Source of the DNA: Bryum argenteum
Lineage: Eukaryota > Streptophyta > Bryopsida > Bryales > Bryaceae
NCBI GenBank assembly: GCA_037043015.1
Contig: CM073324.1
Coordinates: 9,445,013-9,509,012 of the forward strand
DNA: 64,000 nt
Direction of reading: 5' to 3'
The notes beneath the pieces are model-generated. The model saw only the letters and a list, made by a program, of their open reading frames with translations. It made no database searches and was not told the origin of the DNA. A program made the translations under genes and the position numbers. Positions 1 through 64,000 of this stretch are shown here, piece by piece. Numbering within the stretch: the first letter of the stretch is position 1; every line of letters starts with the position of its first letter.

Positions 1-30
1 ACGGAACAAGGCACGCACATCGCACACCTC

Positions 31-1165
31 TTGGATCTGCTGCGGCCGATTCCACTACCTACGGTGCGATGGGAACAAGTAACCATGGATCTCATTACTT
101 GTTTGCCACGGGGCACGCATCGTCGCACATCGCGTTCTTTGTCTTTGTGGACCGCCTTTGAAGCAAATTCATTTGGGCTGCGATGCGCTCCGATATTGAT
201 GCCCCAACACTTGCACGAGTCTTCTTCGACACATCGTCTTCCGTCATCATGGATTGCCTCGTGTCATTATCTCGGACGGGATCCGCGCTTCACAGGGGAG
301 TTTCGCAAGCACTATTCAAGCTTCTCGGCACACGGCTTGCTATGTCCACGCCTTTCATCCTCGGACCATGGATGATGACAGGCGTGCTAACCGGGACCTT
401 GGAGGATATCTTTGCGGGCGTTTGTGGCAATTCACCACAACGACCGGGATGAGTATCGACCCTTTGGAGTTCGCCTATAATGATAGTTCCTGCAAGCACG
501 GGTCATTCACCATTCTTTCTTAACGCTGTCGGTCGCACCCGATTACGCGCAACGCCCACCGCCCCCATCAACACCAACAACCCTACAACGGAGGAGTTTA
601 TACAACGACTAACATCTCGCGTTGCAAGAGGCTCGACAATGCTCGCTCATCGCATTAATCGACAAAAACAATATCGAGATAACCACCGCAACATAAGACC
701 TTTCGAGAAGGCGACTTGGTTCTCGCTCTCAAATGCCAACCTTCCGTTAGCTACATCGACTCAAGTCCGTAAACTTGCACCCCGGTGGATTGGACCTTTC
801 CGAATCTCTACGGTCATATCTAATGTTGCATACCGCCTCGAGCTTCCGCCACATATCCACATCCATCCAGCTTTTTCATATCTCGCACCAAAGAATTTCA
901 TCATCGAATCGGAGCGCTTTCCAGGCCGACATCGCCCGCCGCCGCCACCGTAGTGATTGAAGACCAGGAGGAATATGAAGTGGATCGCATTTTGGAACAC
1001 CGCTATCTTCGTCGTGGCAATGGACGTCCGCAACTACAATACAAAGTCCGATGGAAAGGTTATCCCATCCACGATGCAACATGGGAGCCCGTTCACAACC
1101 TTACCCATTGTCAAGAAACCATTTGGAGATATCATCAGGAGCGAAACGAGGACGTTCCGCATTAG
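31..1165 (+). pseudogene. Broken Ty3/gypsy integrase with C-terminal chromodomain
   Basis: This is the 3' end of a retrotransposon polyprotein. Frames change several times between 31 and 480, where integrase-core pieces are readable (positions 60-120, 183-300 and 254-500 in three frames). A longer open stretch at 480-953 covers the integrase C-terminal part, with a readable KLAPRWIGPFRI segment, typical of gypsy integrases. It is followed in another frame (953-1162) by a chromodomain, including QYKVRWKGYPIHDATWEP, the family's aromatic cage region. Chromodomains at this place mark the chromovirus branch, whose integrases are thought to target chromatin. The frameshifts mean the copy cannot make a full protein. 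The 5' part lies outside the window. Family is certain, lineage within it is inferred. Confidence 0.9.
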
Positions 1166-1178
1166 CGGAGGATTAATT

Positions 1179-1682
1179 GTAACAGGCGAAGAACTAGATT
1201 TTTGTGTTTCTTTAGAAAAGTAGATAGATAGTTGAAACCATTTTAGGAGTTTTTAGAAAATTTTAGAATTTGAGGTAGATGGCCTATGTGGGACCCACCA
1301 TAGAAGCTTCGAGAATGTGGGGCCCACCTCTAGAGTCTTCTAGAAGGGCGGTTATCTAGGTGGGGCCCACCTCTAGGACCTTCCGGAAAGTTCCATGGTG
1401 GGGCCCGCCATTGGAACATTCTAGAAAGTTCCAAGGGGCGGTTAGCGAGTATAAATAGAACGGCCGGGGCCATTTGGAGCATTCGGTCGAGTGCGCGCCT
1501 TAGTCCTCTCTCTCTCAGTAAAGTTTGGTTTGTCTTTCTTTAGTTCTGCTGTTACATTACATTCAAGTCTATTCGGTCTTGTTTAGCCCGGTTTTCTCAG
1601 ATCTTGTTAGGTTAGCAGTGTTTGAGTTGTGACCAAAGAGAGAATTCAGTCCCGTTTCAAAGAAGCTCTGAATTCTGTCGCA
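1179..1682 (+). repeat. 3' LTR of the gypsy element (right edge approximate)
   Basis: The sequence just after the chromodomain stop begins TGTAACAG after a short purine-rich run (GCGGAGGA), as expected for a polypurine tract and LTR start. A TATA box (TATAAATAG, about 1451) sits downstream of four repeats of a GTGGGGCCCACC-like motif (about 1287, 1316, 1359, 1397) spaced with TTCTAGAA-like words. A pyrimidine-rich leader with CTCTCTCTCTC follows. This looks like a U3 promoter and R/U5. The 5' LTR is not in the window, so the right edge near 1682 is a guess. Confidence 0.6.
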
Positions 1683-1689
1683 ATTGTTT

Positions 1690-4400
1690 TGCTTGTGACT
1701 TTCAATGCCAAAGTGAATCATTTGTTTAACTACCTCTTGACTTCATTTTTCCCATTACTACTCTCCACAGCTGCATACTTGGCAAAAATGCACAATATAC
1801 TGCTTTTTTGAAGTCGGCGAAGTCACAGAAAATACATAAAGAATAACTTAAAGTAAGATACACACACAAAATTTTAAGTAAAAAATGATATAGCATGTTA
1901 TCAAATCCGGTTCTTTTAATAAAGAAAAATCATGCCTATAAAAAACAAATAAGGTCCCAGCCAATCCTCATTGACCTACTAGAGCGTGTGGTGGAGGACG
2001 CAAAGCATAGTCTTCCCCTACGATCACCATTTGCATTCAACCAATCCAGGAAAGAAAACGGTAAAAAAAAAAATTCCGTGACAAGCAATTCACTAAATTA
2101 TCATTGGAAAAAACTGCCGAGCATAGAAATAAGATACAATGAGACCGTAAGCAACTTGAGCAGTTAGCGGAAAAAAAACCAACACCACAGTACATCCTTA
2201 CACTATTGTACGTAGAGGACAATAGATAGAAGATCGTCGAATACTAATTGAAGTATAATGCAAATACATAGCCACTCTTTCCATTCCCGTGCCTAAAAAA
2301 TCCCAAACATAGTCATTCTTACTCAAAATCCAAGGCATGCAACTACTACTCCACATACGAAAGTCTAACGAGTCTAAAAATTTCAAAATATCATGCTCCT
2401 GGGATACTAAAACTACTTACATCTTGGTTTATATTGGAACTAAACCACTACAAGCAACGTCAATAGCAAACCCCAGATTATGAGTCAAAAGGCTTCGTGA
2501 TCACAACTTGAAACTATTGAATGAGTAGTAGATTGTACTCCATTCACCAATCAGTGATGTAAGCATTCTCTTTAATGTGCCAAGTGCATAACATGTATAA
2601 GCGACTCTTTCAAGTGTCAAGAGCATAAAAGTATCGTATGATAATAATGCAAAAAGTTTCGCAAGAGCGGTATCAAAGTAAGAACATCGACAACAACAAA
2701 CAACCCTACTCGCTTCCGAGTCATACATTCTCGAACTTAGCTTCTGAAATGTTACATCATCAATTTTCATATTTAAAGACTTTACGGAAAGAACCATTCT
2801 AGACTAGATAACATAAAGAGTCATAAAGGACAAGCAATAATAAAAATCATAGCGAGAAAAATGTGAAAAATAAGATAATGAAATTATTATCTAATGCACA
2901 ACATTCTAAATTTATTTTTAACTTAATTATAATTATACTTATAATACAATCCACTTTTAATATGATTTTAATTTTAACAATAACACATACTACTCGTAAG
3001 CTCAATCCAACCTAATATGTCAAAAATTTATAAGTTGTTAGGTTTATAGGCTTAGGTTATAAGGTTCATGAGGTTCACCGGACTTTATAGGTTATAATGC
3101 TAAAGATAATAGAATTTTTATTATAATAATTACAAGGGTTGTCAAATAAAGTTTCTAAGATGAAAGTTAAGTTGTCTTATATGAAGTGTTAAGCTAAGCA
3201 TAACGCCAACCGGGTTGATCACGGTATCTTGAATTTTACTTGCTCCGGATCCATTCTTTTTACACGTTTGAATTTGGAATTCAACAATGTTACATCCGAT
3301 TGTCATTTTTCTATCCGAATACTTAAGACTCTTCAATTTTTGTACACATATACAATTCACGCTTCTTACCTTGAGGTAGTTGTCAAACTGATACATTGCC
3401 CGATTGTTACGACGACCGAAACTTCCGCATATATTTCTCCAATTCGTGCAAATCTCTGTGCATCATGCAACTTGTGTAGTTTCTGACTCATATACCAGTG
3501 TATGTGTAATTGTTTAACTCTTAGTTTACGATAGTATTTCTGCATATACACTTCTTGCTTCTAGATCTACGAAATATCATATACTATCTCCATCATTAAA
3601 CATTCACGCAATAAATGCAATGATGAACCTTGAACATCAAAAATCTTGTCACGTTTCCTCACTTACTCTATCTTTAAGCACTCGCTCAATAAATGCATTA
3701 GTGAATCTTGTAAATCGAAAACCTTGACACTCTCTCCTACTTCTTTCATCTCTAAACATTCTCTCAGTAAATGCATTCATAAATTTTTAAAATAAAAAAT
3801 TTTATTACATACAAATAATACTTATTTACCCGCTCCACTCTCTCCACATTCTCTAAAATCTCAAATACATTTTCAAATCAACACTACCACATCTAATTTG
3901 TCTATGCTACAAAAGTATTTGAAGTTAAGATTTTTTTTTTTTTTTTTGAAGTCATGCTTATTTAACAAAGCTGTACTTTTAAATCCAAATTCAATAATAA
4001 TATTCATTTAAATAAATATAATTTTTATAGGTAGTAAACATCAAATAAAAGCTTACAAGATATTTCCTTAAGATCGTATAAGACCGATTTTTAAGACATA
4101 TTTTAAGATATATATTATTTATATGCACAATATACATTTTACATACTAAGAATAAAGTTTTGATACTGTGTAGATAATTCAAATTGTTTCTTGATGTGTA
4201 AGGCTTATTTACGGCTTAAATATTAATTTGTTAATTTAATTCGAGCAGTAAAGACGAGAATTAATTCTGGTCAAAGAGTATATAGAATTATATATGAATG
4301 AGAATCATACAAATTTTTGATGTAAAACTTGTAACGTATATCTTAATCAGTCAACACAACATACATCATGAGTACATTGAAATGTAATATAGAATTCATA
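1690..4400. other. AT-rich spacer without recognisable gene
   Basis: Only short open frames with no recognisable motif. There is a long A run near 2069 and a T run near 3930. Around 3590-3790 three loose repeats carry words of the type CATTC..CAATAAATGCATT..TGAA, suggesting an old degenerate tandem repeat. Confidence 0.5.
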
Positions 4401-4416
4401 TTGTATCTTGTGTTCA

Positions 4417-4617
4417 ACGCCGCCTCTGCTTCGTCTCTTGTCGCCTCTGCTTCGCCTCTTGTCGTCTCTGCTTTGCCTCTTGTCGCCTCTGTTTCGCCTC
4501 TTACCGCCTTTACTTTGCCTTTCGCCGCCTCTGCTTCACCTCCTGTTGCCTCTGCTTTGCTTCTCGCCGCCTCTGCTTCGCCTCGTGCCGCTTTTCCTTC
4601 GCCTCTTGCCGCCTCAT
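4417..4617 (+). repeat. 21-bp minisatellite
   Basis: About ten diverged copies of a 21-bp unit close to GCCTCTGCTTCGCCTCTTGT. Because the unit is a multiple of three it stays open in two frames and gives short Ala/Ser/Leu-rich translations. These look like by-products of the repeat rather than genes: no conserved flanks or splice signals were found. Confidence 0.8.
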
Positions 4618-5129
4618 GCTTGTTTGTGCTTGCACTTCTTCTTGGGAGAATTTGATTTTGGAAATTCCAACCGTGGGATCTTGTTTACAACAGTTACATT
4701 AGTCCACCCACCAATTTCTATCAAATTTTATCCTACGGATCTTAAAAGATGTTGAGTCAAAATTTGAATTTTTGTAAAAACATCATATCTTATTCAAGAA
4801 AATCCAACGGATTCGAGAGTTAACTCTTTGAGAGAGAGAAGAATACTTCTACATTGGTCTTGACTAAAGAACAGGCGTCCTTGATTCTAAACTTTGCTTA
4901 CCTCTCAATTCATTCAATACTAGAATCTTTATTGTGGTTGCCGATTATGAAATTGCCAGTTCTTTCATTTTTTTTGCTCCATGAAAAATTAATGATTTCT
5001 TGTATTGTCTATGTGTTGCAAAAAATGAGTACAGCTCGCATGCCATTGGTTGAAATCCCAGAAAACATTTGCCATCTCCAAGAAGTCTCCAAATTGAGCG
5101 TGCGAAGATTTATCATTTTGTAGATAGTT

Positions 5130-6500
5130 GAAGACAAGACATTACCAGGAAGTGAGGACTTCAATGCCAGAATCATTCAGCAATTCCCTGAACATTTTCG
5201 AGGTCAACGTGCTGCAAACTTCGTCAAGCCCAATCATTGGTGGCAACAGCGCCATGAGTTTACAAAAGAAGAAGGTACTCTCGGATTCATATCTTGTTGT
5301 CGTGGTCTTGTGCAGAAGTTAGTACAGATCGAGGACAAAAATGAAGTGCATGGGTTCAATATTTGTACCAAAATGAAGTGCATGGGTTCGAAAAGTCGTG
5401 GAAACATTTCAGCGGTATAGAAAATTAGAAGTTAAGCTCTTTGCAAAAAATCTTCGTGAGTTGGCATTTTCTATTCGAACTGCACATGTTTACAAGTTTA
5501 ACATTCATTTTACTGATCTTAAAGATAATTTTTTGCTTATTACTAACAGTTGAACTCAACAATTCATGGATTCACAAAACATAGTTCTTTTACTACAACG
5601 TGGCAGGTTGACATGTAGTCGCTCAAAAAAATTGCATATAGAAATGCAGACTGCATTTCATATAGGAGTCTTCCATAGAGGGTTTTTGTTAAGAATATTT
5701 TATGAACATCTTATGGAGAACTTAGATGAGATTGACGTTGTTGTTGTTAATGGTAGGACTTTAGGATCTTGTGGTGATACGTGTATCAAATGTATAGATG
5801 ATGTCTCAAGAGGAGAGTCCATGACTCTTGTTATTAGAATTTCTGGGGGCGCCATTCTACCATAAAAGCTCCTGTGATCATTTTTGCAAATAGAAATGGA
5901 TGCCATCATAGCGGAGGTTAGTTGACAATAGAGTCACTTATAAGTCCGGTTCTAAAGGTTGCGTGGACCAATCAATTTTCTATGAGTTTTTTCTAAATCC
6001 CCGTGCATATATATTTATAGGCAACAAAAAATAGTTTGGTTGGACAATTGTAGCGGTCATACATTAACACCTAGACTAGAAGCAGTTTTTACTTCCAAAA
6101 ATACTAAATTGTGTTACTTACCTCCATGGTCTACTCACTTGTGTTAACCTACTGACACATTTATAATTTCAAAAATTAAGGACTCATGGACTAGGAGATG
6201 GGAAGAAAAAAAAATTGAATTGATACAAAGCAATGGATGGCAAGATGATGCCCGTGTAGGTGGTCAATGGTCAAGGAAGTTAATTAATTTTGGCAAACTT
6301 TTTTTCTCTTGAATTAGTTGCTCTTTCTGTTCAAGATGTTAATAGGGAGGTAGATCATGATTACATCTCATATGTTAGAAAAGCTACGATAAGATGTGGT
6401 TTAGCATTAGGGCTTGATGATACTTGGAGTGTTGCTCAATTATTTCCCATTTACAGGAAATTATTGACAAACACTTGCAATACTTCCAAGGCCTAGAAGT
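5130..6500 (+). pseudogene. Decayed DDE-superfamily transposase (DDE_1, pogo/Tigger-like)
   Basis: Pieces of a DNA-transposon transposase can be followed through changing frames. At 5148-5275 there is a segment with FRGQRAANFVKP and NHWWQQRHEF. The catalytic region appears at 5690-5860 (a VVNGRTLGSCGDT segment, then MTLVIRISGGA). A W-D-N-C-S-G-H motif lies near 6032-6055. Further on come a threonine-rich part, a KIKDSWTRRWE segment near 6175-6205, and a C-terminal part at 6290-6490 with EVDHDYISYVRKA and GLALGLDDTWS. Stops and frameshifts interrupt it. Domain identity is inferred from remembered features of this plant/oomycete DDE group. The element ends and TIRs were not found. A 20-bp direct repeat (5337 and 5371) sits inside it. 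Confidence 0.7.
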
Positions 6501-6519
6501 GCCACCATTTGTTAGGGCA

Positions 6520-8300
6520 TTATGAATTGTATAATGTATTTGTTTTTATATCTAAGATATTGAGATATATATAAAGCTTTGTTTTGTATTTTCTTCATCT
6601 ATGTAAGCTCTATAACTAAATTTATTTAGTTTGTTAAAACTTTTAGACGTAAGATCTTGTACCTAACCCTACTTGGAAGAACTTGTGTAAATTTCAACCG
6701 TTGGATATTTGTCATTTGTGAGATCATAACGTTCAAAGTTTCAGCAAAAGTTTTTTTTGGCATTGCTCGGAAGGCATGGTGCAAATGGACCAAAGGGCAA
6801 GTTGATGATTGTTATCCCAAATATTTTGCTCGTATTTTTTTTTCATGTAAGATACTAAGTTTAACTACGCATGTGCAAAAAATTTCATGTTGATTCCTCT
6901 TTTGGAATCTTCATCAAAAATGATTTCTACGTGAAGGTTAGAAATGTCACTTTGTGGTTGAAATAGGATAAACTCATGTGTAAGCATGAGATTCTAGAAT
7001 TGTAAAAATGTGAACGGTGAAAGTATATCTTTGTAGTTTTGTGAATTTTTGCCAAAATTTGTAAGTAAAAGTTGTAAAATGTCAATTACTTATGAATTTC
7101 TAATGCTAAATTAGTGAAAAATGATATATTATTTTGAAGGGCAGCTTAGGAAAGTCGGACCTTTCCTTCACCCCTTTGGAATAAATGACCAAACGGGTCC
7201 GGTACATGCCATAATAGCAATAAATGGCTATTACTAGCTAAATGTATTTTAGCAATAACGATAATATTTATGTACACTGGGTGTGTCAGATACTGAGCTT
7301 CAACGAGCCAAACCCTACCACCCAATGAGCAAGCCCAAGCCTTGAACGTGCTACAAATAAATCCGTTCAAGCCGAGGCTGACATGCAAGGACATGATCGT
7401 GCTAATTAAAGAAATTCCCCTCCATTCAAGCACATGGCGCCTCTCTACTATGCAAGCACATGGCCCCTCTCTACCATGCAAGCACATGTCTCTTCTCTAA
7501 ACCCCTTCCTAAACCCCGTGCCCTTGCCTAATTTTCCTAGGCTAACCGCACTACTGCCCATGTTCTGCCACCATCTCCCATTGGCCTAAAGCCCCAACCA
7601 TTCTGCCCCCATCTCGACTCAAAAACTTAAAAATGTCATACAAGAGGCTAAAAACTCAATTTACTTTTAAGATTTTAACCACATGTTCACGATGGATATA
7701 TCTATCTTCGGTAAAAAAATTAACAAAAAAAATTAATTATTATTACTTCACTTTCACTGCCCAGAAGAGCCAAAATCCGTTTCGGGTTTTAAAGAAAGTT
7801 AGGGGTTAAGTGTTGTATAATTTGCTTTGTTTTATTCTTGATAAAATAAAATTTGAATGAATCTCTCTTTTAGAATGTTGCATTGTGATTTTTTGTGACA
7901 TTTATCGAAGAAAATTATCCATGTATGTATTTTGCAATCTCAAAGTTAAGTACCATGAGATATAAATTTGTAACACCAAATTTTAAACATATTGTATTCC
8001 TTATGAGGTTTTCATAATCTTCTTTCAATATTTTATTTGAATTTTTACAAAAAATTCATGCAACACTAAATGTGCTTATGTAAATCTTCAAAGTTACAAA
8101 GTAGTACAAATAATGTTAGAGTTGACAATTAGTTTTCTAACACTATGGAGTCAATTGACATTTAGCATTTCCGTCGGCTATTACTGTTTCCAACACTAAT
8201 CTACCTGTTTAGTGTAGTGGACTAGGGTGGTATTTTGAACCTCCTACCTTAGTGGACCTGACGTAGCACTACATTCCGTTAAGAATTCAAACAAGGAACA
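6520..8300. other. AT-rich spacer
   Basis: No gene seen. A less AT-rich patch at 7140-7610 has short duplicated words (CAAGCACATGGC.CCTCTCTA about 7430-7495) and an open minus frame that is only a product of these repeats. The final 300 bases become richer in GC towards the haspin leader. Confidence 0.5.
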
Positions 8301-8744
8301 GAGGGCGGGAAGCGCCCGACGCCAAGCTCTCACTGATCGGTCGACCGACAGTGCGTGCTCGCAGATTTGTCTTCATTCCCCTGTTCGTACAGTAATATCA
8401 TTCAATTTGTCGCTGCCGGTAGTAAAAATTTCGTTAGTATGCTGTTTTTGATTCGTCTTGGAAGCCGAGCACTCTGTTTCAAGTGTCTTGGTTGCTGTTC
8501 ATTGTGCACCAGCACGTCGAGCACCTTCATCGCGACAATGCGATAGTCTTTATAGGTTGATGAGAAGTTCGGTAATCAACCTGTCTTACACCAGCTGTAG
8601 AATTCAGGGGACGATCATCTCGTCATTGCGCTCCTCTCAAAGAATGTGGCACGAAGCGAGTTCGTTGTTTAATTTGACTGACTCGTGGAAATTCTTTTAT
8701 CTTGAAGGTAGACGGGAGCATTGAGACATCGAAGGGGAGAACGT
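8300..8744 (+). promoter_or_regulatory. Probable 5' leader/promoter region of haspin
   Basis: This stretch precedes the start codon at 8745, is richer in GC than the DNA before it and has no clear TATA box. The open frames in it (8355-8546, 8458-8724) have no family features and are not in frame with the kinase. Confidence 0.35.
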
Positions 8745-11700
8745 ATGATGGCTGTAAATAAGGCACCGTATGGTAAGTGATTGACTCACGACCCGAAATA
8801 GTTTCATGATGAACATCTCTGCATCAAATAGTGGAGCACGAGTGTCGACTTAGTTTCGCTTAACCCTGATTTTGGCGATCTGAGTAGCGCCTTGGAGCAC
8901 AATAAACACATCTCCTTGCGCTTCTCAAAATTTGGGAGGATGTGTGCGTTTGAAGTATAACTTATCGTCGCTGTTAGAAGGATAAAAAACATGCATCACA
9001 GATGCTATTTGTCAATTTTGTTGATTTAAGCCCTGTGTCGTCGTAGTTGGGTTGCTCTCGACTGGTTTTCATGTATTTCCAACAAGGATGGCGTAACAGC
9101 GTATAGACTTGTGCAGATGATGACTTCAACCCCGGAGCGAAGAAAGTTACTGCTGTCTATAAACGCCGTGCGAAAGAGACTGAATCCGAAGTTCGTGATT
9201 CTTCAATTTCGGGGTTAAGGATATCTGCTATTGGCAAAGCAGATGGTATATTTGTTTTCAGGGATGAAGGGTACGTGTTCCCAATTTGCATGACCTGCAC
9301 TTCAGAGAGCAGAGTAGATGACAACAGAAAAAGTTGATACATGAACTCAGTACCCTAGTGTACACCATATCAAGTCAAGAAAGCAAGAAGGTGACATGAG
9401 GACATGAAATAGATAATTACATCAAGCTTGTTTGCTTCAAGGTGTCTCACACTCTATGCATTGTTCTGGCATGAGCAGGGCGAAGAACAGGGCTGTCCCA
9501 GGAAAAAATGGCGGTCAGGGCAGAAAAGATAGTTGGCTCAAACGGTCTCTATCATTCAGGTTGGTATTTTATGCTGGCCCAAATCAATCCAGAAGTATGT
9601 AAATGCCAACGCTATTGTAGTTTCGGGAGGGTCTCATAGTGGCCTTGCAAACTTGATTGCAGAGGAAGACGAAGTAGCCTAATACCCACTCACCGACGGC
9701 CTTTAAGCTCTCTTTCAAGCAATATTCTCGGCACTCCTGCAGATGGATTTCTTAAGAAGAAGCCAGTTCGGACGACGTTGGTAAGCTTCTCATGTCGTAA
9801 AACTTCGCAGTTTCTATTTTGATCACGTGAAGTATGACTTACGTGTCGTCTCTATCGCGGGAGCTTTTTTTATAATCCAGAATCGTGGAGTCATTTCTCT
9901 TTGTACGAAGAGGACTACTGATATGAGTGGCTGCTTGTGCAATAGAATGCGAGGAGGACCTGGGTTGGTGTTCCATCCTCATATGTGGCAGAGCAACAGG
10001 CAATATTTGCAGACGTCGATGCTTTCGATTTGGATGAGAAGGAGGCCGGATGTAGTCCTTTCGCTAAGAAACAACTACAGCAGCAACTGCAACAGCATAA
10101 GATGCGGGACAGTCTCGAATTCGCCAAATCTCAAATGCTGAACTACGACATCGAAACATTCCATCATTCCACTCTATCAGAAAGTGAACTACTAAGTGCT
10201 GCTCTACAGACGCCTCACCGAGCTTCAGAGAAACAGGGGCCAAAGAAGTATCATATGCCTGCTCCTCCACCATCGGCTACTGCAGAAAGAATTTCGCTGA
10301 ACAATCCATTTTGGTGTTCTACTGATTCACGCTTCGAGAATGATGAAGACGTCCCTTCACCAGAAACACTTCGAGACAAACCCATTACAAGGCGAAGCAG
10401 TAGGCTCTCTGCTGAGACGGCCAGCCACAGGGATAGCTCTTCTCGTTTATCAGCCAGTTCGTGGATCAGTAACGACGATGAAGATGAACTGGCTCAGCCA
10501 TCTCCAGATGTGTATGCTTGGGATCAATCGATGAGACGTCGTAGCAGTAAATCTTCCATGGACTCCGCTGGCCAGGGAAGAAGCAGCAGAAGTATTAGCA
10601 GCATCGATGAGGAGGTACCAACTCCAGTGGGCATTCTTACGAGGGATGACAGTGGAATTCTTGATTTCGAGACAGCATCTCTGCTCAACCGAATGGAAGC
10701 TCTACATATTCGGGAGGGGGACAACCACAGCATGTTTCGTAAGATGAGCATTTGCACGCCAGTAGCTGAGGAGGGTGAGGAGGCCGACGAGGAAACTCCC
10801 GGTGTCTTCCGCAAGTTTAGCCACTGCACACCTGTACCTGAGGGATCTGAAGAAGAGTGTGAAGATGAGTTTGACAGACCTGATACCTCCTCACAAGATG
10901 AGCATGACGCTTCTTTGTCAGTGTTTGATGTACTCCTGCAAGAATGTCGTCAAACGGAGGTCCTTACCTTGTGTGAAGCGCTTTCAGATTTCTGGTAAGA
11001 ATCCCCATCCGTTGCCGACACGATCCTTTGCCTTGCTGCCAATTAAAGTCTATTTGTATGGAAAAGCTTAGTTTTGATCCGAGTCTGCATAGACACCTTA
11101 TCGGACTGCGTACATTGGTACAAACTGAGTTTTGATTTAACTCATACGTGCCTCTTGTCAGCGACCTACGGGAGATAAAGAAACTGGGAGAGGGAACATT
11201 TGGAGAGGCTTTCAGAGGAGGTGGAAATGTCTTCAAAATTGTGCCCATGGATGGAAGGTTCCAAGTTAATGGAGAAACACAGAAGGTATTAAGTTGAGTT
11301 TATTGCTTTAGGAACATGAGATTCTGGATGTATGCTGACTGCTCAAAGTGAACGAAATGACCTGATATCTAATCGCATTATATCACTACTTTCTAATCTT
11401 ATGTTCAGGAAATGTGTGTACTTACCCGTGCTGTGCTGGTTACAGACATCTGGGGAAATGTACAGCGAGGTGGTTCTGTCCAACGCTTTAAATAAGTTGC
11501 GAGGTGGACCGATGAAAGATGAACCCAACATCTGCAGTACATTCGTCGAGACAAAAGCGTAAGAATATTAATTCCTTGAAAAGTACTACCCACCTCTGTC
11601 GTTAATTTCTTTGAGAAGACTTGCCTGGATTCCATCCAAATTCTTATCGTATGAATTTTTAGTCTATCATTAGATATGATTATGGAGGAGGGGTGGTGCA

Positions 11701-13893
11701 TTCCATGCAGATTGCTGTGGTAGTTTCATGGTATCTAATCCGTTCACCATATCTTCCAGCTGTCACATGATTTTATTAGAATCCCAAAAATTTGCAAACT
11801 CTAGTATGCCGACTGAAATTGGCTCCTTGTTGTAGCACGCGAATTTGTCAGGGCTGCTACGACCCCGAGCTTGTCCGAGCTTGGGAGAATTGGGATGCCC
11901 TTAACACGTCTGAAAATGACCATCCCTCGATATTCCCCAATCAACAGGTCCCTTTCTCTCGCTTCCTCGTCCTATTGCTCATAAAATCTTGGATTGCAGC
12001 CCGGAGCCATGTTTGATTATATCGAAAATGTCTTGGAATCGACTCCATGTTCAAATTAAGAACTCAACCTCAGTTGCAGGTTTGTTGATCCCAAGGCTAT
12101 GATCTGACTGTGTTCATATTGCAGTCGTATGTTGTGTTTGTTCTCACAGACGGAGGAAAAGACCTCGAGAGTTTCGCTCTAGAAACTTTCAATGAAGCTC
12201 GAAGTCTCTTGCTCCAGGTAGGTTGCCATTGCTGATATCAAGTCTGTCTTCTTGAAACCTGTGCATAAAAATGCAACTTCACAATGATCAATTTCAGCTC
12301 ATAGAAGTGTGTAATGGGGATGATCGCAAACCTTCTGCAGGAGTACTCGGGCATGGTCTTTTAGTTTTACTTGTTTCTAATATCTAAGCTTCCTCAATGT
12401 TTTATTGTATTTCTGTGATCGTGAATTTTAAGGCGTTTTTCCATTCGTGAGGAATACCTCAAATCTAGAAAAACATCGAAATAAAACAAAATCATTGCAG
12501 GTTGTACTAGCATTGGCGGTAGCAGAGGAGGCCTGCGAATTCGAACATCGAGATCTTCACTGGTAACATTTCTTTTTACCCGTCTTGTATATGAACGTCT
12601 AGTATTGTTCAGAAACTTACACCACGTGCAAAGTCCAAGTAATTCTTTGTAAGCTTTGTGAAATTTGATGCTTCGATCAGGTTGAGTAATCTTTTTGGTG
12701 ATTGTGTAAGGCTGTGAAGCAGATTACTGGAAAAATGCGGAACAAGACTTAGCTTGGAGTTATTTTGAACTTGATGATTTGTGCATCGTCTTGTATTTAG
12801 TATACAATGTGTGGTTGTCTCCAGGGGCAACATAGTTCTGGCTAGAGACCACCACGAATATGTAGCCTTCAAGTTTCTTGGTCAGGAAAAGCGAGTTAAA
12901 ACGCATGGCCTGTCCGTTTCTCTAATCGACTTCACCCTCTCGCGGCTAAATACAGGTTTATTTTGTTTAATGAACTGCTTATGTGATGAATCAGATCATC
13001 CTATCAGATCAGATCAATCAGACCAATCAGATGAATCAGATCATCCTAGATCCATAATCTGTAGGCTGTTTTTATCTCAGTGTTTAGTTAGACCAATATT
13101 ACTCAAGCAAGTCCTGCAGCTTAGGCTGACTTGTAGTTTTATGTCTTAAAACAGGAAATCAAGTGCTATTCTGTAATCTAGCTGCAGATCCGGCTTTATT
13201 TGAAGGCCCAAAAAATGACGTACAGGTGAACATCCTTGACATGCTATGATGTTTGCCAAGGTTGCGCTTCTTTACTATTCGCTGGCATGCTCCCTGACAG
13301 GGCCCATTCGATTTAGTTCTTGTTATTTTAATGTGGTCTCGGGGTGACTGCAGGCCAACACATACCGAAGAATGCTCAAAGTAACAGAAGGCCATTGGGA
13401 GGGACGGTGAGCATGTTGCTACGCACTATTTACATATCATACTAATCTGGCTCATTCAGGACATGTTCCAGGTAGTGTATACAGAGCAAAGAAAATATAT
13501 AACCCTCACAGAATTAACATTTTCGATTGAAATTGCAGGTTTCTGAAGACGAATTGTCTGTGGATTCACTATGTAGCCGACATACTGCTCAGCAAAAAGA
13601 CCTTCGTAAGCATACCTTTCCTCCAGACACTCTGTTCGAGGAATCCACCTCTGGAGAAATATTCGAAAGTCGATATTTGGAGTGTGCTGCTGCATTTGTT
13701 TATGAGATTCTTCCTCATCAGTTACAATTGCACTGTCACGTCGCCTGTTCTCACTTGTTGTAACTGATTGCAGAAATCTTCGTCAGCGGAGAAGCGGTCC
13801 TTGCGAGACTTCAGAAAGAGGGTGTTGTTGTACGAATCGGCAGGAGCTGCTGTTCTGGATGGCTTCTTTAATGACATGTGGGCAGATCTCTAA
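8745..13893 (+). CDS. HASPIN: Haspin-type serine/threonine kinase (histone H3 Thr3 kinase)
   Basis: Fifteen coding exons join in phase: 8745-8772, 9117-9270, 9479-9559, 9663-9780, 10000-10994, 11162-11285, 11446-11558, 11836-11947, 12125-12217, 12501-12562, 12825-12955, 13155-13225, 13354-13406, 13539-13605, 13774-13893; total 2322 nt, 773 residues. Residues 1-458 are an acidic, Ser-rich tail with a conserved plant haspin patch (FADVDAF). The kinase fold follows: glycine loop LGEGTFGEAF (467-476), ATP lysine K484 in VFKIVPMDG, catalytic loop HRDLHWGN (D624), and DFT (662-664) in place of DFG, as known for haspins. The C-terminal end FFNDMW is kept. Haspin phosphorylates H3 Thr3 at mitosis, guiding the chromosomal passenger complex. 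All key residues are intact. The start is the first ATG after an in-frame stop at 8709. Confidence 0.93.
12980..13052 (+). repeat. ATCAGATC-type short tandem repeat in a haspin intron
   Basis: The intron between the exons ending 12955 and starting 13155 holds about eight variants of the words ATCAGATC, ATCAGACC and AATCAGATG. It is a simple low-complexity repeat with no coding role. Confidence 0.75.
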
Positions 13894-14477
13894 CTGTTTG
13901 AACATTTTCAGAAACCCTTACGTTTCCGTATCCACGATCAACATATCCAGGTTTTACGCGTGGCCCTATCAAGATGACGACCTTTTCTTGTTCAGAGTTT
14001 GAAGTTTCAAACTCCAAGTTGCGTGAGTCAAGAATGCTTGACGCCGCCTCTTTCTGGTGGATTATGTCACGAACTTTTGATGTCAGATTCCTGTTGTCTT
14101 TGGAATTAGCACAATCAGAATTCCTAACTTGCCAATCATGCCGGCTGTAGATCTTGTCCGCATGGACTTCATCGTATAATGTGCATACAGATTTCATCGA
14201 ATATTCTCTGTTACACCGGCCTATGCCATTTTTCTCTGACTTTCATGATGTTGGTTTCTTCTGCCACCTCCCTATCTACTTCCAGCTTCCTTGTTTTTCC
14301 AGGGTTGGCCTTCTTGAGTCCTTTACCGATGAACGGCTCACAGGTCCTGAGGTCTTCTATCGTAGGATTTGAGGCTCTTTTCAGTTGGGATGTGGTTTTA
14401 GTGACTGTCAGATTACTGTCCTTTACATGGCTACTTCGAATCCTATCTTCATAAAGATATACTCTATCGACGATCAA
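13868..14477 (-). CDS. Doubtful antisense open frames downstream of haspin
   Basis: Two hydrophilic open frames on the minus strand, 14477-14211 and 14197-13868, follow one another with a frame change around 14211. A possible donor (GGCCG then GTGTAA) lies at the first stop, but no convincing acceptor joins the two. The second frame's stop lies 26 bases inside the last haspin exon, which would make the genes converge with overlapping ends. Neither translation is recognised. They may be exons of an unknown gene or chance open frames. Confidence 0.2.
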
Positions 14478-14479
14478 AG

Positions 14480-15340
14480 AACTACCTACTTATGCGAATA
14501 TCAAGGTTCACTACTCTGTTTTAAAACTCAAGTATTCAGATTTAAGCAAATTAGCACTTCACTGAGACTTTGTCGTCAAGAGATTCTACCTCTCCCAACC
14601 TGTTGTCTCCTTCTATCAGAATTGTTTCGATATATCGGCAGAATACCACGTATTTAATGGTGGAGTGTCTACAGTCGGAGGACGAAGGAGAAGACTCACA
14701 AGTCTATCTCTACAGTGCCTAGCTGCCACCTAAATGTAGGGTATCCAAGTGGAGACGCTGAGGCTTAACAAACGAATATGCTAGCCACCCCTATCTCATG
14801 ACAAGAAAATGTCAACACAACTTACACAAGCCATGCATCCCGGTAATCTCGGCCAAATCATGAATCTAAATTAAGATCTTCCAAATTATAAAGCAATATT
14901 TCAACTTTGTTAACATCCATCATTCTGTTACTGTAAGTGGATGTTTCTATATTATACTAAAATGAAATTATTTCGCTTGTGTGCAGATCCCTCCAATCCA
15001 ACACGTGTAGCCAATTGCTGACTGGAAAATCAACAAGGGTTGTTACAGGGCTTTTTATCAAAAGCAACAAGAAAGATAGAGGTTGCTAATCACACAATGA
15101 AAATTACATTCTTGTAGATTACCTGAAACTGCTGAAAATTCGATCTCGAATTTTTCCTCAGTTATCAAAGTCTCAACTTCAAACTGAAAAAGGAAGATGT
15201 AAGAGAATACTGTTTCAGTGTATGATTTACTCGTTCTGAATCCGGTTGAGAAGAGGATGAAACACGGTTTGGGACGTGGCTGGGAGAGAAGGGGCAGAAG
15301 AGTGGAGATTCGGAATCAAGGGCAGCCACGGGACAGACGA
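14480..15340. other. Spacer between haspin and VOZ
   Basis: AT-rich, with no gene seen. GC content rises after 15250, where the left arm of an inverted repeat begins. Confidence 0.45.
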
Positions 15341-15350
15341 GTTGCCTGGC

Positions 15351-15498
15351 TTCGCCTCTAAGGGCGGGACCTGCGCCTCACTGCCCGCGAGGCCTCACTG
15401 CCCGCCCTCCAACGAGCTCGCTCAGCGTTCGTCGTGTTCGTCGTCGCCGTTTCTCGTGGGGTCCGCGCTCCCACTGCAGGAGGCCCTGTTCACTCTCC
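15351..15498 (+). repeat. Left arm of inverted repeat upstream of VOZ
   Basis: GC-rich block whose reverse complement is found at 16334-16490. Both contain the word CACTGCCCGCGAGGCCTCAC, then CCAACGAGCTCGCTCAGCG and GTTTCTCGTGGGGTCCGCGC. Identity by eye is above 90 percent, with a short indel near GGGCGGGAC. Confidence 0.9.
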
Positions 15499-15940
15499 AA
15501 AATATATCTGGATTGCCATATAACAAGTCCAGAAATTCATTACAACAATGATCCTCTCTTGATTCTCGCCACAATGTCATTGTAAACCACTACCTTTTCA
15601 GAAGGATCAAAAATTGGTAAATTAGGTCAAAACCGACAGGAAGAATGATCGAAAGGGAATAAGAATAGAGTACCCATAGTGGAACTACCACTTTCTTGGA
15701 TGAAATTCTTGAATTGAAGTAAGTATGAGACTTGTTAGCAACTGATTGAACAAATTTCTATACACTGCACTTCTGTAATTGCAAGTCGATTGATATTTTG
15801 GGAGAAATACGAGTACCACCAGCAAACACTTATCAGATGAAAAGAACCTTCGTCTTTCTTGAACAGCAGAAGAGCTTCCCCTCCTCTGTTGCGCTCATCC
15901 GTATGAATCACGTTAGAATGTTGCAACGGTTTTTCCTCAC

Positions 15941-16046
15941 GAAGACACTCACAATTGAGGTGAAATCTTACTTGCAATTCTAAAGTTCATTCAGAAGACA
16001 CTCACAATTGAGCTGAAATCTTACTTGCAATTCTAAAGTTCATTCA
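15941..16046 (+). repeat. Tandem duplication of a 53-bp unit
   Basis: Two adjacent copies beginning GAAGACACTCACAATTGAG, 15941-15993 and 15994-16046, differing at one or two positions. Just downstream a looser pair (TATCACATTCGTATCAAAGC at about 16068 and TATCACATCCGTATAAAAGC at about 16129) shows a second local duplication. Confidence 0.9.
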
Positions 16047-16333
16047 GCAGCAACCGAATTTGGCCAAAATATCACATTCGTATCAAAGCCAAAAGACCAC
16101 AGGTAAAGAGACCCAAGTATAACCTTGAATATCACATCCGTATAAAAGCCATTGATGTAGTCACACCTGAAATTGTGATAGAAACGCCATACAGTACAGA
16201 TGGTTTTGAATCTACGACTTGTCTATTAACTATTCTCGATTAAGTGTTTTTGGCTTGGTGGAGTGTTCCTGCTGTCGGGAACGGGTTGAATGCCATCGTG
16301 GCGGAAGTGCCCTGTGGGAACGGCAGCGAACGC

Positions 16334-16490
16334 GGAGAGTGAACAGGGCCCCTGCAGTGGGAGCGCGGACCCCACGAGAAACGGCGACGACGAAAGCGAC
16401 GAACGCTGAGCGAGCTCGTTGGAGGGCGGGCAGTGAGGCCTCGCGGGCAGTGAGGCACAGGTCCATCACTGTCCCGCCCTTAGTGGCGAG
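16334..16490 (-). repeat. Right arm of inverted repeat upstream of VOZ
   Basis: Reverse-complement partner of 15351-15498, separated by about 835 bases. It ends about 280 bases before the VOZ start codon, so it lies in the promoter or leader. A transcript covering both arms would fold into a stem of about 150 bp. Confidence 0.9.
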
Positions 16491-16771
16491 GGTTGCCTGG
16501 GGACATGGACTGGGCATCGGGTTAGCGTGAGAACACAGCAGTGGCAGCAACAGCAGCAATCAGCCATGGCGATGCCGGCATCTCTTGTCCCGTAATTAGC
16601 ACAACCCATCGTCCTTTTCCCTTTGCCATACCTCTCGTTAGCTAATCCATCGTCACAGTAGCAGCAGCACAAGAGCAAAACAGCAGCCAATTCTACCCTC
16701 CATCCCATCTCAACCCCACCATGGGCGCTTGCTCATCATCTCCTTGAACTCCCTGCCACTCCTCGCGATCT

Positions 16772-19468
16772 ATGCTCTACAAAACCATGGGTAAGAATCC
16801 TCGGACTTTATGGGTCAATTGGGCATGTTGTACATTGTGAGGTGACGCGGTTGTGTATTGCTTGTGTTGCAGCGGCCGTGAAGCAGCAGAAAGGGCGCAG
16901 CCGGAGCTCGCAGCACTTCCGCGCCAAGGCCACCAACCGGGTGGATGATCTGCAAGGCATGGTATCGGAGCTGCAGACTGCGCGTCGCGAGGGTCGGCTC
17001 AAGGATGTTTCGCTTCTGGAGGAGCAAATGCATCAGATGCTGAGGGAGTGGAAGGCGGAGCTCCGGGAGGTGTCCCCTGCGTCTTCCTTGTTGGTAGGTA
17101 CCACCCCTGTACATGCCCCTCTACCAGTTTCTAGTCATTGTTGCAAACATTTTAAGGTGTGCTAAATTAGGTCTGAATTTTCACAATTGCCTCCCCCAAA
17201 TCCACGCTCTTCAGAACCTCTTCAAGCTTTAGCTTTCTATGATTGGAAACTTAAAAGTAGGTAGCCTCTGTTCAAGCTTGCGGCATTAAATTTTGCATGA
17301 CAATTTTCTGTGATCGATTGGAGTATTCACACTTAAGGTTGCGGCATTGAGTGAAACTTTGGAAGTGGAGAAGGAGCAGGTGGTATGTAATTGGGGCATC
17401 TGTCTTGATGTCTCAGGCACCTGTGTTTTTATCTTGGTGTCGTATTGGAGTTGTGGTGGTAGCAACGTGTGAATCCTGTTTGTTGTGTGCAGCAATTCGC
17501 AGCAGCAAGCCCATGCAATTCCGAGCTCTCATCTGACATGCAGAGGCTGTTACAGCTGCACGACGAAGACGATGATGCCACCAGCAAAGCTCCCATGCCG
17601 GAAGATCTGGATCAACAGCAACCTTATAACCGTGATCATAACCAGAACTCGTCTTCTCTTCCGGTAACAATCTCAAGACCCTCTCTTGGAGCTCCCCGCT
17701 CTGAAAATTTTCAAACCTAATTCTGTTGCTCTATTGTACTCTGAGGTCACGCATCTATTTAGAGCTTTCCAAAGGTGTCTGTATTCTTGATCAGTGAGGC
17801 GAACCATGCATCTTCGTTGGCAATGTTCGGTTGGGTGTAAAATAGTCTGAGCGTGTGTTGATGTTGCATTGTAGGACGCAGTGGTGTTAGAAGCTTTTGC
17901 GAGATTAGAGCAAACCCTTCAAGAGGAAGATGAGACTCCACCTGACGTGCAGGCGAGTTCTGAACGATACATCGAAGATCTGATGCAGTCGCCGCCGATC
18001 GGGCCACAGCAAAACCCGATGGTGCATCAGCATTTCGCCATGGCAGCCATGGTTCCTCCGTTGGCAGCGTATCTGCACCCGAAGTGCGCATTGTGGGATT
18101 GCCCTCGTCCTGCTCGAGGGGGCAACGATATCACATTCTACTGCAGCAGCTTCCACGAGGACCTGGCTCTCAACGAAGGCGCTCCCGGCATGTGCCCCGT
18201 TGTCAGGCCCGGTGGTATCGATCTCAAAGATGGTCCTCTCTTTTCCGCTCTAGCTGCTCGAGTGGGTGGTCATGCCGTCGGCATTCCGGAGTTGCAAGGT
18301 GCGGCAACGTCTAAGTCGCCGTGGAATGCTACTGGTGAGTGACTACTAACCCTCGCTTGTCGATTCTTCTAAACCCACTGTCGAGAAGATTTGTCCACAA
18401 GCTACAGAACCCCCTGTTGAGTTCACGTGTTCATAATCTGCTCTACCATCTGGTGAGCCCTTGTCGAGCACTCTCTGAGCTGACATGAGAAGGTATCCTC
18501 GTGGTGCCTTGATTGTTAAGCGAGAGCTAGCTCCTCAAGCTACTTAACCATGAACCATTATCTTCACTTGGGGATTGTCGAAGCTCGACTTCGCTCGGGT
18601 TTTCTGTAAGCTTTTCATTGGCCATGACTTCGCTCTAACTAATTTTTAGTTGGCTATGCTACTAATAAAAAACCTTTTTAGTATGTGTGGTGTGTGCTCA
18701 CAGCTGGGCCTAACTATGAATTGACTTCATTTCAATCAAGGGGCTCGTGTTCCTGAATGGAGGTTTCTGTCAGTCATATGAACTTTGATAGTGATGTATA
18801 ATCTTGCTGGGTACTACACATTCTTGTGTAAGGTGGTGCATGATGATTCATGTTGATTATGTTGGCATTCCGGAGTTGCAGATCTGTTTGATGTGTCTGT
18901 TCATCCTGGAGAGACGTTGCGGGAGTGGCTATTTTTCGATAAGCCGCGGCGGGCTTTCGAGAGTGGAACACGGAAGCAGCGGTCGCTACCAGATTACGGG
19001 GGGCGCGGATGGCACGAGTCGAGGAAGCAAGTGATGAAGGACTTGGGAGGGTTGAAGCGCTCCTACTACATGGATCCGCAGCCGGAGGGTTTCAACGAAT
19101 GGCACATGTACGAGTACGAGCTCTCGACGTGCACGGATTGTGCACTATACAGACTGGAGCTCAAGCAGGTGGACGCTTCCAAGAAGAATGGCAAAGCCAA
19201 AATGGCGACGGTGGATACTTCGGTGGCGTCCTTGCAGCATCAAATTGGACGTCTGACGGCAGATCTGTCGCAGTTCGAAGGCCAGACAGTCATGGCTTAC
19301 AACAACGGGGAGGGACCTTGCAACATGCCTACCAGAAGCGGAAGAGGCAAGTCTTCCCAACGAAGGAGCATCAGCAAGAATGCTGGCCCAGGACCTTTAG
19401 TTAGTGCCCTGGCCAAGCAGAACTCCATGGAGCACGTCCCGTTTAACTACACTGCCGAGCTTCAATGA
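16772..19468 (+). CDS. VOZ: VOZ (vascular plant one zinc-finger) transcription factor
   Basis: Exons in phase: 16772-16790, 16873-17093, (17338-17382, optional), 17493-17663, 17875-18334, 18882-19468; 500 residues with the optional exon, 485 without. Family blocks are clear: NRVDDLQGM and the [13 protein letters not shown] helix near the N-terminus, then the C3H zinc finger with [10 protein letters not shown] and YCSSFH (Cys about 223, 228, 242 and His 246), then [51 protein letters not shown] and [13 protein letters not shown] of the NAC-like DNA-binding domain. VOZ proteins bind DNA as dimers and in Arabidopsis act with phytochrome B in flowering and stress control. The first in-frame ATG after a stop at 16745 was chosen; a second in-frame ATG is at 16787. 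A Ser/Arg-rich tail follows the domain. Confidence 0.95.
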
Positions 19469-19469
19469 T

Positions 19470-21058
19470 GCTGTGCGCGCTCTCACATCTTCCAGCTTGG
19501 AACAGTGCGTTTATCAAGCACAGGGTCTCGATGACATAACATCTGAAGGGCAAATTCTCAACTCCGAGCGTGGTTGTTTTTGGACTTCGGTGGTTGTGTT
19601 GCAAGGCTGCCCCGAGGTTATGGCACCAACACGAGTGAAGGCTTCTTCTGCAGTGCGAGCTAGCCAGCGTTGTGAAGTCTTCACCAGGATGTGCAGAGTG
19701 GGGGGAAAGGCGAGCGGGCTTCAGCGTCAACGACGTGTCAGGGATACCATATCCCTTTCTTGTACATGAGAGAAGGCGTGTCCTGTCTTTCCTGTGTAGA
19801 CTAGCTACAAATACAGCAGGGAGCTTGGAAAAATACAATTTCCTGAGACCATCCATATAAATACTCGGTTTGAGAGCTCCAGAAACCTGCTATATAAATG
19901 TGTAATAGGGTTCTGCAATGGAGTTCAATGGCGCAAAAGTGACCATCAGGGAGGGAGCGACCGTAACGTGGTGAGCCATCGCTCATCAGACACTCAGTGT
20001 TTTCTAAGAGATTGCTGCATAATCACACAAATGCTTGCTGCAATAAAAACGTTTTGGGATTGAAGGGTTCTGCTGTAGCCGCTTGTTTGATAATATGTTA
20101 CGCTCACTTTCCATAGTGTGGAGTAATCCAGGAGCCACTGTTTCTAGTTTGCTCAGTAAGCAAACCTGAAGAGGAATTTTATAAATAGGAGAAGGTTGAA
20201 GGTAGTATACACACGAGAGCCTAAGTACTCTCTCAATGTCTCTGCTTCTACGAGGTATTCCCCTCATTGTGAGCGGATAATCTAGTGAGCATGATCCTGC
20301 CTTCTGCCTTCGGATCTTTTGGATGCTACATTGGGAGTTCCTGAGCATCGCCACAAGGTTGCGTAAGCATATTAGAAAGTGCTACACCATGTTGCCAACA
20401 GGAGTGAAATCCACGATAAACTCATCGAGATCAATAAGTTCAACTTTGAAATTAATACTTATGCTACTTCGATCAGCGAAGTCTTGAGATTCAGTACCGT
20501 TTTTCTCGAAGCCCTCGCCTTTCCATTGCGGCTGATACGCCATTTCATCGAAGATTTATCACATTATTCTCTGCAGTTCGACATGGAACAAGTTGGAGAG
20601 ATCAAAAACTCTATCTCAGTGTAGTTGGAACAAGGCCGAGCGAGGCGAAGCACTCGTTGTGCGCTGCTTAGACTTCAAACAACATACGACAATTGCTCCC
20701 ATCTTCCAGCAAACTGCAAAACTGTAGTAGGTTTTGGAAACCTTCCCGGCAAGCCCGAACAGTGTTCACTAAGACGACAGTAACCAAGTCAATGAAAGAG
20801 TGGAAGGCAGCTTACGTTGTGGGAAATAGCCAGTTGTCAAGCGGCACAATGGTCATACGTAGCTTGCTTGCGTTCCTCAACCACATGAGCCCAGCGCGTT
20901 TCGTCCCACGACTGCTCGTGATCTTGAAGTTTTATGCCAGGCCGATAGGTTGATTTTGGTTTACAAAGCTGCAAACTGGATTGCACTACACGATCCGCGT
21001 GCATACATACCTGCCAAAGTCACACACATCAGCTTGCTGATCATGAAGTGCTCAATCA
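19470..21058. other. Convergent spacer between VOZ and the minus-strand gene
   Basis: Should hold the 3' UTRs of both genes. Open frames at 19404-19769 (plus), 19443-19856 (minus), 20004-20354 (minus) and 20379-20624 (plus) have no recognisable motifs. No mobile element seen. Confidence 0.4.
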
Positions 21059-24000
21059 TCAAGAAGGAGAGCCTTTGACAGGAGGGAGAGTAACTATCAC
21101 CTCGGCGCCGAGATCACTCGGAGTCCATGTGATGGGTGGACGAACCGAAACGCCTACTTGCACTCCGACATCCCTGCAAACAAACACATCGCCTTCATGT
21201 TCATGTGCACGAAAATTGACGATATCAGTGCCGACAGAGATTTAGTGATCCATCTGGCATACCTGGGGGAGACTTGTGATTGGCCAGCAGGCAGGAGAGA
21301 TGGTGGGTCGACAATTTTACAGAGGTCTCTGTAAACCTCCCGTCGCTGCTCTTTGCTGAGCATACGAATTCGTGGACTCCCTCTAGAGCTTCTGCGAGAG
21401 CTCCCTTTGGACGGTTTTTTTACTTCAGGCAGAAGCTGATCGAAAAGCTCCTTATCGAGCTTTATACCCTCTGTTTCAGCAACCTGTGCATACAAAAGTC
21501 GGACGATGTTACTCAGGAGTATGGTAGCTTCATTGAAGAATATACTGCTTGTTCCAGTCGTCGGGTATTCAGCATGTTGAAAGCATGAAACTACCTCTCA
21601 AATGGATGCAGGTATGAGCCGTTGCAATCAAAGAAAGAGAGTAGCTGTGCCAATACAATCAACGATAGCCAAAGGACGATGAAGCGAAGATCTCCTCTCA
21701 AAGGAGATCACCACATGCCTGCAATGCTGCGCGTCTGTCGAAGCTTTCACACTGAAGCTTCTGAATCCTGGAGTGAAGACGAAAGGCGGAGAAGAGCTCC
21801 GGACAGCGTAGGTCGATTGCTCGATCACTCGGTACCTCCAATCCATGCATTGTTTGGCAGGGGGCTCTCGTGCTGTTACATTTCTTCGGCACGTCTGGAG
21901 CCATCTCTTCCAGTATCGATTTCCAGCGCCCCTTCTTGGTCGCCAGTGGGTTCCTGCATTCCGAACAAACTTGGAATTCCTTCCTGGTGGACGGCCCTTG
22001 CGAGGTGGACAGCTTGACCACAGGCTTTATGATCAAGTTCCGCGACAACGCCAATCTCGACAGCTTGCTCCGTGGCTTCTTGCCGTCAACGGTTGAATCA
22101 GCGGCCGACTTCCAGGACTCGCACGGATGCTGGGATGGCGCTTTCAAGCACTTGGCTAAGCAGGCAGGACACTTGGGTTTCTTCACTCGAGGAGGACATT
22201 TGCGCTTGCCCTGGAGGAACTGCTGGATTATGTGACATGGAAATTTTTGCGAAGCAACGAGTCGGTCAAGCCAATGTGCGGTTGGACACGGCTTCGGCTT
22301 CCGAATCCGTTTGGGGGCTACTGGCGGATTGTTGCATGTAGGGATTGCAGCAGGTTCTTGGCGTTTCGGGCTTGGGAGACCATGAAGAGGACATTCCTTC
22401 GTGTTCTCCGCCCTTCTGGGACAGGGACTCCGTTCCCTTTGTTGGCAAACATCCGGTTTTGGTTTCCTACACTCGCCGTGCATTTTGCAACGTGGAGAGG
22501 AAAGCCTCTGTGCACATGCTATGACTTCTTGCTCACCCTTCAAGTCAGCTTTTGGTGAGTGGGGACGTTCCGGACGAGATGCTTCTTCGTCTTCCCGTTC
22601 TGGACAGCCACAATTTGGACACAAATCCCTTGCAGGTGATGCGGAATGAAGATGGCATTCAACGTGGTCTTGTTGGACGCTTGTGATTTGATGACAAATA
22701 TACCGTGGGCTTTGTGGTCTTCTCGGACTTTGAGACCTTTCTTCGCAGCTCTGTCTTTGCGATCTTCTCGGGCTTTGAGATTTTTCCTCGCAACTGCGTC
22801 CTCGGGGTCGTTTCGGGCTTTGTGCTTTTTTCTCGCAGCTCCGTCCTCGGGGCCCTCTCGGGCTTTGATAGCTTTCCTCCCCACTGTGTTCTTGGAATCT
22901 TCTCGGACTTTGAGATCTTTCTTCGCAAGTGTGTCTTGGTGATTTCCTCGGACTGGTAATCGTGGTGGCATCAATTACGTGCTGGTGATGTATATGGCAC
23001 TTGAGAACATCGTGATTACAATGACTCTCCATCCTCGGTCTCGTGTTTCGCTCTGCTCGTGATTCCAATGCGGAACGACAGGCTGCAGTCTGAGGGGATC
23101 CATGGCGGCTTCTAGGATTCGGCGAGGAGCTTCTCCTGGCGTGCTGTTCATGAAGGTAGCGAGAAGAAACGTGAGCAGCGTGAATTCTTGGCGAAGGCGA
23201 AATTCTTAATGGGTCGAAACTGCAAGTTGATGCTTCATTTGGCGGTAGTCGCCCAACAACTCTCTTGCAAGTGGGTTGAGTATCTTCACCAGCAATTGAC
23301 CTCGTGCAATAAGACTCATGGTGTGGATCTGCAATTGATGGCTGCTCAATTGGACTCGTCCTCCCGGCTGACGATCTCTTGCAATGGGGCTCATGGCTTT
23401 GAACAGCAATTGGCTTGTTGCAGGGAGGGACATTGCTATGATGTGGGTGAAGAAAGCATGGCAAGTAATTATCTGCTGGACTGTAAGACCTGGATGGCCA
23501 CCGGCGCTCGGAATCTGAAGCGGGCTCACTGACTGCATGCTGATGCGCCAGGCTTCGTTCATGGCGTGTGGGCTTTCTGGATCTGCGCACTCTCTGTCTG
23601 TGAGCTCGATGAATATATGGCGAGATCGTCTCTCGTTTCACCTTTTGGTTGGCAAAGATTGCTTGAATCTCTCCCAGCACGGAGTCATAACTGCGTATTT
23701 TGCCACTAGACTCGTCTGTCTCGCTGTCGGAAAACGAATCCTGCCTCTCCTCCAACTCTTCGCATTCTTTCGTAGATCCCTGCTCCGGCTGGTGAGCATC
23801 TTTGCCTCTGCCGGGTCCGTCCTGCTTTCGGCGTCTTGGTTGTATTGGTAATAGAGGAAGCAATCCACCACACGCCTCACAAGGGGCAGCAGTAACCTTC
23901 TTGTTCATGCTGGCAGGGACCAGTCAACACATGATGTTTACATTTCTGTAGGAATCATGCCACTCACTCGAGCTTCGTCCGATGATCCACAATTGACCGA

Positions 24001-24994
24001 TAAAAATTGATCATTGCTCAGCATAAGAACGACACCAATGGCATGTGGTTGCATCGCATGCTGGAAAATTGGTTCCTCGCTATTTCAAAAGCCTTTCCTC
24101 TTGCTCGTTCGATCCGTCTACACACGAAGTCGTCGACAGTTACAAATCTATTTCCATCTCCCCGAAGCTGATGTTCGCAAAAATTGTAACTGCTTGAGAA
24201 GCCCAATATGGGAAGAGCTTTCAACATGTCCTCGGGCGTCATGTACATTGAAACAAGGTCTGCTCGACTGCTCCACAATAAGCGAAAACCCTAAATTTTT
24301 TGCCGGAACTTTAAACTTCCAGCCTTGAGGTGACATAGTTTGCATAATTCATTATCAAAATTATGGCAAACAGGAACAGTGCCTCTCGCAGAGCTAATAC
24401 TTGGATCGGGTGTTCATGTTCATGATCACGTTGCAGGCAGAACGAGAGTTGGAGTAGAAACATCCCTGCCCACGCACACGAACAAATCGTTTGTGAGCCC
24501 AAGCTTTGACCTAAACACCCAGTTCGGATGAACTTAACTTACTGCCAAAAAGCAGAGTTGGTAAGAAAATGTCTCACCAATATCATCGATTTGAAGGGAA
24601 ATGTCAGAGGCACAAGCCCACGGATAGGAAGAACCGTGATCGTAATGCTTACATAAGATTAGTGTAATCCATCAACGCCACGGAGGTTAGAATTCGATAC
24701 CACGGCGTATCGCTTGCATTCGTGTTGCAAGAAGGGCTTCTGGTGGTGAGGTTCCAGCTCGAATTTCTGCGTGCATGGAACCTATGTCTCCATATCTGCT
24801 CAAAGAGCAGTAAGCTCATCGTTGCTTCTTTGTACACATGGAGAATTACGAGGACTGCAGAACTGTAGCGGGTGGGTTTGTGCACACAACAAAAGGTATC
24901 ACTTCGAATTGGATCGTGGTAGTGGTTTCTTTCTCGTCGTTGGTATTCTCTTGACCACCTGCTTCATTTCGCTCCTTTGATCGTTTGATCGCAT
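21059..24994 (-). CDS. Uncharacterised Cys/Ser/Pro/Arg-rich protein
   Basis: Six minus-strand exons join in phase: 24994-24903, 24795-24701, 24259-24124 (donor tentative), 23909-21712, 21596-21263 and 21173-21059, giving 989 residues. I do not recognise the protein. The N-terminal part is basic, then helical, with MTPEDMLKALPILGF followed by GDGNRFVTVDDF, reminiscent of a degenerate EF-hand. The large exon is low complexity: basic, Ser/Pro-rich, with many CxxC pairs (CEACGG, CPNCGC, CSECRN, CPACLAKC) that might bind zinc, and five copies of a 15-residue repeat with CEE..SQSPRR. The C-terminal exons are ordered: a helix with EATILLSNIVRLLYAQVAE, then a beta-like end with ITWTPSDLGAEVIVTLPP. 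It could be a structural or nuclear RS/SPRR-type protein. Function unknown. ATG 23908 is a possible internal start. Confidence 0.65.
22703..22927 (-). repeat. Five 45-bp repeats inside the minus-strand gene
   Basis: The repeats encode a 15-residue unit of the type CEEKSQSPRRSQRQS. Copies differ at DNA level but keep the frame, consistent with coding selection. Six-base SPR-type words continue more irregularly on both sides. Confidence 0.85.
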
Positions 24995-27900
24995 TTTCGC
25001 ATTCAGAAACTACCACGTGTATGTATGACAGAAATTGATGAAAAGCAACATACCGATATCTGTTAACCAGACTGAATTGATCTTACCCCTAGACTACAAT
25101 CAAGGTCTCAGAGGTGGTTTCCAGGATACCATAATTCATGACACAGGCGCAAGAAAAAGTCTCTCATGCTGTCAAGAGTAGTCTGCATTCCACACCTTCA
25201 AGGTATCGTACAATTTCAATACAAAGTGCTTGGTTGTACAATGACTTAATTCATATGCAAGCAAGCTTCTTGCACTTATTCAATTGATGAGTAGTTGCAT
25301 GAAGTATGTCATTGCCGAACCTGATCATCAGGCATCAGCTTGTGGACACTGGATGATCGTTCGTCAAGATGTCTTCGGAGTGTCTTTGAGGTAAGTGATA
25401 TTAACAAATTTCATCGATAAGTCGTTTTCTGTACAAAAACATTCACTTGTGAAAGACATCGTAGCACTCTGTTGATGTCTTTATCAAGTGCTTTGCAGTT
25501 CCATGGTTTCGTTCAATTTGATGAAATTCAAGTTCTACATATTCGCAGGGTTCTCGAATGCATGGGTCCTACGAGCAGATTCATATGACTGTCCCTGGGA
25601 AACTTAGATCTCGCCTAAATTGACTCCATATCAGATTCCTTCTTTTTTTTATTAAGAATTGATTCTTTGTGTTTTAACTTTGTGAACTAGATGTTGTTCA
25701 TTGAGTTTGCCATTACGGTGAGTAATTGACTTTGTCGAGTTGCGGTAGCAATGAAACAATACAAAGTTCATAAGTCACCATAATGGCACACTTGACTTGA
25801 TGAACATTATTGTTTGTAATTGGCCACGATTGGAAATTGAGACGACTTTTCGTCATTCATCATGCCAATTGCGATGGCAAGGTGTAATGTTAGAGATTGT
25901 ATATCTAATGTGCGTGGACAAATCAATTATCAACTTGGTCGATTGTTACCATGGTGGAGTTGGATGGAAGACACCGGAATGAGTGATAGCAATCTAACTA
26001 ATAAACATGGTCAATCAGACTCCTACTTAGCTCTCGAGCTGCGTCGAAAGCTTGTACCGGAAGAAGTTGATTATGGTTGATAATTGTGATGTTTAGAACC
26101 AATGAGGAAATGACACGCCGTGGAAATTCCTAGTGGTGGCCATTACAAAAAGTTAGAAATGACATTTTTTTAATGTAAATTAGTTTAGTCATGGTATTTC
26201 TACTTTGGAGGCGGAAGAGCGGCTTTCAAAATCAACAAGTTTGTGGTTTTGAGGTATTGAGTTCTTCATGGTAGCTAGGTATATTTATTCTTTAACTAGA
26301 AAAAGTAGTTTGGACTTCTCAAGGCATTTCCTTGTGGGATTGAATTCAAGATGTAAACTAATCTAAGACAATTCACACAACTATCTTACACTATAAGAAA
26401 CTCATTTTCAAGTTCCTAGTTCAAGTCAAATTTTTGAGGTTGTTTTTAAATTGTCATGCATGTTGTTTTTATTTCATCCCCCCCTTTCCACAAGTTTTGT
26501 TGATGTTTTTGGAAACATGCGAGACTCTAACCCTAAATGTCGCAGCCTGTTTTTAACCAAAAAAGCAAAATAAAAATTCAAGGATGGACTAGGGAGAAAC
26601 AACTCCTCAAGAACCATCAATACTTGGTAATTTAAGTGTAATAAAATGATTCCAAATTCAAAATCAAGATTATTTTAAAAAAAAAAATCCAACCTAGAAG
26701 TTGTCAGAATACATCTTAAGATCATGATTTATCTAAAATAATATCATGATGAACTAAATTGGATTTCACATAACTAGCTTGCAATGGTAAAACATTCCCC
26801 ATATGTGAAAGCCCTAAATCAAAAGTTGCCGTTACTAAATTGGACGCCATTAATTTATATGTCATCGTGTGATTTTTAAATTTATATTGAACAAACTAGA
26901 ATTAATTTGCGACCCAGCCCAAGTAATTTCATCCAAAATAAACTTCAATTGGATGAAGAAGATATGGCTCTTCAAAGTTATTGTCATCGAAAATGTTGAT
27001 TCTTGACATTTGGCATGTTTAGGGATTGAAGAGCATGTCCTTTTTGACATTAAGGCCATCTCACAACATGCTTTGCCGAGGTTATTGATTCTGTATGAAA
27101 AAAGAGATTGAATTTAGGTAACATCAAGCTTGTCATTGTTAGGGATGTTTTACATGAGGAGCCAAGCTGAGCATGGGAAAAGGCGTAATGAGAAATCATT
27201 GTCGAGGTTGTAATATCTAATTACGCGCAATGACGGATGCGTAACTCGAAATCACACAACACTCATCCGATAGAATGTCTTCCCTTCCCTTTTCATCTAA
27301 TGTTTATTAATCATTGCTCTTCATCTCTTAAAATTGAATGGGAGAAAAACTCACCAAGTGCTTAACCCCTAAAGGTGAGTGAGGCCCAAATCGGGTCGAT
27401 CTCACTTTGGGCAACCTCTAACATACTATTTTTAGAGCGCATGAAACTGGAATTTTCTGGAGGTTGTAGAGTTTTTACACACCTTTCCGAAAGTCATATC
27501 ATGTTTTAGAATTCCTTATACTTTAGGAGATATTTGCAATCAAAGTTTGAAACTACTTCAAAATATGCCCAAATTTCACTATATGTTCATTTATTCTCAA
27601 CAGTTGCCCTCGGTGAAAAAGTAGAAACTTCAAAAATTAAGATTTTACTTATTTCAAGTTTTGTTTTGTGAACATGTAGAAAAAGTACTAAGATATGATC
27701 TCACCTATCGGATTTTTGATTCCATGATTTATTACTTGCCTTTTGATTGTTGAAACCGAGCCTTTGTATTTGAATTTTAGCATACCTCCCTATGTGCATG
27801 ATTAAGGCAATTTTATAGGTTTTATGAGGTTAATAATTGCATATACATGTTCCTAACTCAACTAGGAACAAGAATATGAAGAGTCTTGTACCAAATTCTT

Positions 27901-28300
27901 TACCCAAAATGGTTTCTTTGGCTCACAAAACATTACAACGCCACTTTACAACATGGAAAAAAACTATTTTTTTCAACTTTGAACATTACGATCTCACAAA
28001 TGGTAAGGAATTTGAACCTAAGACTCAGTATACAAGTACATGCGCAAGTTAGGTACGAGATCCTACGGTTACATGTTCCAAAACTCGTCGAAAGTCAAAA
28101 ATTGCATCTTGCATCAAATAAAGGGTAATTTTGAGGGATTCTGCTTGTTTCATTTGTAGGGGTCAACAATTGAATAAAGGTTGGACGTTCAGACGCATAT
28201 TGTCGAGCAGCCCCTTGAATCTTCGGACCATTCCCTCAGCGAGAGCTTCTGCTTGCTGTCGAGAAATTTGTAGAGAGAATGCGAAGGAGACTACGCTTTT
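24995..28300. other. AT-rich spacer with dispersed repeat copy
   Basis: No gene seen. The part from about 26580 to 27700 belongs to a repeat family shared with 34680-36260 and 51370-52140: its minus strand at 27060-26920 matches the plus strand near 51390-51500 (shared word CTTTGAAGAGCCATA). Likely remains of non-coding retrotransposon sequence. Confidence 0.55.
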
Positions 28301-28384
28301 CGGAACCCTAAATTCTGTCAATTTTTCGACTCCTCAATTCTGCTGCGACATTCGATTGATGGATCATCCCACTGCAGCTTGACC

Positions 28385-28578
28385 TCACCTCCCCCCACCT
28401 CAAGGTAATCGATTCTCCTGTAAATTTACCCGAAATTCAATACGCTAGACTGCATACCAGGAATTCATGCTGAACTCAACACGGATAATTTTGAAAGCAG
28501 TTTGGAAATTCAGTTGTAGAAACCTCACATTTGATGCAAAAACATCAAATCCGATGTTAATCTATGCTTTTTTTGCAG
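28385..28578 (+). promoter_or_regulatory. Probable 5' UTR exon end and leader intron
   Basis: A donor (CTCAAG then GTAATC, cut at 28403/28404) and an acceptor (TTTTTTGCAG ending 28578) bracket an intron of 175 bases that would end 6 bases before the start codon at 28585. This is a common arrangement in plant genes. Inferred from splice signals only. Confidence 0.4.
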
Positions 28579-28584
28579 TAATCG

Positions 28585-30911
28585 ATGAGTAGTAGGTCAC
28601 TTTGTATCACGTTGACCTCTTCTGCTGTATCTATCAGATTATTGCCGCATGTAGACTACCTAGCCCAGTTCGGCGGAAATTGAATATGTTGGTATTCGTT
28701 TCTCCTGATTTTGGTGGGGAATTTGAACAGGGCTTACGAGGGCTTGAATCGATGATGGTCTGCGCAGCTATGGTGGTCTCAGGGGGCTATGGTTTTCAGC
28801 AGCTCAGTCAAGCTGTTGCTTTCTCGTCCTCGACCACCTTTGGTACGTGGTTTGAAAGTCGTGAGTATTGATAAGCGTCTGGAAACAGTTTCTACCATAC
28901 CTCGTGCCGCACCATGGCAAAAGATTAGAGGATGTCGAAAAAGATAGACTCCTCCTTTTCTTGATGCAGTTCTAAGGGTTTAGTGAGGGTTTTACGAAAT
29001 GTTTCGTTATGGTTCCCCTCATGGCTCTACCGCGTATACCTAACTCGGACCTTGTTAGCGGATTTGGCTCAGGAGGGAGTGTCGCTTATCACTGAGTAAC
29101 ATGTTGCGCTTCTGTGGAATGTTCTTTGCTCGAGGAACTCAGGCTTCATTTGTCAACACATTGGTGTTTCCATGTTAGAAAGTTTTTCTGATCATGCATA
29201 GAAACGATTTCACGTGTATACTGAATGTTCTTTACAGGTTCTAGGACTACGATTGCGGTCTTAAAGTGGAGGAATGCGCCTCTCTGCTGTACTCAGCGTC
29301 CTCACGATAGTTTCAGCTCTATTTTAAATGATCAAAAAGAAGACATAGGTACGTTCCAAACTGCTACAATATTGTCTTTCTTTCCGCTAGATGTTGACCA
29401 GCTAGTGAGGATTTGATCAATGTGTTGCTGTTGTCTGTAGTCACCTTGACGTTGTGGTATCCATTTCAGCCACTTCGTATCATAAGATTTCATCTGGTCG
29501 GTAAATGCTGAACCCATTTTCATTCTTTAAGGTTTGGCTTGGGATTCATACCTGGGAGAAGTCACTGCAAATGAGAAAATCGAGGAACCTCCTCAATTTG
29601 TGGCGCCGCTACCCATTCCTGCAGAAGGTAGGGAACACCGTCACACTTTGACGAACATGTCACTGTAGTGATCTTTACACATGGATGAGTACGTGCTTAT
29701 CTGGTTCTAGATCACGAGCTTATCATATCCATGGTGCATTTCGAGTAGCACAGGTTCTTGCTTTCATTAAGTGGGATCTTAGCCTCAAGAGTGATTGTTG
29801 TGATACTAATATGTCATCAGCTTGTTGTAGCGTAGGTGTGGACATATTTCTTTGTATGAGCTTTTAGATTTAGATTTTTTGAAGGCTTTAAAATCTGGGT
29901 GCTGTTGGACACAGATATCTGCATTCGAGACAAAGTGGAGTTCCTGTTGTACAACTTAAAAAGAATATTGCCAGGTCAGTTGGACAACGGCAAAGCAGAC
30001 GTTCTCTGTTCGATGTTAAGTTCTACGGTGGAAGTCCAGAATCCTGCTGTCTGCTTTCGTGGGAGCACCAAGTTCGTACTCTCGTCAACTTCACCTTTTG
30101 AAGTTTTTCTTCGGCAACGAGTTGTTCGCGATTTTAGCTTGAAAACCACCTAGAACGGAGCATTCTGTTTTCTCGTGAGACTAACAGAGGCACATACATG
30201 CAGGTGCTTGGAATGGCTTAAAGCTCTCATTCAATTGCAAGCATCAGTGAACCTCCATGAAGTCTACTACGAAAATGATATCAAGGATCCTGGTATGTCG
30301 GTATGTGCCCACCTACAAGCTTAATACCTGTTCATAGTTAACCGGCTCTTCAAAAAAATCTTCGGTAGAGGAATTTCTGGCACAAAATATTTTTTTCATG
30401 AGGGGCAAATGATCATCGTCCATCTAAGTAGTGACATGCTTGACCAGGTTTCAGAGAGTAATGGGTTTGTTCCATCTTCTCTTCGAACCAGCCATCACAT
30501 ATTTACTACTCCGAACATACTTAATATGGTGTTTTGATGGTTCAGAGAAGCGCTCAGTATACGCAGTGTGGACAATGAGGTTTTTGGAGGACCCCAATCC
30601 CACTGATCTCGTTGAGAGTACGAATGCAGCAGAGCCAATCCAACTTTCTGGAGAAACGATGTTTGAGATGGAGGAGACTGGTCTGGTGCGTACCCCCTGA
30701 TTTCTGCTGAGATTGGATTTCTAGTGCCCAGTATGTGAATCCTTCCTATCATTTAAGGAGTACTGTAACTTGATGTATCACGAGCTCATCAGTTTGTTTG
30801 TGGTAGGTTTCTCGGTTAACGTCAACATGGTACATCCTACAAGAAGATGATGGAGCATCTTTCACGAGAGCCAAGAACTCTCTAGTTCGTGTACTTGAAA
30901 ATTTATTTTGA
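28585..30911 (+). CDS. Uncharacterised multi-exon protein
   Basis: Exons: 28585-28650 (end tentative), 28731-28842, 29238-29348, 29532-29627, 29915 to an unresolved donor, an exon ending 30292, 30546-30685, 30807-30911 (stop). Phases agree across 28842/29238, 29348/29532, 29627/29915, 30292/30546 and 30685/30807. For exon 5 either the donor at 29976/29977 (GTCAGT) joined to the acceptor ending 30186, or a longer exon joined to the acceptor ending 30204, would work. Recognisable blocks are TTIAVLKWRNAPL, LAWDSYLGEVTANE, DKVEFLLYNLKRILP, CLEWLKALIQLQASVNL, SVYAVWTMRFLEDPNP and a helical end. I cannot assign a family. The mix of helices and strands suggests a folded soluble protein of about 250-300 residues. 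Confidence 0.6.
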
Positions 30912-32838
30912 TAATATCAGGTGATTACTTCGAGAATTTTATTTTTACCACTGCTCATTCACGGCACACGTCGGATTGAGTGGAAGCTACTTGTCAAGCT
31001 TGTCACTTACCGAAGTACGAAAGAAAGCAAATCTCTCAAACTCTTGTACTGTATGGACAGCGATAATGCTTGCATTAAACCCTACTCGCAGTTATCTAGG
31101 GCACGAACGTGTGATGAATGCTACCGACTTCGTTGCCGTGCTGCCAGATTGCTGGAATCGAATATCAGGGCGGACAACTGCAACATGTATGAAGATTGCA
31201 TCAAGGGTATCTGAAGTTTAAATGGGCTTCTCGTGTTCAAAGTACAAATGCTTGCTGTTTCTTATAGCAATGCTTAATGATAGTTTACTTCTTCCTCTAC
31301 AGTCTAGACTCTCATCTCCTATTTCGATCTTAAAACATACGTGTACAACTGAGCGAGTTTGTTCAATTCGATGACATTTGCAAATCTCAAGCCATATTTG
31401 GGAATTGGAGAATAGTGGGAAGTGGAGAATTATATAACCTCGCAAAAATCAGCTGGCACCTATTTCACATTCCAAGTTTTAAGCGCACCATTTTGAGACA
31501 ATCTCTTGGCAAAAAACTCATTTTCTTAAGGGTGGAAAAAAGCTGCTTTTGAACGGTATGCATTTCGGAGTGTGCACAGGATCAATGTCCATCCGTAAGA
31601 AGTTTATAGGAGTGCGCAGTACGCCATGAGAGCTGCGAACTTCACAAAATCTGGGCACACCTACCCCGGTGCCGTTACGGTACCGTCTTCAATTGTACTG
31701 GGGTGGCTCTGCTTAATTTGCATCACGAATCGAGGTTCATTGAGTGCTTTAACCAGAATATTATGCCTTAAAATTTTGTCGGGCAATTGCCTGAGATACC
31801 ATGGTACCATGGTTACCATGTTGCGTGATTTACAGTCACGTATTCAGACTTTGTCATTATTAAGTCCTAAAGGGTGTTATAAAATATGCATTCCGAAACT
31901 CTTATGCATTTTTGCTCAAAAGACAACATGAAGAGCAGAATGCGTAAATGAGATTAATACAACTGAATTTCCCAAAGTAGTAACGGTTAATTTTACAATG
32001 AATTACGGAGAGTAAAACTTTGAGAATAAACTTCAAGAATCAATAAAAACTACACTCTCTATTATAAGTAGTTGGGAATTGATATGATTGACTAAAATAA
32101 CATATCACATGATAATAGAGAGAAAGGCCACACACGACTTGAGAGAAGCACAATTAATCTCCAATATACTAAGTTTTCCAACATTGAAGAAAGCTTACCC
32201 CATTTGTGTTTGAAGACTTATCATGAACAATCTATGAACCCAAACAAGGTTCTGTAAATTGAGTGTGGTTCTCAACTCACCAAACTTCTGGAAAGTCGAA
32301 AATCTAAATAAAAAACTCAAAAGTCGGGAGCGACCATAAAAATGGTTGATTGGGCTCGTAGGGGGAGGCAACGTGAGGCAACGTGGTCAAAATGAGTGTG
32401 CTTGAGTTAAGATGTTGGAGGAATTTATCAAACTTAGTGACGGGGTTTCTCGGCCACTTGTCGAGCACACGAAGTGTGTGATGTTGTCTGTAACGTCAGT
32501 ACATACATACACTCAGTATGGTATTGGGCAGAGAAATGGAAACCTGTTATTATCATAGTGAGAAAAGTGGACACAGCACTGCTTGCAAGTAAGGAATGTC
32601 CTCACCGCTTCCAACTTACAAGAAGCTTCCCTGTTGGGATCTGGTTAAGAGTGCCCTATCCGATGTGCATGCGGAAAATAGTGACGCTAACCGTGGAATA
32701 TTCGAGATTTGGACCTACACACACTCGTCAGCCGTCACTAATTGTATACGCATACGTGCCATGGCATAGACTAGAATATAAATATATGCCGTAGCATAGA
32801 CGCCGTTGCTTGACATGACGCATGACCAAAAAAGTTGC
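30912..32838. other. Spacer before the carbonic anhydrase gene
   Basis: No gene seen. Short open frames at 31626-31931 and 32474-32794 lack motifs. A 16-bp perfect palindrome, ACCATGGTACCATGGT, lies at about 31799. The last part may hold promoter and an untranslated first exon of the downstream gene. Confidence 0.4.
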
Positions 32839-32840
32839 AG

Positions 32841-32942
32841 AGCTTTTCGTTAGAATCGTGTAACGACTCTGAAATTGACTCATTGGAAACACTCTCTGCT
32901 TTTGGTATCGATCACGGACTTGCTCGCGGACGAGAGCCAAGC
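32841..32942 (+). other. Leader, or in-frame N-terminal extension of carbonic anhydrase
   Basis: After an acceptor (AAAGTTGCAG ending 32840) the carbonic anhydrase frame is open for 34 codons before ATG 32943. No upstream coding exon was identified, so this is either 5' UTR or part of an alternative amino terminus. Confidence 0.4.
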
Positions 32943-34296
32943 ATGGCTCCTGGGGCCCTTCACAACAAGATCGATCACCTTCTCAAGTGCGTGAAAGCTC
33001 GTTTGTGCCTTACATTTGTGCGATATCTTACGATTCCCTGTTTTCAGAGCCCGGGAATTATGAAGCTGATCGGTGCTGATCGATTGCAGGGCACATCCGG
33101 ACGCTGCCAAGAAGCTAGATGAGGCGATTGCTGCTGTAGAGAAGACTTACGTGAGTGGCGGCACCAGCGTCGCAGAGGATCCCATTGCCCGCCTCGGCCG
33201 TGGATTCCAGCATTTCAAGACTACCCACTACGAGTGAGCAATGATCACAATATAGGCAAAGTTGTTTTTCCTTTATTCTGTGGTGGAGATTGTCTTCATC
33301 GATCACAAGTACCGGGGCGTTGCAGCGGGGATGGGACTAGAATCCTCATAGCTGAGGAATTTGATCATATGTACGTGTGGGCATGCAGTAAGGACAAAGC
33401 TCTCTTCGACAAGTTGAAGACTGGACAATGGCCCAAGGTCAGATTCCGCCCTAGCATGTCGATCCTTGCAGCAATAGATTCTCGTGGTGAGACTAGCATG
33501 TGGTGACTGTTAGTAGGTGGCTGGAATTAGTTACCCGGTGTCACATCAGATGGTTGGCAAGTTGATAATTGAATGATTGTGCAGTACATGGTGATCGCGT
33601 GCTCGGACTCACGCGTGGATCCCGCCACCATCCTCGGGTTGAATCCGGGTGACGCGTTCATAGTCCGGAACGTGGCGAATCTGGTGCCCCCCTGGGAGCC
33701 GAAGGGCGGATACCCGTCGGTCGCGTCCGCTCTGGAGTATGCGGTGAAGCATCTCAAGGTGGAGCACATTCTCGTCATTGGTCACCGCCTCTGTGGCGGC
33801 ATCAAGGCTCTTGTCACCACCGAAGACGGGCACGGCACTCAGTAAGCACCCTCCAATTCACCGGTAGCACTTCTTCTGTAAGTGATTGAACAATTAACCC
33901 GGTGATTTTGGCGTTGCAGCGATTTCATTGAGAGCTGGTTGGAAGCCGGACAACCTGCGCGTGCTGTCACCAAGGCCGTTATGGGATCCGACGACGTCGA
34001 CGAGCAATGCAAATTCTGTGAAAAGGTTAGAACCATAACTTAATTATCTCGGGGTTGCAGATTCCTGCACTGTTGTGTGCGCCGCCTGATTTGAAAAGTG
34101 ACTGAATTGGGGTGGCTGGATTGGGGTGCAGGAATCGGTGAACGTGTCACTGACGAACTTGCTGACGTATCCGTGGTTGAAAGAGAAGGTGATGGGGAAG
34201 AAGGTGAGCATTCACGGCGGCTTCTACGACTTCGTGAAGGGCTCCTTTCAAGTGTGGGACTTGGACGTCAGCGTTGGCCACTCCCGCAGTTTCTAA
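32943..34296 (+). CDS. Beta-type carbonic anhydrase
   Basis: Six exons in phase: 32943-32986, 33090-33233, 33389-33437, 33585-33841, 33920-34025, 34132-34296; 254 residues, a normal size without a long transit peptide. It interconverts CO2 and bicarbonate at a zinc centre. The zinc ligands of the family are present: C85 in [10 protein letters not shown]146 and C149 in GHRLCGG, with the Asp87-Arg89 dyad. Other family blocks are [28 protein letters not shown] and the C-terminal [20 protein letters not shown] is slightly unusual (GHSxCGG is common) but keeps the ligands. The frame stays open upstream to an acceptor ending 32840, so a longer N-terminal form from an upstream exon is possible. As drawn the protein has no clear plastid peptide, suggesting the cytosol. 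Confidence 0.95.
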
Positions 34297-34299
34297 GTA

Positions 34300-36556
34300 A
34301 TCTCTTCGTTTCTCGCACCTTGCCAGCAACCAGTCGATCGATCGATCGATCGACCCATCCATGCATTTTCTGGTGTCTGTTTCATCGATCGGCAAATCAG
34401 TCCAGAATTCTGGGCGCCATTTTGTCATTCCAAAACCTGCGCTTCTAAGCTTACAAACAAAATGACTTGTTTTGTGATATCACTCAATTTTTGTAATATT
34501 TCTGTCATTCTCCAACATCACCCACTTCGAACGCCTCCAAGCTTAAACTTGTGTTTAGGCTAAGCTTCTCTCAAGCTATATATGTGTATAATTGGAGAAA
34601 AACACATCACTAGTGGTCTAAGCAAAGCCACAAGTAAAACCAGCATAGTATGACTTCAAAGTACCACTATGGTTTTACTCGTGGGTCCCAAATCAAGTCT
34701 CGTTTGTGTCGTAGACATTGTAGGTCCATACAATGAAGTATATATTAATGGCATGCATTTAAGTGAAAATAACTTTTGTTATTGGGTTTCAAACACACGA
34801 CATGTTTTACCATTGCAAACCAACTATGTGAAATCAAAAATACTTTTAGATGAATTTTCTTAGAATCATGATCTTTGAATCAAATTTAACAAATTTTTAG
34901 CTGAATTTTTTTTGATTTGAGTATTTTAAGCATCGGATTTGCAATGAAAAAGTGTAAAAAAGGCTGAATTGAAGAGCTATACCTTTTTCATTCATTGTTC
35001 GAGTTTAAACTCATTCTTACAAGATGAATTCTAATTAGATTCTAGTTTTAGAGGTAGAAAGCGTGACAACATCAAATATTTTTTGAAGTTGGATTTACGT
35101 GCAAAGGGTCTAGTTTTGGATAATTTCTCCATTGTAGAATATTCGGTAGTTTTCATCATTGCAAATTTATTAATTGAGCCAAGAATTTTTTTTGATGTTA
35201 TTATTTGGTACATCCGTACTATTGAGATGAAGATGAACAACTTTCCAATTGGTGATATTTTCATCATCATAGCTTTGTTGGTAAAATTTATACTCTAAAG
35301 TGAAAATAATGGGATTTTGTAGTCTTTATTGCAAACTAGTACACTATGATCTTACAATCTATGAGGCCTTATGACTCAAATTTTGGTCCACGTGACAAGT
35401 CTATGACAATTTTGTATGATTGATCATTTTCTCTTTTAAGTCAAAATGCTACCAACAAGCCTATTACAATAATTTAACAGAATCAATAATAAGGGAGATA
35501 ATCATTGCAAAAAACACCCCTACACCAAAAACTTCACTCAAAAATTTTATAGGCTCAAACAATAGCTCAAAATGTGATAAAGGAATAATAGGCCAAAACT
35601 AGATTCCTTATACTAAAATCTACACCTAATCTTCAAAAAATTGGATTGGGATATGTTTGCTACAAAAATATACTTTAACTAAAATTTAACCTAGAGGATA
35701 ACATTGGTTTCCTAACGCTGAATGAAAACAATATATCTCCTCAAGAACCATGTGTTTTATTGAATGTTTCAATATAAAAACATCAATGCAAATCTACCAC
35801 CAAATATTTTCCAATAAAAGAGCTTCCAATTGAAAAGTTGTTGGGCATCATTCTCGAAACAAACTTACACAGAAGAGATTCATGAAAAGGATTATATAGA
35901 TTGAATAATTAGCTTTCAATAGCAAATCAAGCCCTATGTCTCAGAATCCTACAAGAAGTGCTGCTTGCCCTATAATGCATGACATAAATCCACAGCATCT
36001 TGGATGAATCACATTTTTTCTTAAACTAAAACAAGACTTGGTTTGTGTTCCATTGCAACACATTTGTTAAAAATGAACTTCGGATGGAGAAGATATAACT
36101 ATTCAAAGATTCAACCCTACATACATTGGGGACTTTTAAGGTTAAAAACACTTAAAAGGCTTTTTGACAATACCAAAGACACCTCAAATCATTATCGTAT
36201 ATTATGTATAAATAAAATCAATTGCATTCCAAAAATCAATCATAAAATGGTCACTTAGGCCGTTAGGGGTTAACACGAAATCCTCCATAATATCACATAC
36301 AGTTTGGTCAGGACTACTGGCGAGAATGAGGAGGAGGACTAGGGCTTAGGGTTTAAGGATGCGAGCTTCAGAGCTGTGGGATGACTCTGCTCCCAAAGGA
36401 GAGCCAGATTGTCCTGGAATCCGAGAGTGCAACAGGTTGCAGCGATCATAATTCAAATTAATTACCTCCTAGTTTCTGAATTGTACAGGAGAGAGCCAGA
36501 GAGAGAGAGAAAGCAACGTAGAGCAAGTCAGCTTGGGAATGTGAGCGTGATCAATC
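34300..36556. other. AT-rich spacer with dispersed repeat
   Basis: After a short GATC tandem (34334-34353) the region 34680-35400 is similar, in the same orientation, to 51490-52140 (shared TCTAGTTTTGGAT, ATCTATGAGGCC and TTTGTTGGTA words in the same order). The rest is AT-rich with no gene. The RPA2 leader probably starts after 36300. Confidence 0.55.
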
Positions 36557-39500
36557 ATGGTGGCGCACTGCGAGAGCGGTGGTGGCTCAGGAGCGATCGG
36601 CGGCAGCATGGCAGCGTCCACACCAAGATTCGGCAGCTTCTACTCTGGTCGGCCGAACGATGAGCTTGATTTGAGCCATTTGCATGAGTTGACTAAACCT
36701 CACGTAGAGTCTTATGATTACTTCGTGGAGCGAGGTTTGGAAGAGGCGGTGCGGCGTTTGCAGCCCGTGGAATTGAAGCATCCCATTTCGGGAACGACCT
36801 TGCGATATATCCTTTCTCTACACTTTTCATGGATTTTGAATCTCAAGGCTGAACTCACTGCTTTTCGGTTTCTTAACCATCAAAATTTCAGCAAAATCCG
36901 ATATCACAAAATTGCTGCAATGGCTCCTTACAATATTTTCAGTGATTAGGGTTTTCGCTTGGTTATATTGCGAGCTCAGTAAGCAGTTACTATCGGTGAA
37001 TTCTAAGGAAGGCTTGCTCAGTTATCACTTCGTTTTAGAATTTTTTTTGCTCATCGTCAGGTCAAGAAGTCATCCATAAACTTTCAAGCAAAGGTTGTAG
37101 AATTTTATACCTGCTGATTTTCAGGACTAGGGGTTGTCGTCGAAATCCTATTAGTCAATTACAATGGATTTGTTCATGAATTGAAAACCTTAACTGCTTG
37201 CACTGTGGGTTGAAAAGCCCAATGTAAGTCCGCCTATGAAGGATCTGGGGAGCCAAGCACTGGACCAGCGCCTTTTGCCATCCGAAGTAAGACTGTCTTA
37301 ATTCCTTGCTGATCAGTCGTAGTGAAAGTAACGCTCTGGTAACAGACCTTTCAACTTGGTCTGCATGTTTTCACAACCACTCTTTCAGTTGGTTCACATC
37401 AATTGAATTCCTGTGTGATATAATCAATTTCATGTCGGCACTAGCTTTGTTTTTTGTAGAAACAAAAGTGGTATAATTCTGATCTGTAATTATTGCTTGT
37501 AATCGCAGTGTCGACTTGGTGGATTGACCTACCGGGGTATATTTACAGGAGATGTGTGCATGCAATGGAATAACGGAGTTGTTATTCGGCACAATCTTTC
37601 CTTCGGAAAGATGCCTGTAATGGTGAAGGTGCGGTTGCACTCCCTCTCAGAACAATCTGTTGGAAGTCGTCTACTCTTGCAGATGCAACTTTTTAAATTG
37701 TGTTGTTGATAGTACAGGAATTTATAGTGAGGATATTTTTTCTTTACTTTTCTTTTATAATTGTATGCTTCCATGCTTCAGTGTTAATTTTTATTGCAAC
37801 AATCAAGTCAAGTTCAGGTCTCTGAAATCACGTGTGTTGTCTTTTGGCCTTGCGTTATCCAGTCTAGCGTTTGTCATCTTCGGGGACTTGATCAGCGGCA
37901 GATGGTCGCTGCGAAAGAGGAGGCTACGGAAATGGGGGGGTCAGTTACTCTTTCCGGTAGTAGAGTAGTTTTGTTAGGTTTTCAAATGTATATACAATTT
38001 GTTACACTTTTTTCTGGTAGCGAGAAGAACCTTGATGTGTTGTCCAGCCAATGTAAATCTCTGTCAAAATCAACTACCTTCTGAGCTCCAAGAACGATTT
38101 GACATAATCTATTTTTTTTCTCATTCTTAATTTTAGTATATGAGTTTATAGTGGCAACAAGAATTTGCAGTGGTACTTGATTCCTGACTGTTTTGTACTC
38201 TGAATTGTAATGACAGGTACTTCATCTGTAACGGGAATGAACGGATTCTCCGACTTCTTATCATGCCGAAGCGTAATTATGTATGTTCAGACCATTTCTT
38301 AAATTTTACAATAGCTATAGCAGCAGACGTTCTTCATTACGTTGTTATGAGTATGGTATATTACTGGCCTGAGTCACATTTGTCCCCCTCCTACGTACAG
38401 GTCGTTGGAGTTAAGCGAAGCTCATATAGGAACCGTGGCCCCAATTATTCTGACAAGGGAGTTATGATCAGGTACTGAATCCTTCTGATGTGTTTGTTAC
38501 GAGGACAGTAGGGAGCATGAAAGGCAAATGTAGCTGTTGAAAAATGTGAGAAGGATCAAATCTGATTCGTTCAGACATCCTTCAGAGTGTGTGTCTTGAG
38601 AGCTTTGAACAGTGTGATTCTCAGATACTTTTTTATGTACGATTGATGTAGTTAGATTGCATGTTTGCTAAACTCGGAATGATCATGGCAGGTGTGTGCG
38701 GCCGGATCAGTCTGCGGTCACAATGAGGATGTACTACATGACATACGGTAGTGCATCACTTGGATTCTCGTAAGCCTCTGTTCGCTTATGGTTTTTCTAT
38801 CTCGGAAGAGTTCATGTAGCTAAATTGTTATATATCAAATTGTGTGCAGTAATCAGGAGATCAGTAATGAATAGCCATTGTATAGTAGATACGTTATCGC
38901 TTGTATCAGCTTGCATTGTGTTCGTAACAGTAACCTGAAGCAATAAAACCGTCCTAATATTACTTGGCGGTTCAATTTTGACAGGTTTCGGCGTCAGGAG
39001 TTTCTCATACCTGTTGGGATTATATTAAAGGTCACCACTAACTATTTCATGCTTCTTTGATTTTGCCTGTCGTTGAGGAATAAAGTACTGATGTCATTTT
39101 TCTGTGATGCAGGCTTTGATTGAAGTAAGTGAGTTCGAGATTTATGAGCAGCTGACGGCCATCCAGAGTGACCTCAAGAACACGAAAGGTGTAGTGGGCT
39201 CACAGTTTGTGAGTCAAAGGGCCAAAATCATATTGGAAGAAGTGAAGAACCTTGCACTTTTCACACGTGTCGAGTGCCTTCAATTCCTTGGTGAGTTACC
39301 ACCACAATACTTCACATAACCCATCATATGAGTGTGCATTGTATGTAGAAACACGGCAATTCTAGTTGTAATCGGTAAGTTAAGGCGACTACGTTGTAAG
39401 CCTTCTAACCTTTGTAGAATTGTGTTTTATGCAGGCAATCGTTTTCGGCCAGTCATGGGTCTAGAGGATAAGCATCAACCAGCAGCTTCGGTAATGAGTT

Positions 39501-42500
39501 TGGCCTTTATACTAGACACTCAATGTTGTTCCACTGTTTTTAGATATCAGTTTCCTGTATGATTATTGAAGATACTGGCGTGTGTATTTCCTATATCAGG
39601 TTGTAGTTTATGGGTGACCGGGATCCTCAGAGTTTCATATGGTTACTGAGCTTGAGCAATTTACTATCTAAAATCATGGTTCTGATTTTAAAACGTAGTT
39701 CAACGCTGTGAGTTTTGCAGATAGGTGAACAGGTTCTTGCGGATTATATACTCTGCCATCTGGATAATCCTCGTGATAAATTCAACTTGCTCGTGTATTC
39801 CCTTTTACCCTACCTAATCACTACTGTGTATATCGTTCTGGTCTGTCTTGTTTCCAGTTTCATTTCAGCATATGAAGTTTCGACGACTGAGGCAGAAAAG
39901 CACTGTATGTGTAGTGAACCGGTTCCTCTCTTCTAATGGTTCATATACATTACGTGCTATGCAGGTTCATGTTACAGAAGCTCTTCGCACTGGTTGACGG
40001 GATGGCAAAACCAGATAATGCAGATGCGTTGCAAAATCACGAGATCTTACTTCCGGGTCATCTGTTGACAATCGTGGTCAAGGTTTGTTTGAAACTTCTT
40101 GAATTTTTTTGCAACAGCAGGAGATCTATGGATATATTATAGCTGGTTGTTTTACTTCACTGGACTTTGTATTCAGGACTGCTGCACAGGAAATAGCTTT
40201 TTGATTCTGACATTACGATCCACTAAAGAGCGTTTGTCTCTGATTTGGAAGTTCAACTGAGGATGCCGTTTTTGTGGATTGATTGTAGGATCGAATCCAG
40301 GATTGGTTGTTGAGACTTCAGGGACAACTTGTAAAAGAGATGAAGGACAAACCCGCCGAGAATGACCTGCAACGTACGATATAAACTCTGTCCTCTTGTC
40401 TTTCTTCTTGCACGTAATTAGGCTTCGTAAGAACGTTTTTGGATGTAAGCTGGTAGGACTTATGCTTGTAGCAGTGAAACATGTGCAGAAGGTATTCGAA
40501 AAAGTGCCACCTTCTGATGTGAGCAAGAAGGTTGAGTATCTTCTTAACACTGGCAATCTCGTCAGCCAGTCAGGGCTGGATCTGAATCAGGTACTAAGCA
40601 TTTTTGGTGTGAACTGTTTCACTGATTATCAGGTGGCATAAATTTTTTCAGTTGGATCTATACGTGACGTACATGTTGCTTTGCTTGTGCGTGCAGGTTG
40701 GAGGCTTCACCGTCGTCGCAGAGAAGCTGAACTTCCTTCGATATATTTCTCACTTTCGTTCAGTACATAGAGGTGCCTTCTTTGCGACGCTTCGGACCAC
40801 CACAGTTCGAAAGCTACTTCCTGAGTAAGTGGCCTTTATTTTCGGTGTGTTTGTTTGCAGTGCAAGACCTGTACCATCGTCCTAGTGTTTTTTGAGGTAT
40901 TAATATTGTAGGCAGCTCGCAGCAAGTGCATTCCTAGTCTTCGTATCTGCTGACCTGGAAAGACTTTCACTACCTCGATGCAGATCATGGGGATTCATGT
41001 GTCCTGTCCATACGCCTGATGGATCACCGTGTGGTCTGCTCAACCATCTTACAGCTGCTTGTCGTAAGCATTTTTCTCTATTAACATTTTTCGTCTTGCA
41101 GTTACCTTTAGTACACTTGTTGAGTGTCATCAAATGATCTGAATGAGTGAACAAACTTAGATTCGGAAATAAGTGGAGCGGATGACGAATTGCCTTATGT
41201 TCAACCGTTGTGCCACGTGGGATGTTGACATTTCTGAACTGATCATCGCAGAAATTTCATCCGATGTGGATGCACGGGGAATCAAGAAGGATCCTATTCA
41301 GATTCGCAAGGCAGTAACCAAGATTCTGGTCAACCTAGGGCTCGTCCCAGTGAACCCGAAATTGTCAAATATGGCTCCGCCAAAATATTTGACAGTGTTG
41401 CTAGACGGTTGTGTTATCGGCCATGTGGCGACCGGAACGATCCCTACTGTCGTTGATCATCTTCGAAGACTTAAAGTAGTCGATAGATCTGAGGTATGAG
41501 AACACCAATGGGCCTCTTTTCTAGATTGACCCTCATGAGATTGGAAGAAGACTGAGTTGATATGTGTATGCAGGTTCCAGCAGATATGGAGATAGCCTAT
41601 ATTCCATGCACATCAGCAGGGTCATACCCTGGTTTGTATCTCGCCACCACACCCTCGCGTTTTATACGAAACGTGAAGCAAATGTTTGGAGATGGTAGCT
41701 TGGAACTTATTGGGCCCCTTGAGCAGGTCAGTGAGTCAACATTCTGCATTTACACAATGTTGTATTGTCCATCCGCTGCTGCCCCGACTCTGGAGGTTAT
41801 GGTTATATCTCAAGCCTTAGAGCTTTTCTTTTCATTGAAATTGTATCCTAAGAAGCTGGGCTTTCTGCAGGCGTACATGGAGATCAAATGTCCAGGTGGA
41901 AATGAGGCTTCTGGCCCTAATTATATACCAACGCACGAGGAGATAAATGCTACAGCCTTTCTGAGTGTTGTTGCAAATCTTACTCCTTGGTCTGATCACA
42001 ATCAGAGTCCCCGTAACATGTATCAGTGTCAGGTACTGGCTCGACCCCGACCTTTCTGCTCGTGATAGTGCAAAATTGCGCGTTTCAGCTTGATTTTGTG
42101 CGCAGTAGTTTCATAATGGTCTTTGTGTTACTTCACTTTGAGTGCCCTATTGACGTGGAGGATGGTTTTGTACAGATGGGAAAACAAACAATGGGGTTCC
42201 CTGCTCAAGCTCTGCAACATCGTGCAGATAATAAGATGTACCGAATCCAGGTATTAGAAATGTGTTGATCTCTTAATTCCTGTATTCTGCGTTCCCACGT
42301 TTAACTTGCTTTCAGGCTAAGTTATGTGCTTGCTGAACATGCCACGATTTCTCTTGTGTTATTAGCTTTCAGTTTGAGCTTTTATAAGAATGTACTTATG
42401 GTTAAGACTGAAATTGTATGCTTTGCTTGCAGACTCCGCAAATGCCAATTGCGCAGACAGGAGCTTGGTCCAAGTACCACATGAACGAATTTCCAACGGG

Positions 42501-44558
42501 TACTAATGCCATTGTTGCTGTTCTTGCTTACACGGGGTAAGAATCGACGCTACATGCTTTACTGTACTATTTTCTACGATCATGTCAACAGCATTCTTGG
42601 TCTCATTGTTGGAATTATCGATCAGGTTCGACATGGAGGATGCTATGATATTGAACAAGTCATCTGTGGAGCGAGGGCTACATTATGGCCAAGTTTACAA
42701 GGTACGTATATTATCTGCACACATTTGTTGCATCTTCAAAAGACAGGAAATTCTTGAAGCCTTCTTTTACGGGACTGACAACTAATGTGCGTGAATGCAG
42801 TCGGAGACAATTGATTTGACCGATCTTCGACAGCGGGGAGATGGCATCACAAATGTTTTTGCAAGGTCCGGTGCCATGGCAAGATTTAAGGAACAGGCGG
42901 ACAAGTCGGCGAACTTCATTGATGTTGATGGTCTACCTTACATCGGACAGGTAAATAATTCGAAGTGCAAATCCTCTCGGTGAAACATTTGAAGTGTAAC
43001 TTTACCTGATTTTTTTCGCTTGTGACCTAATATCAGGATGTTATGTGCAGACCTTGGCCGATGGAGATCCGTACTGTAGTGTTTTAAACAAGATGACAGG
43101 AGTGTCAAAGTTGTCAAAGTTGAAAGGCTCTGAAGCTGCCATTGTGGATTATGTGGCTGCTATCAATACAGGCAGTAAAGATCCTCTTCAGAAGGTGACA
43201 ATCCGCACTCGGCATCCACGATATCCGCAAATTGGAGACAAGTTCAGTAGTAGGCATGGACAGAAAGGAGTGTGTTCACAACTGTGGCCGGATGTGGATA
43301 TGCCTTTCTCCGCTGTGACAGGGATGCGCCCAGACATCATCATCAACCCCCATGCCTTCCCTTCACGTATGACAATTGGCATGCTTCTCGAGTCGATGGC
43401 TGCTAAGGTGGACCTTCTTTCTTACTTTTGGATGTTCATATCATGCTCTTTCTTCACATTCTTTTTGCTTATAAGTCTTTGGTTTCTGTCAAATTTCTTA
43501 ACATGACAATCGTAGCGTGTCCTTACAGTACGGGGAGAATTTCTCATTACAATCTGCTTGTACATACCATATGGCATGTATTTTTCAATCAAGCAAGCTC
43601 CAATCCGATATTAGGGTTATTATGAATGAAGTGGAAATGTCTCCTGAAACTGCAGGCGGGTGCGCTGGATGGTAAATTCAAAGATGCAACTCCCTTTAAG
43701 AAGTGCGGTCCGGAAGGAGATGGAAAGAATTTCGCCGATAAAGGAGGGAACGACGGGAGCGCAGAAAGGTTTGGGAAGGAAATGAATGCGCATGGATTCA
43801 ATTACCATGGGACTGAAGTCATGTACAGTGGTGTCTACGGCACAGAGTTTGTTTTCGAAATCTACTTGGGCGTGGTGTATTACCAACGACTGCGGCACAT
43901 GGTGTCTGACAAGTACCAGGTACAGACCCTGAACTCGATATCAATGTAGAAAACATGCACTTGTAAGGTCTTACACTCACAGCGAAAACAAAAAAATAGA
44001 GTTTCGTGGTGAAATCTCCTCAGGCCCTGCACTTGATGTCAATGTAGAAAACATTCCATGGGGCACTTCAAGCGCTTCAATCATATATAGAGCTTTGTGG
44101 TAAGATTTGTTTTACTCTTCGGGCTGAACTCTTTGGCCTGTAAATGTTTTGCTCAGGTGCGTTCAATGGGGCCTGTGAACCCAGTAACGAGACAGCCAGT
44201 GAAGGGTCGTAAGGTAGGAGGAGGCATTCGGTTCGGAGAGATGGAGCGTGATGCTCTGCTAGCGCATGGAGCAGCATATCTATTACACGATCGTTTACAT
44301 GCATGCTCCGATTATCACACGGCCAATGTGTGCCGCACCTGTGGAAGCTTACTGTCAATAGTACCGCTGCCAACGACGAGAGGCACCCTGGGATCTCTGG
44401 GTCTTGGCATTCAACAGGGCGGGAAGAAGATTTGCCGCGTCTGCAACAGTAGTAAGGGCATCGAGACAGTGGCCATGCCGTTCGTGTTCAGGTATCTTGC
44501 TGCTGAACTGGCGGCCATGAACATCAAGCTCGAACTGACTCTCTCAAAAGAACTCTAA
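36557..44558 (+). CDS. NRPA2: RNA polymerase I second-largest subunit (RPA2/RPA135)
   Basis: Twenty-six exons join in phase to 1203 residues: 36557-36806, 37204-37286, 37509-37628, 37863-37939, 38217-38280, 38401-38471, 38692-38769, 38985-39030, 39113-39290, 39435-39490, 39721-39794, 39965-40082, 40289-40373, 40472-40590, 40697-40824, 40984-41063, 41252-41493, 41574-41726, 41871-42032, 42176-42250, 42433-42536, 42626-42701, 42801-42950, 43051-43407, 43656-43919, 44157-44558. It forms half of the active centre of the enzyme that transcribes 35S rRNA in the nucleolus. Seen: protrusion start [24 protein letters not shown], fork part [39 protein letters not shown] (about 787-805), [12 protein letters not shown] (about 925), [13 protein letters not shown], and clamp zinc Cys pairs at about 1129/1132 and 1163/1166. 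Pol I-type length and absence of Pol II/III signatures support the call. The first intron is AT-AC. Confidence 0.96.
36807..37203 (+). other. AT-AC U12-type intron of RPA2
   Basis: The intron starts ATATCCTTT, the exact U12 AT-AC donor, and ends CAC. A branch site CCTTAAC at 37188-37194 lies about 10 bases before the end, as U12 introns require. No GT donor exists in the exon where the family alignment breaks, and this cut keeps phase: TTG CGA T joins TG TGG GTT. All other RPA2 introns are GT-AG. Confidence 0.9.
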
Positions 44559-44559
44559 T

Positions 44560-46400
44560 CTAGAATTGTTTCTCCGATCATGTAGCCAGCCAGCGTTTTT
44601 TGAATGAGTATTTTCCATTAGAATGGAGCGATTTAGGATAGTCATGCACATGATGTTCTAGTATGCATTTATACGGAAACATTTTTGCATGCAAGGCATG
44701 TATATTACAGAGTTGGCAGTTTCATCGATGTGTGCTCCTTTACCTGTTATTGTGAAGTTCAATCCCTCAAGTCCGGACTCCAGTTTTTCGACTTTGATCG
44801 TAAAGTTTATGAATGTTTTCGAAAGACTATGTTTGTTGTTTGACTTTGGAAATTTATTCTGTAAAGCGCATCAATAGTCTTGTTCAGTTTTCCAAACGCA
44901 TGTACTTGTTATAAGTATCTGTGTATTGACTTTTGTGTGATTTTCCTGAACATGTAATGTGATTTACGAGTTTGATCTCTAACACGGAAGTGACATTGGA
45001 CTTTTACCACTTCCAGTGGCAATCTTTAGCATTCATTTACCCCCAGATCACTGTTCGCTGTTCGGGAAGTTTTTAACACAATCTAGCTATTATCCCCTTC
45101 TTCATAAAATTATTCGTTAATTCTATTTGATACCTCCATGATACTTGGGTAATACTCATGTGATTCTTTGGTGATATTTAGAATATGAGTTGTAAAAAAA
45201 CCTAACTCTTTCAAATTGAATCGATAAGTTGACAAATTCGTTCGGTTGATTTACAATTGACTGATGGTTCTTCCCCAACAGAGCCCGAGATGTTCTTGAT
45301 ATCAAGATAAAACCTACATTTTTCTAGTTGGAAGATCTTTGTTCCAAATAATTCTAGTATTGGATGTCTAATGATGTTTGTATTGTTTAGGGGTTAATGT
45401 AGGGGGAGAATGTAGCCGCGCCTCTCCACCGGAACATCCTTTACAACTGTGCACCACCTACATTTTTGGGACAAAACTTAACCAAGGAATGCATTGCCCT
45501 ATGCCTCAACTAGAACAACGTTGTGACCGCTTGATAGAACTTCTCTTCCTTACTCAAACAAAATAACAAGACATATAAGATACACCACTTCCTAAGGTAT
45601 CAACAATTGCTCCATTTAATTCGTTTAACTAGATCTTACATTGCTTGTACTTCGATGGTATTGGTGGCACTAATTGCAACATGCTCAATGTGGACGTCAA
45701 CCTCAACAGCATTGTCCTTGCAACTTGGTCTTTTTCTCCTTGCTGAATAAATTCAACCTTGGATGTTGCATATCAATGACACACTGTTCACCCGAAAATT
45801 TCAAATAGATTGCAGACACCATTCGGTGATATATATTCAAAGATAGTTGTGCAACCTAGTACAACCTACTACACAAGTTGTTAAGGTGATCACTAGCCTC
45901 AACCTTTATCACCACTTATCGTAATTAAAGCTAATTTGTCACTCTTATGGTCGTGTACTAGTGTAACGGTTTGTCTAGAAAACGGTCCACTCATCAGTAT
46001 GACATCTAAATTCAGTTGTATTACCAACATCAGAGTTGGGTAGATGATTAATACTAAAAATAGAAATACCTACCAACAATAACAACACTTCAGATCCAAA
46101 ATCTAGTAACACCTGCCAACATTAAAGACAATTCAACAACTCGGATCGAAAATCTAATATAATTGCTCGACACCCTTTTGTTACACAAAAGTTATGGGAT
46201 GAGAAGATTAACTCATAAAATTCCAAGCTTTTTTGGGACCTCCAATTTTATTTTATTTTTTAGGTTTTTGGCACACAATTAAAGGGAGACCTTTATTACA
46301 AGAAAGTGTTACACAAAAGCTACTTGTGTCATGTGCGGCAAAGTTGGACTTTTTCTGGGCTTTAAAGGAGGAAATAAGGAAATAGAGAAACAAGATAGAT
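44560..46400. other. Spacer after RPA2
   Basis: AT-rich, with the RPA2 3' UTR at its start. Short open frames at 44689-44877 and 45378-45566 have no motif. No gene seen. Confidence 0.45.
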
Positions 46401-46419
46401 AGAATTACAACCTACCTAC

Positions 46420-47452
46420 TCATGGTCCTCTAAGGTGCCATTGAGGATAACTCCCCTTCCAAGTAGCTAGGACTCCGTTGATGCACCAATTTTCCTTAAA
46501 TTGGTTAATAAGTATTGCACTCTTCTCAAGCGTGTTAGCCTTAGCCTTACCACACGCCTTCTGAGTCTTTCGCCATGCTAGTTTCCCGAAGTCAATAAGT
46601 CCCATATGGTGAAAAAGCTCTATTTTCTCTTTATTCCAATCATTGACATCAAAGGCAACATCGTTTTTGTCGTGCCAAAGCGTCGAGAGCATTGTTCTTC
46701 TCGAAAGGAGCATTATTTCTTTTAAAAGGAGCCAAACTCTTCTAACTTGTTTAAACTGCTGGGGCATTCTATGGGCAAAAATGCGTTGCTTTCAATTGAA
46801 AATGGGCACTCTTTCTTGCCTCCTTCCTCTCTTCTTCTCAAAGGTTAGCTTGAATAACATTTTGGCACACCATTTCCAAGCTATTCCAGCTGATGGGCAA
46901 TCCCAAAATCTACGCAAAAGTCTCTCAGTCTCCCTTATCCTTGTTGCATACTACAAACCTTTGGTGTAGATTAGGTTGGACCTTGTCGCGCCAAGCATTG
47001 ATTGTGACTACTCTATGTGAGATAGGCCAAATAAGTCCAACTTCTTTCTTAATTCTTTGCTTATGTCACATGTTGAGCCACTTGAGTTTACAGTCTTTGG
47101 GGAGGGTGCCTCTCCACTTGGTCTTGACAATGTTGTCCGCTTGGTAAAGTCTTGCTAAAAGATTTCTCTCAAGCTTGGTGGGATAGCCCATAAGCCGGTT
47201 TGGAGGGTGATTTGGAGCCTTGTCCGCCCAATTCAATCTTCCTAGGTCCCATGCCACCTTGTCAATTTTGCCATAGAAAAGGTGAATGATTTTCTTCTTA
47301 GGACCTCTCTTGGTGATGGCTACTGTTACACAAGCTAAGTGTCCATAGATGTTGATAAGTCTCTTTAGAATTTTGCTCAAGCGGTATGACAGAGTTCTCA
47401 GCGTAGAAGCTAGAACTGTCTCAAGAATAAAAAGTGCGATTTTTGACCACAT
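46420..47452 (-). pseudogene. Retroelement-derived coding remnant (possibly LINE)
   Basis: Two open minus frames, 47452-47066 and 46767-46420, read like parts of one decayed protein. The first has LRTLSYRLSKILKRLINIYG and later WDLGRLNWADKAPN and LARLYQADN. The second has LLSRRTMLSTLWHDKND and KLAWRKTQKA. The Trp/Leu-rich style resembles the C-terminal end of plant LINE reverse-transcriptase polyproteins (zf-RVT region), but I cannot show a catalytic motif. The frame is broken between 47066 and 46767. Confidence 0.4.
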
Positions 47453-47650
47453 TGTTTGAATTGACGTATGGTCAAGTTTTTATTTTCTATTTAAACTTTC
47501 AACTATAAGATCTCAGACCCTTTTTCCATTAAAAATCAGAAGCCTTCGGTCAAACTCCACTTGGGCCCTAGCCCACACTTGAGAAGCCATGGTCTTTGGT
47601 TGTAGTGTAAAGTGAGAGAAGGGCAAAACCGTCCATGTGGAACTTTTATT

Positions 47651-47847
47651 GAAATTATTTTAAAATTATAATAAATGATTGGTGGAGGTTTTTTAAAAAC
47701 CAATCCCCCCCCGCATTCGTAGTGAAGATCACCTCATTGACGTAGGCCTAAGTACAATTCTACTAGGGACTCTCATCATTGTATCACTTTGCAATGTCCA
47801 TGTATGCAACCTCCACCAATCATTTATTATAGTTTAAAAATCATTTA
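47651..47847. mobile_element. MITE-like element with inverted ends
   Basis: A perfect 23-bp inverted pair, 47668-47690 and 47808-47830 (core AATGATTGGTGGAGGTT), extends imperfectly outwards to about 40 bp. The whole is close to 200 bp, without coding capacity and with AT-rich flanks. Size and shape fit a miniature inverted-repeat transposable element. The target duplication is not clear. Confidence 0.55.
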
Positions 47848-47849
47848 TT

Positions 47850-48925
47850 AACATGTGGTAAGAGTAACATACATGAAATTTTATCAACACTAGGTGAAAC
47901 TATCATCTTGTTCATCTTATAAGAGTTAACTATAGCGATTGATAAGAAGGTAAGTAAAGCGTTTTTCTGACGTGGCTCACAAGGAATTTTTGTTCTTGTC
48001 CACATTGCAATAGGCCACCTACTAGGTAAGAAAACAAAAGCTTTAACCCCAACCCAAACTCCCTAATACCGCTTTCCCACTAAACTGGAAAAGAACTTTT
48101 TCCCAACATGCACTTGTGAGGCAGCCCTTCTTATTCTCGGTATTCATGTTAATAGCATAAACAATAGTAATGAAACGGGGCACAATGGCTTTTTAGGTAT
48201 GCGAGGTATATTCCTTATTTTCTTGCGAGTCTTCTTGTTTATTCTTGGTGACCACATTGAAGGAAAATAGGAGAAAATGTGACACAATTTCTTTCACACA
48301 CATCAGATCCCAAAAGCAAGTCAACATCAAGTGTCTAAGATGAATTGCTCTTATAATACATTGAACTAAGCTTCAGACCATACGATACGCCAGTCAAAAA
48401 GATATTATTAGAGGTATTGTACCAAATAATTGCAAGAACTTCAATCAATTTGTAATTGTATTCTCAAATGCATGTGATAGAGTAGCTCTAGAATGAACTC
48501 CAGTCATACTAACTCTAGTGAATGAAACATCGTATGATCCACTGAGTGGAGGAGTATACGGTACCAAGCGTTTTCTAACCATAAAGCTCAAACTAGAGTT
48601 TTGTGAGCTGCACATACACAATGTCTGTACAATGTCTGCACGCAATAAATATGGCTCTGTTCACAGAGACAGCAATATCATAAGAATGCTTGATTCTCTC
48701 GCATAAGTTTTTGAATCGATTTTTAACCAATCGATGTATGGATAAACTGAAAAAGCACAACATGAACTTACCCAAAAACAATTGCGCGGCTGTGAGAGTT
48801 TTTAACTTTAGAGTTTCGGTGAATACCTCTCGAGATCAACAAATTCAAATGTGGTTTCAATCATAACCAGAGAGTGACATTACCATTCGAGCCAGAGCTT
48901 GCAAGATGCCACAAGAAGTCTGATT
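47850..48925. other. AT-rich spacer
   Basis: No gene or repeat boundary was recognised here. Confidence 0.4.
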
Positions 48926-48927
48926 GT

Positions 48928-49430
48928 CTGAAATATCACACACGCATTACTCAGAATCGGAATATGGCCGATTAGAAACACCCTCGGAGGTAATTGCTGC
49001 CACTACTCCTCTCAACCATCGCCAATCCATTTGAAGGCAGCATGCAAGTGAGTTCCGCAGGGGCAATACCGTGGCCATGATGTGTACAGCAGCAACGTTG
49101 GTGTAATACTCCACCCATCTAAACCCAATCTGCATGCTCCATCACTAATAAAACATTCCTCGCAGAAAAATGCAAACTGAATGTGAATCTTTCAGAGCAG
49201 AATGTGAGACCTAAGCGTGCTAGAGGATTCATGCGACAATGGCATTAGGTGTTCAGTAGGAAAAGCGAGGATGTGGAGGCATGATGATCCCTTACGTTTT
49301 GACTCCATGCTGGCGACGGGAGGGGGTACAAGAAGGGCGAGGTGATGACAGGGAAATATACCTTTCTCGGCCTTTTGGCTAAGATCAAGTGTAGTATCTG
49401 TTCTTATCAGTTTAATATCTGATATGAGGA
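48928..49430 (+). repeat. Segmental duplication, copy 1 (contains the intact U2 gene start)
   Basis: It is matched by 49915-50405 in the same orientation. Shared words include GAAATATCACACACGCATTA, ACTCCACCCATCTAAACCCA, GATTCATGCGACAATGGCAT and CGTTTTGACTCCATGCTGG. Copy 2 has scattered substitutions and small indels. Confidence 0.9.
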
Positions 49431-49552
49431 TCATCGATCCCTACGATATTAATCTCATTTTTCTCGGGTGCGGGTCTATGTGGTAGCTTGCTGCCTGGAC
49501 TCGCGCGCGTCGCCTTGGTTTTGCACTACTTCCTCGGCAGGCGCAGCCCTCC
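49358..49552 (+). ncRNA. U2: U2 spliceosomal snRNA
   Basis: The first 70 bases match the near-universal U2 5' domain: ATACCTTTCTCGGCCTTTTG, then the branch-site recognition element GTAGTA, then TTCTTATCAGTTTAATATCT. Stem IIb follows (GGATCATCGATCC), then the Sm-site region ATTTTTCTCGG, then a stem III that folds (GCGGGTC with GACTCGC, inner GGTAGC with GCTGCC), then stem-loop IV with loop TTTGCACTAC. U2 pairs with the intron branch site in the major spliceosome. The usual plant upstream element (RTCCCACATCG) and a good TATA box are not evident, so expression is uncertain. The 3' end is set by the end of stem IV. Confidence 0.93.
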
Positions 49553-49914
49553 TTCCTCCGAAGGGAACCAATTTAAATCCAAACAGGAAATGATTCTGCA
49601 CTGAGAAGAAGGTGACTCTTTTCTTACAAACATTGACCAATCCAACCACGCGCTGAATCATGTATTTGGTCGCTGATTCGCTAGTCGGGCAGTCAAGACC
49701 TACTCGCATGAATGCCTCGATGAGGAACTTTCAGAGCACTCGACCTCCTCGGACTAAGACCACCTGTGTGCGTTCAGAGTCCAAGGCTTCAATTCAATCG
49801 GGAGCAGGTCATGCTTTTGAGCTTATTCTCCGTCGTTTTAAAGATTTGTTTGTGGGAGTGTGGGACTACGTCAGGTTTCTGAGATCTCTATTGTTTTACG
49901 GTATGAAGTTATGC

Positions 49915-50405
49915 GATGAAATATCACACACGCATTATTCAAAACCTGAATATGGCCGATTAGTAACACCCTCGGAGACAATCGCTTTCACTACTCCTCT
50001 CAACCACCGCCAATCCATTTGAAGTGGCAGGGGCAATACCGTGGCCACGATCTGTACAGCAGCGATATTAATGTGAAACTCCACCCATCTAAACCCAATC
50101 TGCATGCTCCATCACCAATAAAACATTCCTCCAGCCTAGAAAAATGCAAACTGAATGTGAATCTATCAAAGCAGTATGCGAGACCTAAGCTTACTAGAAG
50201 ATTCATGCGACAATGGCATGAGGTCTTCAGAAGTACAAGCTTTAGGGTAGAGGCAACTTCAATACCGTACGTTTTGACTCCATGCTGGGGACGGACGGGG
50301 TACAAGAAGGGCGAGGTGAGGAGCGCATCGCACGATCTTGTCCATCCTTCTGGCTAAGATCAAGATTATTTAGTATCTATTCTCATCAGTTTAAAACCTG
50401 ATATG
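49915..50405 (+). repeat. Segmental duplication, copy 2
   Basis: This is a diverged copy of 48928-49430, beginning about 1 kb downstream. It carries the same upstream DNA as the intact U2 gene and stops matching soon after the middle of the U2 5' domain. Confidence 0.9.
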
Positions 50406-50406
50406 C
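50332..50406 (+). pseudogene. U2 snRNA pseudogene fragment
   Basis: It retains TTCTGGCTAAGATCAAG and TCTCATCAGTTTAAAACCTG, recognisable as the U2 5' domain. The 5' end is eroded, the branch-site element is changed (TTTAGTA, with an insertion before it), and stems IIb to IV and the Sm site are missing. It is not functional as U2. Confidence 0.88.
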
Positions 50407-53380
50407 GTAGCTGTGGAAAAAGTGCACTTTTTTATTAACGAACATCACAAGACAGTGATTTCAACATAAAATGATCAAATCCTGTTTTTGGAGATTATAT
50501 CAAAACCAAAGTAACCTTAGTTCCCACAGGGCTCAGCAGTCGCTATGTGAAAAGAAGAGTGCACTTTTTTTGGTAAAGAACTGAGAGTATATGGTGATTC
50601 TACACACGTCATTTGGAAGTCAAATTGAAACAAAAATATGATGAGGAATGAACAACAATGTTTGTTGTAGTTTGAAATTTGAAGTGATTGAAATCCTAGA
50701 CAACACAAATCATATTGTGAGAGTTACATCACATCCATTTTGAAGCAAAACTATTTGGTATGGTTTTGGTGTGGTCTTGAGTTTATTTCAATCTTTCAAA
50801 ATGTTATTGTGAAAACAACTATTTTGAGGGATGACTTAATGGGTTTCAGGTAGTTCATGTGGAGGCTAAAAGCTGAGTAGTAGAGGAGATTGTTGCACTC
50901 TACTACAGTGAGATTAATCAGGAGATTATTCAAGTAGTAGATAGAAGGTTCAAGGCCCACCGACATCATATAGATTTGGAGTTTTGATTTAAAAGAGGCG
51001 AGAGGAAGAGAGGGGGGCAAAGAGTAGGTCACAATCTCTATATCCATATGGAAAGATTGGTGACACAAAGAGAGAGGGGAGGGTGCATTGCCTCTATCCA
51101 GATGGAGAGATTAAGTTGTTGTTTTATGACAAGTGGCCAATTTATTCCTATGCAACGACCACTTATCTGTAGGCTAAGGCTTATGCCTTTTTTTCCTTTC
51201 TATCATGATTTGGCCACTTCAGTGTTCTCACTGAACCCAATTGGCAAACCATGACACCTCTAGTAGGACATTCTTCAATTTCATGTTGCTATTTGAGGTA
51301 ATCAATATTCATATTAAAAAAATCAAGATTAATCATATCTCCTATGGAGGCTTGAAATTGTAATGAAACTTATTTACTAAGATGAATTTAACCCCTAAAC
51401 ACGCCAAATGTAGAAAACGACATTTTGGATGGAAGGCAACAACTTTGAAGAGCCATAACTTCTTCATTCAAGGTGTGTTACGGATGAAAGTACTTTGGTT
51501 CTAAAGGTCCCAAATCAAGTCTACTTTGAGGTAAAAATTGCAAACCCATACAAAAAAGTATGAATTGATAAACTTTAGGGAAGACAGATCTTATTTCGGG
51601 TTGTCAAGCATGGGGCATGTTTTCTTATTGGAAGTATTTTAATCTAGATATTTTTGACATTGGATTTGCAATGATGTTTCGTCGACAATAAAAGTGAAAT
51701 AATTGATGATATCTCCTTCAACCACTCTTGGATTTCAACTTTATTTTCTAGGATGACTTAGCGTCTAGTTTTAGTGATATATACATTGAAATGATCGTAG
51801 ATATTTCAAAGATAAGGCATGAATTCTATTGCAAATGGTCTAGTTTTGGATTATTTTCCCCTTGTTAATTTTTGGCAATTTTCACCATTGCAAGGCTAAT
51901 ATTGGAGCCAAGAAATTTTTTGTGATATTTTTTTGGGCAATGGTGTTATACTGTTTTTGAGCTGAAGGTGAACAACTTTGTAGTTAATGAAATTTTTATT
52001 GCGATTGGTTTGTTGGTAGAATTTCCACTCTAAAGTAACAATGATAAAATCTTGCAGTTTGTTTTTAGAACTAATACGTTACGATCTCTCAATCTATGAG
52101 GCCTCATGACTCAAATGTTGGTTCACATGACCTACAACAAGTTTATTAAAAGTTTGTAGAGTTCACATCTTGATAGTTTATCTCCATTTTCATTTAGGAC
52201 ACTTTTAAAAAAAATGTGTTTCTTGGCTAAAAATAGGTTGGGAGGTTTAGGGGTTGAACAATTAGAAGAACTTAATCTCTAAACATATTTTGATCTTGAT
52301 CTCTACAAGAAGAAATAGTTCGTTGGATTTATTCTTCAGTAATTTTATTAGAGGTCACAACACGTACCAATGGTGAGAGTTTTAACCCCTTCAGGTGCAA
52401 ACATATTATTCCTACTTAGCAACTACACATTTGAGTTTAATATGTGTCTCACCACAATTTCATTGTAATCGGGTGCTATTCTACGTGCTATTTTGTCACA
52501 CCAGACCTTACATTTGTACATATACCGATTGGCTGTAGTATCACAACCCCTTCACATACATTGTCACTCATTTTCCATAATATCACCTTCAAATTCTGGT
52601 ATATCACATGGTTTTGGAACTACAGTTGAAGTGTCCCATTGTGACGACATGATGCCATTTAACGGAATTGTCTGCATCTACAAACAAATGGCAGTTTACA
52701 GACAGGGTCGAAGCAGTAAAAGCAGGCGAGTGAAATCAACATATGGAGCAGGGGCAAGGTTAAAAAAGAAAGAGAAGAGTAGTTGCAGCAACAGAGGCAG
52801 CTGCGCCTTAGGGGCTGTTCTGTACCTCCTTCGGCCACCGCCGGATACGCCATGCTTTTTCAGTGAGCTTTTTCGTTGGGAGACCAGCTAGCAAGTCTAA
52901 TCGTCCACCGTTTGTACTGTACAGTCCATGTACAATTGGCGTGCTTCATAACGCCACGACACTACTGTCTCCTCTCTAGATCTCAATCTCAGGTTCGTAT
53001 GGGCTGTCTGCAAGCGCACCAATCTCCTACTACAGTGCCCATTTTGACTTTGAGTGACGGTGCAAGCACGCAACTTGCAATTGGACCATCCCATGCCTCC
53101 ACTATACAATAACCCCTGCCTCCCAAAGACTTACGGAGCTGCACGAAAGGTTACTGCAGCTGATTCTCCAGGTAGAGGTTCTGCTATGGAACACATGTAT
53201 TCTTTCAACTGATGATTCATTGATCGGTTCGATCGAAGAAAAAAAGAAAACTTACAGAGCTAGAACGTGCGTACATCGACCAGACTGCAGCGAAGTAAAT
53301 CTCATTCATCGGCTTTTGACAAATCCCTGGACGTCGCTGAGTCAACCCCCTAAAAGTGGCAAGATCACACAAAATCTGCA
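50407..53380. other. AT-rich spacer with dispersed repeat
   Basis: 51370-52140 is a copy of the repeat family also found near 34680-35400 (same strand) and near 26900-27060 (opposite strand). 52640-53380 is less AT-rich and has short open frames without motifs. No gene was recognised. Confidence 0.5.
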
Positions 53381-53382
53381 AC

Positions 53383-56300
53383 ATGTACAGGACTTCCATT
53401 ATGAAATGTTCTGATTCATTATGCGATTAGCCACGATGCATGCGGGGAGTAGGGTAGATATGTAGTGGCAGCAGGGTCCACCGCGTGCTACTGTAATTCC
53501 CACCGAGAATGCCCATTTGCTGAAGCCGAGAACCTGACATTGATTCACTGACCGGAGCTTGGCATGGGTTTCCTGCTGCAATTCCGCGAACCAGCACCAC
53601 TGTTCTGATAAGAATGAGGGACTTATAAATTCCTCTAGCGAGGATCACCCAATTCTAGGTGCTAGGTAATCCTGATCGTAACAAACAAGATTTTGCGTGG
53701 ATGCTGGCTCCAACAACCATCATCATTCCGACAGAAGAAACAAACAAATAATGGTGAAAATCTTTCGAATTGTGACTCATCAATCAATTTCCGGACGGTC
53801 TGAGCGGAAGTTTGATCGTGTCGACAAAGAGGAGGGTGACCCTTGACTGCGGAATTGCAGTACTTTTACGGTAACCCCAATAGACCACGATGACGACCTG
53901 TTAGTAGGAGGGATGTGCTTGTCATGCAGCAGGTTGTCTGGACACCGTCCGTGACAGCCGATTGCGGCCAAGATCCTCAAAATCTAATCTCCTCGGTTTG
54001 CGGCGCAGGTGTTCTCCAGCTGTAACACAAGGCTGCTACGAGCAGAACACGGGAGCTCGCCGTGCAACGAATGTCAGTCGTGTCCACCCTTATAAAATGG
54101 TTCCAAGTTCCAGAAGCATGCACCGAGCAGAGACTTTCTCATGTTTGAGAAATACTTGAGAGGACACCCATGCATTGTCAGGCACGGCAACAGCCTTCTT
54201 TCTGAGATGCAAGCATTGAAATGCAGAGGCAGCCCTCTCATGTGTTTCTTGGATATTGGACAGTCTCTTCCGAAGCTTGTTCCAGCTCGAGCTACTTCTT
54301 CATTGTCATCGGGTGAAAATGTGCAAATCGAAGGTTTACGAATCTGGCATACATGCTTCATTTGAATAAACAGATTCTGAAACCCAATAGACCACAATGA
54401 CCTAGTAGGAGGGATGTGCTTGTCATGCAGTAGGTTGTCTTAGCACCGTTCGTGACAGCCGATTGCGGCCAAGATTCTCAAATCTAATCTCTTTGGTTTG
54501 CTGCGCAGGTGTTCTCCAGCTGTAACACATGGTCGCTACGAGCAGAATTGGGGAGCTCGCCGTGCGGACGAATGTCAGTCGTGTCCACCCCTATAAAAGG
54601 GTCCAAGTTCCAGAAGCATGCACCAAGCAGAGACTTTCTCATGTCTGAGAAATACTTGAGAGGACATCCGTGCATTGTCAGGCACGGCAACAGCCTTTTC
54701 GTTTATTGAGGCAAGCATTGAAATGCAGCGGCAGCCCTCTCATGTGTTTCTTGGATATTAGACAGTCTCTTCCGAAGCTTGTTCCACCTGGAGCTAGCTT
54801 CGTTTCTTAAAATCGGCTGAACATGTGCAAATCGAAGGTTTAGGATCTGGTATACATGCTCAAATTTGACTAGACAGATTCTGAAGCATGTTCTGACCTC
54901 TGTATGCTCACTCCTCTTCAACATTCATCTGACCTCTGTGTGCTCACTCCTCTTCAGCATTCGTCGTGTCGCGACCGTGCTCTATCGTTGGCCTTTCGGT
55001 TATCTTCCTGTTGTGATCAAGTAGCAATTAAATAACCTTAATCGCGTTGTAAGGTTGCAGCTTAACCGTGCAGAGTCAAGAGCGGTTATGTTGTAAACTT
55101 ACCTGCGGTTCAGTGTGTAGGGTTTTGTGTGGGCGTGCCTCCTTCATATTTCAGATTGCTAGCTTAAGTTATTTGCTCTCTGAGTCTCTGGTCGGTGATT
55201 CATGCTTCGATCCCTTCCAGAACATACTAGAATATACATACACTAACTGATGCAGACTATAGCCACATTTTCGTAATTGGTCTCGAGCAACGAGAGTTGG
55301 ATACCATCATCGGTGTCTGCAGTAGAAGATCAGGACAACACAGTCAACTACGGAACACCTCCGTGAGCTAGAGGTTGACCCTGGGGAAAGATAAGTAAGT
55401 TTAAAGTTGTGACAAGACCGTTCGAAACCTGCTACCCATCTGCCAGTCGATGGATTGGGGGCCACAATGAGAAGAGGAGCACGCCAACAAAGTTGGACGC
55501 TTTCCATCATCTCCCATATTTTCTATGGAGGTAAAAGTTCTCAAAGAAGATGACACATAGCACTGAACTAGAGGACAGTAACCCGAGTAACTCTTGCTGG
55601 TATTTGATTCCTTCAGTGCCATTGCACACTCTATGGTGCGCCTCGATCATTGCTCATGTCTGTGTGCAAACAGGAGTGGTTGATCCCATGTCTTTTCTCC
55701 AACTGTTGATGATACAATGAAATCTTGACTGCTATTTCAATTGATACCATTAGGGTTCTGCAACATACATACGCCGAGCACGTTTAAAATGCAGGTTAAA
55801 GTTGAGCTCAAAACAGTTATTTGGACTTTGAGCAGTTCGGTACACTTGCACTTGTTTTTGAAGTTTTGAAACAAAAACCCTTTGTAGTTCACTGTTCACA
55901 TAGTTTCCCCACATCTTCACCTAGACCATTCTTGCTTTGAGTACTTAAGCAATTATTTACTTCGAAGGAAGAAATCATTCACGCAATGACAAATGTGAGG
56001 GTAATATCATCAAAAGCACCAACACAAGGACCTACATGGTCTGCCTACTTCTCAGTGATACTCAGTGATTCTTGTTGGGACCTTCTTTTCTTTGATGCTT
56101 TGAAAATTTGAAATAATCTTCAGCATTTAGATATTACGTCGCTGATGAGGAGATAATAGTGCTTGAGGTGTTCTTTTAAGTTTTGACTGAAGGAGGAGAG
56201 AGTAATCTGCACTCTACATCCTGAATCGAAAAGAATCTCCAAACTTTTTAAAGTACTTAGCAGGAATAAAGTTTGGAAGTATGTTTGGAGATTGTGATTT

Positions 56301-56833
56301 GCATAGTCGCCAGACCTCTAACCGTTTTTGTGATGAACATAGAATACTACACTTTCTCTTAGAACCTAGCCACTACTACCCTAGAGATAACTTGTGCTTG
56401 TTCTCTTCTCAAAGAGCTTTGACGTACCCAAACAGCAAGCTAGGCCAAGAGCTCCTATCGACCATGGTATAGTTGTCAGCATGTTGGCGTGGCAAAAAGG
56501 ACGGAATGTACTTGTTGGGCACCATAAGCGCTAACCACCAAGCCAAGGCTTGTGGTACCTCATCCTAATAAAATGCCCTAATTCAAACTTGAAAAACCAC
56601 ACTTTAGTAGCACATCACATTCTTGTTTGGGATGAACACTACACAAGAGTTGTCAATTAGCATTAATTAGCCTCTATTTTATTGAAGAAGACATATCACA
56701 TGTACCAATATGAGGTGTAGATATGTGGACTTCAGAATCTCATTCTTATCAAACTGGCATTTTGGACATCTCAGTATTACTGTGGTGTAGCAGGAGACCC
56801 CTAAAACTTGGAAATACCATAATTCAAGATGCA
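53383..56833 (+). repeat. Left arm of a giant inverted repeat
   Basis: Reading inward, this arm matches the reverse complement of 63815-60230 in the same order over almost its whole length. Paired words include GTACAGGACTTCCATTATGA, GAACCAGCACCACTGTTCTG, CTGTAACACA with its partner, GTTGACCCTGGGGAAAGATA, TTGGGGGCCACAATGAGAAG and CACATCACATTCTTGTTTGG. By eye, identity is roughly 80-90 percent with indels. No long coding frame is present. Confidence 0.9.
53879..54893 (+). repeat. Tandem direct duplication (unit about 507 bp) in the left arm
   Basis: 53879-54385 is repeated at 54386-54893 (both begin AATAGACCAC, both contain CAGGTGTTCTCCAGCTGTAA and CTTGAGAGGACA). The right arm has only one copy, so the duplication arose after the two arms were formed or is specific to this arm. 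Confidence 0.9.
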
Positions 56834-59800
56834 ATGTTTGACAGCATACCTACCCTGTGACGTATACTTCCGACCGAACAATCATGCCCATGTATGACAA
56901 AAGTAGATCAATCAGAATTCAAAAGGTTGGTCCATTCTCGCTCTCTTCAAATATAGTCTATTGTGAAAATCAAAGGTACTAATATACAGTCCTGCAAGAA
57001 GTTGATTACACAAGCTAAAGGTCAAGTCGTGCTCAGTCGTATAATTTAACCCATGATGTGGTAGTTTCCAAAGTACAAACCTTGATTCAACGTAACACTG
57101 GGATCCACAAACTACTCAATCCACCGAATAACAATATCATTTGGAGATCGATCCTACAAAAGTGATATGATATTTGCAATCCCTCATTCCATGTGCAGAT
57201 TTTTAACTTCAACTCCAGGATGAAATAAACAGTACGTTGTACCGCAGAAGTACTTCACATGATCTGTCTAAACGCAAACTGAATCATACAATGCATGAAG
57301 AAAATGAAGTTTACAACATCGTGTGCGAGAGTAGTGATTCTGAGGTCAAGAGTGGCCCGGTCTTCATTCTCTAGATCTAACTGATGCAAGTACAAGATGA
57401 TTGATTGCTTAAATTGAGAATCATGATTATTAACAGAATTAGCACGTTAAACAAGCTGATATCCCCATATCTAATTAGAGGTACATCTAATCTTAACTGT
57501 GATAAACAAAAATAGAAAGATCAAGATCAGATGTACCTCTAATTAGATATAAGATACCAACATCAAGACGCTGCAACTGCAGTTTTCGATCGTGCCCTGA
57601 GCTTCAGAAAACCAGCTCAAGAAGTTTCAAAAGAGAATGCTAGATGCAAATGAATGGGATACCACGATGCATGATCGAGTGAAAATCCTTGATGATTGTG
57701 ACCATGGCTTTGGTCGTTCATTATTTGTATGTCGAGTGATATTTGCTCTGGAGTTCGATCGATTCCGTCTTGATCGAGCTAGCTCGACAGCTGGAGAATG
57801 ATCGGGAGTTGCAGTGTAATTCCTTGCCCCGAATCGATGGAGATTGGATTTGGTGAATCTTGAGCGTGGTCATCGGCTGTCAGCTGTTGGTGGCTGCTCA
57901 TACCCACTTGGAGTCAGAATTTAGGCGTGGAGTAAGTTACGTAATGGACCGAGGCACCGAGGCTCTGAGCCCATCTCTTGAAAGAAGTCATGCATTTCAC
58001 ACTTTCTGCGACCACGTCATGCGAGACGTCACATTCTCCTAGAATCACTTCATTGAAAGGCTTATTCTTCCCTAGTATACTGACTTTCGTAGATTTGTAG
58101 GAATCTGATATATGAAGTTCAAATGTTATCTTTCTTTTCATTTTTACTTAAAACAATCAATTATTTATCAATTGAGAGAAATATAATCGTGAATAAATGT
58201 AGCCAGCTACTTGGCGGAGTTTGAGTTTATGTGCTTCTATCGATAGTCTTCATGCAACTAAACTCTTTGTTATCAACTAAACTCTTTGTTACCAGCATAT
58301 GTGGTTGGAGTAGAGGAAGCAAGTAGACGTAAATGGTGTCAGTTGAGCCCTAGTTGCAGTAGTGAGTCCAACACCTTCATGGCTCCATGGCAGCTGCTCC
58401 CTTCGTCAATCCCTACCCATGTCTTCTGAGCGCCTAACCCTGTTGCCTCCCTAGCTCCGACGCCATCGGTTGGTTCCATCATGGTGTCACCGCCGCTGGT
58501 GGGTCCTGTCTTCTAGGGCTGCCAGCCTTCCTACACACCGGTGCACACTCCAAATATTTATGTTGATTTGTGAATCCCTCACTAAGTCACTATTTCTAAC
58601 TATCCTTACAATTTTTTCTCTCTAACAACAAAACTCCAAAGTTTCATGTAAATAAAGTGTTCCTTCAACTCATATTTGGATATTTATATGTCATTACATC
58701 AATTATTGGTCTAACAAACCCTCTTGTCGTATACACTATGCTAACACTATGCTAGTTCATTCTAAAACCACCATATCTTTTGAAGTGTCATTTGTACAAA
58801 TTAGTGTAAACAACTCAATTCTCATGAAAATCATGTCAATCAAATTTATAGTCATAAGGTCTTATAGATTGTAAATTTGTAAATTTGTAATGTACAAGTA
58901 GTCAAAGAAGATTTCAAACTTTCTTCATTCTCATTTTCCACAAAGTGGAAATATTAGTAACAAACCGGTTGTAACAAAAAATATAGTTAAACCAAAATTT
59001 GTCAATCATCATCTAAATAAGTAACCTAATATGAAATAAATCATAACAAAAATTTATTGTCCACGGTAACATTTGGCCAAATGTTCACTAATAAACTAAA
59101 TCAATAGTTGGAACTTAGGCAGCCTATGAACTTCTCAAGTTTTACAAGAATATGAGAGATGCGATCTTGAACCTAGTGTCCTAGCCTAAACCTCCCACCC
59201 TTAAAATTTTGTAATTATGGGGACATTCTTGATCCAAGAATGTCCCAATAATAGTCAAATTCATTATATTGATACTTTCTGCATAAATTAAAACTTTCTC
59301 AACATGAAAATGTGCACAACATTTTTTCGTGCCGGTTGTCAAGCGTCGCAATCAATTCTTGGACCCAAAATGACAAGATCAATTTAAATTAAACTCAAAT
59401 AATACAAAAGTATCATACATCAATCTTGTTCATGAATTTCCGTATGATTGAGACATTCTTACTTTCTTAGACAAAGTATACAAATTGCTTGTAACTTAAA
59501 AGACACTATCACAATTCTCAATTTGGAGAAATTGCGCTTACATAAGCATGCTTTCACGTACCCCTACTTTAATCCACTTTATACTCTTTCTAGTTTCCAG
59601 AATAATTAGCCAATCTCATCATTTATTGTTCAGAACATTCTATTTGACACTCTTGTACTTTACAAACCTAACAATTTCTAAAGTGTCCTTTGAAATCTGA
59701 AAAGCCAAAGAGATGAAAACAACACTCGTGGTTAGCATCGCCGTAGCTTACTAGCCAGTCGGGTCCGGAATTCCGGATCCCGAAGAGTCACTTACCTTAA

Positions 59801-60229
59801 TTCCTAGCGAAATATCTGCTCCATTGTATTCTTCCTACGAGAGTAATGATTCATGTTAGTGCTACAGAAAGCATGTAAATCCATGCAAGCAAGCATTGGG
59901 AGTCGAGATCCGAAAGTTGAAAAAGCCTCCGATCCGAATTATTTATCTATCAGTGGCTAATTGGGAATGTTTAAGAGATCGGACCAATACAATTGCGGAT
60001 ATCGAATCACTGATCGTGGTTCCTCGAGCAATTTTGTTCCCGGTAACCGTTGCTACAACGAAGCAGCCAGCCTCCTGCAAAAATGCATCTGACAGAGCAT
60101 TTCATGATGGAAGTTCTGTACAAGTTGCAGATTTTCTGTGATTCTGCAACTTTTGAGGGTTTGATTGGAAACTAAAGTCGTGAATGAGGCGTTATATTGA
60201 CGAATTACTTGGCTGCAGTCAGTACATGC
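56834..60229. other. Loop between the arms of the giant inverted repeat
   Basis: AT-rich, without a recognised gene. It includes a perfect short inverted repeat at 57468-57551 and a 14-bp palindrome TCCGGAATTCCGGA near 59764. Words near 58840-58880 resemble the reverse strand of the dispersed family (CATAAGGTCTTATAGATTGT). Confidence 0.5.
57468..57551. repeat. Perfect 22-bp inverted repeat with a 40-base loop
   Basis: 57468-57489 and 57530-57551 are exact reverse complements (core CTAATTAGAGGTACATCT). An RNA over this site would form a hairpin with a 22-bp perfect stem. It could also be the end pair of a very small transposon remnant. Confidence 0.85.
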
Positions 60230-63200
60230 AGGGATTATGTTGAATCATGGCTTTTCCTTTAGGAATCTCTCGTGCTACACCACAGTAATACTGAATGTCC
60301 AAAATGTGAAAGAGATATAGCCAGTTTGAAAAGAATGAGGTTCTGAAGTCCACATATCTACACCTCATATTGGCACATGTGATATGTCTTGTTCAATAAA
60401 ATAGAGGCCAATTACATTGATGATATAAAAAAGGTGAATAATCAAAATTACCTCATGATAGGCCAGTTCTACACAGTGCTATCAAATAACTATTGCTTTT
60501 TTTTTTTAAATAAAAAAAATAAAAAAATCAGTTAACAGTTCAATTTACGTGTAGATGCCGTCTTTTTTTGAGTACCACTATCGTTCTTCTACTTAAATTT
60601 GAATTTTTCGGCGATTCAAAATCAATAAAATCAAATTAAACTAGCGCATCACATACAAAACAAGTATATAGATGGATAAAATAAAGAACACAAGAGTTGT
60701 TATTTAGTGGTACAAATGTTAATTGCGAACTATAACACTAAATGTTAGCATCTAGTGTTACAACACTAATTGTCAGACCATTGTACTAAATGTGTGAGCA
60801 TGCACAATCTCTTGCAAGTGGAAGAATTTATTGAAAGTGGTGCAATTGGTGGCTTGCACAAAAGACAAGCCGGACCTTGATTGCAATGGCGGCCCAAAGT
60901 AAACACTAAGAGAGTTGAGAAATAGTGTTCTTTATCAAAAGTTACGCGTTACACTAATCTCTACGTAACAGTAATTAACAACTCTTGTATAGTGTTTATT
61001 CCAAACAAGAATGTGATGTGGTCCTAAAGTGTGGTTTTCTACTTTGAATTAGGGAATCTAATGTTATGATGAAGAACCACAAGCCTTGGCTTGGTCATTA
61101 GGACTTATGGTGCTTAACAAGGAATATCCGTGTTCCTTTTGCCACACGTGTCCACGTGGTGATGAGGACCATGGTCCTCCCAACTATATATGATAGAGGC
61201 TCTTGGCCTAGCTTGTTGTTTGGCTGTGACAAAACTCTTTGAGGAGATAACAATCATTCTTCATCTCTCAGGTAGTAGTAGCTAGGTTCTATAAACAAGT
61301 GTAGTGATCTATGTTCATCACAAAAAGGATTAGACATCCAGCAACTATTGGAAGCATGACCTCCAAACATACTTCCAAGGGTAGCTCAAACAAAGACTTT
61401 AAATATCTCCTAACTTTAAATAGTTTGGAGTTTCTCGTTGATTGAGGATGTAAAGTTCGACTCTTCCTCTCCTCTTTTAGGGAAAATTTAAAAGAACACC
61501 TCAGGGAATATCATCTTCTTATCAGCGATGAAATTTTTAATTCTGATAAATGATTTTAATGAATCAAAGAAAGAAGGTCCGACTGAGAAGTAGGCATACC
61601 CTAGGTCCTTGTGGTGAAGCTTTTGAAGATATAACCCCACATTGTCATTGCGTGAATGATTTATACTTTGAGAATAAATAATTGCTAAAGTATGAGGAGA
61701 TTTAAAGCATGAATGGTCTAGGTGGAGATATGGGAAAACTATGTGATCTACAAAGGGTTTTAGTTCCAAAACTTCAAAAACAAGTGGGAGTGTGCCCAAA
61801 GTCCAAATTACTTTTATGGGCTCAACTTTAGCCGACAGTAACCTACAATTTACACGTGCTCAATGTATGTATGTTGCAGAACTTAGTGGTATCAATTGAA
61901 ATAGCATTCCATCTGGATTTCATTGTATCATCAGCTGCTGGAGAAAAGACATGGGATCAACCACTCCTGTTTGCACACAGACATGAGCAATGATCGAGGC
62001 GCATCTTAGAGTGTGCAATGGCACTGAAGGAATCAAATACCAGCAAGAGCTACTTGGGTTACTGTCATTGAGTTCAGTGCTATGCGTCATCGTCTTTGAG
62101 CACTTTTACTTCCATAGAAAAATGAGAGATGATGGAAAGCGTCGAACTTTGTTGGCATGCTCCTCTTCTCATTGTGGCCCCCAATCGACTCGCAGATGGA
62201 TTGTAGCTTTCGAACGGTCTCGTCACAAGTTTGAACTTACTTATCTTTCCCCAGGGTCAATCTCTAGCTCACGGAGGTGTTCCGTAGTTGACTGTGTTGT
62301 CCTGATCGATCTTCTACTGCAGACATCAATGATGCAATTCAACTCTCGTAGCTGGAGACCAATTCCGAAAATGTGGCTCTAGTCTGCATCAGTCAGTGTA
62401 TATACATTCTGGTATGTTCTGGAATTGAAGGGATCGAAGCATGAAGCAACAATAGCATGGATCACCGACCAGATCGAGCGAAAATAACGTACGCCAGCAA
62501 TCTGTGATTTGAAGGAGGCACGCAGAGCAAGAGCACACAAAACCCTACACACTGAACCGCAGGTAAGCTTATAACATGACCGCTCTTGACTCAGCACGGT
62601 TAAGCTGCAACCTTACAACGCGGTTAAGATCATTTAATTGCTACTTGATCACAACAGGAAGTTGATCGAAAGGCCAACTTACTGATAGAGCACGGTCGTG
62701 CTAACCGCTCCACGATGAATGCTGAAGACTGAAGAGGAGTGAGCACACAGAGGTCAGATGAATGCTGAAGAGGAGTGAGCACACAGAGGTCAGAACCTGC
62801 TTCAGAATCTTTCTATTCAAATGGAGCATGTATACCAGATCGTAAACCTTCGATTTGCACATGTTCACCCGATGTCAATAAACAAAGTAGCTCCAGGTGG
62901 AACAAGCTTCGGAAGAGACTGTCAAATATCCAAGAAACACATGAGAGGGCTGCCGCTGCATCTCAATGCTTGCCTCTCAGAGAAGGCTGTTGCCGTGCCT
63001 GACAAAGCATGGATGTCCTCTCAAGTATTTCTCAGACATGAGACAGTCTCTCTGCTTGGTGCCTGCTTCTGGAACTTGGACATTTTTATAGGGGTGGACA
63101 GTCGTGCCATTCGTTTGCACGGCGAGCTCCCGTGTTGTGCTCGTAGCAGCTATGTGTAACAGCTGGAGAACACCTGCGCCGCAAACCAAGGAGATTAGAT

Positions 63201-63815
63201 TTTGAGGATCTTGGCCGCAATCGGCTGTCACGGAACGGTGCCCAGACAAACTGCTGCATGACAAGCACATCCCTCCTACTAAGTGATCGTGGTCTATTGG
63301 GGTTACCGTAGTAGTACTGTACTACAATTCCACAGTCAAGGGTCACCGTTCTCTTTGTCGACACGATGAAACTTCCGCTCAGACCTTACGGAAATTGATC
63401 GATGGGTCACAATACGAAAGATTTTCACCATTATTTGTTTGTTTCTTCTGTCGGAATGATGATGGTTGTTGGAGCCAGCATCCACGCAAAATCTTGTTTG
63501 TTACGATCACGATTACCTAGCACCTAGAATTGGGTGATCATCGCGGGTCCACCGCGTGCTACTGTTCTTCCCACTGAAAATGCTCATTTGCTGAGCCCGA
63601 GAACTCTGACATTGATTCACTGACCGGAGCTAGGCATGGGTTTTCCTGCTGGAGTTCCGCGAACCAGCACCACTGTTCTGATAAGAATGAAGGACTTGTA
63701 AATTCCCCTGGCGATTTGACGTCTGCTGCAACTACATATCTACCCTACTCCCCGCATGCATCGTGGCTAATCGCATAATGAATCACAACATTTCATAATG
63801 GAAGTCCTGTACATG
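60230..63815 (-). repeat. Right arm of the giant inverted repeat
   Basis: Reverse-complement partner of 53383-56833. Its outer end (GGAAGTCCTGTACATG near 63800) pairs with the left arm's outer end, and its inner end (GTGCTACACCACAGTAATAC near 60271) pairs with the left arm near 56785. Confidence 0.9.
60425..60968. mobile_element. Probable insertion within the right arm
   Basis: The arms align up to TTAATTA on one side and resume at AATTGGCCTC on the other. In the right arm about 540 bases of AT-rich DNA with T and A runs (60489-60525) lie between them. The left arm has only a few bases there. It may be a non-autonomous transposon. No clear inverted ends were identified. Confidence 0.45.
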
Positions 63816-63952
63816 ATGCTTCTCGTAACATCGTGGCAATCATGTCACTCGTCTCCTTACTTCCCTCGAGAAAGATCAAGACCCTGTCCATATCGAAGAT
63901 TTACTTCTTCATATTTTCCAACGTTTGCAATGTTGAAAACGTTGCTTTTGAG

Positions 63953-63981
63953 AAAACGTTGCTCAAGTCTAGCAACGTTTT
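63953..63981. repeat. Short hairpin with AACGTT-containing stem
   Basis: AAAACGTTGCT and AGCAACGTTTT are 11-base reverse complements around a 7-base loop. Further AACGTT words lie at 63919-63944 and a GCAACG word at the very end of the window. Confidence 0.6.
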
Positions 63982-64000
63982 GGAACTTGCATGAGCAACG

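Follow-up and report, generated by a model that had tools for sequence, protein, structure and literature searches.

What does a large palindrome in a moss genome do when its arms appear to hold no protein-coding gene? The locus lies in a window of 64,000 nucleotides (the whole stretch analysed) from Bryum argenteum, contig CM073324.1 (C4 below), positions 9,445,013 to 9,509,012. A sequence-only reading had proposed either a multi-kilobase hairpin RNA cut into small RNAs or two copies of one non-coding element set in opposite orientation. We conclude, with a probability of roughly 0.8, that the units of the palindrome belong to a lineage-specific moss MIRNA family which spread by tandem and inverted duplication and in which each short hairpin would yield a 21-nt RNA. 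If so, a palindrome may be large and non-coding without being a long-hairpin RNA, and the part that works can be a short hairpin repeated in each arm.

Elsewhere in the window are exons of the RNA polymerase I second-largest subunit (41562-44558), a weak NAC-domain match below its cut-off (18893-19468), and a frame with a Tf2-1-like SH3 domain of a retroelement (480-953). Rfam places a U2 snRNA gene upstream of arm A at 49358-49551 (162.5 bits) and a decayed second copy at 50335-50519 (39.3 bits, cut-off 46), both being part of a 0.5-kb direct duplication at 48929-50519.

A BLAST comparison of the window with itself bore out the large inverted repeat, with arms that match in order from outer to inner end. 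Arm A pairs with arm B in pieces that are 81–97% identical: 53378-53474 with 63819-63723 (96.9%), 53638-54381 with 63544-62801 (754 columns, 90.8%, E 0), 54380-56659 with 63304-60972 (2404 columns, 81.1%, E 0), and 56664-56830 with 60414-60237 (82.0%). These E-values exclude a chance origin of the arm matches. Identity is lower in the inner portion of the arms, falling to 73% over 55800-56659. The main parts of the palindrome are as follows.

53378..56830, + strand: unit A, left palindrome arm, with inverted self-matches to 60093-63819
60093..63819, - strand: unit B, right arm, with inverted self-matches to 53378-56830; orientation reversed relative to unit C
56831..60092, no strand: spacer between the arms, outside the self-matches
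53873..54885, + strand: two tandem copies of the core in arm A (53873-54381 and 54380-54885; direct match, 87.8%)
63545..63714, no strand: 170-bp segment of arm B that is inverted when compared with arm A (matches 53474-53641 directly, 90.6%)

The present locus resembles plant inverted-repeat siRNA loci in having kilobase arms of opposite orientation, which could pair with each other if one transcript ran through both, and its geometry (arms of 3.4–3.7 kb, 81–97% identical in pieces, separated by 3.3 kb) would allow a transcript across both arms to fold on itself and be diced along several kilobases. The arms are, however, broken in several places. The same-orientation match of 53474-53641 to 63545-63714 implies that a 170-bp piece was flipped within one arm, the tandem duplication of ~507 bp in arm A is missing from B and from the further copy C, and the inner end of arm B carries ~0.55 kb of additional sequence (~60415-60971). 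Arm B also repeats at its inner end (60093-60164), in inverted form and at 84.7% identity, a 72-bp sequence from the outer end of A (53342-53413).

A third copy, C, oriented like A, was found in the 30 kb that follow the window on the contig, at C4:9511218-9512767 (window-equivalent 66206-67755), 2.4 kb past arm B. With C, which lies just outside the window, the palindrome represents two of three units in a cluster A(+) B(-) C(+). The suggestion of two oppositely oriented copies of one non-coding unit thus held, with a third to be added. Together the units contain four cores, A1 and A2 in tandem within A, one inverted in B, and one direct in C. Cores B and C are the most similar (519/529 positions, 98.1%), while A1 and A2 are 90.4–92.8% identical to B and C and 90.4% identical to each other.

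The arms look non-coding, as had been claimed for them. Stop-to-stop frames of at least 60 aa are present, the longest inside the arms being 131 aa, and none of these frames, compared by eye, resembles a gene common to both arms. We therefore reject a protein-coding origin, the frames being short and not evidently shared. If the arms are copies of a small non-coding gene, this would explain the missing protein-coding frames.

An alternative origin in ordinary transposon pairs was considered through genome searches of the 258.8-Mb assembly (25 contigs); these DNA searches skip very common words, so all match counts are lower bounds. Queried with 54000-54500, the genome returned the cluster and one 40-bp match ~0.77 Mb away on the same contig, in a locus we call D (L008). 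Within these lower bounds, the core is not dispersed and matched nothing beyond the cluster and D's hairpin arms, which disfavours a MITE or other dispersed transposon, for which many copies of the core would be expected, and with it the idea of ordinary transposon pairs. Of 26 matches that one such search gave away from the cluster, 25 overlap a single short repeat.

56515..56560, no strand: short dispersed repeat in arm A

By eye this repeat is tRNA-like, and we take it to be SINE-like. The sole distant relative of the arm part downstream of the hairpins is at C2:5786643-5787122 (L035, 69%); hairpin B finds no counterpart in it at E 0.01, and this paralogue is rejected as a hairpin copy since it matches only the downstream stretch. 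Another dispersed repeat, at 51388-52255, also occurs downstream of hairpin D and, in the corresponding place, before unit C. It gave at least 86 matches from the 40 candidates scored out of 6492, and its identity to the scored copies is mostly 75–81%.

Each of the four cores in the cluster has a TATAAAA box 38–40 nt upstream of a stem-loop of 136–140 nt on one strand. Those within the window are listed here with the results of exact folding against 200 dinucleotide shuffles.

54091..54097, + strand: TATAAAA box of hairpin A1, by sequence, 39 nt before the stem
54130..54267, + strand: hairpin A1, candidate microRNA precursor (-55.7 kcal/mol, z -5.3, 0/200 shuffles)
54592..54598, + strand: TATAAAA box of hairpin A2, by sequence, 38 nt before the stem
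54630..54769, + strand: hairpin A2, candidate microRNA precursor (-61.7 kcal/mol, z -7.0, 0/200 shuffles)
63084..63090, - strand: TATAAAA box of hairpin B, by sequence, 40 nt before the stem
62915..63050, - strand: hairpin B, candidate microRNA precursor (-64.8 kcal/mol, z -6.5, 0/200 shuffles)

Folding energies of the four cluster hairpins span -55.7 to -64.8 kcal/mol. Hairpins C and D have z scores of -6.5 and -4.8, and for all five hairpins 0/200 shuffles folded as well. We also scanned both strands from 51300 to 68000 in 150-nt windows with a step of 30. The unit hairpins at +66480, +54630, -62910 and +54120 ranked 6, 10, 11 and 15 among all windows (z -7.6 to -5.1), and the sense strand folded more strongly than the antisense at all four. 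Strong folding is not specific in itself, since the top signals of the scan lie elsewhere: in the spacer at 57450, and between B and C at 63930-63960.

The spacer signal corresponds to a nearly perfect foldback at 57466-57551, the strongest fold of the scan. By DNA search (a lower bound) it occurs only here, and it has seven G-U pairs on the minus strand against one on the plus; it could be a young hairpin small-RNA gene. The second signal falls in a stretch between units B and C, 63860-64100, which extends past the window end, folds strongly and is rich in AACGTTGC.

Locus D shows which parts of the unit persist outside the cluster. It is a complete homologous hairpin at C4:10266346-10266469 with its own TATA box 47 nt before the stem. 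Against B, 37/40 positions of the 5' arm and 32/40 of the 3' arm are identical, and for either arm 0/300 shuffles aligned as well. The loop (28/300 shuffles as good) and four flanking 100-nt segments (60–240/300) gave no such signal. The TATA box and the two stem arms are thus preserved in D, whereas its loop and flanks are unalignable above shuffles. A DNA search of the genome with D as query matched only the four cluster hairpins, again as a lower bound. The contrast recurs among the four clustered cores, where 4/80 positions vary in the hairpin arms versus 61/416 elsewhere (Fisher p 0.018). Over the 31-pair stem in five loci, 150/155 pair cells are standard and 5/155 broken. Only one compensatory change, A-U to G-C, was found in the 31 pairs and 87/500 shuffles reach as much, so covariation taken alone is weak.

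This pattern bears on the possibility that the units are segmental duplications of dead or transposon-derived sequence that serve no function. Dispersed repeats in and beside the units would fit such an origin, as would arms that are rearranged and partly decayed. The core itself, however, is not dispersed in searches that give lower bounds, and its hairpin arms show less variation than the remaining positions and, unlike the loop and flanks, persist in D; we regard dead duplication as highly improbable. The pattern also bears on the long-hairpin locus. What is conserved is the pair of arms of the short hairpin, every unit carries a TATA box and a short hairpin of its own, and unit C and the dispersed D lie outside this palindrome. 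Unlike an inverted-repeat siRNA locus, then, the present one is a three-unit cluster with interrupted arms and a separate short hairpin with its own TATA box in every unit, and dicing along a multi-kilobase hairpin appears unlikely. The earlier idea that small RNAs arise from the palindrome survives as to the likely product, though not as to the precursor. Since a TATA box and a hairpin are present in every unit, and since D stands outside any palindrome, the likeliest source is the ~140-nt stem-loop of each unit.

We next consider which RNA such a MIRNA-type hairpin would release. The longest run that is invariant among the four units in the 5' arm, 54146-54166, has a length of exactly 21 nt and U as its first nucleotide, with variable sites on either side at 54145 and 54167. 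This suggests that the run marks the product, but given the few variants it is suggestive only. Since the 3' arm has an even longer invariant run (30 nt, 54228-54257), invariance by itself does not decide in favour of the 5p strand. The 5p block begins 16 nt above the common stem base, internal mismatches included, and RNAfold adds one or two further pairs beneath that base in A2, B and C. Each of the five hairpins leaves 2–4 of 21 nucleotides in the 5p strand unpaired; plant MIRNA duplexes have a limit of about five mismatches. Exact 5p and 3p 21-mers were found by pattern search of the genome at the five loci only. In locus D a single position of the 5p block has changed, and eight have in the 3' arm; at position 8 of the proposed guide D carries G, unlike UGAGAAAUACUUGAGAGGACA.

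54146..54166, + strand: predicted 21-nt 5p product of A1, invariant in four units; strand choice inferred
54646..54666, + strand: predicted 21-nt 5p product of A2, the same 21-mer as A1
63014..63034, - strand: predicted 21-nt 5p product of B, the same 21-mer as A1

In PMC8688358, precursors of the canonical base-to-loop mode are described as having a bulge 15–17 bp below the duplex that directs the first cut, and a lower stem that tends toward conservation. The candidates, with a lower stem of 16 nt as compared with 15–17 bp, resemble the base-to-loop DCL1 MIRNA genes of plants in being single hairpins with a lower stem of ~16 nt beneath a 21-nt duplex (PMC8688358). Since this lower-stem geometry fits base-to-loop processing, we predict 5p UGAGAAAUACUUGAGAGGACA as the most likely guide, with the 3p strand as an alternative. 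Further likenesses to plant MIRNA genes as presented in the same source are stem arms conserved over the loop, a TATA box, and non-coding surroundings (PMC8688358). The candidates differ from known plant MIRNA genes in having no Rfam match above cut-off, and their TATA box is only 38–47 nt before the stem, which implies that the hairpin would begin almost where transcription does.

We infer the following course of expression. RNA polymerase II would use the TATA promoter of each unit and produce a non-coding primary transcript, near whose 5' end the hairpin of 136–140 nt would fold. DCL1 would cut this from base to loop, leaving a lower stem of 16–18 nt and then releasing a duplex of ~21 bp. 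The 21-nt guide, likeliest 5p UGAGAAAUACUUGAGAGGACA, would then silence mRNAs in trans. In its history, an older duplication may have placed the single copy D ~0.77 Mb away, and local duplication would have given the four clustered copies, with A1 and A2 in tandem, B inverted and C direct. The palindrome would then be a by-product of gene duplication and not a working part. A variant with two products is rather improbable; in it, a 21-nt microRNA from each hairpin would be joined by siRNAs from overlapping A and B transcripts or from read-through double-stranded RNA, and the cluster would regulate its own dosage.

A TATA box close to the RNA start is also compatible with some other structured non-coding RNA built on this hairpin, such as an unlisted snRNA-like or protein-binding RNA, and a U2 snRNA gene lies 4 kb away. 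The long paired arms with a free loop count against this, being typical of MIRNA, as do hairpins without an Rfam match above cut-off, and a structured RNA other than a microRNA seems to us an unlikely reading. In Rfam 15 no match to the hairpins exceeded the cut-off, and the sole weak one, to mir-74 over hairpin D, is at chance level (19.1 bits vs a cut-off of 57, E 1.9). A known structured RNA is rejected, as the U2 matches of Rfam lie outside the arms and no family passes its cut-off at the hairpins.

We regard the MIRNA-type family as a candidate addition to the plant MIRNA genes, a known kind, new meaning that it was found neither in Rfam 15 nor in open full texts. A search of the main text of these open papers with hairpin sequence strings found no microRNA paper. 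In Physcomitrella, 18 moss-specific miRNA families have been reported (PMC1838911), which the present hairpins resemble in their moss host and in forming an apparently lineage-restricted family. In the main text of that paper the candidate arm strings occur once, inside a miR477 variant (PMC1838911).

Possible targets were sought across the genome. With up to three mismatches, the 5p 21-mer matched 24 places vs 13 in a reversed control, and the 3p 21-mer 18 vs 8. Six of the 24 are the five loci themselves (five exact, one on the opposite arm of D), as are nine of the 18 (five exact, four on the cluster's own 5' arms), so most of the excess over controls is accounted for by these loci. A pattern allowing wobble gave at least 101 places vs at least 170 in the control. 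Nineteen loci from the 5p search (L059-L077) were scored by a plant target rule. The best-scoring 5p site examined is in L071 at 1501-1521 (C6:5146423-5146443; score 2.5), within a frame that has no Pfam match, and the 5p site in L072 (score 5) lies where an LRR frame ends; we claim neither as a target. No target stands out among the examined 5p, 3p and wobble-pattern places.

If correct, the MIRNA reading would add a microRNA family that has no Rfam entry to a probably desiccation-tolerant moss, and would catch a MIRNA family amid local tandem and inverted expansion, with the older copy D revealing the parts kept by selection. Elsewhere in the assembly, a light-harvesting gene (L105) matches chains 8htu_9 and 7xqp_9 at 430 and 424 bits, ahead of the next chain at 344, and for a second gene (L104) 8htu and 7xqp chains again rank first, though by a small margin; both entries come from Physcomitrium, and chain 9 is Lhcb9. 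In the same assembly, weak matches to the chlorophyll-binding family occur in tandem groups at C5 8.16–8.41 and 14.73–14.76 Mb and at C2 25.06–25.09 Mb. The ELIP family is expanded in desiccation-tolerant plants, and one of these genes (L106) looks like an ELIP, as would fit a desiccation-tolerant moss.
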